Source of the DNA: Allorhizobium borbori
GTDB taxonomy: Bacteria > Pseudomonadota > Alphaproteobacteria > Rhizobiales > Rhizobiaceae
Assembly: GCF_014196535.1 (NCBI RefSeq)
Contig: NZ_JACIDU010000008.1
Location: 1 to 64,000 of the forward strand
DNA: 64,000 bases
Direction: 5' to 3'
The position numbers were made by a program, and so were the translations under genes. Below are positions 1-64,000 of the stretch, piece after piece. Under the pieces are notes generated by a model. That model worked only from the letters and a program-made list of their open reading frames with translations, had not been told where the DNA came from and did no database searches. How positions within the stretch are numbered: the stretch's first letter is position 1; every line of letters starts with the position of its first letter.

Positions 1-92
1 AGCCGCCGCGCTACCTCAAGGCCGGCGATACCGTCGAACTCGGAATCGAGGGCCTCGGCACGCAAAAACAGACATTCGTCGCCGATATTTGA
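1..92 (+). CDS. Fumarylacetoacetate hydrolase family protein, C-terminal end (partial)
   Basis: Only the last 29 codons are in the window. They read PPRYLKAGDTVELGIEGLG and then a TGA at 90-92. The 'YLKxGDxVExxIEGLGxQ' ending is the characteristic C-terminal strand of FAH-family enzymes (ureidoglycolate lyase, 2-keto-3-deoxy acid dehydratases, acylpyruvases). The gene precedes an enolase-superfamily dehydratase on the same strand, so it probably handles a 2-keto-3-deoxy sugar acid produced by that enzyme; this role is inference. The catalytic part lies outside the window. Confidence 0.75.
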   Translation, partial: PPRYLKAGDTVELGIEGLGTQKQTFVADI

Positions 93-101
93 TTGTGACG
101 C

Positions 102-125
102 GGAGGCAGCCGCAAGGTTGCCTCC
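102..125 (+). other. Intercistronic hairpin after FAH gene
   Basis: GGAGGCAGCC and GGTTGCCTCC pair over 10 bp (one G-U) around a GCAA tetraloop, 10 nt after the FAH stop codon. No U tract follows, so it looks more like an mRNA-stabilising or processing element than a terminator. Confidence 0.45.
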
Positions 126-184
126 GACGCCATGCGACAAGGGTTTGAGGAGACCCGCATGGCGAGACCGGCTGGGAGGAAGCC

Positions 185-1387
185 ATGAAAATCACCGCAC
201 TTGAAACCGTTCGCGTTGCCGAGCGCAGCAATCTTATCTGGCTGCTTGTCCATACGGACGAGGGCATTACCGGGTTGGGCGAGACCTTCTTCGGCGCAGA
301 GACGGTCGAGGCCTATGTGCATGAATATATCGCCCCGCGCGTGATCGGCCGCGATCCGCTGGAAATCGACAGGCTGGCAGCCGACCTCGTCGGCTATGTC
401 GGCTTTCGCTCCTCGGGTGCGGAAGTCCGGGGCAATTCCGCCTTCGACATCGCGCTCTGGGACATTTTCGGCAAGGTAACGAGCCAACCCATCGCCCAGC
501 TTCTCGGCGGGTTCACGCGCCGGGAAATCCGCACCTATAACACCTGTGCGGGCACTGAATATATCAAGAAGGCAACAGGCCAGACGACAGCCAATTACGG
601 TCTGGCCGAGGGCCGTGACTATGACGACCTGAACGGCTTCCTGCATCGCGCCGATGAACTGGCACATTCGCTGCTGGAAGAGGGCATCACGGCCATGAAG
701 ATCTGGCCATTCGATGCCGCTGCCGAGAAGACGCGCGGGCAATATATTTCACCCGGTGACCTCAAGGCCGCCCTTGAACCCTTCGACAGGATCCGGAAAG
801 CCGTTGGCGACAAGATCGACATCATGGTCGAATTCCATTCGATGTGGCAATTGCTGCCCGCCATGCAGATCGCCAGAGCGCTGACACCCTACGGCACCTT
901 CTGGCACGAAGACCCGATCAAGATGGACAGTCTTGCAAGCCTCAAGCGCTACGCCGAAGTGTCGCCCGCGCCGATTTCGGCTTCGGAAACACTCGCTTCG
1001 CGCTGGGGCTTCCGCGATTATCTGGAAACCGGCGCAGCAGGCGTCGTGATGCTCGACATTTCCTGGTGCGGCGGCCTCTCCGAAGCGCGCAAGATCGCCT
1101 CCATGGCGGAAGCATGGCACCTGCCGGTCGCGCCGCATGACTGTACAGGGCCGGTCGTTCTGTGCGCATCAACCCACCTCTCGCTCAACGCGCCCAACGC
1201 GCTGGTGCAGGAAAGCGTTCGCGCCTTCTACCGGACATGGTATCGGGATCTCGTAACCGCCCTGCCCGAAGTGAAGAACGGCATGATTACCGTGCCACCC
1301 GGTCCGGGCCTTGGCATGGAACTGAACCCGGAACTGGACAAGGCGTTTACAGTAAGCCGCCGCCGTTCAACCCTTGAAATGCTCTGA
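185..1387 (+). CDS. Mandelate racemase/muconate lactonizing enzyme family sugar-acid dehydratase
   Basis: A 400-residue enolase-superfamily protein, the usual length. The N-terminal capping domain (to about residue 130) is followed by a TIM barrel. The three metal-ligand acidic residues are recognisable in 'MVEFHS', 'WHEDPI' and 'SASETLA', and a His in 'APHDCTG' near the barrel end is the likely general acid/base. The usual KxK base motif is replaced by 'MKIWPF' (Lys-X-Trp), as in several acid-sugar dehydratase branches, so it is probably a dehydratase rather than a racemase. Start chosen at ATG 185 behind GGGAGGAAGCC. It follows an FAH-family gene and precedes a DMT transporter. Substrate unknown. 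Confidence 0.82.
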   Translation: MKITALETVRVAERSNLIWLLVHTDEGITGLGETFFGAETVEAYVHEYIAPRVIGRDPLEIDRLAADLVGYVGFRSSGAEVRGNSAFDIALWDIFGKVTSQPIAQLLGGFTRREIRTYNTCAGTEYIKKATGQTTANYGLAEGRDYDDLNGFLHRADELAHSLLEEGITAMKIWPFDAAAEKTRGQYISPGDLKAALEPFDRIRKAVGDKIDIMVEFHSMWQLLPAMQIARALTPYGTFWHEDPIKMDSLASLKRYAEVSPAPISASETLASRWGFRDYLETGAAGVVMLDISWCGGLSEARKIASMAEAWHLPVAPHDCTGPVVLCASTHLSLNAPNALVQESVRAFYRTWYRDLVTALPEVKNGMITVPPGPGLGMELNPELDKAFTVSRRRSTLEML

Positions 1388-1406
1388 GAAAAGGACGGGA
1401 GGAACC

Positions 1407-2306
1407 ATGTCCGCAACCACCCAACCGCCCGCCGCTGGCGGCGCCTTGCCTGCCATCGCCGGCCCGGCGCTGATGCTGGCGGGAATGCTGATGTTTTCAC
1501 TGAACGACGCCATGGGCAAATGGCTCGTTGCCAGCTACGGCATCGGGCAGGTCATCCTCATCCGCTCGCTCGCCGCCCTCGTCATTCTTGCGCCCTTTCT
1601 CTGGAGTGCAGGTCTGAAATCCGTTTTCAGGGTAGAGAGGCCGCTGATGCAGGCGGCGCGCGTATTCTTCTCGACGATGGAGGTATTCGCCTTCTATTTC
1701 GCCGTGATGTATTTGCCGCTTGCGGATGTCATGACCTACTGGCTTGCCGCACCGATCTATGTTGCCGCCGCCTCGCCCTTCCTGCTGGGCGAGAAAGTCG
1801 GGTGGCGCCGCTGGACCGCGATCGCCATCGGCTTTGTCGGCGTCATCATCGCGCTCAATCCTTCCGAAGCGATCTTCTCGCCGCCGGCGATTATTTCCAT
1901 TCTCGGCACACTCGCCTTCGCCTTCATGATGATTTCGGGCCGCAGTCTGCGCGGCACACCGGATCGGTCGCTTGTCTTCTTCCAGATTTCAGGCGCCCTG
2001 ATTGCCGGCGTTCTGGTCGCCCCCTTCGACTGGAGCCCCATCACCTCCACCACTGATCTCGGTCTGCTCTTCCTGCTCGGTATCGTGGCGATGACCGCGC
2101 ATGTCATGGTCAACCGCGCGCTGAAGATTTCCGACGCCGCCACCGTCGCGCCGCTGCAATACACGCTTTTGCTGTGGGCGGTCGTTTTCGGCTGGCTGTT
2201 CTTCGGCGATGTGCCGCACACGGGCATGGTGCTCGGCGCGGCACTGATTGTCGGATCGGGCCTGTTCATCTTCTTCCGCGAACAGCAGTTGAAGAAGCGG
2301 GGATAG
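1407..2306 (+). CDS. EamA/DMT-superfamily transporter
   Basis: A 299-residue inner-membrane protein with about ten hydrophobic segments arranged as two EamA repeats, the normal architecture of the drug/metabolite transporter superfamily. The ATG at 1407 is preceded by GGGAGG at a good distance; an in-frame upstream start inside the enolase-superfamily gene lacks such a site. The gene begins 19 nt after that gene and is probably co-transcribed with it, which suggests transport of the sugar acid or a related metabolite; the substrate cannot be read from the sequence. Confidence 0.8.
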   Translation: MSATTQPPAAGGALPAIAGPALMLAGMLMFSLNDAMGKWLVASYGIGQVILIRSLAALVILAPFLWSAGLKSVFRVERPLMQAARVFFSTMEVFAFYFAVMYLPLADVMTYWLAAPIYVAAASPFLLGEKVGWRRWTAIAIGFVGVIIALNPSEAIFSPPAIISILGTLAFAFMMISGRSLRGTPDRSLVFFQISGALIAGVLVAPFDWSPITSTTDLGLLFLLGIVAMTAHVMVNRALKISDAATVAPLQYTLLLWAVVFGWLFFGDVPHTGMVLGAALIVGSGLFIFFREQQLKKRG

Positions 2307-2331
2307 ACCCTCCCCGCTTTCCGAACATCCC

Positions 2332-3171
2332 TCAGGCCGCCTTGTCCCACACCGGGGCAAGGCCCGGTGGCGAAACGATGCGCCCCTCCGGCTGCGCCAG
2401 CGCGTGGATCACCGCCATTTCGGAAGGGGATAGGGCAAAGTCGAAAATCGCGAAATTTTCCGCAGCACGCGCAGCACTCACCGTCTTCGAAAGGGTAATG
2501 ACACCCTCCTGCTGCACCAGCCAGCGCAGCACCACCTGCGCCACCGATTTTCCATGACCGGCGGCAATCTCCTTCAGCACCGGATCATCGAACACCTTGC
2601 CATCCGCCATGCCATAATAGGCGGTGACGGAAAGGCCGGCACGGCGCGCTGCGGCGACCACCGCCGTCTGGTCGAGATAGGGGTGATATTCGATCTGGTT
2701 GGTAACGAGCGGAGCCGCACTTAGCCGCACAGCTTCCTGCATCAGCGCGATGGTGAAGTTCGACACGCCGATATGGCGCACCTTGCCCATGGCATGAACG
2801 GCATTCAATGCCTCGATCTGCTCTGCAAGCGGCACGGCGTCATTGGGCCAGTGCAGAAGCAGCAGATCGACATAATCCGTCTTCAGCTTGCGGAGACTTT
2901 CGTCGACGGAGGTGAGAAACGCCTCGCGCGGGTAGTTCTCGACCCAGACCTTGGTCGTCAGAAACAGATCGCCGCGAGCAACGCCGGAAGCCGCAATCGC
3001 TTCACCGAGCTCGGCTTCGTTACCGTAGATCTGAGCGGTGTCGATATGGCGAAAGCCGAGTTTGAGCGCGTGCGGCACGATGTTGATAACGTCGTTGCCG
3101 GGCATGCGGAAGGTGCCGAAGCCGATGGCGGGAATGGAGGCGCCGTTTGCGGTGACGGTGTGCATGGTCAT
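2332..3171 (-). CDS. Aldo/keto reductase (2,5-diketo-D-gluconate reductase type)
   Basis: A 279-residue NADPH-dependent oxidoreductase with a (beta/alpha)8 barrel. The AKR catalytic tetrad is visible: Asp in 'FRHIDTAQ', Tyr in 'QIYGNE', Lys in 'LTTKVW' and His in 'LLLHWPN'. The 'GVSNF' signature and 'TNQIEYHPYL' are also present. This is the AKR5 (DkgA/DkgB-like) group that reduces keto sugars and methylglyoxal-like aldehydes. ATG at 3171 follows AAGGA. It lies 23 nt downstream of an MFS transporter gene on the same strand and probably forms a two-gene operon with it, controlled by the divergent LysR gene. The exact substrate is not determinable. Confidence 0.85.
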   Translation of the reverse strand: MTMHTVTANGASIPAIGFGTFRMPGNDVINIVPHALKLGFRHIDTAQIYGNEAELGEAIAASGVARGDLFLTTKVWVENYPREAFLTSVDESLRKLKTDYVDLLLLHWPNDAVPLAEQIEALNAVHAMGKVRHIGVSNFTIALMQEAVRLSAAPLVTNQIEYHPYLDQTAVVAAARRAGLSVTAYYGMADGKVFDDPVLKEIAAGHGKSVAQVVLRWLVQQEGVITLSKTVSAARAAENFAIFDFALSPSEMAVIHALAQPEGRIVSPPGLAPVWDKAA

Positions 3172-3194
3172 TTAATATCCTTTTCTTGTGTGTT

Positions 3195-4385
3195 TCAGGC
3201 CACCCGCCCAAAGGCGGCGTCGGCCTTGGCGGGCCTGTCGAGCAGACCGCTCCAGAGCGTCAGGAGCAGCGCGCCGACGGAAAGCAGTGCGCCGACCCAC
3301 GGCGTGGCCCCAAGGCCGAGCGGCGAGGCGACGATGAGGCCGCCGAGCCATGCACCGAGCGCAATGCCGAGATTGAAAGCGGCAATATTGAGTGCCGATG
3401 CCGTATCCACCGCGCCCGGCCGGAAACGCTGGGCAAGCTGAACGACATAAAGCTGAAGACCCGGCACGGTGGCGAAGGACAGGAAGCCGAGCGCAGCCAG
3501 CGTTACCAGAGCGGGCAGCTTTGCCGCCGCGGTGAAGGTGAAGAGGCCAAGTACCACTGCCAGCGCCAGGAAAATGAAGGCGAGCGCCCGCACCGGGTTG
3601 TGGTTGGCAATCCGCCCGCCGACGAGATTACCGACCGCAATCGCCACCCCATACAGCACGAGGATGAGGCTGACATGGCCGGCGGCGAAACCGGTAATCG
3701 TTTGCAGAATGGTGGCGAGATAGGTGAAGGCAACAAAGGTGCCGCCGTAACCCAGCGTCGTCATGGCAAAGACGATCAGCAGACGGCCGGAGCCCAACAC
3801 GCTGAGCTGGTCGATGAGCGAGGCCGGCGGCGCCTTGCGGATATTGCCCGGCAGAAGAGCCGCAATGGCGACAAAGGCGACGAGACCGAGCACGGCAACC
3901 GCAGCAAAGGTGGCGCGCCAGCCGAAGGTCTGACCGATGAACGTGCCGAGCGGTACGCCGGTGACGATGGCGACCGTCAAGCCCATGAACATCAGCGCGA
4001 TGGCCGAGGCCCGTCGGTTTTCCGGCACGAGATCGGCGGCGATGGTGGCGCCAACCGAGAAGAAGACGCCATGCGCGAAGGCCGACAGCACGCGGGCGAC
4101 GAGTAGAACCTCATAATCGGGACTAACGGAGGCCAGCGTATTGCCGGCGATGAACAGCAACATGAGACCGAGCAGCAGCGGCTTGCGGGCAACGCCGCCG
4201 GTCAGTGCCGTCAGCACCGGGGCACCGAAGGTAACCCCGAGTGCGTAGACGGAAACGATGAGCCCGGCGAGCGGCAGGGTAATGGTCAGGTCGTTGGCGA
4301 CCGTCGGCAACAGGCCGACGATGACGAATTCAGTGGTGCCGATCGCATAGGCCGCGATCGTCAGGGCATAAAGGGCAATGGGCAT
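3195..4385 (-). CDS. MFS transporter (AraJ/sugar-efflux, DHA1 type)
   Basis: A 396-residue protein with about twelve hydrophobic segments. The opening 'IALYALTIAAYAIGTTEFVIVGLLP' stretch (cited only as 'AIGTTEFVIVGLLP') is characteristic of the AraJ/YdhP group of the major facilitator superfamily, drug:H+ antiporter-1-like exporters implicated in sugar or drug efflux. I place the start at ATG 4385 because GGAGG sits 7 nt upstream; the frame is open to 4463 but the extra 26 residues are Pro/Arg rich and lack a ribosome site. Expressed with the aldo/keto reductase and divergent from a LysR regulator. Confidence 0.85.
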   Translation of the reverse strand: MPIALYALTIAAYAIGTTEFVIVGLLPTVANDLTITLPLAGLIVSVYALGVTFGAPVLTALTGGVARKPLLLGLMLLFIAGNTLASVSPDYEVLLVARVLSAFAHGVFFSVGATIAADLVPENRRASAIALMFMGLTVAIVTGVPLGTFIGQTFGWRATFAAVAVLGLVAFVAIAALLPGNIRKAPPASLIDQLSVLGSGRLLIVFAMTTLGYGGTFVAFTYLATILQTITGFAAGHVSLILVLYGVAIAVGNLVGGRIANHNPVRALAFIFLALAVVLGLFTFTAAAKLPALVTLAALGFLSFATVPGLQLYVVQLAQRFRPGAVDTASALNIAAFNLGIALGAWLGGLIVASPLGLGATPWVGALLSVGALLLTLWSGLLDRPAKADAAFGRVA

Positions 4386-4458
4386 GGTTGATCCTCCGGC
4401 CGGCGCGTGGGAGACATCGCCTGCACGTTGACGTTGGGGATATGGGGTTTCGGTGGAA

Positions 4459-4484
4459 CTCAAGATGGGGCATTGCCACTTGAG
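4459..4484. promoter_or_regulatory. Inverted repeat in MFS/LysR divergent promoter region
   Basis: CTCAAG and CTTGAG are separated by 14 nt in the 170-nt space between the MFS and lysR starts. A spaced dyad between a LysR gene and its divergent target is where LysR-type operators sit. Binding is inferred. Confidence 0.35.
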
Positions 4485-4555
4485 AATGAAGGCCCATATT
4501 ATTCCAAGAAGTTGTGACTTGCATTCACATATAACGAAGACGGAGACAAAGCCGG

Positions 4556-5458
4556 ATGGACTATCGAAGCAGCGAAATGGCCGTCTTCAGCGCGGTGGCG
4601 GAAGCCGGCGGCTTTTCCGCAGCCGGACGCAGGCTCCATCTCACACCTTCGGCGGTGTCCAAACTTATTGCCCGGCTGGAAGACCGGCTTGGCACGCCGC
4701 TCTTCACCCGCTCGACACGGCGACTGCAACTGACGGCGGAAGGTGTGCTTTATCTGGAGCGCGTGCGACGCATTTTGGCCGAAATGGACGAGGCCGACCG
4801 GCTGGTTGGCAGCGGCGCGGGTGCGGTACCGCGCGGGCGTCTCAGGGTCAGCGCTTCGGTTGCCTTCGGTGAGTGCTGTATCCTGCCGCTCGCACCCGAA
4901 TTTCTGGCGCTTTATCCGCAGGTGGAACTGGATATTTCGCTGACCGACGCCGTTGTCGATCTCGTGGACGACCGCACGGATATCGCCATCCGCATTGGCG
5001 CGCTGCGCGATTCATCTCTGAAGGCGCGCAAGCTGCTTGAAACCCGTCGTGTCATCATCGCCGCGCCCGAATATATCGAACGCCACGGCCTGCCGCGCGT
5101 GCCGCAGGATCTCGCCACCCACAATTGCCTGCGCTTCAACTTCCGCCGCACGCTGGACGAATGGCCCTTTCGCGATCCGCAGACCGGTGCCACCTTCACG
5201 GTTGCCATTGCCGGCAATGCGCACGGCAATAACGGCGTCATCCTGCGCCATCTGGCCTTGAGCGGACTGGGCCTCGCCCGGCTCGGCTCCTTCCATGTCG
5301 CGGATGACATTGCCGCCGGCCGGCTCGTGGCCATTCTCGAAGATTACAATCCGGGCGACATTGAACTCATTCACGCCGTCTATGTCGGCCATGAGCAACT
5401 GGCGCTACGGGTCAGGGCCTTCATCGACTTCATCGCGGACAGGATCGGAAAATCGTAG
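4556..5458 (+). CDS. LysR-family transcriptional regulator
   Basis: 300 residues, standard LTTR length. The N-terminal winged helix reads 'MAVFSAVAEAGGFSAAGRRL...SAVSKLIARLEDRLG' (residues about 8-45), followed by the 'TPLFTRSTRRLQLTAEG' wing and a periplasmic-binding-protein-like effector domain from about residue 90. It is divergent from the MFS-aldo/keto reductase operon, the classical LysR arrangement, so it most likely controls that operon in response to a small-molecule inducer. The 'FxRSTRRLQLT' subgroup often responds to aromatic or toxic compounds, but the inducer cannot be inferred here. Confidence 0.9.
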   Translation: MDYRSSEMAVFSAVAEAGGFSAAGRRLHLTPSAVSKLIARLEDRLGTPLFTRSTRRLQLTAEGVLYLERVRRILAEMDEADRLVGSGAGAVPRGRLRVSASVAFGECCILPLAPEFLALYPQVELDISLTDAVVDLVDDRTDIAIRIGALRDSSLKARKLLETRRVIIAAPEYIERHGLPRVPQDLATHNCLRFNFRRTLDEWPFRDPQTGATFTVAIAGNAHGNNGVILRHLALSGLGLARLGSFHVADDIAAGRLVAILEDYNPGDIELIHAVYVGHEQLALRVRAFIDFIADRIGKS

Positions 5459-5464
5459 TTTCTT

Positions 5465-6328
5465 TCAGCGGGCAAAACGCCGCGCACCCGCCACACAGGC
5501 AACGACCGCCAGCGTGGCGAAGACCATGGCCGGATTGACCGCCTCATGGAGCAGGCTGGCCGCCAGCAGCAAGCCGAAAAAGGGTTGCAGAAGCTGCAAT
5601 TGCCCGACGCCCGCGATGCCGCCAAGCGCAAGCCCGCGATACCAGAAGATGAAGCCGATCAGCATGCTGAACACCGAGACATAGGCAAGTCCCGCCCAGG
5701 CACCGGGCGCGATGCCCGCGAAGCTTGCTGGCAGGCTGGCCAACATCACCACTGCCATGAAAGGCAGCGACAGGATGAGCGCCCAGGAAATGACCTGCCA
5801 ACCGCCGAGCCGCCGGGAAAGCGTCGCCCCTTCGGCATAGCCCAGACCGCAGACAAGAATGGCCGCGAGCATCAATAGATCACCCGCCAGCGACACTTCG
5901 CCGCCGCGCAGGACGGCGAAGCCGACCACGGTGGCGCTGCCCAGGCCGGAGAACAGCCAGAACAATGGTTTTGGTCGTTCACCACCGCGCAAGACGCCGA
6001 AAATGGCGGTAGCGAGCGGCAGAAGGCCGACGAAAACAATTGAATGGGCAGAGGTCACATATTGCAGCGCCAGCGCTGTCAGAAGTGGAAAACCGACGAC
6101 GACACCGAGTGCAATCAGCGCCAGCGAGACAAGATCACCCCGCCTCGGCTTCGGTTGGCGAAGAATCAGAAGCAGGACAACAGCGAGGAAAGCGGCAATC
6201 ACCGCCCGCGCCGAGGTCAGGAAGAGCGGCGGAAAATCCGCCACCGCGATGCGCGTCGCCGGTAGCGATCCGCTGAAGATGACGACACCGGCCAGCCCGC
6301 TGCCCCAGCCTTCCAGAGATGTTTTCAT
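5465..6328 (-). CDS. EamA-family (DMT) transporter
   Basis: A 287-residue polytopic membrane protein with two EamA repeats (about ten hydrophobic segments). The first repeat contains the 'ADFPPLFLTSARAVIAA' helix with an arginine in the middle, typical of amino-acid/metabolite exporters of this superfamily. It is convergent with lysR (6 nt apart) and divergent from a MocR-type regulator. EamA exporters next to MocR regulators commonly act on amino acids or PLP-pathway compounds; this link is inferred from position. Confidence 0.82.
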   Translation of the reverse strand: MKTSLEGWGSGLAGVVIFSGSLPATRIAVADFPPLFLTSARAVIAAFLAVVLLLILRQPKPRRGDLVSLALIALGVVVGFPLLTALALQYVTSAHSIVFVGLLPLATAIFGVLRGGERPKPLFWLFSGLGSATVVGFAVLRGGEVSLAGDLLMLAAILVCGLGYAEGATLSRRLGGWQVISWALILSLPFMAVVMLASLPASFAGIAPGAWAGLAYVSVFSMLIGFIFWYRGLALGGIAGVGQLQLLQPFFGLLLAASLLHEAVNPAMVFATLAVVACVAGARRFAR

Positions 6329-6387
6329 GAAATCCTCGCTTTCGCTTCCGGTTTAGGCGGGAGGCACTGGCGGGACCAGCGACACAT

Positions 6388-6430
6388 CCATACAATACGC
6401 AGGAACTGTACTGATATGTTGAGCCATACA
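6388..6430. promoter_or_regulatory. Direct repeats CCATACA between EamA and MocR genes
   Basis: The heptamer CCATACA occurs at 6388-6394 and 6424-6430, 36 bp start to start. MocR regulators typically bind direct repeats in the divergent promoter they share with their target. The assignment as an operator is inference. Confidence 0.35.
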
Positions 6431-6447
6431 GACTGCGAGCCATCAGG

Positions 6448-7845
6448 ATGCCATCGAACCCGACCGGAACACGCACAGCCGAAATCATGGCCGCAATCGA
6501 AAGCCGGATCGCAGCCCGGCTTCTCGCACCGGGCGACCGGCTCCCCTCGATCCGCCGCTTCGCGGCAACCATGGGCGTCTCACCTTCGACCGTGGTCGAG
6601 GCCTATGACCGGCTGGCGGCAGAGGGGTTGATCCGGGCACGGCGCGGCTCCGGCTTCTATGTGGCAGCGACCGGCCAGCCGCCGCTGAAGCTTGCTGATG
6701 CCGAAACACCAAAGGCACGGGCGGTCGATCCATTCTGGGTATCCCGGCAATCGCTGGATGCCGATGATACCGTGCCGAAGCCCGGTTGCGGCTGGCTTCC
6801 GGCGGACTGGATGCCGAATGAGGCGATGCGGCGGGCGATGCGAGCGCTGGCGCGCGGCAACGAAACCGTTCTTTCCTATTACGGCAGCACGCGGGGCTCG
6901 CCTGCCCTTCGCCGCCTCCTGCACGCACGCCTTGTCGAAGAAGGAATCGATGCCGCGCCGGAACAGGTGATGCTGACCGGCTCAGGCACACAGGCGCTCG
7001 ATCTCATCTGCCGTTTACTGCTCAATCCCGGCGATACCGTCTTGATCGACGACCCGTGCTATTTCAATTTTCAGGCCCTTCTCAAAGCCCACCGCGTCAA
7101 GGTCGTTGGCGTACCCTATACGCCGGTCGGGCCAGACACCGCACGTTTCGAGACGGTTCTCGCCGCCGAGCGGCCCCGCCTTTACATCACCAACTCCGCC
7201 CTTCACAACCCGACCGGAGCAACGCTTTCACCGCCCGTGGCGCACCGGCTGCTGAATGCGGCCACCCGACACGACCTCATCATTGTGGAGGACGATATTT
7301 TCGCCGATTTCGAGCCGGAACCTTCGATACGGCTTGCCGCGCTCGATGGGCTTTCCCGTGTCATCCGCATCGGCAGTTTCTCGAAAACGCTGTCAGCGTC
7401 CGTGCGATGCGGCTACATCGCCGCCCGGACGGACTGGATCGAGGGATTGGTCGATCTGCAGATCGCCACGAATTTCGGGGGGCCGAGCCCCGTGTCCGCC
7501 GAACTCATTGCCCACATGCTCGCAGGCGGCGGCTATCGCAAGCATATGGAAGAGTTGCGGCTGCGGCTCGTACGGGCACGACGAGACACGACGACGCGTT
7601 TACATGATCTTGGGATCGAACCCTGGCTTCAGCCACGCGGAGGCTTCTACCTCTGGTGCCGGCTTCCCGAAGGAACCGATTCCGCCGAACTCGCGCAGAC
7701 GGCTGTCGCCCGCAATGTAGTGCTTGCCCCCGGCAATGTCTTCAGCCCTTCGCAAACGGCATCCGCCTTCATGCGCTTCAACGTCGCCCACATGGCCGAC
7801 CCACGCATCCATGCCGCACTGAAGGCAGGGACCAGCCACGCCTGA
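6448..7845 (+). CDS. MocR-type regulator: GntR winged helix fused to PLP-dependent aminotransferase fold
   Basis: 465 residues. A GntR-type winged helix occupies about residues 8-75 ('ARLLAPGDRLPSIRRFAATMGVSPSTVVEAYDRL'). It is joined to a fold-type I aminotransferase domain from about residue 110. The PLP lysine is in 'GSFSKTLSASVRCGY', the cofactor Asp in 'IIVEDDIF' and the Asn in 'NSALHNPTG'. Such proteins act as transcription factors that sense PLP and amino-acid derivatives. The gene is divergent from an EamA transporter, its likely target. The 119-nt region between them carries direct repeats suited to a MocR operator. Confidence 0.9.
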   Translation: MPSNPTGTRTAEIMAAIESRIAARLLAPGDRLPSIRRFAATMGVSPSTVVEAYDRLAAEGLIRARRGSGFYVAATGQPPLKLADAETPKARAVDPFWVSRQSLDADDTVPKPGCGWLPADWMPNEAMRRAMRALARGNETVLSYYGSTRGSPALRRLLHARLVEEGIDAAPEQVMLTGSGTQALDLICRLLLNPGDTVLIDDPCYFNFQALLKAHRVKVVGVPYTPVGPDTARFETVLAAERPRLYITNSALHNPTGATLSPPVAHRLLNAATRHDLIIVEDDIFADFEPEPSIRLAALDGLSRVIRIGSFSKTLSASVRCGYIAARTDWIEGLVDLQIATNFGGPSPVSAELIAHMLAGGGYRKHMEELRLRLVRARRDTTTRLHDLGIEPWLQPRGGFYLWCRLPEGTDSAELAQTAVARNVVLAPGNVFSPSQTASAFMRFNVAHMADPRIHAALKAGTSHA

Positions 7846-7858
7846 ACAGGGCAGCAGA

Positions 7859-7894
7859 AGGCCCATGACGGCATACCGCCATGGGCCTCATTTT
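7859..7894 (+). terminator. Terminator between convergent mocR-type and dctP genes
   Basis: AGGCCCATGACGG pairs with CCGCCATGGGCCT (one mismatch, 4-nt loop) at 7859-7888, followed by CATTTTAG. It lies 13 nt after the MocR stop codon and in front of the convergent dctP end, so it can serve the plus strand and perhaps both. Confidence 0.6.
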
Positions 7895-7911
7895 AGCATT
7901 CCGTCCGGCGA

Positions 7912-8922
7912 TTACTTCCGCAGGTCGGCCAGAATCTTCTGCACGCTGTCCACCACATCGGGACCGATATCGGCCTTGTGCTTTTCATAGACGACCTGCG
8001 ACTTTTCGAGGATGCGCTTGTGTTCTTCCGGCGAGAGCGTGTTGAACTTCACGCCCGCCGCCTGAATCTTCTCCAGCGACGTCTTGTTGAGATCCGCGAT
8101 CACCGAACGCTCGACATCGCGCCCCACTGCTGCGCAATCCCTCAGCGCCTTCTGCTCGTCGGCGGTGTAGGTGTTGAAGATCGCCTTGGAGAAGAGGAAG
8201 AGGAACGGCGTGTAGGCGTGCTTCGTTTCCGAAACATAGGCCTGCACTTCGTAGAACTTGGAGGTGTCGATGGTCACGTAGGGGTTTTCCTGCGCGTCGA
8301 TCGCCTTGGTTTCCAGCGCGGAGAACACTTCACCGAATGCCATCGGCGTGGCGTTGGCGCCGAAGTTCTTGAAAGTGTCCAGGAACACGTTGTTCTGCAT
8401 CACGCGAACCTTCATGCCCTCCAGGTCTTCCCACTTGGTTACGGGGCGCTTGGAGTTCGACAGATTGCGGAAGCCGTTCTCCCAATAGGCCAGGTTCACG
8501 AGACCGGCATCGTCCAGCTTCTTGTTCAGCATGTCGCCGAATTCGCCGTCCATCACCTTGTAGGCCTCATCGGCACTGGCAAACAGGAAGGGCAGATCGA
8601 AGACGCCGAGCGCCGGCACGATGCCGACCAGCGGCGAGGACGAGGTGACGACCGCTTCCTGCACACCGGAACGAAGTGCCTGCGTTGCCTGAAGGTCGCC
8701 GCCGAGTGCGCCGCCCCAGAAGGCCGTCAGCTTCAGCTTGCCGCCGGACTTTTCGTCCAGGCACTTCTGCATGGCCTGAATGCCGTTCCCGACGGGATGG
8801 TCGGCATTGATACCGTTGGAAACGCGGATGTTGCGGGCATTGAATTCAGCAAAGGCCGGGGCTGCGCCAAGCGTGGCGGCAACGGTGATGAGCGCGGTTG
8901 CGGCTTTCAGGATCTTTCTCAT
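7912..8922 (-). CDS. dctP: TRAP transporter substrate-binding protein (DctP family)
   Basis: 336 residues with a 25-residue signal peptide (MRKILKAATALI...PAFA). The mature protein has the DctP fold, with 'GMKVRVMQNNVF' carrying the conserved Arg that binds the substrate carboxylate and 'VFSALETKAIDAQENP' typical of the family. Start set at ATG 8922, 7 nt after GGGAGG; further upstream in-frame codons are less well placed. It is the last gene of a minus-strand operon FAH-dctQ-dctM-dctP. Ligand is likely a sugar acid, given the surrounding dehydratases, but unproven. Confidence 0.9.
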   Translation of the reverse strand: MRKILKAATALITVAATLGAAPAFAEFNARNIRVSNGINADHPVGNGIQAMQKCLDEKSGGKLKLTAFWGGALGGDLQATQALRSGVQEAVVTSSSPLVGIVPALGVFDLPFLFASADEAYKVMDGEFGDMLNKKLDDAGLVNLAYWENGFRNLSNSKRPVTKWEDLEGMKVRVMQNNVFLDTFKNFGANATPMAFGEVFSALETKAIDAQENPYVTIDTSKFYEVQAYVSETKHAYTPFLFLFSKAIFNTYTADEQKALRDCAAVGRDVERSVIADLNKTSLEKIQAAGVKFNTLSPEEHKRILEKSQVVYEKHKADIGPDVVDSVQKILADLRK

Positions 8923-8972
8923 GTTCATTCCTCCCAGAGTTACGAGAAAGTTGCGGTCAGAGACAGACTGGC

Positions 8973-10250
8973 TCAATGAAGCCAGCTTGCCGGTACGAGA
9001 ACGAGGTCGGGAAACAGGACGAGCAGGAAGAGCACGATCGTTTCCGCAAGCAGGAAGGGCCAGACGCCAGCCGTGACACGTCCCAGCGGAATACGGGCCA
9101 CGCCGGAGACGACATTCAGCACGACGCCAACGGGCGGAGTGATGAGGCCGATGGAGTTGTTCATGATGAACAGCACGCCGAAATAGACCGGATCGATACC
9201 CGCCTGCTTGATGATCGGCATCAGTACCGGCGTCAGGATCAGGATGGTGGGCGTGAGATCGAGGGCCGTTCCGACGACGAGAACGAGGATCATGATCGCG
9301 AACATCAGGATCTTCGGATTGTCGATCAGCGGTTCGATATAGCCCGTAATCTCGGCCGGAATATTTGCCGCCGTAATGAGCCAGGACGACACCAGCGCCG
9401 CGCAGACAAGGAACATGATAACCGCAGTGGTCTTGGCCGCCGACAGGAATACATGCATCAGATCGGAAACCTTCAGTTCCCGATAAATGAACAGGCCAAC
9501 AAACAGCGCATAGGCTGCCGCCACGACCGCCGCTTCCGTCGGCGTAACGACACCGGCCTTGATGCCGCCGAGGATGATAACCGGCATGCCGAGCGCCCAG
9601 GCTGCACGACCTGTGGCGGTGACGCGCTCCTTCGCCGAAGCCTTCGGCAGCGGCTGCACGTTATCCTTGCGGGCCACGATCAGCCAGGTGATGATCAGCG
9701 AAACGCCCATCAGGAAGCCGGGGAAGATCCCTGCCATGAACAGCTTGGTGATCGACACATTGGCGGCGACACCGAAGACGATGAACGCCATGGACGGCGG
9801 AATGACCGGAGCAATGATACCGCCGGCAGCAATCAGACCGCCCGAGCGCGGTACGTTATAGCCGGCCTTCGCCATCATCGGAATAAGGATGGCGGCAAGG
9901 GCAGCCGTATCCGCCGCCGCCGAGCCGGAAATGGAGGACATGATGAGCGCGGCAACAATTGCGACGATGCCGAGGCCGCCGCGAATATGGCCGACACAGG
10001 CAATCGCGAAATCGATGATGCGGCGCGAAAGACCGCCGGAGTTCATCAGTTCACCGGCCAGAATGAAGAAGGGGATGGCCAGCAGGGTGAAGGTATCGGC
10101 ACCCGCAATCATGTTCTGCGCGATGATCTGCGAGTTGAACATGCCCATGAACCACATGAGCACGACGCCACAGAACATCAGCGAAAAGGCGACGGGAACG
10201 CCGACGGCCATGGCTCCCAACAGGGAGCCGACGAAAACGAGAAGGGTCAT
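8973..10250 (-). CDS. dctM: TRAP transporter large permease (DctM family)
   Basis: 425 residues with about twelve hydrophobic segments, the usual DctM size. Typical features include 'LLAIPFFILAGELMNSGGLSRRIIDFA' at residues about 55-80 (only part cited: 'PFFILAGELMNSGG') and 'GGIIAPVIPPSMAFIVFG'. It forms the Na+-driven transport channel with DctQ and receives ligand from DctP. Its ATG overlaps the end of dctQ by one base, which indicates translational coupling, and dctP follows after 50 nt. Confidence 0.92.
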   Translation of the reverse strand: MTLLVFVGSLLGAMAVGVPVAFSLMFCGVVLMWFMGMFNSQIIAQNMIAGADTFTLLAIPFFILAGELMNSGGLSRRIIDFAIACVGHIRGGLGIVAIVAALIMSSISGSAAADTAALAAILIPMMAKAGYNVPRSGGLIAAGGIIAPVIPPSMAFIVFGVAANVSITKLFMAGIFPGFLMGVSLIITWLIVARKDNVQPLPKASAKERVTATGRAAWALGMPVIILGGIKAGVVTPTEAAVVAAAYALFVGLFIYRELKVSDLMHVFLSAAKTTAVIMFLVCAALVSSWLITAANIPAEITGYIEPLIDNPKILMFAIMILVLVVGTALDLTPTILILTPVLMPIIKQAGIDPVYFGVLFIMNNSIGLITPPVGVVLNVVSGVARIPLGRVTAGVWPFLLAETIVLFLLVLFPDLVLVPASWLH

Positions 10251-10786
10251 CAGGTACGCTCCGCCATCTGCTCGAGGGTCAGGTTCTCGCCGGCAAAAGC
10301 CGCGATTTCCTCATCGGTGATCCGGCCAAGTGCCAGTCGCACGAGACGTTCGAGCGTAATCAGGAAAATGCCGCCGCCGGTGAACATGCCGATCCCGTAG
10401 ACCCAGCCCATCGAAAGGCCGGAGACAGGCGCGACCATCGACGCGTTGATCGGAAGCTGGACCCAGGTGCCCCAGAAGAATATGCCGGAGCAAAGCAGGA
10501 CGATGGCATTCGAGATGCCCATCAGCACCAGCCGACCCTTGCGGCCGAAATGAGTTACAAGGGTTTCAACCCCGAGATGCAGATGTTCGCGGTGTGCCAC
10601 GATCGCACCGACAAAAGTGATCCAGACGAAGAAGTAACGCGACATTTCCTCGGAAAGATCGATGCCGGAATTCGCCGCATAACGCATCACGACATTGACG
10701 AAAACCATCAGCGCCATGCCTGCCAGCATCAGCACCAGAAGGATGTTCAGGAACCGGTAAAAGAGATCGATCAGCGTCTTGATCAT
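10250..10786 (-). CDS. dctQ: TRAP transporter small permease (DctQ family)
   Basis: 178 residues with four predicted membrane helices. The conserved 'RYFFVWITFVGAIVAHREHLHLGVE' region (core 'FVGAIVAHREHLH') is the DctQ signature. It pairs with DctM in the inner membrane. Four nucleotides separate it from the FAH-family gene upstream and it overlaps dctM downstream, so the four genes form one operon. Confidence 0.9.
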   Translation of the reverse strand: MIKTLIDLFYRFLNILLVLMLAGMALMVFVNVVMRYAANSGIDLSEEMSRYFFVWITFVGAIVAHREHLHLGVETLVTHFGRKGRLVLMGISNAIVLLCSGIFFWGTWVQLPINASMVAPVSGLSMGWVYGIGMFTGGGIFLITLERLVRLALGRITDEEIAAFAGENLTLEQMAERT

Positions 10787-10790
10787 GGCG

Positions 10791-11960
10791 TCACACCTTG
10801 TCCAGAAGGCCGCGAGCGGCGAGGTTCTGCATCAGCGCGCGGGTGCCGAATGTCCATTCCGGGCAGGCATTGGAGCGATCCACCCAGTTGACGAGACGAC
10901 CGAGAAGCGGCGTCGCGATCTCCACGCGATCACCGATCTCGTGGGTGAAGCCCTGGCCCGCACCGCGACGATCCTTCACCGGCGCGAACATGGTGCCGAG
11001 GAAGAGCACCGCGCCGTCCGGATACTGGTGATTGCGGTTGCGAAGCTGGGAAACGAGGTTTTCCGGCGAACGGCTGATTGCCTCCATCGGGCTTTCGCCG
11101 GTCATTTCAAAACCGTCCGTGCCGCTGACGATGAGCGAGACGCGGACCTTCGACAGCACTTCAAGCGTGAAGGCATCGTGGAACAGGCGAATGAACGGAC
11201 CGATGGCGCACGACGCATTGTTGTCTTTGGCCTTGCCGAGCAACAGCGCGGAGCGACCTTCCACATCGCGCAGGTTCACGTCGTTGCCGAGTGTCGCGCC
11301 GAGGATGGTGCCATCCGAACGCACTGCCAGCACCACTTCCGGCTCCGGATTGTTCCATTCGGAAATCGGGTGAATGCCGACGGTATCGCCACAACCGACG
11401 GACGACATGGGCTGTGACTTGGTGAAGATCTCGGCATCCGGACCGATGCCCACTTCGAGATATTGCGACCAGAGGTTCATGTCCTGAAGCAGCGCCTTGA
11501 CGGCTGCTGCCTTTTCCGAACCGGCCGCCACGCCGCGCAGGCTGTCACCCAGAACCGGCGCCAGCTTTTCGCGAATGGCACGAGCCCGCGACGCGTCGCC
11601 CTTCGCCTGCTCCTCAATCACGCGTTCCAGCATGCTGTCGGCGAAGGTCACGCCCGCTGCCTTGACAGCCTGCAGATCGACCGGCGCCAGAAGCGAACCG
11701 GCTTCACCATTCAGGAAGGTGTCGAGTGCACCAATGTCCGGAAGATTGGTGGCCGTGGCCAGCGTATCGGCAATGCCGTCAATCTCCAGAAGACCCGCCA
11801 TGGTGGCCGCCAGTCCCGTCAGATCCAGCACGCGGCCAGCGCGTACCAGAACCGGGCTCGGGCCGTTAGCAGCCTTGGACCAGACGCGTCCGACCAGAAT
11901 CGCGCTAGTGGCGTCTTCCGGCAAAATGAAATTGCTTGTCAGTGAATGCCTGGTCCCCAA
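10791..11960 (-). CDS. FAH-family 2-keto-3-deoxy sugar-acid dehydratase candidate
   Basis: About 389 residues. The C-terminal half carries the FAH fold with the metal-binding 'NPEPEVVLAV' motif (Glu-X-Glu) and an Asp further on ('GNDVNLRDVEG'). Length and layout resemble 2-keto-3-deoxy-D/L-pentonate dehydratases, which convert the keto-deoxy acid to 2-oxoglutarate semialdehyde. That reaction fits between the IlvD-type dehydratase and the ALDH encoded nearby. The frame is open to 12062 but the best ribosome site (GGGAGGAGG) is followed by TTG at 11960, so I suggest a TTG start; this is uncertain. First gene of the TRAP operon. Confidence 0.78.
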   Translation of the reverse strand: MGTRHSLTSNFILPEDATSAILVGRVWSKAANGPSPVLVRAGRVLDLTGLAATMAGLLEIDGIADTLATATNLPDIGALDTFLNGEAGSLLAPVDLQAVKAAGVTFADSMLERVIEEQAKGDASRARAIREKLAPVLGDSLRGVAAGSEKAAAVKALLQDMNLWSQYLEVGIGPDAEIFTKSQPMSSVGCGDTVGIHPISEWNNPEPEVVLAVRSDGTILGATLGNDVNLRDVEGRSALLLGKAKDNNASCAIGPFIRLFHDAFTLEVLSKVRVSLIVSGTDGFEMTGESPMEAISRSPENLVSQLRNRNHQYPDGAVLFLGTMFAPVKDRRGAGQGFTHEIGDRVEIATPLLGRLVNWVDRSNACPEWTFGTRALMQNLAARGLLDKV

Positions 11961-12137
11961 GCTTCCTCCTCCCGCCACGCCTTGCTTCCAGCAATGCATG
12001 GCCTCCGTTTGTTTCATCACATGCGGAATGGATTTCGGCGGACGGAACGCGGCTGGACGCACGCCTCCGAAACGCGCATCGCCATGGCGATGCCTTCACT
12101 CTCCTCCCGCAAGCGACCCTCCAGTCAACCTGCCTTA

Positions 12138-12156
12138 TTGTCAGGATGTCTGACAA
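12138..12156. promoter_or_regulatory. Putative FadR/GntR-type operator upstream of FAH-TRAP operon
   Basis: A perfect dyad TTGTCAG-GATGT-CTGACAA, containing the nested palindrome TGTCTGACA (12147-12155). It sits about 180 nt upstream of the proposed start of the TRAP operon and 160 nt downstream of a FadR-type gene. It resembles the TNGTNNNACNA consensus of FadR-group GntR proteins, and the same core recurs elsewhere in this window. The rest of the 12,000-12,316 spacer shows no gene. Confidence 0.5.
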
Positions 12157-12316
12157 CTATGCAAGTGTTTTAATCGCAAGCTTTCCCCCTGTCCAGCGGG
12201 GAAGCACCATGTTTGCAAATAACACTGGATAAGTGACGCAAGAGATCGCGCACGACGCAGGACGAGGCCCCCGTCCGGGCATCGCCAACCACAATCCTCT
12301 TATTCCGATAACGTGA

Positions 12317-13030
12317 TCAGTAGGTCTCGAGTGTCAGATCAACACGGCTTGCGGCGCCGAGAAGGTGTGCACGCATGGCCTCGCGGGCCGCCTTCGGATT
12401 GCGACTGGCAATCGCATTGCGAACCACGACATGCTCATCAATGGTGACGTTGACGATCTCTTCCAGCTCGACCCGTGCGCGGGCAGCGGCGATGGCCAGA
12501 CTGATCCGCTCGGCAATGAAGCCGATGAACAGGGCGAAATAGTCATTGCCCGTGGCTTCGGCGATCGCACGGTGAAAAGCCAGATCGGCGTCAATGCCTT
12601 CATCGGTCCATTTTTCCGAACCCGTCATCCGCGCAAGCGCCTCGTCAATGCGTTCCAGATCGGCTTCCTTGTAATGGACAGCGGCCAGTCCCGCGGCCTC
12701 GATTTCCAGCGGTATGCGAAGCTGGAACAGATCGCGGAAACTGTCGCGCTTGAAAAGCTCGCCCTCATCGATGCGGATCGTGCGGCTCTGCCGCTCTGTC
12801 ACAAAGGCGCCGACGCCCTGACGGGTTTCGACCAACCCTTCATTGCGAAGCTGGGCAATGGCCTCGCGCACCACCGACCGGCTGACGCCGAGCGACTTCG
12901 CCAGAAAGTGTTCCGTCGGCAGCTTGTCGCCGGGCTTCAGACGCCCTTCCTGAATATCGCTGCCGATCTGGGCGGCAATACGGGCCGGCAGGTGCTCGTT
13001 ACGCCTGATCTGACCGAAATCCACCGACAT
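12317..13030 (-). CDS. GntR-family (FadR/FCD subgroup) regulator
   Basis: 237 residues. Winged helix at about 10-75 ('LPTEHFLAKSLGVSRSVVREAIAQLRNEGLVETRQGVGAFV'; key part 'SLGVSRSVVREAIAQL'). The C-terminal all-helical FCD domain (about 95-230) carries the metal-binding Asp and His residues 'DADLAFHRAIAEATGN' and 'DEHVVVRNAI'. ATG 13030 follows GGAAGGAAG; the longer open frame has no ribosome site. It lies 62 nt after the GlcD-type gene and 350 nt before the TRAP operon, so it is the probable local regulator of both, through the palindromes at 12138 and 14630. Confidence 0.88.
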   Translation of the reverse strand: MSVDFGQIRRNEHLPARIAAQIGSDIQEGRLKPGDKLPTEHFLAKSLGVSRSVVREAIAQLRNEGLVETRQGVGAFVTERQSRTIRIDEGELFKRDSFRDLFQLRIPLEIEAAGLAAVHYKEADLERIDEALARMTGSEKWTDEGIDADLAFHRAIAEATGNDYFALFIGFIAERISLAIAAARARVELEEIVNVTIDEHVVVRNAIASRNPKAAREAMRAHLLGAASRVDLTLETY

Positions 13031-13092
13031 GCCACTTCCTTCCGTTTCACCACCCGTCGCCATGGCAAAGACAAGCCGCGCGGCAACGCCTA

Positions 13093-14544
13093 TCAGCTTT
13101 GCCCCGAATCGCCGGTGTAATTCAATTGGCAACCGGCATTCATGACCAAAGTCGGATCAACCGCCGTCTTGATGGCATTGAGAAGCTTGCGCTGAACCGC
13201 AGGCAGACGCGCCTCGAAATCAGGCTTCTTGAGGCGACCGATACCGTGTTCGGCGCTGACTGAGCCGCGATAGGTATCGAGAACCGTATTGATGACCGTC
13301 TTTGCCTTGTAGATTCGCGCGTCGATCTCGGCGCGCGGCAGATCGCCCGGCGGAAGAACGTTAAGATGCACATTGCCATCACCGACATGGCCGTAGGACA
13401 CACAGGTACAGTCCGGCAGGGCCTCTGTAACGGCGGCCTCGGCATCGCGCACGAAATCGGCCAGCCGCGACAGGGGCACGGATACATCGGTGCGCAGATG
13501 CGGGCCGCGTTTTGCCTGCCCTTCATTCATACCCTCGCGGAAAAGCCAGAGTTTGCGCGCCTGATCGCGGGAATTGGCGATGACACCGTCCACCACGAGT
13601 TCGTCCTCCAGCACCGCCCCAAGGAAACGCTGCATCAGATCTTCGATATCGATGAGACCCGAACCGGAAATCTCCATCAGCACATAGGCGGGATAGCCTC
13701 CGTCCATCGGCATGGCGAGATCAGGAATGGCTTCGCGCGCCAGCGTAAAAGCAAGCGGCGGCATGAACTCGAAAGCGGACATGAGATCGCAGCAATCACG
13801 CCGGGCACGGCGGTACAGCGTGATGGCATCATCCAGCGCATTGAGACCGATGAGCGCCGTTGCCACCTGCTCCGGCTGCGGCATGAGCTTGACGGCAACG
13901 GCGGTGATGATGCCCAGCGTGCCTTCCGCGCCAATGAAGAGCTGCTTCAGATCGATGCCGCGATTATCCTTGCGAAGCGTCGAGAGACCTTCGAACACAG
14001 AGCCATCCGGCAGCACCACCTCAAGGCCCAGCACCAGTTCGCGTGTCATGCCGTAGCGCAGCACGTTGATACCGCCGGCATTGGTGGAGACATTGCCGCC
14101 GATGCGACACGATCCCTGTGCGCCAAGCGCCAGCGGAAAGAACATGCCAGCCTCTTCAACCCTGTCCTTGAACTCGGAGAGGATGGCGCCCGCCTCGACC
14201 ACCGCGGAGAAATCGTCGGCATCGATGCTGCGGATGCGCGTCATGCGCTCAAGGCTCAGGATCACCTGACTGGCGGGACGATCGGGAATGGCCCCCAGTA
14301 CAAGCCCGGTATTGCCGCCCTGGGGCACCACGGACAGGCCGAGTGCGGCACAGGCCCTTACACAGGCCGAAACATCCTCAGTCGAACGAGGACGCAGCAC
14401 AGCCACCGCCCCGGTCGCCACATCGCCGTGCCAGTCGCTGCAATAGCGCGCGACGTCGGCACCGCCCAGAACAAGATCCGCGCCAAGCGCCGCCTCGAGC
14501 GCCAAAGCCGGCTGGCCTGGCACTTCCTTCGTTTCGATGCTCAT
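13093..14544 (-). CDS. FAD-linked 2-hydroxy-acid dehydrogenase (GlcD/D-lactate dehydrogenase type)
   Basis: 483 residues. The PCMH-type FAD-binding domain (about 35-220) includes 'VVPQGGNTGLVLGAIP' and 'GAQGSCRIGGNVSTNAGGIN' (core 'GGNVSTNAGG'). The C-terminal substrate domain ends with 'SVSAEHGIGRLKK', the conserved His/Gly segment of the VAO/GlcD family. It should oxidise a D-2-hydroxy acid to the 2-keto acid and pass electrons to the respiratory chain. Start at ATG 14544 behind GGGAGG. It is divergent from the DenD-like operon, and likely processes a hydroxy acid from the same substrate. Confidence 0.88.
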   Translation of the reverse strand: MSIETKEVPGQPALALEAALGADLVLGGADVARYCSDWHGDVATGAVAVLRPRSTEDVSACVRACAALGLSVVPQGGNTGLVLGAIPDRPASQVILSLERMTRIRSIDADDFSAVVEAGAILSEFKDRVEEAGMFFPLALGAQGSCRIGGNVSTNAGGINVLRYGMTRELVLGLEVVLPDGSVFEGLSTLRKDNRGIDLKQLFIGAEGTLGIITAVAVKLMPQPEQVATALIGLNALDDAITLYRRARRDCCDLMSAFEFMPPLAFTLAREAIPDLAMPMDGGYPAYVLMEISGSGLIDIEDLMQRFLGAVLEDELVVDGVIANSRDQARKLWLFREGMNEGQAKRGPHLRTDVSVPLSRLADFVRDAEAAVTEALPDCTCVSYGHVGDGNVHLNVLPPGDLPRAEIDARIYKAKTVINTVLDTYRGSVSAEHGIGRLKKPDFEARLPAVQRKLLNAIKTAVDPTLVMNAGCQLNYTGDSGQS

Positions 14545-14629
14545 CAATCCTCCCGCCCTCGCCACCAGCGCACATGGCGCAGGAAGTGAGGGATCACTGC
14601 ATTATTCGGTTTTCAAACGCATGATATAA

Positions 14630-14644
14630 GGTTATCAGACAACC
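14630..14644. promoter_or_regulatory. Putative GntR operator in divergent promoter
   Basis: GGTTATCAGACAACC is a 15-nt palindrome with one mismatch, in the 176-nt space between the GlcD-type gene and the divergent DenD-like gene. The TCAGACAAC core matches the elements near 20795 and 25225. Confidence 0.45.
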
Positions 14645-14720
14645 TTACAAATACTTTTTCGCGCGACGTGCACGGGATGCACGGATTTGAGGTCTTGCGC
14701 GGATCGGAGGAGGAAAAGGC

Positions 14721-15704
14721 ATGCATATCCTGATTATCGGCGCCGCCGGCATGGTTGGCCGCAAGCTTACCGAACGTCTCGTGCGGGACGGTGCGCTTGG
14801 GGCGAAGCCCGTCAAGAAGTTGACGCTGGTCGATGTCGTCGCGCCGCAGGCACCCGTGGGCTTCACCGGTGAGGTAACGCTTGAAACCGGCGATCTTTCG
14901 GCCCCCGGCACGGCGGAAAAACTCATCGCCACGCGCCCTGATGTGATCTTCCATCTGGCCGCCATCGTCTCCGGTGAAGCCGAACTCGATTTCGACAAGG
15001 GCTACCGCATCAATCTCGATGGCACACGCTTCCTGTTCGACGCCGTGCGCGCCGCCCATAATACCGATGGCTATTTCCCGCGTATCGTCTTCACGTCATC
15101 CATCGCTGTCGTCGGTGCGCCACTGCCCTTCCCCATTCCCGACGAATTCCACCTCACGCCGCTGACCAGCTACGGCACGCAGAAAGCAATCTGCGAACTG
15201 CTTCTGTCGGACTACACACGCCGCGGCTTCTTCGACGGTATCGGCATCCGCCTGCCGACCATCTGCATTCGCCCCGGCAAACCGAATGCCGCCGCCTCCG
15301 GCTTCTTCTCCAACATCCTGCGTGAACCGCTGGTCGGGCAGGAAGCCGTATTGCCCGTTTCCGACGACGTGCGTCACTGGCACACTTCGCCGCGCTCCGC
15401 CGTCGGCTTCCTCATCCATGGCGCAACGATGGACCTTTCGACGGTCGGCCCGCGCCGCAATCTCTCGATGCCCGGCCTTTCCGCTACGGTCGGCGAACAG
15501 ATCGAGGCACTGCGCCGCGTTGCCGGCGACAAGGCCGTCACCCTCATTCGCCGCGAGCCGAACGAGATGATCATGAAGATGTGCGCCGGATGGGCGCCGG
15601 GCTTCGAGGCGAAACGTGCCCGCGAACTTGGCTTCACCGCCGAAGCCTCCTTCGACGAGATCATCCGCGCCCATATCGAGGATGAACTGGGAGGGAGCCT
15701 GTGA
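14721..15704 (+). CDS. denD: NAD-dependent SDR, D-erythronate dehydrogenase (DenD)-like
   Basis: 327 residues. The extended SDR has an N-terminal Rossmann motif 'ILIIGAAGMVGRKL' and the catalytic 'YGTQK' (Tyr-X3-Lys) around residues 155-159, with the preceding Ser/Thr in 'VFTSSIAVVG'. The 'DLSAPGTAEKLIATRPDVIFHLAAIVSGEAE' region (core 'FHLAAIVSGEAE') is typical of DenD, which oxidises D-erythronate at C2. Close relatives act on other acid sugars, so the substrate could instead be a pentonate or hexonate. First of four tightly packed genes; the next start overlaps its stop. Confidence 0.75.
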   Translation: MHILIIGAAGMVGRKLTERLVRDGALGAKPVKKLTLVDVVAPQAPVGFTGEVTLETGDLSAPGTAEKLIATRPDVIFHLAAIVSGEAELDFDKGYRINLDGTRFLFDAVRAAHNTDGYFPRIVFTSSIAVVGAPLPFPIPDEFHLTPLTSYGTQKAICELLLSDYTRRGFFDGIGIRLPTICIRPGKPNAAASGFFSNILREPLVGQEAVLPVSDDVRHWHTSPRSAVGFLIHGATMDLSTVGPRRNLSMPGLSATVGEQIEALRRVAGDKAVTLIRREPNEMIMKMCAGWAPGFEAKRARELGFTAEASFDEIIRAHIEDELGGSL

Positions 15705-16591
15705 CGCGGAAAATTGCCTTTCTTGGCACCGGCCTGATGGGTGCCCCCATGGTGCGCCGCCTGCTGGGTGCCGGCTTCGACTTGACGGTGTGGAACCGTG
15801 ACCCCGCCAAGGCCGAAGCACTCCGTGCCGATGGTGCGAAGGTTGCAGCAACCGCCGTTGATGCGGTGAAGGACGCCGAAATCGTTTTCACCATGCTTTC
15901 CGATGGCAAGGCCGTGGGCACGGTTCTGTTCGAGGCGGGCGTCGCGGCAGCGCTAAAGCCCGGCGCAATCGTCATCGACACGTCCTCCATCGCGCCGCCG
16001 ACTGCAAGGGAACATGCGCAAAAGCTGGCCGCACGCGGCATCACCCATATCGACTCGCCGGTTTCCGGTGGAACGGTGGGCGCCGAAGCCGGAACGCTGG
16101 CGCTGATGGCCGGCGGCGATGGCCCGACCATTGAAAGCCTGGCGGATGTGTTCGTCGCGCTTGGGCGCGTCACCCATGTCGGCCCCTCCGGCGCGGGGCA
16201 GGTGTGCAAGCTCGCCAACCAGCAGATCGTGGCGATCACCATCGGCGCGGTGGCGGAGGCCATGATGCTGGTGGAAGCCGGGGGAGCGGATCGCGGTAAA
16301 TTTCGTGACGCCATTCGCGGCGGATTTGCCGAAAGCCGTATCCTCGAACTGCATGGCAAGCGTATGGTGGACCGCACATTCCAGCCCGGAGGCCCCTCGC
16401 GCCTGCAACTGAAAGATCTCGATGCGGTGGCTTCGATGGCCGAAAGCCTTTCGCTGCGCCTGCCGCTGACGGAAGAGGTGCGCGGTGAATTCCACGCTTT
16501 CGTGGCGGATGGTCATGGCGAGACCGATCATTCCGGCCTCCTCATTCATCTTGAAAAGATCAATCACCGCCAACGGGAGGAGAACCGATGA
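15701..16591 (+). CDS. NAD(P)-dependent beta-hydroxyacid dehydrogenase (GarR/HIBADH family)
   Basis: 296 residues, starting at a GTG inside the overlap with the preceding stop (GTGA), behind GGGAGG. The N-terminal Rossmann motif is 'IAFLGTGLMGAPMVRRLL'. 'IDSPVSGGTVGAEAGTLALMAGG' (core 'DSPVSGGTVGAEAGTL') is the substrate-binding signature, and the catalytic Lys lies in 'GQVCKLANQQ'. Enzymes of this family include tartronate semialdehyde reductase, 3-hydroxyisobutyrate dehydrogenase and LtnD-type threonate dehydrogenase. In an acid-sugar operon an LtnD-like or GarR-like role is plausible. It overlaps the next gene by four bases. Confidence 0.87.
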   Translation: MTRKIAFLGTGLMGAPMVRRLLGAGFDLTVWNRDPAKAEALRADGAKVAATAVDAVKDAEIVFTMLSDGKAVGTVLFEAGVAAALKPGAIVIDTSSIAPPTAREHAQKLAARGITHIDSPVSGGTVGAEAGTLALMAGGDGPTIESLADVFVALGRVTHVGPSGAGQVCKLANQQIVAITIGAVAEAMMLVEAGGADRGKFRDAIRGGFAESRILELHGKRMVDRTFQPGGPSRLQLKDLDAVASMAESLSLRLPLTEEVRGEFHAFVADGHGETDHSGLLIHLEKINHRQREENR

Positions 16592-18372
16592 GCGACGACA
16601 AGACTTCCAGCCGCCGCCTGCGCTCGCAGGACTGGTTCGACAATCCCGACCACCTCGACATGACCGCGCTCTATCTCGAGCGTTTCATGAATTACGGCAC
16701 GACACCTGAGGAACTGCGCTCCGGCAAGCCGATCATCGGCATTGCCCAGTCCGGCAGCGACATCAATCCGTGCAACCGCCATCATCTGGACCTCGCGAAG
16801 CGCATCCGCGACGGTATTCGCGATGCCGGCGGCATTCCCATCGAGTTTCCCTCCCATCCGCTGTTCGAGAACTGCAAGCGCCCGACCGCCGCACTCGACC
16901 GCAATCTGGCCTATATGGGTCTGGTCGAAATCCTCTACGGCTACCCGCTCGATGGCGTGGTTCTGACCACCGGCTGCGACAAGACCACCCCCTCCGCGCT
17001 GATGGCGGCCTCCACCGTCGATATTCCGGCCATCGTCTTTTCCGGCGGGCCGATGCTCGACGGCTGGCATGAGGGCGAACTGGTCGGGTCCGGCACCGTG
17101 ATCTGGCGTTCGCGGCGCAAATATGCGGCGGGTGAAATTACCAAGGAGCAGTTCCTCGATGCGGCGTTGAGTTCCGCCCCTTCCGCCGGCCATTGCAACA
17201 CGATGGGCACGGCTTCCACCATGAACGCCATGGCCGAAGCACTCGGCATGTCGCTGACCGGTTGCGCCGCCATTCCCGCCGCCTATCGCGAACGCGGCCA
17301 GATGGCCTATCGCACCGGCCGCCGCGCCGTGGAACTGGTGCTGGAGGATATCCGCCCGTCGAACATCCTGACGCGCGAAGCCTTCCTCAACGCCATCAAG
17401 GTCAACTCCGCCATCGGCGGCTCGACCAACGCCCAGCCACACCTGATGGCGATGGCCAAGCATGCGGGCGTCGAGTTAAAACCCGAAGACTGGCAAGACG
17501 AAGGCTACGACATTCCGCTGCTCGCCAATGTGCAGCCGGCGGGCGCCTATCTCGGCGAACGCTTCCACCGTGCCGGCGGCGTGCCTGCCATCATGTGGGA
17601 ACTGCTCAAGGCCGGCAAGATCGAAGGCTCCTGTCCGACCGTGACCGGAAAGGCGATGGCGGACAATCTCGAAGGCCGGGAATCGAATGACCGCGAGGTC
17701 ATCAAGCCCTATGCCGAACCGCTGAAGGAACGCGCGGGTTTCCTCGTGCTGAAAGGCAATCTCTTCGATTTCGCCATCATGAAGATGAGCGTCGTCTCGC
17801 CGGAATTCCGCAAGCGCTATCTCTCGGAGCCCGGTCGGGAAGGCATTTTCGAAGGCCGCGCCATCGTCTTCGACGGCTCGGAGGACTACCACAAGCGCAT
17901 CAACGATCCCGCACTGGAAATTGACGAACGCTGTATCCTCATCATTCGCGGAGCGGGCCCACTCGGCTGGCCGGGTTCGGCCGAGGTCGTGAACATGCAG
18001 CCGCCGGATCACCTCATCAAGCGTGGCATTCTGAGCCTGCCGACCATCGGCGACGGTCGCCAGTCCGGCACCGCCGACAGCCCGTCCATCCTCAACGCCT
18101 CGCCGGAGAGTGCGGCGGGCGGCGGTCTTGCATGGGTGAGAACCGGCGACACGATCCGCATCGATTTCAACCATGGTCTTTGCGACATGCTGGTGGACGA
18201 AACCGAAATCGCGCGGCGCAAGAGCGAAGGCATTCCGGCGACACCGGCAGACGCCACCCCCTGGCAGATGATCTACCGCCAGACGGTGACACAGCTTGCC
18301 GACGGGGCGACGATCCGCGACGCGGACAAGTTCCGTCAGCTTTCAAAAACGCCACCGCGCCATAATCACTGA
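16588..18372 (+). CDS. IlvD/Edd-family Fe-S sugar-acid dehydratase (arabonate/xylonate type)
   Basis: 594 residues, the length of pentonate dehydratases. The three cluster cysteines are visible at residues 62 ('DINPCN'), 130 ('TTGCDKT') and 203 ('GHCNTMG'). Their spacing (68 and 73) equals that of Caulobacter xylonate dehydratase, which carries a [2Fe-2S] cluster. A 'SAIGGSTNAQPH' segment is also conserved. It removes water from an aldonate to give a 2-keto-3-deoxy acid. Coupled by ATGA overlap to the upstream dehydrogenase and followed 26 nt later by an ALDH. The preferred stereoisomer cannot be told from the sequence. Confidence 0.9.
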   Translation: MSDDKTSSRRLRSQDWFDNPDHLDMTALYLERFMNYGTTPEELRSGKPIIGIAQSGSDINPCNRHHLDLAKRIRDGIRDAGGIPIEFPSHPLFENCKRPTAALDRNLAYMGLVEILYGYPLDGVVLTTGCDKTTPSALMAASTVDIPAIVFSGGPMLDGWHEGELVGSGTVIWRSRRKYAAGEITKEQFLDAALSSAPSAGHCNTMGTASTMNAMAEALGMSLTGCAAIPAAYRERGQMAYRTGRRAVELVLEDIRPSNILTREAFLNAIKVNSAIGGSTNAQPHLMAMAKHAGVELKPEDWQDEGYDIPLLANVQPAGAYLGERFHRAGGVPAIMWELLKAGKIEGSCPTVTGKAMADNLEGRESNDREVIKPYAEPLKERAGFLVLKGNLFDFAIMKMSVVSPEFRKRYLSEPGREGIFEGRAIVFDGSEDYHKRINDPALEIDERCILIIRGAGPLGWPGSAEVVNMQPPDHLIKRGILSLPTIGDGRQSGTADSPSILNASPESAAGGGLAWVRTGDTIRIDFNHGLCDMLVDETEIARRKSEGIPATPADATPWQMIYRQTVTQLADGATIRDADKFRQLSKTPPRHNH

Positions 18373-18398
18373 ACAACAAGGGCAAGAGGAAACACATC

Positions 18399-19910
18399 AT
18401 GGCTTTCACCCCCCATGGCAAGCATCTGGTCGCCGGTGAATGGATCGGGACGGACAATACCTTTCAGAGTGAGCCCGCCCATGGCGAGGCGCACGCCTTT
18501 TCCGTGGGCACCGTCGATCTCGTAAACAAGGCAGCGGAAGCCGCCGAGGAGGCCTTCTGGTCCTTCGGCTACTCCACCCGCGAAGAGCGCGCCGCCTTCC
18601 TCGACACCATTGCCGATGAAATCGAGGCGCGCGCCGAGGCGATCACCGCCATCGGCACCTCCGAGACGGGCCTGCCCGCTGCCCGCCTCGAAGGCGAACG
18701 TGGCCGCACCACCGGCCAGCTTCGCCTTTTCGCCAGCCACATCCGCAAGGGCGAATATCTCGACCGCCGCCACGACGAGGCCCTGCCGAACCGCAAACCG
18801 CTGCCGCGCCCGGACATTCGCCTGATGCAGCGCCCCATAGGCCCAGTCGCCGTCTTCGGCGCATCGAATTTCCCGCTGGCCTTCTCAACCGCCGGCGGCG
18901 ATACGGCTTCCGCACTCGCGGCCGGCTGCCCGGTTGTCGTCAAGGGCCATTCCGCCCATCCCGGTACCGGTGAAATCATTGCAGAAGCGGTGCATGCGGC
19001 GATCGGCAAGCACAAGCTGCACCCCGGCGTCTTCTCGCTCATCCAGGGCGGGCGGCGCGATGTCGGCACGGCACTCGTCACCCATCCGCTGATCAAGGCC
19101 GTTGGTTTCACCGGTTCGCTGGCCGGCGGACGCGCACTGTTCGATCTCTGCGTCTCGCGTCCCGAACCGATCCCCTTCTTTGGCGAACTCGGTTCCGTGA
19201 ACCCGATGTTCCTCCTTCCGGAAGCGGTAAAGGCCCGCGGCGAGGCCATCGCCAAGGGCTGGGCCGGCTCACTCACCATGGGAGCGGGCCAGTTCTGCAC
19301 CAATCCGGGCATCGCCGTCATTCTTTCGAACCAGGCCGATGCCTTTGCAGAGACCGCCCGCGCCGCGCTTTCCGAGGTCGGTCCGCAGGTCATGCTGACG
19401 GATGGAATTGCCAAGGCCTATCGCGACGGGCGCGACCGTGTTGCAGCCGGGGCCGGCGTCAGGGAAATTCTGACCTCCACCTGCAACCTGCGCAACGCCA
19501 CGCCCTATCTTTTCCGTGTCACCGCGAAGGACTGGCTGGCCAACCACGCACTTTCGGAAGAGGTGTTCGGCCCGCTCGGCCTTATCGTCACGGTCGAGAG
19601 CACCGAAGAGATGGTCGCCGTCGCGAAAAGCTTCGAAGGCCAGTTGACGGCAACGCTGCATCTCGATGATGCCGATGTCGGTCTTGGCCGCAAGCTTCTG
19701 CCGGTTCTTGAGCGCAAGGCAGGCCGCGTTCTCGCCAACGGCTTCCCGACCGGTGTCGAGGTCTGTGACGCAATGGTGCATGGCGGCCCCTACCCCGCCT
19801 CAACCAATTTTGGCGCAACCTCGGTCGGCACCATGGCCATTCGCCGCTTCCTGCGGCCCGTATCCTACCAGAACATTCCCGAGGGCGTTCTTCCCGAAGA
19901 CCTCGCCTGA
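18399..19910 (+). CDS. Aldehyde dehydrogenase (2-oxoglutarate-semialdehyde/2,5-dioxovalerate type)
   Basis: 503 residues. The NAD(P) site is in 'GPVAVFGASNFPLAFSTAGGDTASALAAGCPVVVKGH' (key 'FGASNFPLAFSTAGGDT'). The general-base Glu is in 'FFGELGSVNP' and the nucleophile Cys in 'GAGQFCTNPG'. The 'FGELGSVNP' plus 'SNFPLAFS' combination marks the ketoglutaric-semialdehyde dehydrogenase branch, which makes 2-oxoglutarate at the end of non-phosphorylative pentonate or hexarate pathways. It completes a route with the IlvD-type and FAH-type dehydratases in this cluster. A strong terminator follows. Confidence 0.88.
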   Translation: MAFTPHGKHLVAGEWIGTDNTFQSEPAHGEAHAFSVGTVDLVNKAAEAAEEAFWSFGYSTREERAAFLDTIADEIEARAEAITAIGTSETGLPAARLEGERGRTTGQLRLFASHIRKGEYLDRRHDEALPNRKPLPRPDIRLMQRPIGPVAVFGASNFPLAFSTAGGDTASALAAGCPVVVKGHSAHPGTGEIIAEAVHAAIGKHKLHPGVFSLIQGGRRDVGTALVTHPLIKAVGFTGSLAGGRALFDLCVSRPEPIPFFGELGSVNPMFLLPEAVKARGEAIAKGWAGSLTMGAGQFCTNPGIAVILSNQADAFAETARAALSEVGPQVMLTDGIAKAYRDGRDRVAAGAGVREILTSTCNLRNATPYLFRVTAKDWLANHALSEEVFGPLGLIVTVESTEEMVAVAKSFEGQLTATLHLDDADVGLGRKLLPVLERKAGRVLANGFPTGVEVCDAMVHGGPYPASTNFGATSVGTMAIRRFLRPVSYQNIPEGVLPEDLA

Positions 19911-19920
19911 CAATCGAAAA

Positions 19921-19945
19921 GGCCGCCCACCGGGCGGCCTTTTTT
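19921..19945. terminator. Bidirectional rho-independent terminator
   Basis: GGCCGCCC pairs perfectly with GGGCGGCC around a 3-nt loop, followed by six T and preceded by four A. It is placed 10 nt after the ALDH stop and 25 nt from the convergent aldolase end, so it serves both strands. Confidence 0.9.
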
Positions 19946-19969
19946 GTTGGGCGCTGGAGTAGCGACGGA

Positions 19970-20776
19970 TCAATAGACCTTGTCGCCCACCGGGCCTTCC
20001 ACCGGCTTGGCGGCATGGAACGCAGCAAGCTGCTTCTCGCAGGCGGAGGCGAGCAGCATGACATCGATGCCGATGGCGATGAACTGGGCGCCCTGCTGTT
20101 CGTAGCGCTTGGCAAGCGCGGCATCGCCGGTCAGGATGCCGGGCGCCTTGCCATGCGCGCGGATGCGGGTGAAGGCATCGGCAATCGCCGCCTGCACCGG
20201 CTCGGAGCCCGAACGGCCGAGATAGCCCATATCAGCCGCGAGATCGGCGGGACCGATGAAGATACCGTCGATACCGTCGAGCGCCGCGATTTCATCAAGT
20301 GCGGCCAGCCCGGCGCGACTTTCCACCTGCACCAGAAGGCAGATTTCCTCATTGGCGGTTTCGAGGTAATCGGGAATACGGCTGTAATCGGAAGCGCGCG
20401 CCATGGCGGCCCCCACGCCGCGCACGCCATGCGGCGGATAGCGCGTGGCCTTTACCAGCGCTTCGGCCTGCTCCCGGCTTTCGACCATCGGAATGAGCAA
20501 GGTCTGGAAGCCGACATCAAGCAGCTTCTTGATGATCCAGGTTTCGCCGATGGGCGGGCGAACAATGGGGTGGCTCTTCGAGTGCATGGCCGCCTGATAC
20601 TGCTCGGAAAGCATGGGAATGTCGCTCGGCGCGTGTTCCCCGTCGATCAACAGCCAGTCGTAACCCGTACCGGCGCAGATCTCCACTGCATAACCGGTGG
20701 TCAGCCCCTGCCAGAGGCCGATCTGCACCCGCCCCTCCTTCAGCGCCTGCTTGAACGTGTTCTTCGGGGCGGGCAT
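19970..20776 (-). CDS. HpcH/HpaI-family aldolase
   Basis: 268 residues, class II (metal-dependent) pyruvate aldolase fold. The active-site residues are visible: His in 'LLIDGEHAPSD', the metal-ligand Glu in 'VQVESRAGL' and Asp in 'FIGPADLAADMG', with 'HGVRGVG' also conserved. HpaI/GarL relatives cleave 4-hydroxy-2-keto acids to pyruvate and an aldehyde. In this island it would split a 2-keto-3-deoxy acid, an alternative to the FAH-ALDH branch. It is transcribed alone from a promoter with a GntR-type palindrome at 20795. Confidence 0.88.
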   Translation of the reverse strand: MPAPKNTFKQALKEGRVQIGLWQGLTTGYAVEICAGTGYDWLLIDGEHAPSDIPMLSEQYQAAMHSKSHPIVRPPIGETWIIKKLLDVGFQTLLIPMVESREQAEALVKATRYPPHGVRGVGAAMARASDYSRIPDYLETANEEICLLVQVESRAGLAALDEIAALDGIDGIFIGPADLAADMGYLGRSGSEPVQAAIADAFTRIRAHGKAPGILTGDAALAKRYEQQGAQFIAIGIDVMLLASACEKQLAAFHAAKPVEGPVGDKVY

Positions 20777-20794
20777 GTGTCTCTCCTTCTCGAG

Positions 20795-20804
20795 TGTCAG
20801 ACAA
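20795..20804. promoter_or_regulatory. Putative GntR operator upstream of HpaI-type aldolase
   Basis: TGTCAGACAA contains the perfect palindrome TGTC-A-GACA, 19 nt upstream of the aldolase start on the minus strand. It shares the core with the dyads at 12147, 14630 and 25224. A site this close to the start codon could act as a repressor roadblock. Confidence 0.45.
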
Positions 20805-20877
20805 CCTGATGGCCATTCTAGGCTGAACGACCATCAGGCGAAAAGCCGGTTTCGGGCGAATCCGTCCGTTTCTGAGA

Positions 20878-21996
20878 TTATCCCAAACTCTTGCCGTAGC
20901 GGGCGAAACTTTCAGGCAGCGGCGTCGTGCTGGCGCCCGGCTGTTGCGGCCTGAGGAACACGCCGTCCATAACGTTGGAGGGCTCGTGGAAGTGGTCTTT
21001 GATCCACGGAATATATTCCAGAATGGTCGAGGCCGGGTGCCAGTAGCTCAGATGCACATGCACCTGGCTCATTTCACCGGCATGGGGCACCACAGGCAGA
21101 CGGTGCGCCAGCGCCAGATCGGCCACCTGAATATATTCGGTAATGCCGGCCAGACGCGTCACGTCCGGCTGCACATAATGCACCGCGCCGGCGGCGATGA
21201 AGGCCCGGAACGCATCGACGGTGTAAAGCTGCTCGCCTAGCGCGACGGGGATCGCAGTGTTGCGGGCAAGGGCTGCGTGGCTGGCAATGTCGTCATACCA
21301 CATCGGCTCCTCGAACCAGTAGATATTGAGGTCGCGGGCCTTTTCGCAGAAGCGCTGGCACGTCGGCAGGTCCCATTTTCCGTTTGCGTCGATGGCGATG
21401 CGCACAGCACCGCCGAGCCGCTGGCGAACGGCGGCAAGACGGTCAATGTCGACATTCGGATCGTCATGGCCGACCTTGATCTTTATGCGGGTGAACCCGT
21501 CTTCTTCAACTGCCCGCGCTGCCCCCGCGAGAAGCGCGTCCTTCGAAAAGGACAACCAGCCAATGTCGGTATTATAGGCTTCGAGCCCTTCGGTCCGCGC
21601 GCCGCCCAGAAGGCTCCAGAGTGGTTGCCCCGCCTTCTTGGCTTTCAAATCCCACAGCGCCACATCCACCGCCGCAAGCGCCAGATGCGTGATGCCGGCG
21701 CGACCTACCCATTGCAGCGAGGGGTAACGGGCAAGCCTGGTCCAGAGCCGCTGATGGTCGTTGGCGTCCTCACCGATCAGAAGCGGGGCATAGCAATCGC
21801 GAATGCAGGCGGTAATGAGCCGGTCGGATGGCAGATGCGCATGGGTGCCCGTGAAGCCGTACCCCTCCAGCCCCTCGGCGGTGGTGATCTTGGTGCCGAC
21901 GACACCCCAGTGGGTGATCGAGTGGGTGGAATCCGAAATGGAATCCGACGTCAGCGGCAAGTGCAGAATGAACGGTTCAACGGATGTGATCTTCAT
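20878..21996 (-). CDS. Mandelate racemase/muconate lactonizing enzyme family dehydratase (second paralogue)
   Basis: 372 residues. Unlike the paralogue at 185, it keeps the classical 'RIKIKVG' KxK base motif. The metal ligands follow as Asp in 'AIDANGKWD', Glu in 'YWFEEPM' and Glu in 'VALGEQLY', and the catalytic His is in '[10 protein letters not shown]'. This set marks the mandelate-racemase subgroup of acid-sugar dehydratases. '[10 protein letters not shown]' near residue 50 lies in the substrate-capping loop. Likely dehydrates an aldonate or aldarate to a 2-keto-3-deoxy acid. Divergent from a GntR gene, with a matching operator between them. Substrate unknown. Confidence 0.86.
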
Positions 21997-22045
21997 GGTG
22001 GGGCTCCTCCTCCCGGCTGGTCACGTCGGCAGCAAACGGAACAAG

Positions 22046-22056
22046 TTGTCCGACAA
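22046..22056. promoter_or_regulatory. Putative GntR operator between enolase-superfamily gene and gntR
   Basis: TTGTC-C-GACAA is a perfect palindrome that fits TNGTNNNACNA exactly. It lies 50 nt upstream of the dehydratase start. An AT-only hairpin-like tract (A and T runs, 22094-22123) follows toward the GntR gene and is probably part of the promoter. Confidence 0.5.
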
Positions 22057-22163
22057 GCCGACGTCTTCCCTTTTCGTAACGCTAAACGCACCTCAAATAA
22101 AATAAAAAATTTTTTATTTTTTTGTCGCTTGCCATGATCCGATGGTTGAGTGATCTTTTCCTC

Positions 22164-22829
22164 ATGAGCATGATCAAGACGACTCTTGCCGAGCAGGCCT
22201 ATCAGGAGCTTCGCGCCCGCATCATCGGCGGGAAACTGGCCGGGGGCACGCGGCTTTTACCCAATGAACTCGCCGCCGATCTCGGCATCAGCCCGACGCC
22301 GGTGAAGGAAGCCTGTCTGCGGTTGGAGGCGGACGGGCTGGTGGTGGCGACCGCCCGGCGCAGCATGGCTGTGCGGAGCTTTACCGAAGCGGATGTGGAA
22401 GCGCTTTACGCCGCCCGCATCCTGATCGAGAAAGGCGCGCTCGAAGCGGCATTCGAGGCCGGCCATGTGGATGCCGCCCTGAAAGCCCGGCTGGCGGAAA
22501 GCCTGGAGGGGCACCGGGCCTATGCCGACGGCACATCGCTGGATGATCTCGCCCGGGCACTAAGCTATGACCGCGCCTTTCACAGCGCACTGGTGGAAGC
22601 CTCGGGCATCGCGCTCATCATCGAGACCCATGCCCGCATTCTGGGCCAGACGCATACGCTTTTCGTCTCGGTTCCCGGCGAATATGACCGGTCGGTGAGC
22701 GAACATCGCGCCATTCTCTGCGCGATCGAAGCCGACGACCAAGGGCAGGCGGTCGCGGCTCTTCTGGCTCACCTGAAACGCAGCCGGGAAAACACGCTGC
22801 GGCAGGTGCGCCTGATGGCACCGGCTTGA
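22164..22829 (+). CDS. GntR-family (FCD subgroup) regulator
   Basis: 221 residues. Winged helix at about 5-70 with 'LLPNELAADLGISPTPVKEACLRLEADGLV' (core 'ADLGISPTPVKEACLRLE'). The FCD domain follows, with ligand residues in 'YDRAFHSALVEASG' and 'SEHRAILCAI'. I use ATG 22164; an in-frame TTG at 22122 and ATG 22170 are alternatives, none with a clear ribosome site. Divergent from the enolase-superfamily dehydratase, its most likely target, and convergent (adjacent stop codons) with the next GntR gene. Confidence 0.85.
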   Translation: MSMIKTTLAEQAYQELRARIIGGKLAGGTRLLPNELAADLGISPTPVKEACLRLEADGLVVATARRSMAVRSFTEADVEALYAARILIEKGALEAAFEAGHVDAALKARLAESLEGHRAYADGTSLDDLARALSYDRAFHSALVEASGIALIIETHARILGQTHTLFVSVPGEYDRSVSEHRAILCAIEADDQGQAVAALLAHLKRSRENTLRQVRLMAPA

Positions 22830-23816
22830 TCAGACCGGCTCGAGCCGCTCCAGATAGGGCAGTTCATCGGGCTCGATAACCTGCGCCACCGCCTGAATGC
22901 GCAGCATGGCGCGCTGGCGGGAAATCTTCAGGTGATGAACAAGCGCAGCCTGCGCGCCCGGCACATCGCCCGCCTGAAGCCGCGCCACGATCTCCAGATG
23001 TTCCGGCAGGAACGGTTCGGTATCGAACAGTTCGCTGGTCCAGCGATAGAGGAAATGGTGGGCGACCAGCAACGCCTGCGGCAGGCTGATGGCGCGCATC
23101 AGCGCGTCATTGCCGCAATGGCCGAGCAGTTCCACATGCAGTTCCTGCTCAAGCGCGTCGAGCGCCTCGCCATCGGCGTCGACCGCCGCAAGGGCGGCTT
23201 CGATATGGGCGCGCATTCGGGCAAGCAGCCCCTCCGGCAGATTGGTGGCCGCCTTTTCCAGCGCCAGCGGCTCCAGCACCCAGCGCAGCTCGTAAAGCTC
23301 TTCAATATGCTTTGGTGTCAGCGCCGGCGCGTACCAGCGCCCCTTGTCATCCTTCTGTACGATGCCGCGCTGCTGTAACCGCGCCACCACGTCCCGCGCC
23401 ACGGTGCGGCTTACACCGTAATGCCTGGCAAGCACCGCTTCATTGATTCGCCAACTGGCCAGCGATGTGCGCGAGACGATCTCGATTTCGATGTCGGGAT
23501 AAATGAGTTCCCAACTCGGCAGGAAGTGAATTTTAGGATCGTCCGGTTCGGCCGGAGCGACCGGCACCATCATCGGCGCATCGGCCAAGGCCACCACGTC
23601 GTAACCGCGCGATTCCGCCTTGCGCACATGGCCCAGACGCTCCAGTTCCGTCAGCGCCTGACGTGCGGGGGCGCGGCTGATGCCGAAGCGCTCCGCCACC
23701 GCCGTTTCAGTCAACCGCGTGCCGGCGCTGAGCAGGCCGGCTGCAATATCGGCTACCAGCGCCTCGCAGGCCCGCCGGTAAAGCTTCGGCGCAATGGCTG
23801 TGACCTGGCTGCACAT
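22830..23816 (-). CDS. GntR-type regulator with two winged-helix domains and an FCD domain
   Basis: 328 residues, about 100 longer than an ordinary FadR-group protein. There are two winged helices: residues about 10-75 ('TETAVAERFGISRAPARQALTEL') and about 115-175 ('NEAVLARHYGVSRTVARDVVARLQQRG'; core 'RHYGVSRTVARDVVARL'). An FCD ligand domain follows from about 180 to 315 ('ELYELRWVLEPLALEKAA'; ending 'HLKISRQRAMLRI'). The doubled DNA-binding region implies recognition of an extended or asymmetric operator by one dimer. Start chosen at ATG 23816 behind AAGGAAGG; the frame is open upstream. Divergent from an Ldh-type dehydrogenase gene. Confidence 0.82.
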   Translation of the reverse strand: MCSQVTAIAPKLYRRACEALVADIAAGLLSAGTRLTETAVAERFGISRAPARQALTELERLGHVRKAESRGYDVVALADAPMMVPVAPAEPDDPKIHFLPSWELIYPDIEIEIVSRTSLASWRINEAVLARHYGVSRTVARDVVARLQQRGIVQKDDKGRWYAPALTPKHIEELYELRWVLEPLALEKAATNLPEGLLARMRAHIEAALAAVDADGEALDALEQELHVELLGHCGNDALMRAISLPQALLVAHHFLYRWTSELFDTEPFLPEHLEIVARLQAGDVPGAQAALVHHLKISRQRAMLRIQAVAQVIEPDELPYLERLEPV

Positions 23817-23941
23817 TCGGCGGCAAACCTTCCTTGAACCGGTGTTTCGCACGGAGAATGGGACACGAAGCCTCATCCCGCAACCGCGACCATGGACGAT
23901 CCACAGATCCGGGGGTTGCGCATCATAACACAAACGTCTAG

Positions 23942-23956
23942 TGTATGCACAATACA
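23942..23956. promoter_or_regulatory. Dyad TGTAT-N5-ATACA in divergent gntR/ldh promoter
   Basis: A perfect 5-bp inverted repeat with a 5-nt centre, 34 nt upstream of the dehydrogenase ATG and 126 nt upstream of the double-headed GntR gene. It is a candidate operator for that regulator; binding is inferred. Confidence 0.4.
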
Positions 23957-23989
23957 TTTTACGTGATGGCGTTGGGAGGCGCTTGCACG

Positions 23990-25057
23990 ATGTCGCAGAC
24001 CAAATCGCAGATGAGCGTCCCGCTTGCTGCGCTTGATGAGTTTTGCCGCCGGGTAATCAGCGCGTGCGGGGCGAATGAGGCCACAGCCGATGCCGCGACG
24101 CGGGCGATGATGCACGGCACCCGCCACGGCGTGGACAGCCACGGCATTCGCCTTCTGCCCCACTACATTCAGGCGCTGGAGGGCGGGCGGCTGAACAAGG
24201 CGCCACAGCTTCGAACAGTCACCAACTTCGGCGCGGTGGAAACGCTGGATGCCGACAATGCGCAGGGCGCACTCGCTGCCTATACCGGCATGCAGCGCGC
24301 GATTGCGCTGGCCAGCGCGTTCGGCATCGGCGCGGTTGCCATCCGCAACACTTCGCATTTCGGTCCTGCCGGTGCCTTCTCCATCGAAGCGGCACGGCAG
24401 GGCCTGATCGGCTTCACCTTCTGCAACTCGGACAGTTTCGTGCGACTGCATGACGGCGCGGAAAAGTTCCACGGCACCAACCCCATTGCGGTAGCAGCGC
24501 CCTCATCCGGCGAAAACCCATGGCTGCTCGACATGGCAACCAGCGCCGTGCCCTTCAACCGCGTTCTGCTCTATCGAAGCCTCGGCAAGCATCTGCCTGC
24601 CGCCGTCGCCTCGGATGCACGGGGCTTCGATACGCAAGATGCGAGTAACGCCCAAATGCTGGCGCCACTTGGCGGCGAATTCGGCTTCAAGGGAGCCGCC
24701 CTGGCCGGTGTCGCGGAAATTCTCAGCGCCATCTTGACCGGAATGAAGCTGTCCTTCGACATCGCGCCGATGCAAGGCCCCGATTTCTCCGCACCAAGGG
24801 GCATGGGGGCCTTCGTGCTGGCCATCAAACCCGATGCATTCATCGATCGCGATACCTTTGACCGGGGCATGGCGCGCTATCTGGAGACACTGCGTGCCTC
24901 ACAACCAAGGGAAAGCTGCCGGGTGATGGCACCCGGCGACCGCGAATGGGCGGTGGCAGCACTCCGCGACAAGCTGGGCGTGACCGTTGATCCGGTCACG
25001 CTCGTTGCCTTCGAAAGACTGGCGCGGCGCTACGCCGTACCCATGCCCAGCCCTTAA
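23990..25057 (+). CDS. Ldh-family (type 2 malate/L-lactate/ureidoglycolate) NAD(P)-dependent dehydrogenase
   Basis: 355 residues. The family markers are 'HGVDSHGIRLLPHYIQAL' near residue 50 (core 'DSHGIRLLPHY') with the catalytic His, 'AIRNTSHFGPAGAFS' and 'NPIAVAAPS' for cofactor binding, and 'LDMATSAVPFN'. The family includes YlbA-, ComC- and DpkA-like 2-hydroxy or imino acid dehydrogenases. I prefer ATG 23990 (GGGAGG 10 nt upstream) to the upstream in-frame ATGs. It is controlled, by position, by the divergent double-headed GntR protein, and probably oxidises a 2-hydroxy acid of the same sugar-acid catabolism. Confidence 0.85.
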   Translation: MSQTKSQMSVPLAALDEFCRRVISACGANEATADAATRAMMHGTRHGVDSHGIRLLPHYIQALEGGRLNKAPQLRTVTNFGAVETLDADNAQGALAAYTGMQRAIALASAFGIGAVAIRNTSHFGPAGAFSIEAARQGLIGFTFCNSDSFVRLHDGAEKFHGTNPIAVAAPSSGENPWLLDMATSAVPFNRVLLYRSLGKHLPAAVASDARGFDTQDASNAQMLAPLGGEFGFKGAALAGVAEILSAILTGMKLSFDIAPMQGPDFSAPRGMGAFVLAIKPDAFIDRDTFDRGMARYLETLRASQPRESCRVMAPGDREWAVAALRDKLGVTVDPVTLVAFERLARRYAVPMPSP

Positions 25058-25219
25058 AACAACCGGCGGACACCGAACAGGGAGGAGAGAAGCCGCACCG
25101 TGGCGCAAAGCCGCGGCATGGATTTCTTTGCCTAATAAAATCAATTAATTCAGTGGCTTAATTCAATAATTCATTCATTTCGACGGTTGACTTTGGAGCG
25201 AAAGCGGTTTTACTGAGGA

Positions 25220-25244
25220 AAGTGGTCAGACAACATGACCACTT
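25220..25244. promoter_or_regulatory. Long dyad upstream of gntR and TRAP operon
   Basis: AAGTGGTCA and TGACCACTT form a perfect 9-bp inverted repeat around GACAACA, 35 nt before the regulator ATG. It includes GGTCAGACAAC, the element recurring in this window. The site is well placed for autoregulation. The preceding spacer from 25058 is AT-rich and holds no gene that I can see. Confidence 0.5.
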
Positions 25245-25279
25245 GCGCACCAGGGGAGTGGTTGCGCGGGAGGGACCCA

Positions 25280-25993
25280 ATGTTCGTGGCTTTGGAGCCG
25301 CGCCGCCTTTACCGGCAGGTCGCGGAACAGATTCGTATACTCATCGAAACGGGCGAACTGAAAGCGGGTGCGAAGCTGCCTGCGGAACGTGAGCTGTCGG
25401 AACGGTTCGGCGTATCCCGTCCGACCGTTCGGGAAGCGCTGATCGTTCTCGAGGTGGAAGGCTATCTGCAGATCCGCATGGGATCGGGCGTCTACATCAA
25501 CCGCAAACCGCAACCGATGACGGATGCAGTTCCGGTCGATGACAGCGATGGCCCGTTCGAAATTCTTGAGGCTCGCCTCCTCATCGAAAGCGGCATTGCC
25601 GAGGAAGCGGCCCGGCGGGCAACGCCTGCAAGCATCGCGCGGATCGATGACATCCTCGCGCGCATGGAAGCCGGACTTGAAAAGCCACAATTGGCTCTGA
25701 CCTGCGACAGGGCATTTCACACCGCAATTGCCGACATCATCGGGAACTCGGCGCTCAACCGCTTCACCGGCCTGATCTACGACAGGCGGATGACACCTTA
25801 TTTCGAAAAGCTCGCGAGCTACTTCGAAGGCCCGCACACCTGGCGGCTGGCGCTTGAGGAACACAAGGCCATTCGCGATGCCATCGCCGCCGGCAATCCA
25901 TCCGCCGCTCGCGAGGCGATGCGCCAGCACCTGACGCTGGCGCAAAAGAGATTCTCTGAAAGCTTCGGGGAGGAGCCGTCCAGAGAGGACTGA
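25280..25993 (+). CDS. GntR-family (FadR/FCD subgroup) regulator of the downstream TRAP operon
   Basis: 237 residues. Winged helix at about 5-75 with 'LPAERELSERFGVSRPTVREALIVLEVEGYLQIRMGSGVYI' (core 'RFGVSRPTVREALIVLE'). The FCD domain has Asp/His positions in 'CDRAFHTAIADIIGN' and 'LEEHKAIRDAI'. ATG 25280 is preceded by GGGAGGG. It precedes the dctPQM-idnD-uxuAB genes on the same strand by 65 nt. Relatives of this type next to uxuAB respond to fructuronate or mannonate-type ligands (ExuR/UxuR analogues); that ligand is inference. Confidence 0.88.
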   Translation: MFVALEPRRLYRQVAEQIRILIETGELKAGAKLPAERELSERFGVSRPTVREALIVLEVEGYLQIRMGSGVYINRKPQPMTDAVPVDDSDGPFEILEARLLIESGIAEEAARRATPASIARIDDILARMEAGLEKPQLALTCDRAFHTAIADIIGNSALNRFTGLIYDRRMTPYFEKLASYFEGPHTWRLALEEHKAIRDAIAAGNPSAAREAMRQHLTLAQKRFSESFGEEPSRED

Positions 25994-26029
25994 CCCCGCC
26001 GCGAGAGCGCGACGCGGGATTTGAAACGC

Positions 26030-26040
26030 TTATCTGACAT
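26030..26040 (+). promoter_or_regulatory. Half-conserved GntR-type element before second dctP
   Basis: TTATCTGACAT lies 18 nt upstream of the dctP ATG and shares TCTGACA with the dyad at 12147. One arm is poorly conserved, so the call is weak. Confidence 0.25.
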
Positions 26041-26058
26041 CAGTTTCGGGAGGAAAAA

Positions 26059-27033
26059 ATGACGATCAGATTGAAGACCTTGCTGGGTGCAGCCGCGGCC
26101 ATCGCCATGTCCAGCCTCGCAGCCCATGCGGAAACCGCACTGAAGTGGGCGCATGTCTACGAAACCTCGGAGCCCTTCCACACGGAATCCGTCTGGGCGG
26201 CGCAGGAGATCGCAAAGCGCACCGACGGCCGCTACAAGATCGACGTCTTCCCGGCCTCGCAGCTCGGCAAGGAAGCCGACCTGAACCAGGGCCTCAAGCT
26301 CGGCACCGTCGACATCATCATCTCCGGCTCGAGCTACGCCGCCCGGGACTACAAGCCGATCGGCGTCACCTACTATCCCTACATCTTCCGCGATGCGAGC
26401 CATCTGATCGCCTATACGAAGAGCGACATCTTCAAGCGCCTCGCCAAGGGCTATGAGGACAAGACCGGCAACCACATTGCCGCCGTCACCTATTACGGCA
26501 CGCGTCACACCACATCCAACAAGCCCATCGAAAAATGCGCCGATCTGAACGGCGTTAAGATGCGCGTGCCGGATGTGCCGGCCTATCTCGCCATGCCGCG
26601 CGCCTGCGGCGCCAACACCACGCCGATCGCCTTCGCCGAAGTCTATCTGGCGCTTCAGAACGGCACGGTGGATGCGCAGGAAAACCCGCTGACCACCATC
26701 GAGGCCAAGAAGTTCTACGAAGTGCAGAAGAACATCGTGCTCACCGGCCACATCGTCGACCACCTGAACACGCTGTTCTCGAAGAAGCTGTGGGACAGCC
26801 TGTCCGATGCCGACAAGAAGACCTTCAGCGAGGTCGCTCAGGAAGCTTCCGAACGGGCCTCCAAGAAGATCGAGGCGCGCGAGAAGGAACTCGTCGCCGA
26901 ATTCAAGACAAAGGGCATCAATGTCACCGAGGTCGACAAGACCGATTTCGAGAAGAACGTCCAGGAAAAGGTCAAGCTGGAGGACTTCGGCTACGTGAAG
27001 GCCGATTGGGAAGCCATCCGCGCCGTCAAGTGA
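26059..27033 (+). CDS. dctP: TRAP transporter substrate-binding protein (DctP family)
   Basis: 324 residues with a signal peptide of about 24 residues (MTIRLKTLLG...LAAHA). DctP-fold features include 'LNGVKMRVPDVPAYLAM' with the carboxylate-binding Arg and 'LALQNGTVDAQENPLTTI'. ATG behind GGGAGGAAAAA. It heads an operon with dctQ, dctM, idnD-like, uxuA and uxuB, so the imported ligand is probably a hexuronate or hexonate such as idonate, fructuronate or mannonate (context inference). Stem-loops between it and dctQ suggest higher expression of the binding protein than of the permease. Confidence 0.92.
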   Translation: MTIRLKTLLGAAAAIAMSSLAAHAETALKWAHVYETSEPFHTESVWAAQEIAKRTDGRYKIDVFPASQLGKEADLNQGLKLGTVDIIISGSSYAARDYKPIGVTYYPYIFRDASHLIAYTKSDIFKRLAKGYEDKTGNHIAAVTYYGTRHTTSNKPIEKCADLNGVKMRVPDVPAYLAMPRACGANTTPIAFAEVYLALQNGTVDAQENPLTTIEAKKFYEVQKNIVLTGHIVDHLNTLFSKKLWDSLSDADKKTFSEVAQEASERASKKIEAREKELVAEFKTKGINVTEVDKTDFEKNVQEKVKLEDFGYVKADWEAIRAVK

Positions 27034-27041
27034 TCCGCCAC

Positions 27042-27066
27042 GGCGCGGCCATCTGAAGGCCGCGCC
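27042..27066 (+). terminator. Attenuator-like hairpin after dctP
   Basis: GGCGCGGCC pairs perfectly with GGCCGCGCC around a 7-nt loop, followed by TGTCTTTC. It sits 8 nt after the dctP stop inside the operon, where partial termination or 3'-end protection would raise binding-protein levels relative to the permease. Confidence 0.5.
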
Positions 27067-27094
27067 TGTCTTTCAATCGGGCTTTCCCGAAGAA

Positions 27095-27152
27095 CCCCTC
27101 TGACCAGCGACCTTCTCCCTTGCAAGAGAAGAGCCGGCGGCGGCCAGAGGGG
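27095..27152. repeat. Bipartite palindromic intergenic repeat (Rhizobiales type)
   Basis: The outer arms CCCCTCTG (27095-27102) and CAGAGGGG (27145-27152) enclose an inner hairpin CTTCTC (27112-27117) and GAGAAG (27126-27131). The nested layout and the wording of the arms resemble dispersed palindromic intergenic repeats found in many copies in Agrobacterium/Rhizobium genomes. Only one copy is recognisable here; the family assignment is from memory. Confidence 0.45.
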
Positions 27153-27184
27153 AACACCGCCCCTTTACAAACTGGATGTTCTCA

Positions 27185-27763
27185 ATGTCTGCGACGCAGG
27201 AAATCCATACCCAGGTGACGCCTGAGGAACTTGCCCACACGTTCGATGAAGCGCCCGTCGACGTCGATCTGAAGGTTTACGCGCCGGAGGATTGGATCAC
27301 CATGGCGCTGTTCTGGCTGATGGCCGGTTGCGTGTTCCTGCAATTCTTCACCCGTTACGTGCTTAACGACAGCTATGCCTGGACGGAGGAAATCGCGGTA
27401 AACTGCCTGATCGGCGTCGTCTTCCTCGGTTCGGTGATGTGCGTGCGCATGTCGCGCCACATCCAGGTGGACGTGCTCTACCACTACCTGCCGGCCCGCC
27501 TCACCCGCATCATGGCGACCCTGGTCGATATCGCCCGCATCGCCTTCTTCGCCTACGGCTCATGGCTGATGTGGCGCTATCTCGAAATCGTCGGTGAGGA
27601 AGAGATGGTCACGGTGGAACTGCCGCGCAACATTGTCTTCTACAGCGTATTCGCCGCCTTCGTGCTGATGCTCGCCCGCTCGATCCAGGTCTTCATCGCC
27701 AACATGCGCCGTGGATATTCCGTGCTCGAACGCCCGGAAGCCTTCCAGAACGCCGAGGATTAA
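27185..27763 (+). CDS. dctQ: TRAP transporter small permease (DctQ family)
   Basis: 192 residues with four hydrophobic segments. An unusually long N-terminal cytoplasmic stretch of about 35 residues precedes the first helix. The DctQ signature region is 'AWTEEIAVNCLIGVVFLGSVMCVRMSRHIQVDV' (core 'FLGSVMCVRMSRHIQ'). Starts at ATG 27176 or 27185 are both possible; neither has a strong ribosome site. It is followed after 4 nt by dctM. Together they form the membrane part of the transporter fed by the upstream DctP. Confidence 0.87.
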   Translation: MSATQEIHTQVTPEELAHTFDEAPVDVDLKVYAPEDWITMALFWLMAGCVFLQFFTRYVLNDSYAWTEEIAVNCLIGVVFLGSVMCVRMSRHIQVDVLYHYLPARLTRIMATLVDIARIAFFAYGSWLMWRYLEIVGEEEMVTVELPRNIVFYSVFAAFVLMLARSIQVFIANMRRGYSVLERPEAFQNAED

Positions 27764-27767
27764 TTCC

Positions 27768-29174
27768 ATGCTCCTTCTCATCGGTTCCTTTCTCGGCCTG
27801 ATGGTGCTCGGTCTGCCCGTCGCCATCTCCATGGCCTCCGCCTCGCTGCTCTACATCATCTTTTACAATGTCGCGCCCGACATCATCGCCGCCCAGCGGC
27901 TCATCGCCGGCGTGGAAAGCTTCCCGCTGCTGGCCGTGCCCTTCTTCATTCTCGCCGGCAACCTCATGAACATCGCAGGCGTCACCGGCCGCATTTACGC
28001 TTTCGCGGTGGCGCTCGTCGGCTGGATGAAGGGCGGGCTTGCTCAGGTGAACATCATCGGCTCCGTGGTGTTTTCCGGCATGTCCGGCACCGCTCTGGCC
28101 GATGCCGCCGGCATCGGCACCATCGAGATCAAGGCCATGAAGGACCACGGCTACCCGGTTGAGGCCGCCGTCGGCGTCACCGCCGCCTCCGCCACCCTCG
28201 GCCCGATCTTCCCGCCATCGCTGCCCTTCGTCATCTACGGCATGATGGCCAATGTCTCGATCGGCGCGCTGTTCATGGCCGGCATCGTTCCCGGTGTCGT
28301 CATGACCGTGCTGATGATGCTGACCGTGGCAGTTTTCGCCTACATCAAGCGCTGGGGTTCCGACACGCCGTTCAGCATCAAGAACCTGCTGGGCGCATCG
28401 CTGGAAGTCTTCGTTGTGTTGATGGTGCCGACCGGTATATGGCTGCTCACGCTGACCGGCCTGTCGCTCAACTGGTCGATCTTCATCGCGCTCCTCGTGC
28501 TGCTCGCCTGCGACTGGTATTTCGATTTCTCGGCCGTGATGGCGCTGATGACCCCGGTCATCCTGATCGGCGGCATGACCATGGGCTGGTTCACGCCGAC
28601 GGAAGCCGCCGTCGCCGCCGTACTCTGGTCGCTGTTCCTCGGCCTCGTGCGCTACCGCTCGATGACCTTCAGGACGCTTGCCAAGGCAACGCTGGATACG
28701 GTGGAAACCACGGCCTCCGTGCTGTTCATCGTCGCCGCCGCCTCCGTCTTCGCCTGGCTTCTCACCGTCAGCCAGACAGCGCAGCTTCTCTCCGATGCGA
28801 TCCTGTCGATCACCAGCAACAAGTGGGTGTTCCTCATTCTCGTCAACCTGCTGATGCTGTTTGTCGGTTGCTTCCTCGATACGATCGCCGCGATCACCAT
28901 TCTCGTGCCAATCCTGATGCCGCTCCTGAAGACTTTCGGCATCGATCCGGTGCATTTCGGCCTCATCATGACACTCAACCTCATGATCGGCCTGCTGCAC
29001 CCGCCGCTCGGCATGGTGCTGTTCGTTCTGTCGCGCGTCGCCAAGCTTTCGGTCGAACGCACGACGATGGCGATCATTCCCTGGCTCGTGCCCCTGTTCA
29101 TCGCGCTTCTGCTCATCACCTTCATCCCGGCCATCACGCTTTGGCTGCCGACGGAGATGGGACTGATCCGCTAA
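27768..29174 (+). CDS. dctM: TRAP transporter large permease (DctM family)
   Basis: 468 residues, about twelve hydrophobic segments. The DctM hallmarks are 'FPLLAVPFFILAGNLMNIAGVT' near residue 50 (core 'PFFILAGNLMN') and 'SATLGPIFPPSLPFVIYGMMANVSIGALFMAGIVPG' (core 'LGPIFPPSLPFVIYG'). I start at ATG 27768, 4 nt after the dctQ stop, with GAGG inside the end of dctQ. The Na+-coupled channel subunit, expected to import the sugar acid bound by DctP. Confidence 0.92.
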   Translation: MLLLIGSFLGLMVLGLPVAISMASASLLYIIFYNVAPDIIAAQRLIAGVESFPLLAVPFFILAGNLMNIAGVTGRIYAFAVALVGWMKGGLAQVNIIGSVVFSGMSGTALADAAGIGTIEIKAMKDHGYPVEAAVGVTAASATLGPIFPPSLPFVIYGMMANVSIGALFMAGIVPGVVMTVLMMLTVAVFAYIKRWGSDTPFSIKNLLGASLEVFVVLMVPTGIWLLTLTGLSLNWSIFIALLVLLACDWYFDFSAVMALMTPVILIGGMTMGWFTPTEAAVAAVLWSLFLGLVRYRSMTFRTLAKATLDTVETTASVLFIVAAASVFAWLLTVSQTAQLLSDAILSITSNKWVFLILVNLLMLFVGCFLDTIAAITILVPILMPLLKTFGIDPVHFGLIMTLNLMIGLLHPPLGMVLFVLSRVAKLSVERTTMAIIPWLVPLFIALLLITFIPAITLWLPTEMGLIR

Positions 29175-29191
29175 GGCATGCACATTCTCTC

Positions 29192-29226
29192 CCGCTCACC
29201 TTCGGGCCCTGCCCGAAGGTGAGCGG
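29192..29226 (+). other. Perfect 16-bp stem-loop between dctM and idnD-like gene
   Basis: CCGCTCACCTTCGGGC pairs with its exact complement at 29211-29226 around a CCT loop. There is no U tract (GAAAC follows), so it is more likely a processing, stabilising or repeat-derived element than a terminator. It would partly separate transporter from enzyme expression. Confidence 0.55.
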
Positions 29227-29263
29227 AAACAAAGCAATCAACATCTTCGAAAGGCATTCAAAC

Positions 29264-30313
29264 ATGCAGACGCGCGTCGCCCGCCTTCACGGCATGCGCG
29301 ACCTTCGGGTCGAAACGCTCGATTATGCCGAACCCGGCCCCGGCGAGGTTATGCTGTCCATGGCCGCCGGTGGCATCTGCGGCTCCGATCTCCATTACTA
29401 TCAGGATGGCGGTTTTGGTCCCGTGCGGGTGCGTGAACCGATCATTTCCGGCCACGAGGCCTCCGGCTTCGTGGCGGCGCTCGGCGCCGGCGTCAGTGGT
29501 CTTGCGATCGGCCAGCTTGTCGCGGTCAATCCGTCCCAACCCTGCGGCCATTGTCATTATTGCAGGCTCGGCCAGCCCATCCATTGCCTTGAAATGCGCT
29601 TCATGGGCTCGGCCATGCGCCTGCCGCACGAAAACGGCATGTTCCGCGACCGGCTCGTGGTGCCCGCCATCCAGTGCCATGCCTTCGGACCGGACACGAC
29701 GCCCGGCGAAGCCGCCTGCGCCGAACCTTTGGCGGTGTGCCTTCACGCCGTGGCCCAGGCGGGGGATCTTTCCGGAAAGACGGTACTCGTCACCGGTGCC
29801 GGTCCCATCGGCCTGTTGACCGTTGCCGCCGCACGCCATGCGGGTGCGGCCGAAATCGTGGTGACAGACCTGACCGACGCCGCTCTTTCACGCGCGCCAG
29901 CGATGGGCGCTTCAAAAACCGTCAATGTCGCAACCAACCCGGAGGGGCTTGCGCCCTGGCAGAAAAACAAGGGCCTCTTCGACGTGGTGTTCGACTGCTC
30001 GGCGGCCGGACCGGCGCTGCGCTCGGCTTTTGCCGCCGTCAAGCCGCGCGGGTTGATCGTGCAGGTGGGGGTGACCGGCGATGTTACCATTCCGCTCAAC
30101 GCGCTGGTTGGCAAGGAAATCACCTGGCGCGGCTCGCAGCGCTTCCACACGGAATTTGCGGACGCCGTGCGCCTCATCTCGGCGCGCGCCATCGACGTGC
30201 GTCCGATCATTTCCCACACATTCCCGCTCGAACAGGCGGTCGAGGCCTTTGAACAGGCTGGCGACCGCGCCGTTGCCTGCAAGGTGCAGATCACCTTCGA
30301 CAGCACGCGCTGA
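29264..30313 (+). CDS. idnD: Zinc-dependent L-idonate 5-dehydrogenase-like protein
   Basis: 349 residues, medium-chain dehydrogenase. The catalytic zinc ligands are Cys in 'GGICGSDLHYY' and the His/Glu in 'SGHEASG'. The structural zinc site shows as 'CGHCHYCRLGQPIHC' with four cysteines. NAD binding is at 'VLVTGAGPIGLLTV'. The 'CGSDLHYYQDGGFGPVRVREPIISGHE' stretch (core 'GGFGPVRVREP') is typical of L-idonate 5-dehydrogenase, which makes 5-keto-gluconate; L-gulonate-type substrates giving fructuronate are also possible and would feed the uxuB/uxuA genes next door. The frame is open far upstream, antisense-free coding potential begins at ATG 29264. Confidence 0.82.
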   Translation: MQTRVARLHGMRDLRVETLDYAEPGPGEVMLSMAAGGICGSDLHYYQDGGFGPVRVREPIISGHEASGFVAALGAGVSGLAIGQLVAVNPSQPCGHCHYCRLGQPIHCLEMRFMGSAMRLPHENGMFRDRLVVPAIQCHAFGPDTTPGEAACAEPLAVCLHAVAQAGDLSGKTVLVTGAGPIGLLTVAAARHAGAAEIVVTDLTDAALSRAPAMGASKTVNVATNPEGLAPWQKNKGLFDVVFDCSAAGPALRSAFAAVKPRGLIVQVGVTGDVTIPLNALVGKEITWRGSQRFHTEFADAVRLISARAIDVRPIISHTFPLEQAVEAFEQAGDRAVACKVQITFDSTR

Positions 30314-30331
30314 CATGCAAAGGACAACACG

Positions 30332-31528
30332 ATGAGACATACATGGCGTTGGTTTGGCCCGGTGGACAAGGTCACGGTGCGCGATGCCGCCCAAGCGGGC
30401 GCGCAAGGCATCGTCAGCGCGCTGCACCACATTGCGACCGGCGAGGTCTGGCCCGTCGCCGAGATCGAGAAACGCCACGCGGAAATCCGCGCCGGTGGCC
30501 TTGTCTGGGACGTGGTGGAAAGCGTGCCGGTTTCGGAATCCATCAAGACACAGACCGGAGACTGGAAGGCTCACATCGCCAACTGGCAGGAAACCCTGCG
30601 CCGGCTCTCGGCGTCGGGCATCCGCACCGTCTGCTACAATTTCATGCCGGTTCTTGACTGGACGCGCACAGACCTGCGCTGGGAGACCCGTCACGGCGCG
30701 AAAGCCATGCGCTTCGACCTGCCGGATTTCGCGGCCTTCGACATCCACATCCTCAAGCGTCCAGCGGCGAAAGACGATTATCCGGACTGGCTGGTAGAAG
30801 AGGCAGCGAAGCGCTTCTCCGAAATGCCCGAAGCAAAGATTGTCGCCCTCGGCAAGAACATCGGCGCCGGCCTGCCCGGCTCGGCGGATGGCTATACGCT
30901 GGCGCAGTTGCTCGAAAAGCTGCGCAGCTATGAGGGCACGAACCGCGCGCGGCTTCAGCAGAACCTCGTCGATTTCCTGTCGGAAGTGACACCCGTCGCC
31001 GAACAGGTCGGCATCAACATCTGCGCCCACGGCGACGATCCGCCGTGGGCGCTGCTCGGCCTGCCGCGCATCCTCTCCACCGAAGCGGATTACGCCCATA
31101 TGCTCTCGCAGGTGAACAGCCGCGCCAATGGCGTGACGCTTTGCACCGGCTCGCTCGGCGCACGGGCCGATAACGACCTGCCCTTCATCGCCACCCGCTT
31201 TGCAGACCGCATCCACTTCGTCCACCTGCGCAACGTGACGCGGGAAACCGATACCGTGCCCTGCTCCTTCTTCGAGGACGAGCATCTGGAAGGCGGCACG
31301 GATATGGTCGCGGTAATTGCTGCGTTGCTGGCCGAAGAGAGCCGCCGCCGCGAGGAAGGCCGCGACGACCATGAAATTCCGATGCGCCCCGACCACGGGC
31401 AGGAAATTCTTGATGACCTGACGCGAGGCGCCCAACCCGGCTATCCCGCCATCGGACGGCTCAAGGGCCTTGCCGAATTGCGTGGTATCGAGCGCACGCT
31501 TCTTCATTCCCGCTACGGACTGGTATGA
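30332..31528 (+). CDS. uxuA: Mannonate dehydratase
   Basis: 398 residues, the size of UxuA (a xylose-isomerase-like TIM barrel that binds Mn/Fe). Diagnostic segments are 'MRHTWRWFGPVDKV' at the start, 'GIRTVCYNFMPVLDWTRTDL' (core 'CYNFMPVLDWTRTD'), 'CAHGDDPPWALLGLPRI' and 'PMRPDHGQEILDD' with metal-ligand His/Asp residues. It dehydrates D-mannonate to 2-keto-3-deoxygluconate (KDG). Its end overlaps uxuB by four bases. No KDG kinase or aldolase is in the window. Confidence 0.95.
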   Translation: MRHTWRWFGPVDKVTVRDAAQAGAQGIVSALHHIATGEVWPVAEIEKRHAEIRAGGLVWDVVESVPVSESIKTQTGDWKAHIANWQETLRRLSASGIRTVCYNFMPVLDWTRTDLRWETRHGAKAMRFDLPDFAAFDIHILKRPAAKDDYPDWLVEEAAKRFSEMPEAKIVALGKNIGAGLPGSADGYTLAQLLEKLRSYEGTNRARLQQNLVDFLSEVTPVAEQVGINICAHGDDPPWALLGLPRILSTEADYAHMLSQVNSRANGVTLCTGSLGARADNDLPFIATRFADRIHFVHLRNVTRETDTVPCSFFEDEHLEGGTDMVAVIAALLAEESRRREEGRDDHEIPMRPDHGQEILDDLTRGAQPGYPAIGRLKGLAELRGIERTLLHSRYGLV

Positions 31529-32928
31529 AACCCATGCAACAGCTTTCCGCGAAAACCACCCTGCCGCCGCATGTTGCCCGCCCGACCTATGACCGTTCGA
31601 CCCTGAAACCCGGCATCCTCCATATCGGTCTCGGCGCTTTCCACCGGGCGCACCAGGCCGTGTTCACACAGCGCGCGCTGGAGGCCGAATTCGGCCCGTG
31701 GGGCATCGTCGCCGTCAACCTGCGTTCGCCGGAACCGGTTGCGGCGCTCGCCGCTCAGGACGGGCTCTATTCCGTGACCACGCGCGGCAAGGCGGATGAC
31801 CGTTCCGAGGTGATCGGCGCGACCGTGGACTGGATCTGCGCCGCGCAAAACCGGCAGAAGGTGCTGGATTATCTGGCCAGCCCGGAAATCCGCATCGTCA
31901 CCCTCACCGTGTCGGAAAAGGCCTATGGCCTGCATCCCGTCACCGGCGGGCTGGATACCGATCACCCCTCCGCGGCCGCCGATCTCGCCAACCCGCACCA
32001 ACCCACCGGTCCTATCGGCTTTCTGGTGGAGGGGCTGGCGCTGCGCCGTGCCGCAGGCGTGAAACCCTTTACCGTCTTGTGCTGTGACAACCTTCCCGCC
32101 AACGGCCATGTGGTGCGCCGCCTCGTGCTCGACATGGCCGAACGGCGCGATCCGGCGCTCGCCCGCTGGATTGCCGAGAACAGCGCCTTTCCCTGTTCCA
32201 TGGTCGACCGCATCGTGCCCGCCGCAACCACAGCCACGCGCGAACGCGCCGAGCGGTTGCTCGGCGTGACGGATGCGCTGGCGCTCGATACCGAACCCTT
32301 CATTCAGTGGGTGATCGAGGACAATTTTGTTTCCGGGCGCCCGAAATGGGAAGCGGGAGGAGCAATCTTTGCCGAACATGCCGAACCCTATGAGAAGATG
32401 AAGCTCCGGCTTTTGAACGGCACCCATACGCTTCTCGCCCATCTCGGCATCATCCACGATCTGGAATGTACCCGCGATGTGATGGCTGTGCCGGAACTGG
32501 CGGCGGAAGCCCGCCGGCATCTCGATGCCACGGTGAAGACACTCGACCCCGTGCCCGGCATCGACCTTGCCGCCTATATGGACCAGTTGATGGAGCGCTT
32601 CGCCAACCCGACGATCGCCCACCGCTGCACCCAGATCGCCCTCGATACGACGCAGAAAATCCCTCAGCGCCTCTTCGTGCCCGCTATCGAGGTGCTGGCC
32701 CAACGGGGCGACGCGGCCGCCTTCGCCCATGTGGTCGGTATCTGGATCAAGGCGGTGCGCAAGCGCGGCGATTGCGATGATCCGCGCCGCGACGAAATTC
32801 TCGCCGCGGCAGCGAACATCGACCCCGCTGATCCCTCCGCGTCCTTCTTCGCCATTCCCGGCCTTTTCCCGCCGGAACTGATCGCGGCGAGAGGCTGGCG
32901 TGATCTGGTGAACAGGGAACTCAGGTAG
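31525..32928 (+). CDS. uxuB: D-mannonate oxidoreductase / fructuronate reductase (mannitol dehydrogenase family)
   Basis: 467 residues, long-chain polyol dehydrogenase. Early 'ILHIGLGAFHRAHQAVFTQ' is the family cofactor/substrate motif, and 'LRLLNGTHTLLAHLG' in the C-terminal domain contains the catalytic Lys-Asn-His neighbourhood ('KMKLRLLNGTH'). In UxuB, NADH reduces D-fructuronate to D-mannonate, the substrate of the co-translated UxuA (ATGA overlap). Mannitol or arabinitol dehydrogenase activity is a weaker alternative, disfavoured by the context. Confidence 0.88.
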   Translation: MKPMQQLSAKTTLPPHVARPTYDRSTLKPGILHIGLGAFHRAHQAVFTQRALEAEFGPWGIVAVNLRSPEPVAALAAQDGLYSVTTRGKADDRSEVIGATVDWICAAQNRQKVLDYLASPEIRIVTLTVSEKAYGLHPVTGGLDTDHPSAAADLANPHQPTGPIGFLVEGLALRRAAGVKPFTVLCCDNLPANGHVVRRLVLDMAERRDPALARWIAENSAFPCSMVDRIVPAATTATRERAERLLGVTDALALDTEPFIQWVIEDNFVSGRPKWEAGGAIFAEHAEPYEKMKLRLLNGTHTLLAHLGIIHDLECTRDVMAVPELAAEARRHLDATVKTLDPVPGIDLAAYMDQLMERFANPTIAHRCTQIALDTTQKIPQRLFVPAIEVLAQRGDAAAFAHVVGIWIKAVRKRGDCDDPRRDEILAAAANIDPADPSASFFAIPGLFPPELIAARGWRDLVNRELR

Positions 32929-32939
32929 TCAGAGCCCGC

Positions 32940-34094
32940 TCAGCCCATCACCCGTGCAACCTCGCGCACGAGGCTTTCTGCCGAGATTTCGCTGATCGAC
33001 TTCGCGCCGGTCAGCGTCATTGCCACCTTCATTTCCTTGGCGAAAATGTCGAGCAGGTTCTCAACACCGGCCTGCCCCGCCGTGGCCAGCGCATAGACGA
33101 AGGCCCGGCCGATGAGAACGCCATCCGCACCCTGCGCGATCATCCGTACGACATCGAGACCGGAGCGGATGCCTGAGTCCGCAAAGATCGCCAGATCGCC
33201 CTTGACCGCATCGGCAATGGCCGGCAGCGCACGCGCCGACGACAGGACGCCGTCAAGCTGGCGGCCACCGTGGTTCGACACCACGATGCCATCGGCACCG
33301 AAGCGCACCGCGTCCTTCGCGTCCTCGGGATCAAGAATGCCCTTGATGATCATCGGCCCCTTCCAGAACTCACGGATCCATTCCAGATCGGACCAGCCGA
33401 TGGACGGGTCGAAATTGGCGCCGAGCCAGCCGATATAATCGGCGAGATTGGTCGGCTCACCACGGTATTTCGAGATATTGCCGAGATCGTGCGGTTTGCC
33501 CAACAGCCCGACATCGACAGCCCAACGAGGATGCGTCACCGCCTGCAAAATACGCCGCGCCGGTGCGTTGGGACCCGACATGCCGGAATGGGCGTCGCGA
33601 TAGCGCGCACCCGGCACCGGCATATCCACGGTAAAGACCAGCTTGCGGATGCCCGCATCCCAGGCGCGTTCCAGCGCATTCTTCATGAAGCCCCGATCCC
33701 TAAGCACGTAAAGCTGGAACCAGATGGGCTTGGCGACCTGCGACTGCACCTCCTCGATAGGGCAAACCGAGACGGTGGACAGCGTCATCGGAATGCCCTT
33801 CCTGGTCGCCGCACGCGCCGCCTGCACTTCGCCGCGCCGGGCAAACATGCCGGTGAGGCCGACGGGCGCCAGCGCCACAGGCATGGCGACATGTTCATCA
33901 AAGAACTTCGAGGTGATATCCACCTCGCCGACGCTTTTCAGCACGAGCTGGCGCAAGGCCAGTCCCGCGAGATCATCGACATTGCGGCGAAGCGTATGCT
34001 CGGCATAGGCGCCGCCGTCGATATAGTGAAACAGGAAGGGCGGCAGCCGGCGACGAGCGGCCTCGCGGTAATCCGATGCAGATGAAATGATCAT
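32940..34094 (-). CDS. lldD: FMN-dependent L-lactate dehydrogenase
   Basis: 384 residues, alpha-hydroxy-acid oxidase family. FMN and substrate contacts are visible in '[19 protein letters not shown]', '[12 protein letters not shown]' and '[12 protein letters not shown]', which holds the catalytic His and Arg. '[32 protein letters not shown]' (core '[12 protein letters not shown]') is the phosphate-binding end. It oxidises L-lactate to pyruvate and feeds quinones at the membrane. Overlaps the stop of the upstream lldR gene by four bases, giving an lldRD operon without lldP. Convergent with uxuB. Confidence 0.93.
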
Positions 34095-34846
34095 GGCTTT
34101 GCCTCCTCCAGCAAAAGCGTGTTGTGAGCAAGGGTGGCGCGACGGCTGCGAGCCACCTCCTCCTCGATATGTCTCAGACCGTCTTCCACGAAGGCCAGAT
34201 GATCGGTGACGGCCATGCGGGCCTTGTCCGCCTCGCCGGCAAGGATAGCCGCAACAATGGCCCGGTGTTGCCGATCCAGCTTTTCCACCGTCTGCGGCAG
34301 ACGGAAGAGTTGCTTCAGGCTCTCGGCAATGCTGATGCGCATCAGTTCGAAAAGCCCCGCCATGACCTGCCGCAGCACGGCATTGTGCGAGGCCTCGGCA
34401 ATTGCCATGTGGAACGCGGCGTCGGCCTGTGCCTGCACCGCCGGGTCGCTGCTGCCCTCACCCGAGACGGCCTCAAGCGCGGCGACCAGCCGGGCCTTGT
34501 CCGCCTCCGTGGCCCGCTGGGCGGCAAAAAAGGCGGCGTCGGTATCAAGCGTTTTGCGGAGTTCCATCACATCGCGCCAGAAGCCGTTTTCCAGACGTAC
34601 GAGCCCGCCCAGCGGCCGTAATGCCCGCTCGAAGATAAAGCCGGCGCCGGGTTCGGCCACATAGGTGCCGCCGCCCTGCCGTGTCGTGACGATGCCACGA
34701 CTGATGAGTTCGCGCATGGCCTCGCGCAGCCGCGACCGCGACACGCCCAGTTCGGCCGCCAACGCCCGTTCAGCCGGTAGCCGGTCGCCCGGCTGAAGCC
34801 TCCGCGCCGACATCAACGCCTCGATCTGATGGACAAGCGTGACCAT
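34091..34846 (-). CDS. lldR: GntR-family L-lactate-responsive regulator
   Basis: 251 residues. Winged helix at about 5-70 with '[31 protein letters not shown]' (core '[16 protein letters not shown]'). The FCD domain has '[18 protein letters not shown]' and '[11 protein letters not shown]' metal/ligand residues. ATG 34846 follows GGAGG; the ten residues upstream in frame are not supported. Co-transcribed with lldD, as in E. coli lldPRD. Two palindromes that match the LldR consensus flank the promoter. Confidence 0.9.
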
Positions 34847-34857
34847 TACGCCTCCAT

Positions 34858-34870
34858 TTGGCCCTACCAA
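34858..34870. promoter_or_regulatory. LldR operator candidate 1 (promoter-proximal)
   Basis: TTGGCCCTACCAA is a palindromic element 12 nt upstream of the lldR ATG. It matches the LldR core TNGTNNNACNA with one substitution. Confidence 0.5.
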
Positions 34871-34942
34871 TTTCAACGATCAGCATCGACAATGGCATAA
34901 TGACTTGAAACGTTGCAAGCTTTGCAGAAATAATGCGCATAT

Positions 34943-34953
34943 TGGTAGGACCA
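34943..34953. promoter_or_regulatory. LldR operator candidate 2 (distal)
   Basis: TGGTAGGACCA fits TNGTNNNACNA exactly and lies 73 nt from the proximal site, directly before the stop codon of the upstream gene. A two-operator arrangement around the promoter is known for E. coli lldPRD. Confidence 0.55.
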
Positions 34954-35850
34954 CTATGCCGGAGCGATCTCGATAGAGGCAAGCATCGTGGAGCGCGCGG
35001 TTTCGAGATGCACATGGCTGACCGTGCGGGCCTTCTCGATATCGCCGCTGCGCAGGCCGGCGATATAGGCGAGATGCTCATGAAGGGCGACGTGATTGCG
35101 CTCCTTCTCGTATTTCTTGTTCCACTGGTAATGGTAGTGGAAGATCGCCGACATCACGCCCTGAATGTTGCTGAAAAAGCGGTTGGGCGCGACGCTGTTG
35201 ATGAGCTTGTGGAAGCGGTGATCGAGTTCCGAAAAGTCACGATAACGGCGATCGAAATCGGCGAGAAGCGCGTGGTGTTGCGCTTCGATACCCGCCAGCG
35301 CCTCCCAGGCGGCGTGCCCCTTCGGCAGCGCGACGAAGCGATCGACGGCGCGAAATTCCATGACTTCGCGCATGTCGAACAGTTCCTCGACGAAGTCGAC
35401 CGTCAGCCCCAACGCCCGCCAGCGCCCGTTGCTCTGCCGTTCCAGAAGACCGAAATGGCTGAATTTGTTCAGGCACTCGCGGATGGCCGACGTCGAAACA
35501 CCGAACTGGCGGGCAAGATCGAGCCCATTGATGACGCCGCCAGGATGGCAATCGGGACCGACCATCCACGCCATGAACTTGCGCTCCAACATGTCGGCGA
35601 CAGGCTCGAGATCGGCGGAATCGAGATAATCGGCGCGTGACGGCAGCCGCAGAAGACGTCTTTCCCGTCCCTCCTGCCCCACGATGCCGCGCTCCACCAG
35701 ACCGGCAATAACGGCGCGTACCGTCGTGCGGCTCACGCCAAGCTGTGCGGCAAGGGTCGGCTCGGAAGCCAGAACCTCGCCCGGCGCACGGCCTGCGAGA
35801 AGATCGAGACACTGATTGTACGCCCGCTTGTAGACCCCATTGGTCTTCAT
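34954..35850 (-). CDS. GntR-type regulator with two winged-helix domains and an FCD domain (second example)
   Basis: 298 residues. First winged helix about 10-70 ('SEPTLAAQLGVSRTTVRAVIAGLVERG'; core 'AQLGVSRTTVRAVIAGL'). Second about 85-150 ('GLDLARQFGVSTSAIRECLNKFSHFGLL'; core 'RQFGVSTSAIRECLNKF'). FCD domain about 155-290 with 'DFVEELFDMREVMEFRAVDR' and ligand residues in 'LDHRFHKLINS' and 'HEHLAYIAGL'. The architecture copies that of the protein at 22830. Start set at ATG 35850, 9 nt after GGAGAG; a GTG at 35877 is the alternative. Divergent from uxaB-lgoD-uxaA and so the probable regulator of that operon. Confidence 0.83.
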   Translation of the reverse strand: MKTNGVYKRAYNQCLDLLAGRAPGEVLASEPTLAAQLGVSRTTVRAVIAGLVERGIVGQEGRERRLLRLPSRADYLDSADLEPVADMLERKFMAWMVGPDCHPGGVINGLDLARQFGVSTSAIRECLNKFSHFGLLERQSNGRWRALGLTVDFVEELFDMREVMEFRAVDRFVALPKGHAAWEALAGIEAQHHALLADFDRRYRDFSELDHRFHKLINSVAPNRFFSNIQGVMSAIFHYHYQWNKKYEKERNHVALHEHLAYIAGLRSGDIEKARTVSHVHLETARSTMLASIEIAPA

Positions 35851-35897
35851 GTCCGACTTCTCTCCGTCGGCTTTCACGCCTGTTTTTTTCGTCTGAT

Positions 35898-35913
35898 TTT
35901 TTTACATAAAAAA
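35898..35913. promoter_or_regulatory. AT-rich palindrome upstream of uxaB operon
   Basis: TTTTTTA-CA-TAAAAAA is a perfect inverted repeat in the 134-nt region between the double-headed gntR and uxaB, 72 nt before the uxaB ATG. It may be the operator or simply an AT-rich promoter element. Confidence 0.35.
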
Positions 35914-35984
35914 CAAATTGCGGGCAAGTCGAATGTCTTTTATCCAAAAAGAACAGACAAAATGACCCTTGAAGGCAAGACACC

Positions 35985-37103
35985 ATGAGCGGCATCGTTC
36001 TCCAGTTCGGCACGAGCCGGTTTCTTCAGGCTCATGCCGATCTCTTTCTCCACGAGGCAAGGACTGCCGGACAGGATGTGCCACCGGTGGTGATCGTGCA
36101 AACGTCCGGCTCCGCCCAACGTGCCGGGCGGCTGGCCGCCTTTTCCAATCCCGAGGGTTACCCCGTCATCATCCGCGGCTTAGAAGACGGCGTGCCGGTG
36201 GAACGCCACATCGCGGTGAAAAGCGTTTCGCGTGGACTTTCCACGGCAACGGACTGGGCGGAAATTGTCGATCTCTTCGTCAATGACGCCGGCTATATCC
36301 TCTCGAATACCGGCGACTCCGGCTATGCCGTCGATTTTACCGAGGCCGAACGGGGGCTCGATGCGGCAGAACCCTTCGCGTCTTTTCCCGGCAAGCTGGC
36401 ACAGCTTCTCCACGCCCGGTTCCGCAATGGCGGCGGGCCGCTCACCGTGTTGCCCTGTGAACTCATCAACGGCAATGGCCCGGCACTGAAGGGCATCGTA
36501 AATGACTTCTCGCTGAAAGCCGGCGCGGATGCGCTCTTCCTGCGCTGGCTGGACGATCAGGTGATCTTCGCCAACACGCTGGTCGACCGTATCGTTTCCG
36601 AACCGCTGGAGCCGGCGGGTGCGGTCGCCGAACCCTATGCGCTGTGGGCAATCCAGAACGCGCCGGGGCTTCGCCTGCCCTGCACACATCCCGCCATCAT
36701 CCTTGCCGACGAGATTGAGCCCTTCGAGCGCCTGAAGCTTCATATCCTCAATCTCGGCCACACCGTTCTGGCCGAGATCTGGCAGGTGGAGGACCGCCCG
36801 AAGGACGAGACGGTCAGGGCCATTCTGGCCGATAGCGCCGTCCGCACCCGGCTGGATGCGCTTTATCGTGACGAAGTCGTTCCTGGCTTTGCCGCAAAAG
36901 GCATGGGCGAGGAAGCCAAAGCTTATGTGGAAACGACCCTCGGCCGCTTTCTCAACCCCTATCTCGACCACCGCATCGCCGACATAGCCGGCAACCACGC
37001 GCTGAAGATCGAACGACGTATTACCGCCTTTCTCGACTGGGCGGGCACGCCTGCCCCCACCCTTGAAGCCATCGCTGCCAAAACCCCGAGGACCCCATCA
37101 TGA
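35985..37103 (+). CDS. uxaB: Tagaturonate reductase / mannitol dehydrogenase family protein
   Basis: 372 residues, shorter than UxuB. The family start motif is 'VLQFGTSRFLQAHADLFLHEA', and the catalytic-domain motif is 'FERLKLHILNLGHTVLAEIW' (core 'KLHILNLGHT'). 'LPCELINGNG' is also conserved. UxaB reduces D-tagaturonate to D-altronate with NADH. The gene is followed by an L-galactonate-dehydrogenase-like gene and uxaA, the enzymes on either side of this step, which supports the call. It overlaps the next gene by four bases. Confidence 0.86.
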   Translation: MSGIVLQFGTSRFLQAHADLFLHEARTAGQDVPPVVIVQTSGSAQRAGRLAAFSNPEGYPVIIRGLEDGVPVERHIAVKSVSRGLSTATDWAEIVDLFVNDAGYILSNTGDSGYAVDFTEAERGLDAAEPFASFPGKLAQLLHARFRNGGGPLTVLPCELINGNGPALKGIVNDFSLKAGADALFLRWLDDQVIFANTLVDRIVSEPLEPAGAVAEPYALWAIQNAPGLRLPCTHPAIILADEIEPFERLKLHILNLGHTVLAEIWQVEDRPKDETVRAILADSAVRTRLDALYRDEVVPGFAAKGMGEEAKAYVETTLGRFLNPYLDHRIADIAGNHALKIERRITAFLDWAGTPAPTLEAIAAKTPRTPS

Positions 37104-38110
37104 AAGCCCTGATCTGCGACGAGCCCGGTCGCCTCTCCGTCATCGAGCGCCCCGTTCCCGTGCGTGGCGAGAATGAGGTGCTGGTGCGCATTCGCCATGT
37201 CGGCATCTGCGGCACGGACTTCCACATCTTCGCCGGCAAGCATCCCTTCCTCGAATATCCGCGCGTCATGGGCCATGAGCTTTCCGGCACGGTGGAGGAA
37301 ACGCCTTCGGGAAGCGCGCTGAAGAAGGGCGATCCGGTCTATATCGTGCCCTACCTTTCCTGCGGCCAGTGTCACGCTTGCCGCAAGGGACTGACCAATG
37401 CCTGCCAGAACATCAAGGTGCTCGGTGTTCACTGCGATGGTGGCATGGCGGAATATGTGAGCGTGCCCGAACAGAATGTGGTGCCGACCGGCGGCATCGC
37501 GCTTGCCGATGCCGCAATGATCGAGTTCCTCGCCATCGGTGCGCATGGCGTAAAGCGTGGCGGGATCACCGCCAGCGACCGCGTGCTTGTCACCGGCTCC
37601 GGCCCCATCGGCATGTCGGCGATCATCTTTGCCAAGGCGCGCGGCGCCCATGTCACCGTCATGGATACGCGTGAGGACCGCCTTGCCTTCGCCGTGGACG
37701 GGCTTGGCGCCGATGCCTCGCTGTTTGCCAATGCCTCTGCCGAGACCGAGGTCATGCGCATGACCGGCGGCGACGGTTTCGACGTGGTGATCGACGCCAC
37801 CGGCAATGCCATCCCCATGCAGCGGGGCTTCAACTTTCTCGCCCATGGCGCGCGCTACGTGCTGCTTTCTGTGGTCAGAACGGAGATCACCTTCTCCGAT
37901 CCGGAATTCCACAAGCGCGAGGCCACGCTTTTCGCCAGCCGCAATGCCCAGCCTGACGATTTCGCGGAGGTGGTGCGCCAGATGGAGGCAGGCAAGGTGC
38001 CGACGCGGGCGCTGAATACCCATACCGGCCGGCTTGAGGACGGTGTTTCCCTGTTCAACGAATGGTCGCAGCCGGAAGCCGGCGTGATCAAGGCCATTCT
38101 GGAGGTCTGA
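37100..38110 (+). CDS. Zinc-dependent L-galactonate 5-dehydrogenase-like protein
   Basis: 336 residues, medium-chain dehydrogenase. Catalytic zinc ligands: Cys in 'VGICGTDFHIF' and His/Glu in 'MGHELSG'. The structural zinc set is 'CGQCHACRKGLTNAC'. The cofactor motif is 'VLVTGSGPIGMSAI'. It resembles E. coli LgoD/YjjN, which oxidises L-galactonate to D-tagaturonate, and the setting between uxaB and uxaA fits precisely. Idonate/gulonate or sorbitol-type substrates are alternatives. ATGA overlap with uxaB and 1 nt before uxaA: a strongly coupled operon. Confidence 0.8.
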   Translation: MKALICDEPGRLSVIERPVPVRGENEVLVRIRHVGICGTDFHIFAGKHPFLEYPRVMGHELSGTVEETPSGSALKKGDPVYIVPYLSCGQCHACRKGLTNACQNIKVLGVHCDGGMAEYVSVPEQNVVPTGGIALADAAMIEFLAIGAHGVKRGGITASDRVLVTGSGPIGMSAIIFAKARGAHVTVMDTREDRLAFAVDGLGADASLFANASAETEVMRMTGGDGFDVVIDATGNAIPMQRGFNFLAHGARYVLLSVVRTEITFSDPEFHKREATLFASRNAQPDDFAEVVRQMEAGKVPTRALNTHTGRLEDGVSLFNEWSQPEAGVIKAILEV

Positions 38111-38111
38111 C

Positions 38112-39635
38112 ATGAACACGGTGAAGATCCTGCGGCTCAATGCCGACGACAATGTCGTCGTCACCGTTGCCGACCTGCCCGCCGGCAGTCCGGCTGAAAC
38201 CGTGACGACCACCGTGCGCGTGCCGCGCGGCCACAAGATTGCAGCGCGCCCGATTGCCAAGGGCGAACCGATCCGCAAGTTCGGCCAGATCATCGGCTTT
38301 GCCAGCACCGATATTCTGCCGGGCGAATGGGTGCACGAAAAGAACGTGACGATGGGCGAGGGTTTCGAGCGCGATTACGCTTTCGCCTCCGAAGCCAGGC
38401 CGTTCGAAGGCCTGCGTCCCGGCGAGGTTCCTGCCTTCTTCGAAGGCTTCCGCCGGGCCGATGGCCGCGCCGGCACACGCAACTACATCGGCATTCTCTC
38501 GTCGGTGAACTGTTCCGCCACGGCGGTTGATTACGTCGCAGACGCCATCAACCGCTCCGGCATTCTCGATGATTATCCTGATATCGACGGCGTCGTGCCG
38601 CTGCCGCACGGGCAAGGCTGCGGCATGGCTGGCAAGGGGGAAGCCTTCGACGTGCTCTCACGCACGCAATGGGGTTATGCCAGCCATCCGAACTTTTCCG
38701 CTGTCCTGCTCATTGGGCTTGGTTGCGAGGTCTTCCAGATCCCGCGCATGAAGGAAACCTACGGCATTGCCGAGGGCGATCATTTCCAGTCGTTGACCAT
38801 TCAGGAGATCGGCGGCACGCGAAAGGCGGTTGAAGCCGGGGTGGCCCGCATCAAGGAGATGCTGCCCTTTGCCGCCCGCTCCAGGCGCGAGCCGATCCCG
38901 GCCTCGGAACTGACGCTGGCGCTGCAATGCGGCGGCTCGGACGGCTATTCGGGCCTGACCGCCAACCCCGCGCTCGGCGTGGCCGCCGACATGCTGGTGC
39001 GTCAGGGCGGCACCGCCATCCTCTCGGAAACTCCGGAAATCTATGGGGCCGAACATCTTCTGACACGCCGCGCCGAAAGCGTCGAAGTCGGTCAGAAGAT
39101 CGTCGACCTGATTGACTGGTGGGAGGATTACACGGCGAAAAACGGCGGTGAAATGAACAACAATCCCTCGCCCGGCAACAAGGCGGGCGGCCTGACCACC
39201 ATTCTGGAAAAATCTCTGGGGGCGGTCGCCAAGGGAGGAAACTCCACCCTGCGCGGCGTCTATCGCTATGCCGAGCGCATCGATCGCAAGGGCTTCGTCT
39301 ACATGGACACGCCGGGTTACGATCCGGTCGCGGCAACCGGTCAGGTGGCGGGCGGTGCCAACATGCTCTGTTTCACCACAGGTCGCGGCTCGGCCTATGG
39401 CTGCAAGCCTGTCCCCTCCATTAAGCTCGCCACCAATAACGAGCTTTATGCCCGCATGCAGGAAGACATGGATATCAACTGCGGCGATATCGTTGATGGC
39501 GTGACGCTGGATGAAAAGGGCAAGGAAATCTTCGACACCGTTCTGGCCGTCGCCTCCGGCAAAAAGTCGAAATCGGAGGAACTCGGCTACGGCCGCAACG
39601 AATTCGTGCCCTGGCAGATCGGCGCGGTTATGTAA
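38112..39635 (+). CDS. uxaA: Altronate dehydratase
   Basis: 507 residues, a full-length fusion of the small SAF domain (about 1-95) and the large UxaA/GarD catalytic domain. Recognisable segments are 'RADGRAGTRNYIGILSSVNCSATA' (core 'GRAGTRNYIGILSSVNCS'), 'PLPHGQGCGM', 'LALQCGGSDGYSGLTANPA' and 'NPSPGNKAGGLTTILEKSLGA' (core 'NPSPGNKAGGLTTI'). It is an iron-dependent dehydratase that converts D-altronate to KDG. Last gene of the uxaB-lgoD-like-uxaA operon and followed by a hairpin terminator. Confidence 0.95.
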   Translation: MNTVKILRLNADDNVVVTVADLPAGSPAETVTTTVRVPRGHKIAARPIAKGEPIRKFGQIIGFASTDILPGEWVHEKNVTMGEGFERDYAFASEARPFEGLRPGEVPAFFEGFRRADGRAGTRNYIGILSSVNCSATAVDYVADAINRSGILDDYPDIDGVVPLPHGQGCGMAGKGEAFDVLSRTQWGYASHPNFSAVLLIGLGCEVFQIPRMKETYGIAEGDHFQSLTIQEIGGTRKAVEAGVARIKEMLPFAARSRREPIPASELTLALQCGGSDGYSGLTANPALGVAADMLVRQGGTAILSETPEIYGAEHLLTRRAESVEVGQKIVDLIDWWEDYTAKNGGEMNNNPSPGNKAGGLTTILEKSLGAVAKGGNSTLRGVYRYAERIDRKGFVYMDTPGYDPVAATGQVAGGANMLCFTTGRGSAYGCKPVPSIKLATNNELYARMQEDMDINCGDIVDGVTLDEKGKEIFDTVLAVASGKKSKSEELGYGRNEFVPWQIGAVM

Positions 39636-39645
39636 GACGATGATG

Positions 39646-39669
39646 GAAGGCGGCCCAAAAGCCGCCTTC
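39646..39669 (+). terminator. Terminator after uxaA
   Basis: GAAGGCGGC pairs perfectly with GCCGCCTTC around CCAAAA, 10 nt after the uxaA stop. The trailing tract TGCTTTC is only moderately T-rich. Confidence 0.6.
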
Positions 39670-39687
39670 TGCTTTCACACCACGACC

Positions 39688-40503
39688 TTAAAGGCCATGC
39701 TGAATTTCGTCGGTGACGACATCGAAACGCTTGAGAATGGCGGGACCGAAGGCGGTGCTCAACGCAACGTCGGTCGCATCGCGACCGGTGGCCATGAGGA
39801 TGCGTCCGATGCGTGGGGTATTGTGGCGGGCGTCGACCGTGTACCAGCGGCCGCTGAGAAAGACCTCGAACCAAGCGCTGAAATCCATCGGCTGGGCGTC
39901 TGGCGGAACGCCGATATCGCCGAGATAGCCGGTGCAGTAGCGCGCCGGAATATTCATACATCGGCAAAGCGTGATGGCGAGATGAGCGTAGTCGCGACAG
40001 ACACCGGTCTGGTCGGTAAAACCGCCAAAGGCCGTACGTGCCGGATCGGCCTTCATGTAATCGAAGGCGATGCGGTTATGCGTGAAGTCCAGAATGGCCT
40101 TCACCCGCGGCCATCCGAGCGGTGTGCCTGAAAAGGTCTTCCACGCGAAATCCGCCAGCCGGTCGGTGTCGCAATAGCGGCTGCCAAGCAGATAGACCAG
40201 AACATCATCCGGCAACTCGCTGATACCGTGCTGGTAGGCCCCTTCCGGCACAGGATCAGGCAGACCGGTATCATAGATGTCGAACATGGTGGAAATGGTG
40301 GTCAGCCCCGGTGGCGCAACGATGCGGGTGCAGGCATTGCCAAAAACGTCAGTGTAACTCCAGGCATTGATCGGGCGGTCGAAGCTCAGAACCTGTTCCG
40401 TCAGAAGATCCACACGGCGGGTGGGATGGATATTGAGAACAAGCAGCATCGGCGTGTCATGTTCGCACTCATATCCCAGATGAAAGCCGGCACGTATCTT
40501 CAT
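39688..40503 (-). CDS. Transglutaminase-fold protein with altered catalytic triad
   Basis: 271 residues. An N-terminal beta domain (about 1-100) is followed by the transglutaminase-like core. The nucleophile Cys is in 'QTGVCRDYAHLAI'. The Asp position is in 'WYTVDARHNTPRIGR'. At the place where 'HAW' normally provides the catalytic His, this protein has 'DFSAWFEVF', i.e. Ser. It may be inactive, use another base, or be a lineage in which this change is common. The function of such bacterial cysteine-protease-like proteins is mostly unknown. Follows a second transglutaminase gene on the same strand (84-nt gap). Confidence 0.8.
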   Translation of the reverse strand: MKIRAGFHLGYECEHDTPMLLVLNIHPTRRVDLLTEQVLSFDRPINAWSYTDVFGNACTRIVAPPGLTTISTMFDIYDTGLPDPVPEGAYQHGISELPDDVLVYLLGSRYCDTDRLADFAWKTFSGTPLGWPRVKAILDFTHNRIAFDYMKADPARTAFGGFTDQTGVCRDYAHLAITLCRCMNIPARYCTGYLGDIGVPPDAQPMDFSAWFEVFLSGRWYTVDARHNTPRIGRILMATGRDATDVALSTAFGPAILKRFDVVTDEIQHGL

Positions 40504-40587
40504 GTGGTTCTGGTCCTTTGAAATTGTTTCGTCGTTTTATTCCTTGATAAGGCAAACGTGCGGACCCGCCTGCCGTTCCATCGAAGA

Positions 40588-41490
40588 TCAGGCCGGCGTT
40601 GCCACTGCCGTTTCGCTGGTGCCCGTGGTCACATTCACCTGTACCAGCATGCTGTCGAAATCATCCGCGCCACCGTCATAAGAGCCGGACAGCGGAATGG
40701 CCTGCCTTGGGTCGCGCGCCACACCGACGCGAATGAGGTCGCGGTTGCCGACGATGCCGTTGGTGGGATCGAATTCCACCCAGCCCGCCCCGGGGATATA
40801 GACCTGACACCAGGCATGGGTCGAACCGCCGCCGATCGTGACGGAACCGTCGCGATCCTGCACGTAGATGTAACCGGTGACAAAGCGAGCCGCGAGCCCC
40901 AGCGAACGGGTCGCCTCCATCATCAGAAGTGCGAAATCGCGGCACGAACCTTTGCGCAATCGCAAGGTTTCCACAGGCGGCTGGGTACCGTGTTCGCTGC
41001 GCCGCACATAGCTGAAACCGTCATGGATGGCGAAGCACAGTGTCATGAGGACATGGCCCGTACGCGCCTGCGGGCCGACCGGCACGAATTGCCGCGCCCA
41101 TTTCCCCACCTCATCGCCGGGGTCCGGATAGTGCCGCTCGATGGTCCGTTCGAGGTCGATGGCCTCGTCAGGTTCATAGGCGAAGGGGAAGGTCAGCGCC
41201 GCCATGTCCGTTTCGAGATCGAGCGGCACATGCGCCGTATGATCCAGACGGATAGACGTTTCGAAACTCAGTTCCGCCTCAGGATCGGCAAAATCGATCA
41301 GCGCGATGCAATTGCCGAAGACATCGTGAACCCAGCGCACCGCCTTGGGCGTGGGATGCACGTCCAGACGACAATCGAGCTGCGTCTGGTCGAAACTGTC
41401 GCGCGGGCGAAACATCAACCGGTGCTGACCGAAAAGCACCGGCCTCCTGTAGCGATAGGACGTGATGTGCCGAACCGAGAAAATCGTCAT
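40588..41490 (-). CDS. Transglutaminase-like family protein (BTLCP-type N-terminal domain)
   Basis: 300 residues. The N-terminal 'VRHITSYRYRRPVLFGQHRLMFRPRD' domain (core 'RHITSYRYRRPVLFGQHRL') is the bacterial transglutaminase-like N-terminal beta-sandwich. In the core all three catalytic positions are retained: Cys in 'RKGSCRDFALLM', His in 'GGSTHAWCQVYIPG' and Asp in 'WVEFDPTNGI'. Probably a cytoplasmic cysteine protease or amidase/transamidase; substrate unknown. Twelve nt downstream of a small gene and upstream of the triad-altered paralogue, so the two may work as a pair. Confidence 0.88.
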   Translation of the reverse strand: MTIFSVRHITSYRYRRPVLFGQHRLMFRPRDSFDQTQLDCRLDVHPTPKAVRWVHDVFGNCIALIDFADPEAELSFETSIRLDHTAHVPLDLETDMAALTFPFAYEPDEAIDLERTIERHYPDPGDEVGKWARQFVPVGPQARTGHVLMTLCFAIHDGFSYVRRSEHGTQPPVETLRLRKGSCRDFALLMMEATRSLGLAARFVTGYIYVQDRDGSVTIGGGSTHAWCQVYIPGAGWVEFDPTNGIVGNRDLIRVGVARDPRQAIPLSGSYDGGADDFDSMLVQVNVTTGTSETAVATPA

Positions 41491-41502
41491 GTCATGCCCT
41501 GC

Positions 41503-41748
41503 TCAAGGGGTACGACGCGCCAGCGGAAATTCCGGGGCATCGTAAAGCCGCCGGATCTGCGTATCGTCGAAACGGGCTTCGTCCACTTCGAGAACCGAAC
41601 CGCGCAACTGCGAACCGGGCATGTCCTCGATGGCAAAGCGCACGGCCTCGGCGGCGGTTTCGAAACGCCTGTAGCGCGGACCGCTGCTGCCCTGATAGCG
41701 TTTGCCGGCATAAAGCCCTGCTTCTGTCTTGTAGTCGAAATCGGCCAC
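41503..41748 (-). CDS. Small hypothetical protein (81 aa)
   Basis: A short soluble protein starting at GTG 41748, seven nt after AAAGGA; the frame is open upstream but without a ribosome site. It has a compact composition with aromatic residues at the start ('FDYKTEAGLYAGKRYQG') and an acidic middle ('AIEDMPGSQLRGSVLEVDEARFDD'; core 'LEVDEARFDD'). No family recognised. Immediately upstream of, and probably co-transcribed with, the transglutaminase pair. Confidence 0.6.
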   Translation of the reverse strand: MADFDYKTEAGLYAGKRYQGSSGPRYRRFETAAEAVRFAIEDMPGSQLRGSVLEVDEARFDDTQIRRLYDAPEFPLARRTP

Positions 41749-41777
41749 GTTATGGTCCTTTCTGTGCAGCAAGGCCA

Positions 41778-42005
41778 TCAGGCGGCAGGCCCATTGTGGG
41801 CCGGCGCGAAGACGGCGCGTGACAGTCCGGGGCGCAATACGCGCTTTTCCTGGCGATCCTGTCGCTCGGTCAGTTTCAGTTCGCGTGTTTTCAGTTGCAA
41901 ACGCATGCGGAATTCCCGGAGCTTTGTGGCATCCGTACCCTTTTCGGCCGCCGGGGCGCGAAAGAGGTCCTGCGCCATGCGGCGCGTCGTTTGGGTCAAG
42001 GTCAT
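41778..42005 (-). CDS. Small hypothetical basic protein (75 aa)
   Basis: Starts at ATG 42005 behind GGAAAG. The sequence is strongly charged, with a long predicted helix ('KLREFRMRLQLKTRELKLTERQD'; core 'RMRLQLKTRELKLTERQ') that could form a coiled coil, and an Ala/Pro-rich tail. No known family identified. Lies 29 nt upstream of the 81-residue gene in a run of four small minus-strand genes. Confidence 0.5.
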   Translation of the reverse strand: MTLTQTTRRMAQDLFRAPAAEKGTDATKLREFRMRLQLKTRELKLTERQDRQEKRVLRPGLSRAVFAPAHNGPAA

Positions 42006-42072
42006 TGTATCTTTCCATAAAAACAGGAGGCTTGCGCCAATCAATGACGCAAGCCGGGTCGTGAGCCTGCGG

Positions 42073-42213
42073 CTACTTCTTCTTGCCGACCGGCACGGTA
42101 CTGCTCGAAAGCTTGACCTGCGAACCCATAACGGGCGCGGCGGCCGGAGTTACCGACTTGTCTTTCTTGGGCTTTCGAACTTCACGATTACTGCGGACTT
42201 GGCCTTTGGCCAT
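42073..42213 (-). CDS. Very small Lys-rich conserved-looking protein (46 aa)
   Basis: An open frame below common length cut-offs. It begins ATG 42213 five nt after GGGAGA, reads MAKGQVRSNREVRKPKKDK at the N terminus, and ends in a Lys-rich 'VGKKK'. Small 'MAKGQxRSNxExxKPKK' proteins occur widely in Rhizobiales genomes (from memory), often annotated as hypothetical. The strong ribosome site and clean start/stop support a real gene. Function unknown; the basic nature suggests nucleic-acid or ribosome contact. Confidence 0.65.
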   Translation of the reverse strand: MAKGQVRSNREVRKPKKDKSVTPAAAPVMGSQVKLSSSTVPVGKKK

Positions 42214-42299
42214 GATATTCTCCCTGAGATGGAATGTGGGCGGAAAGGGTACGCGGCATTTGCCACTTCATCGGCTCGCCGTACGGCGACTTTCCGGAC

Positions 42300-42584
42300 T
42301 TAAAGCGGATGCGGCCCGACGGCCGTGCGTTGCCCGAGCGAAACAGCCTGCATCGAAAGATGGTTCCGCCCGAAATTCACGGCCGTTGGTCTCACCGTCG
42401 GCATGGTGCCGAAATCGGGGTAGGTCACGAAAGTCGTGGCAGAAGCAAAACCCAGCCCTGCTTCTTCGCCTGCACCTTCAACTTCGGTGAGAAAAAGGCC
42501 AAGGACCGCATTCTCGCGATAACCGTAAGCACCGGCACGAACGAGGTTACGCGAAAGGCTGGAAGGATAAATGTCGGAAGACAT
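42300..42584 (-). CDS. Small hypothetical protein (94 aa)
   Basis: Starts at ATG 42584 preceded by the near-ideal ribosome site AAAGGAGG at 5-nt distance, which argues for strong translation. The protein lacks membrane segments and signal peptide. It contains 'GAYGYRENAVLGLFLTEVEGAG' (core 'GYRENAVLGLFLTEVE') and a C-terminal 'NFGRNHLSMQAVSLGQRT' stretch. No family recognised. First of the four small genes leading to the transglutaminase pair. Confidence 0.6.
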   Translation of the reverse strand: MSSDIYPSSLSRNLVRAGAYGYRENAVLGLFLTEVEGAGEEAGLGFASATTFVTYPDFGTMPTVRPTAVNFGRNHLSMQAVSLGQRTAVGPHPL

Positions 42585-42968
42585 CACGTCCTCCTTTCTT
42601 TGGGGCCAAGGTAGCAAACCCTGAACCGGCAGCGCCCTTTAACCGGCTGCCAGCTTTGATACCATGCGCCCTTACGGGTTATATGGCAATCTTTATTGCG
42701 CATGTGTGGGGCTGGACCGTCGGATCAGGCGCATATCCCGATCGTTCCGGTCGGCTTGCCGCTACAACATCAGGCCCCAAAGCCGTGCGCGAAGGCCTCG
42801 GCAATGGCTGGAACCGCCGCTTGGACAGATCCCGAAGAGCGAATCTGACGTACCGTTGGTGTTTGGGCAATGCCGGTGCACCCATGGCCTTGACCACTCA
42901 CGATATAGCCACGCGCCACCGGATTGACCTTCGCATCCGGCAGACGACATTTCCCCCACTCGCCGCTA
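42585..42968. other. 384-nt spacer without recognised gene
   Basis: Only short overlapping frames with atypical composition and no ribosome site occur on either strand. No RNA gene, repeat or terminator was recognised. It must hold the promoter for the small-protein cluster. Confidence 0.4.
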
Positions 42969-44057
42969 TCAGCCGGCCACCGCGCACACCGGCTGGGAGG
43001 GCAAGCCGCAAGGATGCCCGGCTTGCTGGTCGTCTTTGTTTTCCCACATGATGGCCAGGCACTCGGGCACCACGCTCTCGAAGGCCTTCACGCAATCGGG
43101 ATCGAACTGCGTACCGGATTGCGCGATGATATGCGCAACAGCCCGCTCAACGCTCCAGGCCTCCTTGTAGGGTCGTACTGTGGTCAGTGCGTCAAAATTG
43201 TCGGCAAGGGCGACGATCCGACCCGAAAGCGGAATGGCCGCGCCCGCCGTGCCATGCGGATACCCCCGTCCGTCCCAGCGTTCGTGGTGGGTCAACGCAA
43301 TCTCGGCCGCCAGTTGCAGCAACTCGGACTTGGAATCCGCCAGAATGTCGTAACCAATGAGCGTATGCCGCTTCACCTCGGTAAATTCCTCGTCCGAAAG
43401 CTTGCCGTTCTTGTTGAGAATGGCATCGGCAATCGCGACCTTGCCGATGTCATGCATGGGCGAAGCCAGACGGATATCATAGCACTGTTCGGGCGACAGG
43501 CCGAAGGCGCGCGCGATCGCCTCGGAATAGGCGCCGACACGGATGGTGTGACGTGCCGTTTCCGCGCATTTATAGCTTGCCGCCGTTGTCAGCCGTTCGA
43601 TGATTTCCACCTCGCGCTCACGAAGCTGGGTTACGGCCTTGTCAACCTCGCTGCGCAGCCAGCCGGCCTGGTCCGCCAGCTTGTTCTGCGCATCGACCAA
43701 CGCCATGAGATTGCGCAACCGCGCCTGAAACTCCAGCGGGCTGACTGGCTTTGTCAGAAAATCGATGGCGCCTGCTTCCAGCGCAGCCATTCGTGTCACC
43801 GTATCCGCGTCGGCTGAAACGAAAACGGCAGGCTTGTTGCGATACTTTTCGAACCGCGCCATTTCCTTCAACAGTTCGATTCCGTTCAGAACCGGCATCC
43901 GATAATCGATCACCGCAATATCGTAATCGAGACCTGGCATATCCGACAACGCCTCGACGGGCGAGCCATAGGCCACCGCCATGCCACCAATCCGCTCCAC
44001 GAGTCGGCGGAGAAAGATGAGGTTCGTCTGGTTATCCTCGATCAGCAGAATACGCAT
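42969..44057 (-). CDS. Response regulator: REC domain with HD-GYP phosphodiesterase-type output
   Basis: 362 residues. The REC domain (1-120) has acidic residues at 7-8 ('LIEDN'), the phospho-acceptor Asp51 in 'AVIDYRMP' and Lys in 'FLTKPVSP'. A short coiled linker ('LREREVEIIERL') leads into an HD-GYP domain with 'PMHDIGKVAI', 'LTHHERWDGRGYPHG' and 'ALADNFDALTTVRPYK'. The GYP signature is intact, so it should hydrolyse cyclic-di-GMP. ATG 44057 overlaps the end of the kinase gene by 10 bp in the stop/start region, so phosphorylation by that kinase is the obvious hypothesis. Confidence 0.9.
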   Translation of the reverse strand: MRILLIEDNQTNLIFLRRLVERIGGMAVAYGSPVEALSDMPGLDYDIAVIDYRMPVLNGIELLKEMARFEKYRNKPAVFVSADADTVTRMAALEAGAIDFLTKPVSPLEFQARLRNLMALVDAQNKLADQAGWLRSEVDKAVTQLREREVEIIERLTTAASYKCAETARHTIRVGAYSEAIARAFGLSPEQCYDIRLASPMHDIGKVAIADAILNKNGKLSDEEFTEVKRHTLIGYDILADSKSELLQLAAEIALTHHERWDGRGYPHGTAGAAIPLSGRIVALADNFDALTTVRPYKEAWSVERAVAHIIAQSGTQFDPDCVKAFESVVPECLAIMWENKDDQQAGHPCGLPSQPVCAVAG

Positions 44058-44067
44058 GCATAGGCTC

Positions 44068-46257
44068 CTAAGCCGCCAGCCGCCGCCGGCAGTCATCGAT
44101 CATCGATTGGATTTCCGTTACTGTTTCCACGGTCAGCGGCCTTTGCCGCATGTCCTGGCACTCATCCGCCAACATCTGGAAGCCGACATTGGAAGCCGCC
44201 CCTTTCAGCGTGTGCAAAAGCCGGTCGCGCGTTGCCCCGTCGCCACTTTGGGCAGCCTTTTCCAGTGCCGCAACCAGCATGGCCGCATCATCGAAGAAAT
44301 GCGCGAGCAGTTCCGCAAAGCCGTCTTCGCCCAGCACTTCGGCAATCTCCTGGCGTCGCGCCTCGAAAGAAGGCTCGTTCATCGCAGGCAGGCCGTCATC
44401 CACCGGTGCCGGAAGACCGGTCGGCGCGATGGACTGAATGACGCCACGCAGCTTCTCGACGGAGATCGGTTTGGACTGGAAGCCGTTCATACCGGCCGTG
44501 GCGCAGCGTTTACGGTCGTCTTCCGAGGCATTGGCGGTTATCGCAATGATCGGCGTCTGGCTGCGCGGACCACTCATTGCCCGAATACGGGTGCTTGCTT
44601 CGACACCGTCCATATTCGGCATCTGCATGTCCATCAAAATCACGTCATAGTCGTTCTTCGCCGCCATCTCCACGGCCTCGAAACCATCGTTTGCGAGATC
44701 GACATTCTGCCCCAGATGCTTGAGAAAGCCAGCGGCAACCTGCTGGTTGACGCGATTGTCTTCGACCAGAAGCACGCGCAGCGTCGGGAGCGGCCCAATC
44801 GTCGCCACCGCGGCAGGCGCCGGAAGAGATGTGGTTTCGATAACCGGGAGTTCGAACCAGAACCGGCTGCCAACGCCCTTCTTGCTGGAAACACCGACCG
44901 TACCGCCCAGCCGCTCGACAATTTCCTTGCTGATGGCAAGGCCAAGGCCGGTGCCGCCGAAGCGGCGGTTGATTGAGGCATCCACCTGCGAAAAGGGCTG
45001 GTAAAGCTTGCGAATACCTTCTTCATCGATGCCAATGCCGGTATCGATGACCTCGAAGTGCAGCCGGGCGCCGCCGAGATTCAGCCGTTCCTCAAGCCGG
45101 ACGGTGACAGTGCCACCTTCGGTAAACTTGATCGCATTGCTGATGAGGTTGAGCAGCACCTGCTTGAGACGTGTCGGATCGGTTTCCACCACCGGAAAGC
45201 GGTGTGGCGACGGTATTTCCAGCTCAATGCGATTGCCGTTCTCAATGGCGCGATCACGTAGCATGTCGACGGCGGCAGTAACCACATCGACAACAGATGT
45301 CGGCTGCACCTCGACGGTCAGCTTGCCATCTTCCGAACGGGCAAAGTCGAGAACCTGGTTGAGAATGGAAAGAAGCGCTTCGCCAGACCGCCGGATGGTA
45401 CCGATGCCGGCATCGATCTTTTCGGGAAGCGGCTGGAGTTGCATCAGTTCCGCCGTACCGAGAATGGCATTGAGCGGCGTGCGGATCTCATGCCCCATCG
45501 TGGCCATGAACTGCGACTTGGCGCGATTGCCGGCTTCCGCCGCCAGATAGGAGCCGCGCAGATCCCGCGCCATGCGCTCGAAACTGAGGCCAGCCGCCCG
45601 TACGGAACGCAATTGCCGCGTGAGCAGAAAAATGAGGCATCCCACGGACACGACGAGCAGGCCGACCAGCCCCGCGGATTTGAGCTGAAGGGACAGAAGA
45701 GCGGCGCGCGCTTCCGCCCGGTCGGCGCTGACGGCCGTATTGGCATAGACGAGGACGCCCTCGGTCTTGCCCATGAGAACATCAAGCTCGGCATCGACCT
45801 GCCGCAGGGCATCGATGCTGATCGCGCCGGTCCGGTTGATCTCGTCAAAGATCGGCTCCAGCTTGAGGATCGATGCGTCGATTTCATCCAGCATCGGGCC
45901 CGTATCCTGCTCACCACCCAGCTTGCGATCGAAATGCCCCTGCTGGACGATATTCATGCGCGAATAGAGAATGTCGTAGCGCTGCGAAGCGAGCCGCCAC
46001 GTCTCATTCGTTTCGTCGCCTTCGACGATGGCGACGTGGACACCCTCATGCAGTTTGCGTGTTTCCCGGTCTAGCTGGTAGAGCGACCAGAGCGCGTTTT
46101 CACGAATGCCGTCCTGGAGAGTGGAATAGCGCTGAATGATGACAACGAAGATGGCCGCAAGCCCGAGCAGCAGCACAACGGCAAAGACCTGCAGCACGGC
46201 AGTTGCCTTGCTGACCCTGCGGATAACGTCGCTGCCCGGCGCGGCCCTCAATGTCAC
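44068..46257 (-). CDS. Hybrid sensor histidine kinase with REC and HPt domains
   Basis: 729 residues. Two membrane helices (about 17-42 and 195-215) enclose a roughly 150-residue helical periplasmic domain with no recognised family. The HisKA domain has the phospho-His at 256 ('MGHEIRTPLN'). The ATPase domain has 'NLISNAIKFTEGG', 'DTGIGIDEEG' and 'FGGTGLGLAIS'. A REC domain near 500-620 follows ('LLVEDNRVNQQVA', 'VILMDMQMPNMDG', 'FQSKPIS'), and a C-terminal HPt ('LLHTLKGAASNVGF'). It can run a full His-Asp-His-Asp relay ending on the HD-GYP regulator next door. Its ATG overlaps the stop of the periplasmic protein gene upstream. Confidence 0.93.
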   Translation of the reverse strand: MTLRAAPGSDVIRRVSKATAVLQVFAVVLLLGLAAIFVVIIQRYSTLQDGIRENALWSLYQLDRETRKLHEGVHVAIVEGDETNETWRLASQRYDILYSRMNIVQQGHFDRKLGGEQDTGPMLDEIDASILKLEPIFDEINRTGAISIDALRQVDAELDVLMGKTEGVLVYANTAVSADRAEARAALLSLQLKSAGLVGLLVVSVGCLIFLLTRQLRSVRAAGLSFERMARDLRGSYLAAEAGNRAKSQFMATMGHEIRTPLNAILGTAELMQLQPLPEKIDAGIGTIRRSGEALLSILNQVLDFARSEDGKLTVEVQPTSVVDVVTAAVDMLRDRAIENGNRIELEIPSPHRFPVVETDPTRLKQVLLNLISNAIKFTEGGTVTVRLEERLNLGGARLHFEVIDTGIGIDEEGIRKLYQPFSQVDASINRRFGGTGLGLAISKEIVERLGGTVGVSSKKGVGSRFWFELPVIETTSLPAPAAVATIGPLPTLRVLLVEDNRVNQQVAAGFLKHLGQNVDLANDGFEAVEMAAKNDYDVILMDMQMPNMDGVEASTRIRAMSGPRSQTPIIAITANASEDDRKRCATAGMNGFQSKPISVEKLRGVIQSIAPTGLPAPVDDGLPAMNEPSFEARRQEIAEVLGEDGFAELLAHFFDDAAMLVAALEKAAQSGDGATRDRLLHTLKGAASNVGFQMLADECQDMRQRPLTVETVTEIQSMIDDCRRRLAA

Positions 46258-46769
46258 TCGGAGACCTCGATTTCCTTGATCTGCCAGACGGAGCGCGAGA
46301 AATATTTCTCGTTGAAGAGGTTCTGATCCTTGTCGAATGGGTAGATCAGGAACAACGGCCCCTTGTTACGCACGGACATGGCCTGTCCGTTCATGCGAGT
46401 CGCAAGAATGGTATCAAGCGTCTCGGCATCTTCCATCGGCACTTCGGCGGCGTAGTCGTTCAGCGCCCGCACCTTGAGCGCCGTGCCCGTGGCGCCGGCC
46501 GCTTCCAGAACCCCCCGCAGGAACGGACCTGAGAACGAAACCTTGCCGTCCGTCCAGGGCGTTTCCATCGTCGCGGTGCGGCCGGCAAGCGCTTCGAGCA
46601 TTTCAAGATCAAACTGGGCGGTGCCGTTGACGTTTGCATGGGTCAGGTGCGGCGCACGCACCGTCAGCACAACCTGCCCCTTGGGAACTTCAAGCGCTTC
46701 AGCCTTTCCCGCGAAGGTGGCGAGAACCGCCATCGCGGCGGCAACGAGAGAATGGTAACCGGTCTTCAT
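46254..46769 (-). CDS. Exported protein with sulfite-oxidase-type (molybdopterin-binding) fold, no cysteines
   Basis: 171 residues with a signal peptide of about 25 residues (ATG 46769, MKTGYHSLVAAAM...). The middle ('FSGPFLRGVLEAAGA', 'VRALNDYAAEVPMEDAE', 'PLFLIYPFD') matches the oxidoreductase molybdopterin-binding domain family. The predicted protein contains no Cys at all, so it cannot supply the thiolate ligand to molybdenum of true sulfite oxidases. It is encoded in an ATGA overlap with a sensor kinase, which suggests a periplasmic accessory or ligand-binding partner for that kinase rather than an enzyme (inference). Confidence 0.78.
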   Translation of the reverse strand: MKTGYHSLVAAAMAVLATFAGKAEALEVPKGQVVLTVRAPHLTHANVNGTAQFDLEMLEALAGRTATMETPWTDGKVSFSGPFLRGVLEAAGATGTALKVRALNDYAAEVPMEDAETLDTILATRMNGQAMSVRNKGPLFLIYPFDKDQNLFNEKYFSRSVWQIKEIEVSE

Positions 46770-47033
46770 AGGTGTTTCCGTGCGCGCACCTCTGTGGGGC
46801 GCTTGAGTGGCTGGATGATGAAGGGGAGCCGATGTCGATTGCGCCCGCAACGCCGCCCCTCATTCCTGAAGGAATGCGCTGATCCGCCCGGCCTCATGCC
46901 GGTCAACTGCTGAACAGTCTGACACTACGAATTCTAGGAGAGAAAGCTTCTGGCCCGGTAAAAGCGCTCACTTGAATTTTAGCGATCCATATTTTCTTGA
47001 TCTTGCGTGCTGGCAGGCGTCGCTGTCTGACGA

Positions 47034-47729
47034 CTACCATTCGATGGGTTGCCCGTCATAGGCAAAGAACCGCCCGGTTTGCTCAGGCCTCAACTTGTTC
47101 AGAACGCCGAGAAGCGCGCGGGCGCTATCGTCCGGCGGCATGCGGGCGTGCCCGGCTGCATAGTTCTGCGTCAGCGACGTGGCTACCGTGCCGGGATGCA
47201 GGGGCACAACGACGGCTTGGGGATGTGTCCGGGCAACTTCCACGGACGCGGTGCGGACGATCTGGTTCAGCGCCGCCTTCGAGGCGCGGTAAGAAATCCA
47301 TCCGCCCAGCCGGTTATCGCCAATCGAACCGACACGCGCCGAGAGGAACCCCATCAGCGCTCTTTCGCGACGGACGAGATGTGGCACGAAATGCTTGAGG
47401 ACCAGCGCCGTGCCGAGCGCGTTCAGCGCAAACTGCTTCATCATCGCTTCGGGCGCGATCTGCTTCAGGGATTTTTCCGGGCCGGCGCCATCGATGGTCA
47501 ACCCGCCCGTCGCACAGAAGATCAGGTGGAATCCGCCGCTCAGGCGGGCTGATGCCGCCGCGACGCTGTCCTCGTCTGTCAGGTCCAGCCCGTCGTCGCG
47601 ACGCGAGAACCTCACGACACCGCCACAACCCGGGTCCGCCTGAAGCGCATTTGCAACCGCAGAACCTATGCCGCCGCTGGCACCAATGACGAGCGCCCTG
47701 TAACCTGAAGGCAGAGAATTCATCTCCAT
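47034..47729 (-). CDS. Short-chain dehydrogenase/reductase
   Basis: 231 residues, C-factor/CsgA-like classical SDR. The cofactor motif is 'ALVIGASGGIGSAVA', the catalytic Ser lies near 'SARVGSIGDN', and the Tyr-X3-Lys is 'YRASKAALNQ'. 'PLHPGTVATSLTQNY' is the usual C-terminal substrate-side motif. Start at ATG 47729 behind GGGAGA; an in-frame ATG at 47762 lies inside the photolyase gene. It is immediately downstream of the (6-4) photolyase gene; SDRs of this kind are often neighbours of cryptochrome/photolyase genes. Substrate unknown. Confidence 0.87.
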   Translation of the reverse strand: MEMNSLPSGYRALVIGASGGIGSAVANALQADPGCGGVVRFSRRDDGLDLTDEDSVAAASARLSGGFHLIFCATGGLTIDGAGPEKSLKQIAPEAMMKQFALNALGTALVLKHFVPHLVRRERALMGFLSARVGSIGDNRLGGWISYRASKAALNQIVRTASVEVARTHPQAVVVPLHPGTVATSLTQNYAAGHARMPPDDSARALLGVLNKLRPEQTGRFFAYDGQPIEW

Positions 47730-47742
47730 CCCGTGTCTCCCT

Positions 47743-49287
47743 TCATATCCGTTTCCCCGCATCCAGTTTCACCAGAAAGGCCCGCGCGCTTTGACGGTAG
47801 TCTTGCCGCTGATCTTCCGTCATGCGACGCCAGGTGGCGTAGGTCTGGGCGAGCCGCCGATTGCCCGAAAGCTTGTCGGCATTGCGGTCCAGAAAATCCC
47901 AATAGAGCGCGTTGAACGGGCAGGCCCCTTCCCCCGTCTTTCGCCGCACATCGTAACGACAGCCTTCGCAATAATCCGACATGCGCCCGACATAGGCGCC
48001 ACTGGCGGCATATGGCTTGGAGCCCAGCAGCCCGCCATCGGCGAACTGGCTCATGCCGATCACGTTGGGTAACTCCACCCATTCGAAGGCATCGGCATAA
48101 ACCTCCAGATACCATTGATGCACGGCCTTCGGATCAAGCCCCGTCAACATGGCGAAATTGCCGACCACCATCAACCGCTGGATATGGTGAGCATAGGCGT
48201 TGGCGATGGTCTCCCCGATCACGGTCGAGAGACAGGCCATGTCGGTTTCCCCCGTCCAGAAGAAGGCGGGCAGCCGGCGCTCGGCTGCGAAGAAATTCCG
48301 CCCCGCATAATCGGGCATGAACAGCCAGTAGACACCGCGGACATATTCACGCCAGCCGATGATCTGGCGAATGAACCCTTCGACGGCATTGAGCGGCGCG
48401 CGGCCTTCCAGATAGGCCCGTTCCGCTGCCGAACACAGTGCCATCGGATCGAGCAGGCCGACATTGATGTAAAACGAGAGCAGAGAATGGTTGAGAAACG
48501 GATCACCTTTCAGCATTGCATCCTGCGTATTCCCGAAGCCTGGCAGGAAATCGGTCATGAACGCATCGGCCACATGTTCCGCATCCGTGCGCGTCACCGC
48601 GAACGCAAACCCGTCCACCGAACCCATATGGTTCTTGAAGCGGCGGGCCACCAGCGCCATGACAGCAAGGGTCACGGCATCGGGTGAGAATTCCAAATGC
48701 TTCGGGCGAAATAGGTCGGGTTCGGCGGGTTTGCGGTTTTCGGCATCAAAGTTCCAGCGCCCACCAACCGGCGCGCCACCCTGCATCAGGAGCCCCGTGC
48801 GGCGGCGTATGTCGCGATAGAAGAACTCCATTGTCAGTTCGCGCCGTCCCGCCGCCCATTGGCGAAAGGCTTCGCGGGAGCATAGAAAGCGGCCGTCGGT
48901 TCGAACCTCCACCGGCAGGCCGATCTGATCCGGCCACCGGGCAACGGCCTCCATGACGCGCCATTCTCCGGCTTCAGTGATGATGATCTTTCGCGGCTTC
49001 AGGTCTGCAATCGCGCGCAGCAATTCGCCGGTGAACGAACCGGAATTACCGCGATCATCGAGCCTGACATAACGCACATCCAGACCGCGACCGACCAGTT
49101 CATCAGCAAAATGGCGCATGGCCGACAAAATGAAAACGAGCTTCTTCTTGTGATGGCGCACATAGGTGGTTTCCTCGGCCACCTCGCACATCAACACCAT
49201 GTCCTGCTCGGGATCAAACCCGTCAAGGCTGGAAATCGAAGGCGAGAGCTGGTCGCCAAGAATGAAGACGAGGTTGCGACAGGGCAT
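47743..49287 (-). CDS. phrB: Iron-sulfur bacterial cryptochrome/(6-4) photolyase (PhrB type)
   Basis: 514 residues, the length of the FeS-BCP class. The N-terminal alpha/beta domain begins 'LVFILGDQLSPS', and the FAD-binding helical domain follows. The four [4Fe-4S] cysteines are at 352 ('DMACLST'), 440 and 443 ('YCEGCRYD') and 456 ('GACPFNALYWDF'). Agrobacterium PhrB has the same set at 350/438/441/454. The His pair in 'YAHHIQRLM' (367/368) matches the pair essential for (6-4) photoproduct repair. Repairs UV (6-4) lesions with light. Co-transcribed with the downstream SDR. Confidence 0.95.
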   Translation of the reverse strand: MPCRNLVFILGDQLSPSISSLDGFDPEQDMVLMCEVAEETTYVRHHKKKLVFILSAMRHFADELVGRGLDVRYVRLDDRGNSGSFTGELLRAIADLKPRKIIITEAGEWRVMEAVARWPDQIGLPVEVRTDGRFLCSREAFRQWAAGRRELTMEFFYRDIRRRTGLLMQGGAPVGGRWNFDAENRKPAEPDLFRPKHLEFSPDAVTLAVMALVARRFKNHMGSVDGFAFAVTRTDAEHVADAFMTDFLPGFGNTQDAMLKGDPFLNHSLLSFYINVGLLDPMALCSAAERAYLEGRAPLNAVEGFIRQIIGWREYVRGVYWLFMPDYAGRNFFAAERRLPAFFWTGETDMACLSTVIGETIANAYAHHIQRLMVVGNFAMLTGLDPKAVHQWYLEVYADAFEWVELPNVIGMSQFADGGLLGSKPYAASGAYVGRMSDYCEGCRYDVRRKTGEGACPFNALYWDFLDRNADKLSGNRRLAQTYATWRRMTEDQRQDYRQSARAFLVKLDAGKRI

Positions 49288-49322
49288 CAGGACCGCCGGA
49301 GTTTAAGAAGCATGGAAATGAA

Positions 49323-50669
49323 TTACGCGCCCGTGCCGCGGCCGGATCTGCCGCCACGCTCGAGTACATCGCGCGTATGACGTTGTTGATCGCGCCCGAG
49401 CGGGAAACTCCACATGAGCACGATGGCGGCAAGCTTGGGCAGAACGGGCAGCCACGCATAAAGGCCGGACAGTGTCGAGAGGGCACCGGGTGTCTGCTCG
49501 ACGCTGCCGGTCATGAGAAAGCCGGACCATTCCAGAAGGGGAAACACCAGGCCGGCGCTCGCGGCCAGCGACAGTTTCGTGGCAAGCCCCCAGGCAGCGA
49601 AGTAAAGCCCGGAGCGCTGTTCACCGGAGATCATGGTGTCGTTGTCGATGACATCCGCCTGAATGGCCGGCGGCAGGGCAAGATCAAAGCCGAGCAAAAC
49701 ACCCGTCAACGCGCAGATGATTCCGAAGGCGAAACCATCGCCCTGCCCCAGAAAGCCGGCGAGGCCGAAGATCAGGCAGGCGGCGATCATCGCACCGCAC
49801 CAGGCGCGATGTTTTCCCACACGCCGCGCCACGACGACAGCCACCGGCACGCCGATCATGCCGCAGGCAAAATAGAGAAAAAGAAACGGCCCGCGCAGTT
49901 CTGGCAGACCGAGCCGTTCGGACACGAAATATAGGAACAGCGTGGCGGGAATGGCGTTGGCGAAGCCGTTCAGGAAGAAGGCGGCAATCAGCCGGACAAA
50001 GGGCCGGTTGCCGGCGAGCAACCGCAGCCCTGCCACGAGCCGCAACCGCTGGCTGGTGAGGTTGGCGGGTTCCGGCACCTTCCACACCGCGAGTATTGCG
50101 GTAAGCGGCAAGAGGATGACCACAAGCAGCGCCACGGCCGCCAGACCATGGACGCCTATCCGATCAAGGCCGACAGCAAAGGGCAGAACGACGGCGAGCA
50201 GCGTTCCGACGAGTGTCGCTCCCTCGCGAAAGGCCGAAACCACCGAGCGCCCGTCGTAGTCCGGGGAAAGCTCGGCGCCCCAAGCGGTGTAGGGGAGAGT
50301 TACGCCGGTATAGCAGAAGGAAAGCGCCGCACCCCAGATGCCGAGGTAGAGAAGATCCGCATCCGCGGGCGGCCAGAACACCTTGAAGGCGCAAAAGGCT
50401 GTCAGTGGAACGAAGAGAATGAAGAAACTCCGCCTTCGCCCTGTGCGCAGGAAGCTTCTATCCGACAGCCAACCAACCAGCGGATCGCTCAGCGCATCGA
50501 GAATCCGGATGAGGAGCAACACGAGGCCGAGACCCGCGGCGGAAAGACCGAGGCTCTGCGCGTAGAATGTCGGCACGACCACATAGAATGGCAGCGCCAT
50601 GACCGCCAGCGGGATGGCCGGCAGGGCATAGGCCAGAAGACGCGGCGGGCGTTCATCGGAAGCTTTCAT
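49323..50669 (-). CDS. GPH/MelB-type cation-coupled sugar transporter (MFS-related)
   Basis: About 448 residues with twelve hydrophobic segments. 'IRILDALSDPLVGWLSDRS' near residue 60 and 'TGRRRSFFILF' are the signature of the glycoside-pentoside-hexuronide:cation symporter family, and 'LPYTAWGAELSPDYDGR' is also typical. It probably imports a glycoside in symport with Na+ or H+; relatives beside photolyase or lipid genes also transport lipids. The start ATG 50669 lies 2 nt after the stop of the upstream exported-protein gene. No ligand can be inferred. Confidence 0.82.
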   Translation of the reverse strand: MKASDERPPRLLAYALPAIPLAVMALPFYVVVPTFYAQSLGLSAAGLGLVLLLIRILDALSDPLVGWLSDRSFLRTGRRRSFFILFVPLTAFCAFKVFWPPADADLLYLGIWGAALSFCYTGVTLPYTAWGAELSPDYDGRSVVSAFREGATLVGTLLAVVLPFAVGLDRIGVHGLAAVALLVVILLPLTAILAVWKVPEPANLTSQRLRLVAGLRLLAGNRPFVRLIAAFFLNGFANAIPATLFLYFVSERLGLPELRGPFLFLYFACGMIGVPVAVVVARRVGKHRAWCGAMIAACLIFGLAGFLGQGDGFAFGIICALTGVLLGFDLALPPAIQADVIDNDTMISGEQRSGLYFAAWGLATKLSLAASAGLVFPLLEWSGFLMTGSVEQTPGALSTLSGLYAWLPVLPKLAAIVLMWSFPLGRDQQRHTRDVLERGGRSGRGTGA

Positions 50670-50671
50670 CC

Positions 50672-51067
50672 TCAAGGCGTCCGGCCGGCGATGACGGCTG
50701 TGCCAGTCGCTCCGTCATCGCGAAGCCAGGAAATGCGGTTCGCATCCAGTTGGCTGATGGTGAAGCAGAAGGTGCGGCCCTTGTACCAGCTCGGCCATTT
50801 CTGGCAGAGCCGGTCCTTGTCGATCCACCAGCGGCCTTCCTCCTTCGGTGCAAACATGCTGGCCATTGAGAAGCCTGAAATATCACCGGCGACCACGCCG
50901 TTGGAGCCATAGCGCAGGGGCAGCGATATGCCGAGCGGCGTGCTGAGCCGCACCGTCTTGCCGGTAATCAGGTTGCGGATTTCGGGGCCGCCAAGTTGTT
51001 CGGCGTGGGCAAACGTCGCGGTCAGGGCCGCTGTGACAGCAAGCAACAGAACAGATTTCAAGCGCAT
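50672..51067 (-). CDS. Small exported hypothetical protein (DUF995-like)
   Basis: 131 residues with a clear signal peptide (MRLKSVLLLAVTAALTATFAHA). The mature part has 'LITGKTVRLSTPLG' and 'WWIDKDRLCQKWPSWYKGRTFCFTI' (core 'CQKWPSWYKGRTFCF') with two Cys that may form a disulfide. It resembles DUF995-type secreted proteins of rhizobia ('G..W.I....LC..W......C...') though I am not certain. ATG 51067 follows AAAGGAG. Located between the fasciclin gene's terminator and the GPH transporter, likely co-transcribed with the latter. Confidence 0.72.
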   Translation of the reverse strand: MRLKSVLLLAVTAALTATFAHAEQLGGPEIRNLITGKTVRLSTPLGISLPLRYGSNGVVAGDISGFSMASMFAPKEEGRWWIDKDRLCQKWPSWYKGRTFCFTISQLDANRISWLRDDGATGTAVIAGRTP

Positions 51068-51133
51068 CGATCCGTCTCCTTTGTCGGGAACACATGGCCT
51101 TGTTACGCAGAGCAGGCGGGAGCGGATCACGAA

Positions 51134-51161
51134 AAAGGCCGGCTCTTGTGAACCGGCCTTT
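51134..51161 (-). terminator. Terminator of fasciclin gene
   Basis: On the minus strand AAAGGCCGG and CCGGCCTTT pair around a 10-nt loop, followed by TTTTTC, 24 nt after the fasciclin stop codon. Confidence 0.8.
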
Positions 51162-51185
51162 CGTTCTCGGGGCGGCGACGGCGGA

Positions 51186-51743
51186 TTACTGCTTCGGCAG
51201 AAGTACCTTGTCGATGACGTGGATGACGCCGTTCGACTGCTTCACATCGGCGATCGTGACATGGGCCACGGTGCCGTTTTCATCGGTCAGCGTGATCTTG
51301 CCCATGCTCTGCTTGGCCTTGAGAACACAACCGCCAACGGTCTTCACGTCATGCTCGCCCTTGTCATCGGCGATCATCTTCTCGATAGCCGGCGAAAGCG
51401 CATTTGCAGCCACCACATGGCAGGTCAGAACCTTGGCGAGCTTGTCCTTGTTTTCCGGCTTCAGCAGGTTGTCGACGGCGCCCTTCGGCAGTTCGGCAAA
51501 GGCTGCGTTGGTCGGCGCGAAGACCGTAAACGGACCCTTGCCCTGCAGCGTTTCAACCAGACCGGCGGCCTTCACGGCGGCAACCAGCGTGGTGTGATCC
51601 TTCGAGTTGACGGCGTTCTCGACGATGTTTTTCGTTTCCAGCATCGGCGCGCCACCGACCTCGGGGTTTGCGGCGTGGGCGGCTACGGCACCGAGGGAAA
51701 GAACGGCAGCAAACGAGAGCGCGCGGATCGAGACGTTTCGCAT
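51186..51743 (-). CDS. Fasciclin (FAS1) domain exported protein
   Basis: 185 residues with a signal peptide (MRNVSIRALSFAAVLSLGAVAAHA). A single FAS1 domain has H1 'HTTLVAAVKAAGLVETLQGKGPFTVFAPTNAAFAELP' (core 'GPFTVFAPTNAAF'), the 'LTCHVV' middle motif and H2 'SNGVIHVIDKVLLP'. ATG 51743 is behind GGAGG. FAS1 proteins act in adhesion or as secreted surface proteins, and in rhizobia and Rhodobacter related genes belong to ECF-sigma regulons (singlet-oxygen or stress). The ECF sigma/anti-sigma pair encoded just upstream and a matching promoter support that here. Confidence 0.92.
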   Translation of the reverse strand: MRNVSIRALSFAAVLSLGAVAAHAANPEVGGAPMLETKNIVENAVNSKDHTTLVAAVKAAGLVETLQGKGPFTVFAPTNAAFAELPKGAVDNLLKPENKDKLAKVLTCHVVAANALSPAIEKMIADDKGEHDVKTVGGCVLKAKQSMGKITLTDENGTVAHVTIADVKQSNGVIHVIDKVLLPKQ

Positions 51744-51825
51744 CGGGTATCCTCCATTGAGACATACAAGGCGCCGGGGGCCATTCCCGCCGGGCCGCCA
51801 CCTTTGAACCGGTGGCGCTACAAAG

Positions 51826-51852
51826 GACGAAGCCATGCTTCAGAAAGTTTCA
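51826..51852 (-). promoter_or_regulatory. Candidate ECF-sigma promoter of the fasciclin gene
   Basis: On the minus strand TGAAAC (51852-51847) is separated by 17 nt from CGTC (51829-51826), the typical -35/-10 pair of ECF-type promoters. It lies about 80 nt upstream of the start codon, and a hairpin at 51797-51816 falls in the leader. Confidence 0.5.
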
Positions 51853-51898
51853 CTCAGACCCGATTTTTCTCACAAGATATTGAACTTAAATTCATTTT

Positions 51899-52609
51899 TC
51901 AGAGACTGCGTACAGCGCCGCTGACGATGACGGGCCCCGTGGGCAAGCCGGTGGGCGAACCGCCGAAAGGCTCGACCGTGACCGCCAGAACAACGCCGTC
52001 GTGCAGACCGGCCCGCATCTCCGCCGGGATGACGATCTCCCCTCCGGCACCGGCCTCCAGTACGCCAAGCGATTTCGGGCTGCCGCTGCCGGGCACGACC
52101 CAGAGTTCAAGCGATTTCTGACCGGCCTCAGGCGCTGCCGCCGGTACGATCTTCATCCGGCCATCGGCGGCATTATAGGAAGCAAGAAGAGCAATGGTAC
52201 CACCGGGTGCGGAGAGTTCGGCAACAAGCGGCACGGGCGCAGCCCGGAATGGCGGCCAGCCAGAGGCAACGATAACGGCAGCAAATGCCGCAAAGCAGGA
52301 GCCGAAGGCGAGGCCTCGCCAGAAGGCGAGCGAGTGCCACAAGCCGGCAGGAGGTCTGGCCTCGGCGCCAAACAGACGGCTTTCGATGCGCGAAAGGATG
52401 ACAGGGTCCGGCGCGGCTTCGCCATAGATCCCGTTCCAACTGGCGGTATCGGCCTGCCAGCGCTCGACAAGGCGCGCGAAGGCCGGCTCCGCGACCATGC
52501 GCGCCTCGACTTCACGACGCTCTTTCGTTGACAGAACGCCCAGCACATATTCGCCCGCCAGAGCATCGTCGGCGCTGGTCGTCCTCCGGTCTTCGTCGCC
52601 TGTCGTCAT
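51899..52609 (-). CDS. Anti-sigma factor (RskA-like)
   Basis: 236 residues. An N-terminal cytoplasmic anti-sigma region contains 'ALAGEYVLGVLSTKERREVEARM', without the HxxxCxxC zinc motif. One membrane helix is near residues 95-118 ('GSCFAAFAAVIVASG'). The periplasmic C-terminal domain has 'SLELWVVPGSGSPKSLGVL' (core 'LELWVVPG.G.P.SLGVL'), the hallmark of the RskA domain. It holds the ECF sigma factor inactive until a signal, usually by regulated proteolysis. Start ATG 52609 overlaps the sigma stop (ATGA). Confidence 0.9.
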   Translation of the reverse strand: MTTGDEDRRTTSADDALAGEYVLGVLSTKERREVEARMVAEPAFARLVERWQADTASWNGIYGEAAPDPVILSRIESRLFGAEARPPAGLWHSLAFWRGLAFGSCFAAFAAVIVASGWPPFRAAPVPLVAELSAPGGTIALLASYNAADGRMKIVPAAAPEAGQKSLELWVVPGSGSPKSLGVLEAGAGGEIVIPAEMRAGLHDGVVLAVTVEPFGGSPTGLPTGPVIVSGAVRSL

Positions 52610-53148
52610 TGCTCCATGCACTCTCTCAGTTTGAGCAGGCTACGCCTAAGCCAGGTCCGCACCGTGTTCAGCGGCACTTTCAATTCATCTGCCAGCTCAA
52701 GATAACTCAAGCCCTCGACATAGGCACGACGCACCGCATCCGCCTGCGGGGCCTGCAGCCGCTTCATGCAATCGTCAATCCGGCGGCCCTCGTCGCGGAC
52801 GGCAGCGACTTCTTCCGGGTTGGGGGCGCCATCATCGAGAGCCTCGGAAAGATCGTCAATGTCCTGCGCTGCCGGTCGTCTGGCCCGGATCACGTCGATG
52901 GCATGGTTTCGGGCAATCGCCACAAGCCAGCTTGTCGCCGTTCCGGACCGGGTGGCGAAGCTGCGCGCGCGCTGCCAGATCTTGATGTAGATCTCCTGCA
53001 ACGCTTCCTCGGCATCCGTCCTGTCTCGCAAGATACGAAGACAGACGGCAAAAAGTTTCGGGCTCGATGCGTGATAAAGATGGGCGAATGCAGCCCGGTC
53101 GCCTAGCGCGACCCGACCGATCAGGGCATCGAAATCAGGGTTCGACAT
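52606..53148 (-). CDS. ECF-type RNA polymerase sigma factor
   Basis: 180 residues with sigma region 2 ('LRDRTDAEEALQEIYIKIWQRA', 'WLVAIARNHAIDVIRAR') and region 4 ('AYVEGLSYLELADELKVPLNTVRTWLRRSLLKL', core 'LADELKVPLNTVRTWLRR'). It lies in the SigK/RpoE-like group paired with RskA-type anti-sigma factors. Co-transcribed with its anti-sigma gene. Expected targets are the fasciclin gene and possibly the adjacent DUF3833-like gene. Signal unknown. Confidence 0.93.
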   Translation of the reverse strand: MSNPDFDALIGRVALGDRAAFAHLYHASSPKLFAVCLRILRDRTDAEEALQEIYIKIWQRARSFATRSGTATSWLVAIARNHAIDVIRARRPAAQDIDDLSEALDDGAPNPEEVAAVRDEGRRIDDCMKRLQAPQADAVRRAYVEGLSYLELADELKVPLNTVRTWLRRSLLKLRECMEQ

Positions 53149-53165
53149 GATCGTGGCTCACATTC

Positions 53166-53672
53166 TCATTTGCGGCGAAAAACAACCTTGGTCCACGCCA
53201 CCGGCAGCGCCCACTTCGTCACCAGCGCGTTGTTGACGAGCGTGCCGTCCGGTTTCAGCACCATGCGGTCATGAAAGCGCACGCGCATCACCTTGCCGGA
53301 GGCAGGAATATCCACGAGGTAGGTGAAGGTCGCTGTATCGCCGCGCACCGTCACCGTGGTTTCGCCGACCACATCCTCACGGGTGCCGCGATAGCGATTT
53401 TCGGCGATCTTGCGAAAACGCCACGTCTTGCGGTCCCGCTCACCGTCGGCATAGCGGAAGTTCTCGACAAGAACGAGCGTCCTGCCATCCCACTTGCCGT
53501 TGAGATCGACGGTGAAGTCCCGCTTCACGCCGTTGATGGCGGTAAAGCTGCCCGTTGCGATGGTGGAACCCTTGAAATAGCTTTCAAGGCTGAAGGGCGC
53601 GGCATCCGCTGCGCGGGCAGGCACGAGACCGATGATGGCGGCGGTCAGAAAACTGGCGGCAAGGCGAAACAT
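53166..53672 (-). CDS. DUF3833-like exported protein
   Basis: 168 residues with a signal peptide of about 22 residues (MFRLAASFLTAAIIGLVPARA). The body shows 'LESYFKGSTIATGSF', 'VDLNGKWDGRTLVLVENFRYADGERDRKTWRF' (core 'GKWDGRTLVLVENFRYADGE') and a beta-rich remainder, matching the DUF3833 family (calycin-like fold, function unknown). It precedes the ECF sigma gene by 17 nt and is probably the first gene of that operon; related operons in other Proteobacteria also link DUF3833 with ECF/ChrR or lipocalin genes. Confidence 0.8.
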   Translation of the reverse strand: MFRLAASFLTAAIIGLVPARAADAAPFSLESYFKGSTIATGSFTAINGVKRDFTVDLNGKWDGRTLVLVENFRYADGERDRKTWRFRKIAENRYRGTREDVVGETTVTVRGDTATFTYLVDIPASGKVMRVRFHDRMVLKPDGTLVNNALVTKWALPVAWTKVVFRRK

Positions 53673-53764
53673 ATCATCCCTCCGGGTTCATGATGGATCG
53701 ACTGCCCTTCTAAACGCGCGCCGATGCCTTCCGGATCAAAGGCCGTGACCTTTTCTGCCGTCTC

Positions 53765-54826
53765 CTATTCATAGCCCGTCATTTCCAGATAGCCCTGGCC
53801 GGGCTTCGAACCCGTGACCCGCACCGGGCCCTCCCAATAGGGAAAGCGCCCCGCCACCCATGCGGCATCATTGACCGCCTTTACCGTCACGTCGAGTTGC
53901 TGCGCCGGCAGTTCCACACGCCAGAGAACGGGAACCTTCCGCCCCGCCACCTGTGCCGTCGCCTGTGGCGTCAGTTTCAATGCGTTGGGCGTCAGCGGCG
54001 TCGCCGTGCCATCCGCCGCAATCCAGGTGCCGGACACGAAATTTCGCCCGCCGGTATGCCTGAGGCGAAAGCCCATCAGCTTTTCGCCGGTTTCGAAATG
54101 CAGCGAGAACCAGTCCCACCCCTTCTGGTCGGCAGCCAGCGGCTGGCTGGACCACTCCCGGTCGAGCCACGCCTGCCCGGTTACTGCCATGTCTCTTCCG
54201 GGAAATTTCAGCGTGCCGGACACCCGGTAGGAGGGCTGCGAGTAATAATAGCTCGCCTGCCCGCTTTCGGATTTGACGGAATAGCCGCGATCCCCGTGCA
54301 GGACGAGCGGGCCGGTCGCTTCAAGCTGCAAATCGTAACGGAAATCCTTGCCCCCGGCAGCCATGTCGAGCCTGTCCAGCCCGGCCGCATCCGGCGCGGC
54401 AAGGCGCCACTCATCGATGAAAGCCGTAAAGGGTTCGGCCGCCACACCAGCCTCGCCGATGCCACCGCGCGCCAGCCGCTCGGCTGAATAATGGGCATCG
54501 GGCGTCGTCAGTGCGGCATTGCCCATCCAGATCTGCGGGCTGGTCCATCCCTCTCCTTCGCGGGGTGCCATGGCCGACCGGAACAGCGTCCACTGCACGC
54601 CGTAATCGCGCCCGTCCTCGCCCTTGAGATTGGCGGTGACGTACCACCATTCGATGCGGAACTGCGGATGGGAGCCGTGATCGGCGGGAAATGTGAGCAC
54701 CGTGCCCCGCTCCGGCACCGAATAGCCCTTGGCATCACCGCCAAGTCCGGCAAAGCCCTGCGCCAGCGAGACGCTTGCGACGGCGCAAAACAGGAGGACC
54801 AGCAACGCTCTAGCGTTCATTGGCAA
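53765..54826 (-). CDS. attH: Lipocalin-like/AttH family exported protein (hydroxyneurosporene synthase-like)
   Basis: 353 residues with a signal peptide (MPMNARALLVLLFCAVASVSLA). Two lipocalin-like modules are present: 'FPADHGSHPQFRIEWWYVTANL' near residue 50 (core 'HPQFRIEWWYVTANL') and 'GQAWLDREWSSQPLAADQKGWDWFSLHF' (core 'GQAWLDREWSSQ'). This is the AttH/CrtC fold. In Agrobacterium attH lies behind an ABC transporter, as here. The substrate may be a lipid or hydrophobic compound exported by the ABC system. Overlaps the permease gene end by 17 nt. Confidence 0.9.
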   Translation of the reverse strand: MPMNARALLVLLFCAVASVSLAQGFAGLGGDAKGYSVPERGTVLTFPADHGSHPQFRIEWWYVTANLKGEDGRDYGVQWTLFRSAMAPREGEGWTSPQIWMGNAALTTPDAHYSAERLARGGIGEAGVAAEPFTAFIDEWRLAAPDAAGLDRLDMAAGGKDFRYDLQLEATGPLVLHGDRGYSVKSESGQASYYYSQPSYRVSGTLKFPGRDMAVTGQAWLDREWSSQPLAADQKGWDWFSLHFETGEKLMGFRLRHTGGRNFVSGTWIAADGTATPLTPNALKLTPQATAQVAGRKVPVLWRVELPAQQLDVTVKAVNDAAWVAGRFPYWEGPVRVTGSKPGQGYLEMTGYE

Positions 54827-57218
54827 ACACCTTCAGCAGATCGGAGGGCGTAATCCGTGCGAGCCGCAGCAGCGGAAATGCAACGGAAACCAGTGAGGCC
54901 ACCACTGCGAAGCCGGCAAGGCGCAACCAGTCGAGCGGGAAAAGCCGCAACGGCAACCGCCAGCCGAAGGCCTCGACGTTGACGATGGCGAGCAGCACCC
55001 AGGCAAGCGCAATGCCGACGGGAATGGCGAGAACAAGCGTCGCGACCACCAGCAGCAGCGTACGAATGAGTTCGAGCCGGGCGAGCGTGCCGCGCCGCGC
55101 GCCCATGGCCCAGACCGGCGCAAGCTGCGGCAACCGCATGCCCGAAAGCGTCGTCATGCTGGCAAAAAGCGCGATACCGGCCGTGCCAAGCGTCAAGATG
55201 TTGAGCGCTGCGGTCACGGCAAAGGTCTGTTCGAAAATGGCGAGCGAACGGCGCTTGATCGCGGCCTGATCCGTCACCTGCATCGACCCCAGTCCGAATT
55301 GCGATTCCAGGCCTTCAATCAGGGCTGGAACGGCATCGGGCAAGGCTCTGACACCAAAGCGCAAGTGCTGTGCTGCGGGAAACAGCCGGTCGAACAGGTC
55401 GAGGCCGATCATGACCTGCCCGGTCGGGTTACCATAATCCGAATAGACCCCCGCGATGGGTAACGCGGTGCTGCCCGGCAGCGAAAGCCTGTCGCCCAGC
55501 GCCATATGGTTTCGCCGGAAAAGCTGCTCGTTGACCAGAATGCCCTCGCCCGCCTTCACCCGGTCCCACACGTCCGGGCGGGCCTGCAACAACGGCCAGT
55601 GGTCGCGATAGGTCGGGTGGTCGGCCACGCCATAGACCTGCCCCGGTTGGCCGGCAAGCTCGGCATCGGCATTCACGATGGGCAGGAGCGCATCGACCTT
55701 GGGCTTCAGCCAAAGCGCCACGTCGCGGGCCTCCGCCTCGCTGCGGGCCGTCACATAAAGTTCGGCGGCCAGCCGCTGGTCCAGCCAGCCGGTAAAGGTG
55801 GCGCGAAAGCTGGCGACCATGGTGCTGACGCCGACATTGGCGGCAAAGGCAATGAGAAGCGCCATGACAGCCAGCGACAGGCCGGGCACCTGCTGACGCG
55901 TATCCGCCCAGAACCATTGCGCCATGGGCCGCATCGCCCAGCGCCCGGCCAGCGACACGAAGGCGAAAAGCAGGCCGGGCCACAGCAGGGCCGCGCCCAG
56001 CAGCAGGCCCGCCAACACGGCAAAGCCGGCGAGCAATCCAGCGCCGGACAGCGCCAGTGCCGCCGCCCCGACCAGAAGCGCAACCGCCGCAACGGATTGC
56101 AGGAGGAGAACCCGGCGGGACGCCTGAGCCCAGGCGCGTGGCTGCGCCGGCGCCAGCAGCGGCAGGCGCGACAACTGCCACAGGCTTTCCGCGGCAGAAA
56201 GCAGCGCGCCACCAAGCGCGATGGCCAGGCCGCTCAGAACCCATTGCGGGCGAAAGGCGAGCGACCCTTCGACGGCGGCGCCGTAGAGCGCGTTCAGCGT
56301 TCCGGCCACGCCCGGCATCAGCGCTGCGGCAACGAAATAGCCAAGCCCCAGACCGATGACACCGGCAACCAGAGCAAAGCCCGTGATTTCGGCGAGCGTC
56401 AGCGCCATCAGGAGCCGGGTCGAAAGCCCCAGCGAACGCAGCGTGCGAAAGGTCGGCCGGCGCTGCTCGAAGGCCAAGCCAACGGTGGAATAAACGATAA
56501 AAAGCCCGACCATGAAAGCGAGAAAGCCGAAGGCGGTGAGGTTCAGGTGAAAGCTGTCGGTCAACCGACTGATGTCACCACCCGCCTGAGGCTTGTGAAG
56601 GACAAGGCTCGGAGCAACCTCTGACAGCGCCGGAACGCCCATCGGTTGCTCTGGCAGGAGGATCAACCGGCTGACGCGCCCCTGCTTTCCAAGCAAGCGC
56701 TGCGCAATACCGATATCGGCGATCGCCATGCCCGGCAGAAGATCTGCGCTGACCCTGAGCGGCGGAGTGTCCACCCCCCTCAAGGTCTCAAGCACGGAAG
56801 GCGCAACCTGAACGAAGCCCGGCGGCGTGATGAAATCGACCAGTGCGCCTGCCCCTGCCAGTCCTGCAGCCGTGCCGTCCGCCGGCATGGAGACCGGCTC
56901 GATGCCGATCAGCCTCAGGCGCTGGCCTTCCACCCGCCAGTTCCCCTCCACCACCGGTGATACTCGCCAGCCGGCGCGGCGAAGCGCGATATAGGTTTCC
57001 TGGTCGATCTCACCACCGTCGCGCTCCGTCAGCGTGTCGAAGCGGTCTTGCCCGATCAGTGCCCCTGCCCGGTCATAGCTGGCGCGAGCCTCCGTATTGA
57101 TGGCCTGAACGCCGGACCAGAGCGCGGTGGCAAGGCACAAGCCAAGGAGCAGCATGGCAAGCTGGAAGGGGTGACGTCGCCAGTGGGAAAGAAGCGCGCT
57201 GAAGCTGGCGACCATCAT
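54810..57218 (-). CDS. ABC transporter permease (FtsX/LolE-like, double-module)
   Basis: 802 residues with about ten hydrophobic segments in two FtsX-like modules separated by large periplasmic domains (MacB/LolCE superfamily). One helix is N-terminal ('FQLAMLLLGLCLATALWSG'), blocks follow around residues 240-480, and a C-terminal block ends 'LRLARITPSDLLKVFANE'. The architecture fits an exporter or mechanotransducing permease rather than an importer. ATG 57218 overlaps the ATPase stop (ATGA). An in-frame upstream extension through the ATPase gene is not credible. Works with the ATPase and AttH protein. Confidence 0.88.
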   Translation of the reverse strand: MMVASFSALLSHWRRHPFQLAMLLLGLCLATALWSGVQAINTEARASYDRAGALIGQDRFDTLTERDGGEIDQETYIALRRAGWRVSPVVEGNWRVEGQRLRLIGIEPVSMPADGTAAGLAGAGALVDFITPPGFVQVAPSVLETLRGVDTPPLRVSADLLPGMAIADIGIAQRLLGKQGRVSRLILLPEQPMGVPALSEVAPSLVLHKPQAGGDISRLTDSFHLNLTAFGFLAFMVGLFIVYSTVGLAFEQRRPTFRTLRSLGLSTRLLMALTLAEITGFALVAGVIGLGLGYFVAAALMPGVAGTLNALYGAAVEGSLAFRPQWVLSGLAIALGGALLSAAESLWQLSRLPLLAPAQPRAWAQASRRVLLLQSVAAVALLVGAAALALSGAGLLAGFAVLAGLLLGAALLWPGLLFAFVSLAGRWAMRPMAQWFWADTRQQVPGLSLAVMALLIAFAANVGVSTMVASFRATFTGWLDQRLAAELYVTARSEAEARDVALWLKPKVDALLPIVNADAELAGQPGQVYGVADHPTYRDHWPLLQARPDVWDRVKAGEGILVNEQLFRRNHMALGDRLSLPGSTALPIAGVYSDYGNPTGQVMIGLDLFDRLFPAAQHLRFGVRALPDAVPALIEGLESQFGLGSMQVTDQAAIKRRSLAIFEQTFAVTAALNILTLGTAGIALFASMTTLSGMRLPQLAPVWAMGARRGTLARLELIRTLLLVVATLVLAIPVGIALAWVLLAIVNVEAFGWRLPLRLFPLDWLRLAGFAVVASLVSVAFPLLRLARITPSDLLKVFANER

Positions 57219-57874
57219 GGCTGGATGCGCCCGCCGGTCAGCACAACATGCCGGTCGAGCATGGCCGCAAGCCGGGCCGAATGCGTGACCATCAGAAGTG
57301 CCGCGCCGGTTTCGCGCACGAGATCGAGCAGCAGCGTCATCACGGTATCGCCGTTGGCCTCGTCCAGATTGCCGGTCGGCTCGTCCGCCAGAATGAGCGG
57401 CGGGCGGGCGGCAAGCGTCCGGCCGATGGCCACGCGCTGCTGCTGGCCACCCGAAAGCTGTTCGGGATAGCGCTCCAGAAGCGCGGTCAGGCCCAAATGG
57501 TTCGCCAGCACCTTTTCCCATCCGACATCGCGCCGCCCCGCCAGCCGGGCATGGAAGGAAAGGTTCGCGGCGACGGTAAGCGACGGAACGAGATTATATT
57601 GCTGGAAGATGATGCCGACACGCGTGCGTCGCACTTCGGCCCGGCTGCTGTCATTGAGACCGGAAAGCCTGTGCCCGGCGACGGTCACTTCACCCTCGTC
57701 GGGCGCATCAAGCGCACCGGCCAGATGCAGAAGCGTGCTCTTGCCGCTGCCGGATTCACCGGTCAGCGCCAGGCTCTGCCCGGCGGCCAGATCGAGATCG
57801 ACGGTGTTCAGCACCGTAAGCGGCCCCTCCGCCGTCTGATACCGCTTGGTGACGGAACGCAGCGAAAGCACCAT
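57215..57874 (-). CDS. ABC transporter ATP-binding protein (LolD/MacB type)
   Basis: 219 residues. Walker A is 'TGESGSGKSTLLHLAG', the Q-loop lies in 'IIFQQYNLVPSLTV', the signature is 'LSGGQQQRVAIGRTLA', Walker B is 'LILADEPTGNLDE' and the H-loop is 'LMVTHS'. This is the LolD/MacB/FtsE-like class that pairs with FtsX-like permeases. ATG 57874 (GAGG 9 nt upstream) is preferred to 57889 or 57928. First gene of the ATPase-permease-attH operon. Confidence 0.93.
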   Translation of the reverse strand: MVLSLRSVTKRYQTAEGPLTVLNTVDLDLAAGQSLALTGESGSGKSTLLHLAGALDAPDEGEVTVAGHRLSGLNDSSRAEVRRTRVGIIFQQYNLVPSLTVAANLSFHARLAGRRDVGWEKVLANHLGLTALLERYPEQLSGGQQQRVAIGRTLAARPPLILADEPTGNLDEANGDTVMTLLLDLVRETGAALLMVTHSARLAAMLDRHVVLTGGRIQP

Positions 57875-57973
57875 GACGGCAAACCTCATCGATTGAAGCG
57901 GACGACACTGTCTTAAAGGCAAGTGCACGCGAAGACAAAGCCCCTACGCGCGAACCTTGTCCGCAGATTGCCG

Positions 57974-58528
57974 TCAACCCTTCGTTTCGGTCACCAAAAG
58001 AAGCAGCATGTAGAAGATGATGGTGAACATCAGGCCGCGGAAGGCAAAGGCCACGAAGCGATATTTCTGCTTGGCGATGAAGGCCAGAATGTCGGCGTTT
58101 TCCAGATATTCGCGAAATAGGTAGCCGATGTCGGGATTTTGGGCCGATTTCTCGAAAATCGGCCGGTGGATCGACCATGTGCCCCAGAACAACGAGGTTG
58201 ATTTCGGCACATGGCGGGGCAGAACCACCATGACGGCAAACAGGACGGAGAATATCGAAGCGACGGCGAGACCCGCGGAAACGAAAGCCTCCGACCAGGA
58301 ACCATGGACATAGCGGGTCCAGTTGAACACACCTCGGCCTTCCGCAGACGAAACAAGAAAGGCCACCATGAAAGTGAAGATATAGGCCGCCTTCTGGTCG
58401 GAAATTTTGATCTGATCATAGAAAATATCGTTTATCTTCTTGATGTGATTAAAATATTCGCCGTTTATTTCGACTGCCGCCTCGGGTTCCCCCAACATTT
58501 CCGTCGGCGTCCCATCAAAATCACTCAC
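57974..58528 (-). CDS. Pycsar-effector-like membrane protein (PycTM/DUF5706 family)
   Basis: 184 residues from GTG 58528, eight nt after GGGGGAGG; an ATG at 58570 lacks a ribosome site. Residues 20-50 read 'EYFNHIKKINDIFYDQIKISDQKAAYIFTFMVAFLV' (core 'QIKISDQKAAYIFTFM'), followed by two membrane segments (about 45-65 and 85-110). A cytoplasmic part with 'SLFWGTWSI' and 'YLENADILAFIAKQKY' follows, then a C-terminal membrane helix ('FRGLMFTIIFYMLLLLV'). This is the PycTM effector domain that, in Pycsar antiphage systems, responds to cyclic nucleotides made by an adjacent cyclase. No cyclase is directly beside it; a class III cyclase gene lies 3.7 kb away. Defence role is hypothetical. Confidence 0.75.
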   Translation of the reverse strand: MSDFDGTPTEMLGEPEAAVEINGEYFNHIKKINDIFYDQIKISDQKAAYIFTFMVAFLVSSAEGRGVFNWTRYVHGSWSEAFVSAGLAVASIFSVLFAVMVVLPRHVPKSTSLFWGTWSIHRPIFEKSAQNPDIGYLFREYLENADILAFIAKQKYRFVAFAFRGLMFTIIFYMLLLLVTETKG

Positions 58529-58636
58529 GTTTTCAACCTCCCCCAATCCTTTGCCGCACCGATACTCCATAGTGAAAACTGGGTGGATGTCAAAGTCCGC
58601 TTGACACTTTAACGTTGCTAAAGGATTTGTTAACTC

Positions 58637-61600
58637 ATGCTCGGGGTGACAAATCGTATTCTTATGGCAGCGACAACGTTGCCCTTCATCGTCATGGCTT
58701 CCAGTCTGGAAGCCTCTGCCGAAACTGTTGCGCGCTCCGGCTCCATTGCCGGGGCCGTTATTGCGCGCAAATCGGAAGAGGAAATCCGGTTCATCGACGT
58801 GTCCGACTGGCGTTATGTCGACCTGAAGCAGGATCTTGTCAGCGGCGACGTGCTGCGTACCAACGGCAACGGCCAGCTTGCCATCCTGTTTTCCGACCGC
58901 ACGCAGGTTCGCCTCGGCCGAAACTCTTCGCTCGTCGTCAAACAGATCACGACCGGCACGAGCGCCGACACGGTGCTCGAACTGCAATCCGGCTCGATCT
59001 GGGCCCGTGCCGAGCGCGGTGGCACGGCTGTTTCAGTCGAAACGCCGGCTGCGACCGCCGCCATTCGCGGCACTGACTGGACGATGACGGTCGATGGTTC
59101 CAAAACCTCGTTGTCGGTGCTCGAAGGTGAAGTCGAGTTTTCCAACCCGCATGGTAGCTTGCAGGTAAAGCAGGGGCAGGCGGCAGCGGCGACGCTCGGG
59201 CAGGCGCCGCACCGCGTCACCATCGTGGAGTCCGACGACCGCGAGCAGATGCTGTTCTACTTGCAGCCGCGCGAAGCCTTTCTCCAAATGCGCCCCTCGC
59301 CAGAGCCCATTGCAAAGCTGAGAGCCGATGCCGACCGTATCGATGCACGGCCCATCAACAGCCGAACTGTTGAGGAATGGCTGACACTGGCGGAAAGCCA
59401 GCTTGCGCTGGAGGGACGGCAGAAAGCGCGTGAGACGCTGACAGTCCTTCGGGGCAAATCGCTCACGTCCGTGCAGCAGGCCCGCGTCGGGCTGATCGAA
59501 GCCGTGATCGCCGCTTCCGAACGGCGCTATGCGGAGGCGGCGGCCCTCTTCGCCAGGGTCGAGCCGCGTCTTGACAAGCAGCGCCGGAGCATCGCCCTTT
59601 ATGGTGGCTATTACGCCCGCTCGCTTGCCAATCCCAACAAGACCATCAGCCTGCCGCACCCGACCGGCGACGTCTCGGAGGTCTTCCTTCGCGCCTATGC
59701 CGTCGGCTTCCTGCAGGACACGAAGGCCGCCATCAAGGTTCTGGCCGAGGCGGAACGGCGGTTTGGCGAGAGAGCCGAACTCCCTGCCTATCGCGCCTGG
59801 CTGGCGTTCTTCCTCAACGACCGCGCACAGGTCAAGGAAGCCATCGACCGGGCGCTGGCACTCGATCCGAAGGAGCCGGTGGCGCTTGAAGTGCGTGCCC
59901 ATTATCGCGCCGGCATAGAAGGTGACAGCGACGGCGCGATTGACGACGTGCAGCAAATTATCGGCGTCGCGCCGGGCTCATCCTCGGCATGGAACCTGCT
60001 CGGCACGCTGCAATCCGACCGCGGAGCCAACCGCGAGGCTGAGGCGGCTTACCTCAGGGCCGTCGAACTGGAGCCGGATTCGCCGGTCGTCCTGATCAAT
60101 CTCGCCGTGTTCTATCTCGAGACCGGTCGCATGGATGCGGCGAAGCGCGCCATCGACAAGGCCGTCGAACTCGATCCGTCGCTGGGTCCCGGCCTCATCG
60201 TGCGCGGTATGTATCACCTGCAATCCGGCGAGGTGGACCAGGCGATTGACGACCTTTTGGCGGGAACGGTGGCCGATCCCAGCTATTCGCAGGGCCAGCT
60301 TCTTCTGGCCGCCGCCCATTTCGAAAAGGGCGACCGGGTACCCGGCGCGCAGGCCCTCGACAACGCCAATCGCCTTGATGACAACGATCCAGCTATCGCC
60401 GCTGTGCGCACGGCCGTGGCAATCGATAATTACGATTCTGTCGGCGCCATTCGCAGTGCGCAGGATTATGTGAAGCGGGCCCGCGCCCGGGGCGGCCAGT
60501 ACAGCGCGCTGGGTGCCAATCAGGAAGCCGGCTCTTCGCTGAACGGGGCCTTCCGTTTTCAGGGCATGAACGCCTGGGCCGAATATTACAGCGATTCCGT
60601 CTTCGATCCGTTTTCCGGCACGTCCTATATCGACCAGACAGTGCGCGGCAGCACCGATATCTTCGCCAACGACTTCGCCTACGGTACCGATATCTTCAAC
60701 AATTCCGCAAACAGCCGCACCTTTTCCTCATTGGTTCAGGGGCTGATGCTTGAGCCGCACGTCATCGCCAGCCGCTCGCTGACCCCGGAACTGCTCAGCC
60801 GGCCCTTCATCGAGAGTTCGATTGGCGGCGGCTTCACCCATGGCGGCGGCGACATGGGCTACACGACGGAAGCCGAGGTGCAGGGCTACAACAACCGGCC
60901 CTTCCCGGTGAGCTTCTATTCCAGCCTGAGCTGGGAAAATGTGCCGGATAACCGCACCATTGCCTCCACCGACCAGCTCGACACGAACAAGCGGTTTCGG
61001 CATGGCATCGCCTATGTCACAGCCAGTCCAACGCCCTATGATCGCGTCATCAGCTATTTCAACGGTTCGACAAACCGCTTCAGCGGCGACCGGCTGATCA
61101 CGCCATTGATCGGCGGAGCATTTCTCGGCGGACAGACCCTGGACACGGAAACCTATAATGCCGGCCTCGGCTGGAGCCACACGGTCGAATACCAGAACGT
61201 CGTCAACGCGGCTCTTCTGTTCAGTGCTTCCAATATCAACAGCCGCGAAGATACGACGATCATCGACAGCACCCCGGCATTCGTGCAGAGCGATTCCAGG
61301 CTGAACGACTATCGTGAGCGCTACTACATCGCCGCCCTCAACCACACGGTGGCGACCGGTGACTTCACATGGCGCTATGGCATCGAGGGCGGCCTGATGC
61401 GAACCGAAACCGACCAGACCTATATCGACTGGCTGGTGCCCGGCTCCACTGTCAGCGCCTCGGCATCGCAAACGTCGGGACTTGCCCGTGCCTATGTGGA
61501 TGTGCTGCACGAGATCACACCTGATATCAGGGCCGAATACGCCCTGTTCGGCACGCTCATTTCCGGCGGCGGAACGGATGTGCAGCGGCTTGATCCGCGA

Positions 61601-62296
61601 GCCGGCATTGCCTGGTCCTTCGCCGACGGACAATCGCTTCGAGCGGGCTTCATGCGTGACGGGCTCGACACGACCGTGCCCACCTTGTCACCCATTGGCA
61701 TTGTCAACCTCCAGCCGAACCAGACGTCAACCGACGATAGCGGTTACACGGATACACTTGCCGTGCGCTGGGATGCGGAATGGACGCCGGATTTCTTCAC
61801 CGCCGTGGAGTTCCAGCATCAGGAAGCGAAGAAGCTGCAAATCGAGGTGCCACTGACAGCCGTGGCCTACACGACTGGCGAGGGCCGTATCGACCGCGCA
61901 AGTGTCAGCGCCAATTACCTGATCGGCCACGGCTTCGGCCTGTCCTCCACGGTAGCCTATGCGGACACCAAGGACACCGACCCGAGTTCGCCGCTCTTCG
62001 GGGGCGCGCTTCCCTATGTGCCGGACTGGATGGGGCAGATTGCGCTGACATGGGTGAATGAAGCGAATGTAAAGGCGACCCTTGCCGCCAACTATATCGG
62101 CAAGCGGGTTGATGAGGTCAACGTGGAACTCGATGAAAGCTGGACGCTCGATGCCGCGCTGACCTGGGAACCCTTCGGCAAGCACATCGAACTCGATCTC
62201 GCAGCCTACAACCTCCTGAATGAGGACACGGAACTCACGGCCGGCATTCCCGGCTGGGGCCGCTCGTTCAAGGGCTCGCTCAAAGTCCGCTTCTGA
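58637..62296 (+). CDS. FecR-TPR-beta-barrel fusion protein
   Basis: 1,219 residues. Signal peptide about 1-28 ('...SSLEASA'). FecR domain about 60-180 ('GDVLRTNGNGQLAILFSDRTQVRLGRNS', 'ETPAATAAIRGTDWTMTV', 'SVLEGEVEF'; core 'TPAATAAIRGTDW'). Helical TPR array about 230-620 ('AYLRAVELEPDSPVVLINLAVFYLETGRMDAAKRAIDKAVELDPS', core 'AIDKAVELDPS'). C-terminal region about 640-1219 is aromatic and beta-rich, ending in Phe ('GSLKVRF') like an outer-membrane barrel. No TonB plug is seen. Its stop overlaps the ATG of a CHASE2 cyclase gene (TGATG). Might be an outer-membrane sensor or TPR-type exporter partner. Confidence 0.82.
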   Translation: MLGVTNRILMAATTLPFIVMASSLEASAETVARSGSIAGAVIARKSEEEIRFIDVSDWRYVDLKQDLVSGDVLRTNGNGQLAILFSDRTQVRLGRNSSLVVKQITTGTSADTVLELQSGSIWARAERGGTAVSVETPAATAAIRGTDWTMTVDGSKTSLSVLEGEVEFSNPHGSLQVKQGQAAAATLGQAPHRVTIVESDDREQMLFYLQPREAFLQMRPSPEPIAKLRADADRIDARPINSRTVEEWLTLAESQLALEGRQKARETLTVLRGKSLTSVQQARVGLIEAVIAASERRYAEAAALFARVEPRLDKQRRSIALYGGYYARSLANPNKTISLPHPTGDVSEVFLRAYAVGFLQDTKAAIKVLAEAERRFGERAELPAYRAWLAFFLNDRAQVKEAIDRALALDPKEPVALEVRAHYRAGIEGDSDGAIDDVQQIIGVAPGSSSAWNLLGTLQSDRGANREAEAAYLRAVELEPDSPVVLINLAVFYLETGRMDAAKRAIDKAVELDPSLGPGLIVRGMYHLQSGEVDQAIDDLLAGTVADPSYSQGQLLLAAAHFEKGDRVPGAQALDNANRLDDNDPAIAAVRTAVAIDNYDSVGAIRSAQDYVKRARARGGQYSALGANQEAGSSLNGAFRFQGMNAWAEYYSDSVFDPFSGTSYIDQTVRGSTDIFANDFAYGTDIFNNSANSRTFSSLVQGLMLEPHVIASRSLTPELLSRPFIESSIGGGFTHGGGDMGYTTEAEVQGYNNRPFPVSFYSSLSWENVPDNRTIASTDQLDTNKRFRHGIAYVTASPTPYDRVISYFNGSTNRFSGDRLITPLIGGAFLGGQTLDTETYNAGLGWSHTVEYQNVVNAALLFSASNINSREDTTIIDSTPAFVQSDSRLNDYRERYYIAALNHTVATGDFTWRYGIEGGLMRTETDQTYIDWLVPGSTVSASASQTSGLARAYVDVLHEITPDIRAEYALFGTLISGGGTDVQRLDPRAGIAWSFADGQSLRAGFMRDGLDTTVPTLSPIGIVNLQPNQTSTDDSGYTDTLAVRWDAEWTPDFFTAVEFQHQEAKKLQIEVPLTAVAYTTGEGRIDRASVSANYLIGHGFGLSSTVAYADTKDTDPSSPLFGGALPYVPDWMGQIALTWVNEANVKATLAANYIGKRVDEVNVELDESWTLDAALTWEPFGKHIELDLAAYNLLNEDTELTAGIPGWGRSFKGSLKVRF

Positions 62297-64000
62297 TGGC
62301 GTCGCAAGATCCGCTTAATCCGAACACGCTCATTCGCTCGCGTCCGGTGCAGATTATCCTGCTTGCCGCACTGGTGCTGGCCCTGACGGGCCTCATCGCC
62401 CGGCTTCCTGCATGGGCGCTGATCGACGACCGCGCTTTCGATTACCTTTCGACGCTGGGAGCTGAGCCGCGCCCCGACGACAGTCCGGTCATCGTCGCCA
62501 TCGATGAACCCTCGCTCGCGGAAATCAACAAGCAATGGCCCTGGCCGCGCAGTTTGCATGGCAGGCTGGTTTCGGCGCTGCGAGCGGCGGGCGCCCGCGC
62601 CATAGGGCTCGACATTATCTTCTCCGAACCCTCGAAGCCGGAGGAGGACGCCGCGCTTGCCGCCGCGCTCGGTTCCGACATTGTTCTGGCTGGTGATGAA
62701 ACACTGGTGAAATCCGCGCAGGCCGACCAGTTCATCCGTGTCCTGCCGCTCCAGATCTTCAGCGATGCAGGCGCGCAAAGCGGCATCGCCTCTGTCGATC
62801 TCGGACATGACGGCGTGCTACGGACCATGCCCAACTATTTTGACGGCTTTGCCGCAACGCTTGCCTCCGTTGCCAGCCTGGCCGTGGAGATGCCCCCCGA
62901 GGGCAACCGCATTCAGACCTTCGGCGGCGCGCGCACCTATCCCACCGTGTCCTATTATCAGGCGCTCGACCCGGAACACTTCCTGCCGCCGGGTTTCTTC
63001 AGGGACAAAGTGGTCATCGTCGGCCTCAGCCTGCAGAATGCCCCAACACTGGCTGCGGGCGGCACGGACGCTTTTGCCACATCCGACACCATCCACACCG
63101 GCAAGCTGACGGCGGGTGCGGAGGTACACGCAACGATCTTCGACAATCTTAGGCTTGGTCGTTCGATCGGCATAGGAAGCGCCACACTGACTGGCCTGGT
63201 GTTGGCGGCCGCAGCGCTTTTCGCCGCCGCCATCGTGTGGCGGGATACCGGCTGGATCACTGCCATCGCGGGTATAGGCGCGCTAATTGCCCTCGTCGCC
63301 GGCAGTTATGTGGCGCTGCGCTTTGGCCGTGTCTTCGTGTCGCCCATGGCGCCCGCACTGGCCTTTACTGGCATAGCCATGGGACAGGCGGCTCTGGATT
63401 ATGCCGGGGAACGGCGCAGCCGCCGTTATGTGACGCGGGCCTTCTCGCAATATCTCGCGCCGGCGCTCGTCGAGCAATTGGCCCGCGATCCCTCGCGTTT
63501 GAAACTCGGCGGCGAAAAGCGCGAATTGTCGATCCTGTTCAGCGATGTGCGCGGCTTCACCACTATTGCCGAGCAATTGAAGGGCGATCCGCAACAGCTC
63601 ACAACGCTGATCAACCGGCTGCTGACACCGCTTTCGGACATCGTCCTTGCCCATAATGGCACGATCGACAAATATATCGGCGACTGCATCATGGCCTTCT
63701 GGAACGCACCGCTGGACGATGCCGACCACGCCGTCAATGCAGTGGGCGCCGCCCTTGCCATGCTGGAATCGATGGAAGCGCTGAACCTGACACTGAAGGC
63801 GGAGGCCGAAGCGGAAGGCCGCGTGCACTATCCCCTGCAAATCGGCGCGGGCATCAATACCGGCGAATGCGTGGTCGGCAACATGGGCTCCACCAGCCGC
63901 TTCGATTATTCGGCACTGGGCGATGCCGTAAACCTTGCCGCCCGTCTTGAAGGCTCATCGAAGCTTTACGGTGTGTCGCTTCTGCTCGGCGAGGGGACGG
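62296..64000 (+). CDS. CHASE2-domain class III adenylate/guanylate cyclase (partial at window end)
   Basis: At least 568 residues; the gene runs out of the window. One helix (about 17-40) precedes a periplasmic CHASE2 domain ('DDSPVIVAIDEPSLAEIN', 'GARAIGLDIIFSEP', 'GVLRTMPNYF', 'KVVIVGLS'). Three closely spaced helices follow (about 295-375). The cyclase domain starts near 405: metal Asp in 'ILFSDVRGF', Lys and second Asp in 'DKYIGDCIMAFW', then 'SRFDYSALGDAVNLAARLE' (core 'YSALGDAVNLAARLE') with the adenine-selecting Asp and transition-state Asn/Arg. All catalytic residues seen point to adenylate cyclase activity. Coupled to the FecR-barrel gene. Confidence 0.92.
   Translation, partial: MASQDPLNPNTLIRSRPVQIILLAALVLALTGLIARLPAWALIDDRAFDYLSTLGAEPRPDDSPVIVAIDEPSLAEINKQWPWPRSLHGRLVSALRAAGARAIGLDIIFSEPSKPEEDAALAAALGSDIVLAGDETLVKSAQADQFIRVLPLQIFSDAGAQSGIASVDLGHDGVLRTMPNYFDGFAATLASVASLAVEMPPEGNRIQTFGGARTYPTVSYYQALDPEHFLPPGFFRDKVVIVGLSLQNAPTLAAGGTDAFATSDTIHTGKLTAGAEVHATIFDNLRLGRSIGIGSATLTGLVLAAAALFAAAIVWRDTGWITAIAGIGALIALVAGSYVALRFGRVFVSPMAPALAFTGIAMGQAALDYAGERRSRRYVTRAFSQYLAPALVEQLARDPSRLKLGGEKRELSILFSDVRGFTTIAEQLKGDPQQLTTLINRLLTPLSDIVLAHNGTIDKYIGDCIMAFWNAPLDDADHAVNAVGAALAMLESMEALNLTLKAEAEAEGRVHYPLQIGAGINTGECVVGNMGSTSRFDYSALGDAVNLAARLEGSSKLYGVSLLLGEGT

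Follow-up and report, generated by a model that had tools for sequence, protein, structure and literature searches.

Tandem winged-helix GntR/FCD regulators with predicted nested operators in Allorhizobium borbori

The window, a 64,000-nucleotide stretch of Allorhizobium borbori DNA, contains two minus-strand open reading frames of 328 aa (P0001, family 1; 22830–23816) and 298 aa (P0002, family 2; 34954–35850), in the positions given by a first-pass annotation. Pfam GntR (PF00392, cut-off 27) matched two stretches of each protein, at 65.1 bits for P0001 and 50.3 bits for P0002, and FCD (PF07729, cut-off 24.3) matched one stretch of each, at 64.3 and 47.2 bits. When the 4.81-Mb genome was scanned in six frames, the stretches scored separately: the first winged helix (W1) of P0001 (23604–23783; recognition helix FGISRAPARQAL) reached 48.6 GntR bits and the second (W2; 23334–23504; YGVSRTVARDVV) 27.5 bits; the FCD effector/dimerisation domain lies at 22929–23300 (residues 173–296, Pfam). 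The corresponding values for P0002 were 33.5 bits for W1 (35665–35787; LGVSRTTVRAVI) and 21.6 bits for W2 (35419–35520; FGVSTSAIRECL), with FCD at 35002–35385 (residues 156–283, Pfam); all these domains are likewise on the minus strand. W2 of P0002 is the weakest of the four GntR stretches and falls below the cut-off of 27, and the AlphaFold model supports a winged helix there.

Both regulator genes are divergent from a plus-strand neighbour, as had been claimed: a ureidoglycolate-dehydrogenase-like gene (23990–25057, its ATG at 23990 picked by inspection; 179.1 bits, cut-off 356), the likely target of P0001, and a tagaturonate-reductase-like gene (35985–37103; 193.6 bits, cut-off 359), the likely target of P0002. 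Because both scores are below the NCBIfam cut-offs, the sugar-acid enzyme class that the annotation had given these neighbours is no more than likely.

The AlphaFold models of P0001 and P0002 each contain two complete winged helices. In structural comparisons, P0001 residues 2–80 (W1) corresponded to a GntR winged helix (Z 11.9, rmsd 1.5 over 76) and residues 102–309 (W2–FCD) to TM0439 (Z 19.1), while P0002 residues 82–298 (W2 through FCD) also matched TM0439 (Z 20.1). W1 of P0002 (residues 1–68) matched DasR (Z 10.9, rmsd 1.9 over 68) and PhnF (Z 10.6), GntR proteins of another subfamily that differ from P0002 in having a HutC-type effector domain and a single winged helix-turn-helix (wHTH). 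Pfam, models and structural comparison thus bear out the proposed layout of two winged helices followed by one FCD domain per chain, and neither helix set is predicted to fold as anything other than a winged helix.

GntR/FCD proteins are common bacterial regulators, treated as having one head per chain and two per dimer. P0001 and P0002 have the C-terminal FCD domain, with a GntR winged helix N-terminal to it, of the FCD (FadR/VanR) subfamily of the GntR superfamily; they depart from its usual, not strictly defining, layout of one winged helix in having two, and on account of these two heads per chain they are a variant of the GntR/FCD subfamily. The three other FCD regulators scanned in the window have one GntR stretch each, in line with the annotation's statement that standard members have one head. 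The W1–W2–FCD order was conserved near full length in 26/26 and 53/54 of the listed matches, and a third tandem-wHTH copy lies elsewhere in the same genome. Of 388 genomes sampled from the phylum, at least 44 had near-full-length tandem-wHTH FCD matches; this lower bound was counted by eye from listed matches starting at or before profile position 8, with six candidates scored per genome and weaker matches not all listed, and it omits two strong matches that begin at position 32, one in G707 and one in the already counted G806. This conserved and widespread layout among relatives supports the suggestion of a distinct regulator class. A search of PMC titles and abstract openings yielded no description of a two-wHTH FCD regulator.

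An ancient duplication inside the protein, as the annotation had proposed, was unsupported. Mean identity between W1 and W2 of one protein was 19.6%, lower than the 27.0% that W1 shares with 22 further GntR heads encoded in this genome, and the W2 domains sampled, 23 in all, formed one clade (bootstrap 91) that excluded every W1. As W2 is distant from the other heads too (21.4% identity), the layout could stem from a fusion in the distant past or from a very old duplication, judging from these sequences.

Upstream regions of family-1 relatives carry a 24-bp nested palindrome, ATGTnTnnTGT-nn-ACAnnAnACAT, present with at most four mismatches in 75 of 80 and recovered also by a motif search without assumed symmetry. 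The outer G/C are 9.5 bp from its dyad and the inner G/C 2.5 bp, which puts the half-sites 7 bp apart. Among 60 distinct sites (two of the 80 loci, having no site, were dropped from these counts), G occupied −9.5 in 59 and C +9.5 in 60; at the inner positions, G occupied −2.5 in 60 and C +2.5 in 56. Information content is similar at the outer and inner positions, and the inner operator is of the TGT-n2-3-ACA type usual for the FCD subfamily. The predicted 24-bp operator of P0001, with outer and inner half-sites, lies at 23934–23957 (two mismatches to the consensus); the pattern matched once in its own genome, but so did a backward control pattern, and this uniqueness proves little.

Such palindromes could belong to another regulator or to promoters instead of to P0001 and P0002, given that the cluster holds several further GntR regulators and that common descent could keep orthologous promoters similar. 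We regard this as very improbable, as the site tracks the regulator gene whether the neighbour is Ldh_2 or SDR: among nine family-1 loci inspected, the divergent gene was Ldh_2 in two and SDR in six, and all eight of these retained the site (0 to 5 mismatches; no more than four in seven loci). At locus L132, where the divergent gene is DctP, the site was weak (five mismatches). The family-1 inner site is moreover of the known FCD/VanR type, and family-2 sites occur in the genome only at the P0002 gene. Scanning for promoters turned up nothing sigma-70-like upstream of either regulator, an outcome that bears on neither reading.

Family-2 operators share the family-1 geometry, with inner TAT replacing TGT, a departure from the usual (again not strictly defining) TGT-n2-3-ACA type. 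Of 23 distinct sites, 22 had A at the inner position −2.5, as in BioR sites, and the outer positions were G in 22/23 and C in 17/23. Two predicted 22-bp operators of P0002, at 35894–35915 (two mismatches) and 35934–35955 (40 bp from the first), were the only sites with three or fewer mismatches in 4.81 Mb (control, 0). The residue equivalent to FadR R45 is lost from W2 of P0002 and family 2, and the Arg is kept in W1; the loss thus accompanies a change at the inner, not the outer, operator position. In the VanR protein Atu1419, Arg45 is reported to read the G 2.5 bp from the dyad, and a change to A abolishes binding (PMC7797058). The W1 contact residues S47, R48, P50 and R52 and the W2 contact residues S136, R137, T138 and R141 are invariant in 62 family-1 sequences.

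These observations bear on whether both heads of a chain use the operator together. Conceivably, only one head per chain is on DNA at a time, with a second conventional dimer alongside binding the outer half-sites and the other head making dimer–dimer contacts or idle. Extra half-sites 7–12 nt from the site centre have been reported near operators of 13 FadR-subfamily groups and attributed to additional subunits (Suvorova et al. 2015, PMC4494728), and several dimers may assemble where family-2 regions hold two full sites (17/30). A single-wHTH regulator of the same cluster (25235–25993) served as operator control, and its operator has three half-sites, that is, a third beyond the pair; 21 of its 27 matches were used, the six weakest (~40% identical) being excluded, and the TGT scan is only a mild control here, as its boxes are TGGT. 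This regulator replaced LldR (34091–34876), which was dropped as only 5 of 101 genomes matched. We nevertheless consider a second dimer unlikely: the reported extra boxes are weaker than the main ones, scoring about half as high (PMC4494728), whereas the family-1 outer half-sites carry about as much information as the inner; the W1 contact residues are invariant; and the loss of R45 from W2 tracks the inner change.

We give the least credence to a model in which a dimer uses its two W1 heads on one DNA site and its two W2 heads on another, bridging or looping between them. It would suit the 40–45-bp distances seen in 15 of 18 family-2 spacings and the reported ability of the FCD tetramer Atu1419 to loop DNA (PMC7797058), but in every single site the outer and inner half-sites are centred on a common dyad.

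When 99 spacings were scanned, 7 bp came out best for families 1 and 2; related sequences inflate this and all our statistics against shuffles. For a fourth group the scan gave 7 bp with a centre 2 bp wider, the nested geometry being weakly present. There, the planned test of W2 R45 against inner G was not significant (10/22 versus 0/2, P 0.49; four of 28 loci without a site dropped), and splitting by residue 44 as well gave 10/14 versus 0/10, a choice made after seeing the data. Group 3 had its best spacing at 4 bp (z 6.1), not 7 bp, with partial outer symmetry (G 7/9, C 5/9), and several of the chosen sites are 320–450 bp upstream of the gene, where they may be a neighbour's. In this group a W1 residue is changed (R49 to Q) at a position that contacts phosphate in known complexes. 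Subgroup g1b (14 loci) gave no site, its motif search returning only apparent conserved coding sequence; of nine small subgroups, eight had no recognisable site and one (L184, L188, L189 and L191) had a clear nested site.

Taken together, we think it probable that P0001 and P0002 are FCD regulators with two working heads per chain, the four heads of a dimer lying on one nested operator. Operators that look built for four modules likewise favour the annotation's proposal of four DNA-binding modules per dimer. The FCD domain would dimerise and sense a ligand, probably a sugar acid. W2, fused directly to FCD, would take the place of the single wHTH of VanR-like FCD proteins and read the inner half-sites, each 2.5 bp off the dyad, and W1 would read another half-site on either side, displaced outward by 7 bp, an assignment that we infer; one dimer would thereby place four heads over a 22–24-bp nested palindrome. 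We likewise infer a dimer rather than a tetramer; it would hold the regulator gene and the divergent enzyme operon repressed until it is released by ligand. The paired sites often seen in family 2, about four helical turns apart, suggest two cooperating dimers.

Somewhat more tentatively, we favour the view that two-headed GntR repressors are widespread and carry independently evolving readers at a fixed 7-bp register, with outer and inner specificity separately changeable. Under such a modular code, family 2 would have changed W2 and the inner site, and group 3 W1 and the outer site. If true, one of the largest bacterial regulator families would contain a modular recognition code in two parts, and two independently mutable readers would offer a natural test of how recognition evolves. 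A four-head class with nested operators would call for site searches at 22–24 bp in two registers, and may account for some additional half-sites that have been described close to GntR operators. The double-length operators suggest an uncharacterised route to a more specific genetic switch.

Among known systems, TM0439 of Thermotoga maritima (PDB 3sxy, 3fms), which has an FCD domain, is the best structural match of W2–FCD in both proteins and differs in lacking W1. The alphaproteobacterial FCD/GntR biotin repressor BioR has the site TTATMKATAA, which is identical to the inner portion of family-2 operators; the abstract and sections 5, 10 and 17 of the same source make no mention of two-headed proteins (PMC4494728). 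A single-wHTH FCD regulator adjoining bioB, a BioR candidate identified by its neighbourhood only, has His at the R45 position and so resembles family-2 W2 in lacking R45, but differs from P0002 in having one GntR stretch. The L258 locus had no exact BioR site, with near matches before bioB (one mismatch) and before the regulator (two mismatches); in another genome TTATAGATAA was found by eye upstream of bioB, as expected for BioR. BioR is not known to have outer half-sites. Atu1419 of Agrobacterium fabrum (PDB 6za3) matches P0001 residues 99–314 in fold (Z 15.0, rmsd 3.4 over 211) and is reported to recognise TGT/ACA, with G 2.5 bp from the dyad (PMC7797058), but it is a tetramer with one wHTH per chain on a 10-bp palindrome, whereas P0001 and P0002 have a second wHTH and a predicted site of 22–24 bp.

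Two regulators, P0001 (family 1; 22830–23816, minus strand, 328 aa) and P0002 (family 2; 34954–35850, minus strand, 298 aa), had been described in the first-pass annotation as carrying tandem winged helices before an FCD domain; Pfam scans confirmed this architecture, with two GntR stretches and one FCD domain in each, and the coordinates held. Scans of three further FCD regulators in the window showed a single GntR stretch apiece. Scored separately in a genome scan, the first and second winged helices (W1 and W2) of P0001 reached 48.6 and 27.5 bits and W1 of P0002 reached 33.5 bits, while W2 of P0002, at 21.6 bits, fell under the GntR cut-off of 27. P0001 and P0002 align end to end, both heads included, with 26% identity. 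A third tandem-head FCD regulator is encoded on a different contig of the same genome (contig C16, 57993–58973; locus L057, 4994–5974). It lies close to N-formylglutamate-amidohydrolase-, creatininase- and RraA-like genes (names assigned by eye).

AlphaFold models, built using the window proteins and relatives, had a mean pLDDT of 87.4 for P0001 and 85.8 for P0002, with each head modelled as three helices and then a pair of short wing strands (residues 12–74 and 101–163 of P0001; 5–66 and 84–146 of P0002). The likeness to TM0439 lies in the W2–FCD portion of both models (P0001 102–309, Z 19.1, rmsd 2.9 over 198; P0002 82–298, Z 20.1, rmsd 3.1 over 202). P0001 residues 2–80 superposed on a winged helix of the GntR type (Z 11.9, rmsd 1.5 over 76) and on the AraR and PdhR DNA-binding domains (Z 11.0), and W1 of P0002 (1–68) resembled DasR (Z 10.9, rmsd 1.9 over 68). 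The W2–FCD portion thus looks, in the models, like the counterpart of an ordinary FCD protein, with W1 as the extra head. The 50 Foldseek matches listed per model were chains of 198–278 residues, all shorter than P0001 or P0002.

The layout had been read earlier as a domain duplication, which the clades and identities of the heads do not support. All 23 sampled W2 heads form one clade (bootstrap 91), and 19 of 23 W1 heads form another (bootstrap 55), the family-2 W1 being placed elsewhere without support. W1 is closer to the other GntR heads compared, 22 from this genome (27.0% identity), than to W2 of the same protein (19.6%), a comparison blurred by the divergence of W2; W2 shares 21.4% with those 22 heads, which share 29.8% among themselves. 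On these sequences, a fusion of two GntR heads would explain the layout equally well or better.

Relatives (E up to 1e-25) of P0001 and P0002 were found in 23 and 50, respectively, of 151 family-level genomes. Nearly the whole query was covered by 26 of 26 listed P0001 matches and 53 of 54 listed P0002 matches, and 3 of these 80 listed matches had an internal stop. The family-1 set, the best 80 of 133 relatives from named genomes, includes Agrobacterium, Neorhizobium, Ciceribacter, Aurantimonas, Paracoccus, Roseibium, Inquilinus, Bradyrhizobium and one Brucella pseudogrignonensis genome. Pfam detected GntR in all 23 sequences of a mixed alignment and FCD in 22. A profile of the whole tandem-winged-helix class gave matches beginning at profile position 8 or earlier in at least 44 of the 388 phylum genomes sampled (a by-eye count and lower bound), 22 of them outside the host's taxonomic class; for presumed ordinary FCD proteins, match starts were confined to positions 42–89 and E values were 7e-39 or weaker. 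Among the plasmid matches listed (15 of 54 rows in one search and 6 of 6 in another), records that carry an annotation give just ‘GntR family regulator’.

Upstream of family 1, the pattern ATGTNTNNTGTNNACANNANACAT occurred with up to three mismatches at 68 of 80 loci, up to four at 75 and up to five at 78; the best match in 1,600 base-shuffled regions had four mismatches in 8 and five in 52. As the pattern was initially spotted by eye, in eleven family-1 loci, we ran an independent motif search that assumed no symmetry, and this recovered the site, with a dyad at 14.5 and strong bases 9.5 bp (outer half-sites) and 2.5 bp (inner half-sites) either side. Among 60 distinct sites (of 78), the 9.5-bp G/C was kept in 59 on the left and 60 on the right, and the 2.5-bp G/C in 60 and 56. 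Family 2 (30 loci, 23 distinct sites) shares this geometry, with the outer G in 22 of 23 and the outer C in 17, but its left inner base is A, not G, in 22.

We then scanned 99 combinations of the distance between half-sites and the width of the centre, expressed as z against 20 shuffles; these values take no account of relatedness among the sequences and should not be read as probabilities. The optimum for families 1 and 2 was 7 bp spacing with a 2 bp centre (z 43.7 and 22.6). The third-paralog clade (28 regions) kept the 7-bp register with a wider, 4 bp centre (z 9.7) and a looser operator, at least 10 of 12 letters being present in just 6 regions. Group 3, a separate set of relatives, had its optimum at 4 bp (z 6.1); its outer box is not TGT. 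Of its 9 distinct sites, 7 carry the G and 5 the C at 9.5 bp, and all 9 have the inner G and C. The single-headed control gave no strong spacing optimum across the 99 combinations (the biggest difference, z 2.6, fell at 8 bp), although its boxes are TGGT, which makes the scan only a mild control. This control regulator (25235–25993) and its relatives (L229–L249) are single-winged-helix FCD proteins with a three-half-site upstream motif (TTGGTnnGnCCAnnTnACCA), that is, overlapping palindromes at a conventional single-head regulator.

The predicted family-1 operator of the window lies at 23934–23957, between P0001 and the divergent dehydrogenase gene, and is the sole genome site with up to two mismatches, yet a backward control pattern also has one. 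Predicted family-2 operators at 35894–35915 and 35934–35955 are the only sites with up to three mismatches in 4.81 Mb (control, 0). With a matrix built from those same regions, two or more sites were found in 17 of 30 family-2 regions (L027–L056), and 15 of 18 pair spacings were 40–45 bp, about four helical turns. Classic FadR-type sites, seen by eye, flank the lldR start at 34857–34873 (TTTGGCCCTACCAATTT) and 34942–34953 (TTGGTAGGACCA).

In the single-headed relative Atu1419, Arg45 is described as touching a G of ATGTATACAT that we reckon to be 2.5 bp from the dyad, and its replacement by alanine as abolishing binding (PMC7797058). Since W2 occupies the position of the Atu1419 head, the inner half-sites should belong to W2, which likely reads them. 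Family-2 W2 has lost the Arg45 equivalent (STS, ATT, GTT and similar) and the inner box is TAT; in family-2 W1, SRTTVR is retained exactly or almost so, as is TGT in the outer box. The FCD regulator beside bioB (L258, 647–1300), which has one GntR stretch and His in place of Arg45 (SHVPVR), is likely BioR, whose site is given as TTATMKATAA (PMC4494728); by eye, TTATAGATAA lies upstream of bioB in another genome. BioR may be a second case of Arg45 loss with a G-less site, and the His could explain that lack of G. Resting on two evolutionary events, in family 2 and BioR, the head assignment is likely rather than proven. A planned test of W2 Arg45 against the inner G in the third-paralog clade was not significant.

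The genes of the window form a catabolic cluster for sugar acids. A UxuA-type mannonate dehydratase, LldD and a DctP-type TRAP protein score above NCBIfam cut-offs, and the enzymes adjoining P0001 and P0002 match under them. On Sinorhizobium meliloti pSymB, an altronate dehydratase family gene is divergent from the family-2 regulator. A gene annotated gyrB (L256, 10272–12707) lies near that regulator, possibly a second gyrase-type subunit. At nine examined family-1 loci of the 80, the divergent gene encodes SDR (six), Ldh_2 (two) or DctP (one); the predicted operator has 0 to 4 mismatches at seven, and is weak at one SDR locus (L100) and the DctP locus (L132), with five mismatches, within reach of shuffling. 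From the usual mode of the regulator family, P0001 and P0002 would repress and a sugar acid would release them.

Among the titles and abstract openings listed by searches of a PMC library, none described an FCD regulator with two heads. The nearest prior statement concerns FadR-subfamily sites with extra, weaker half-sites 7–12 nt from the centre, which perhaps serve additional subunits (PMC4494728).
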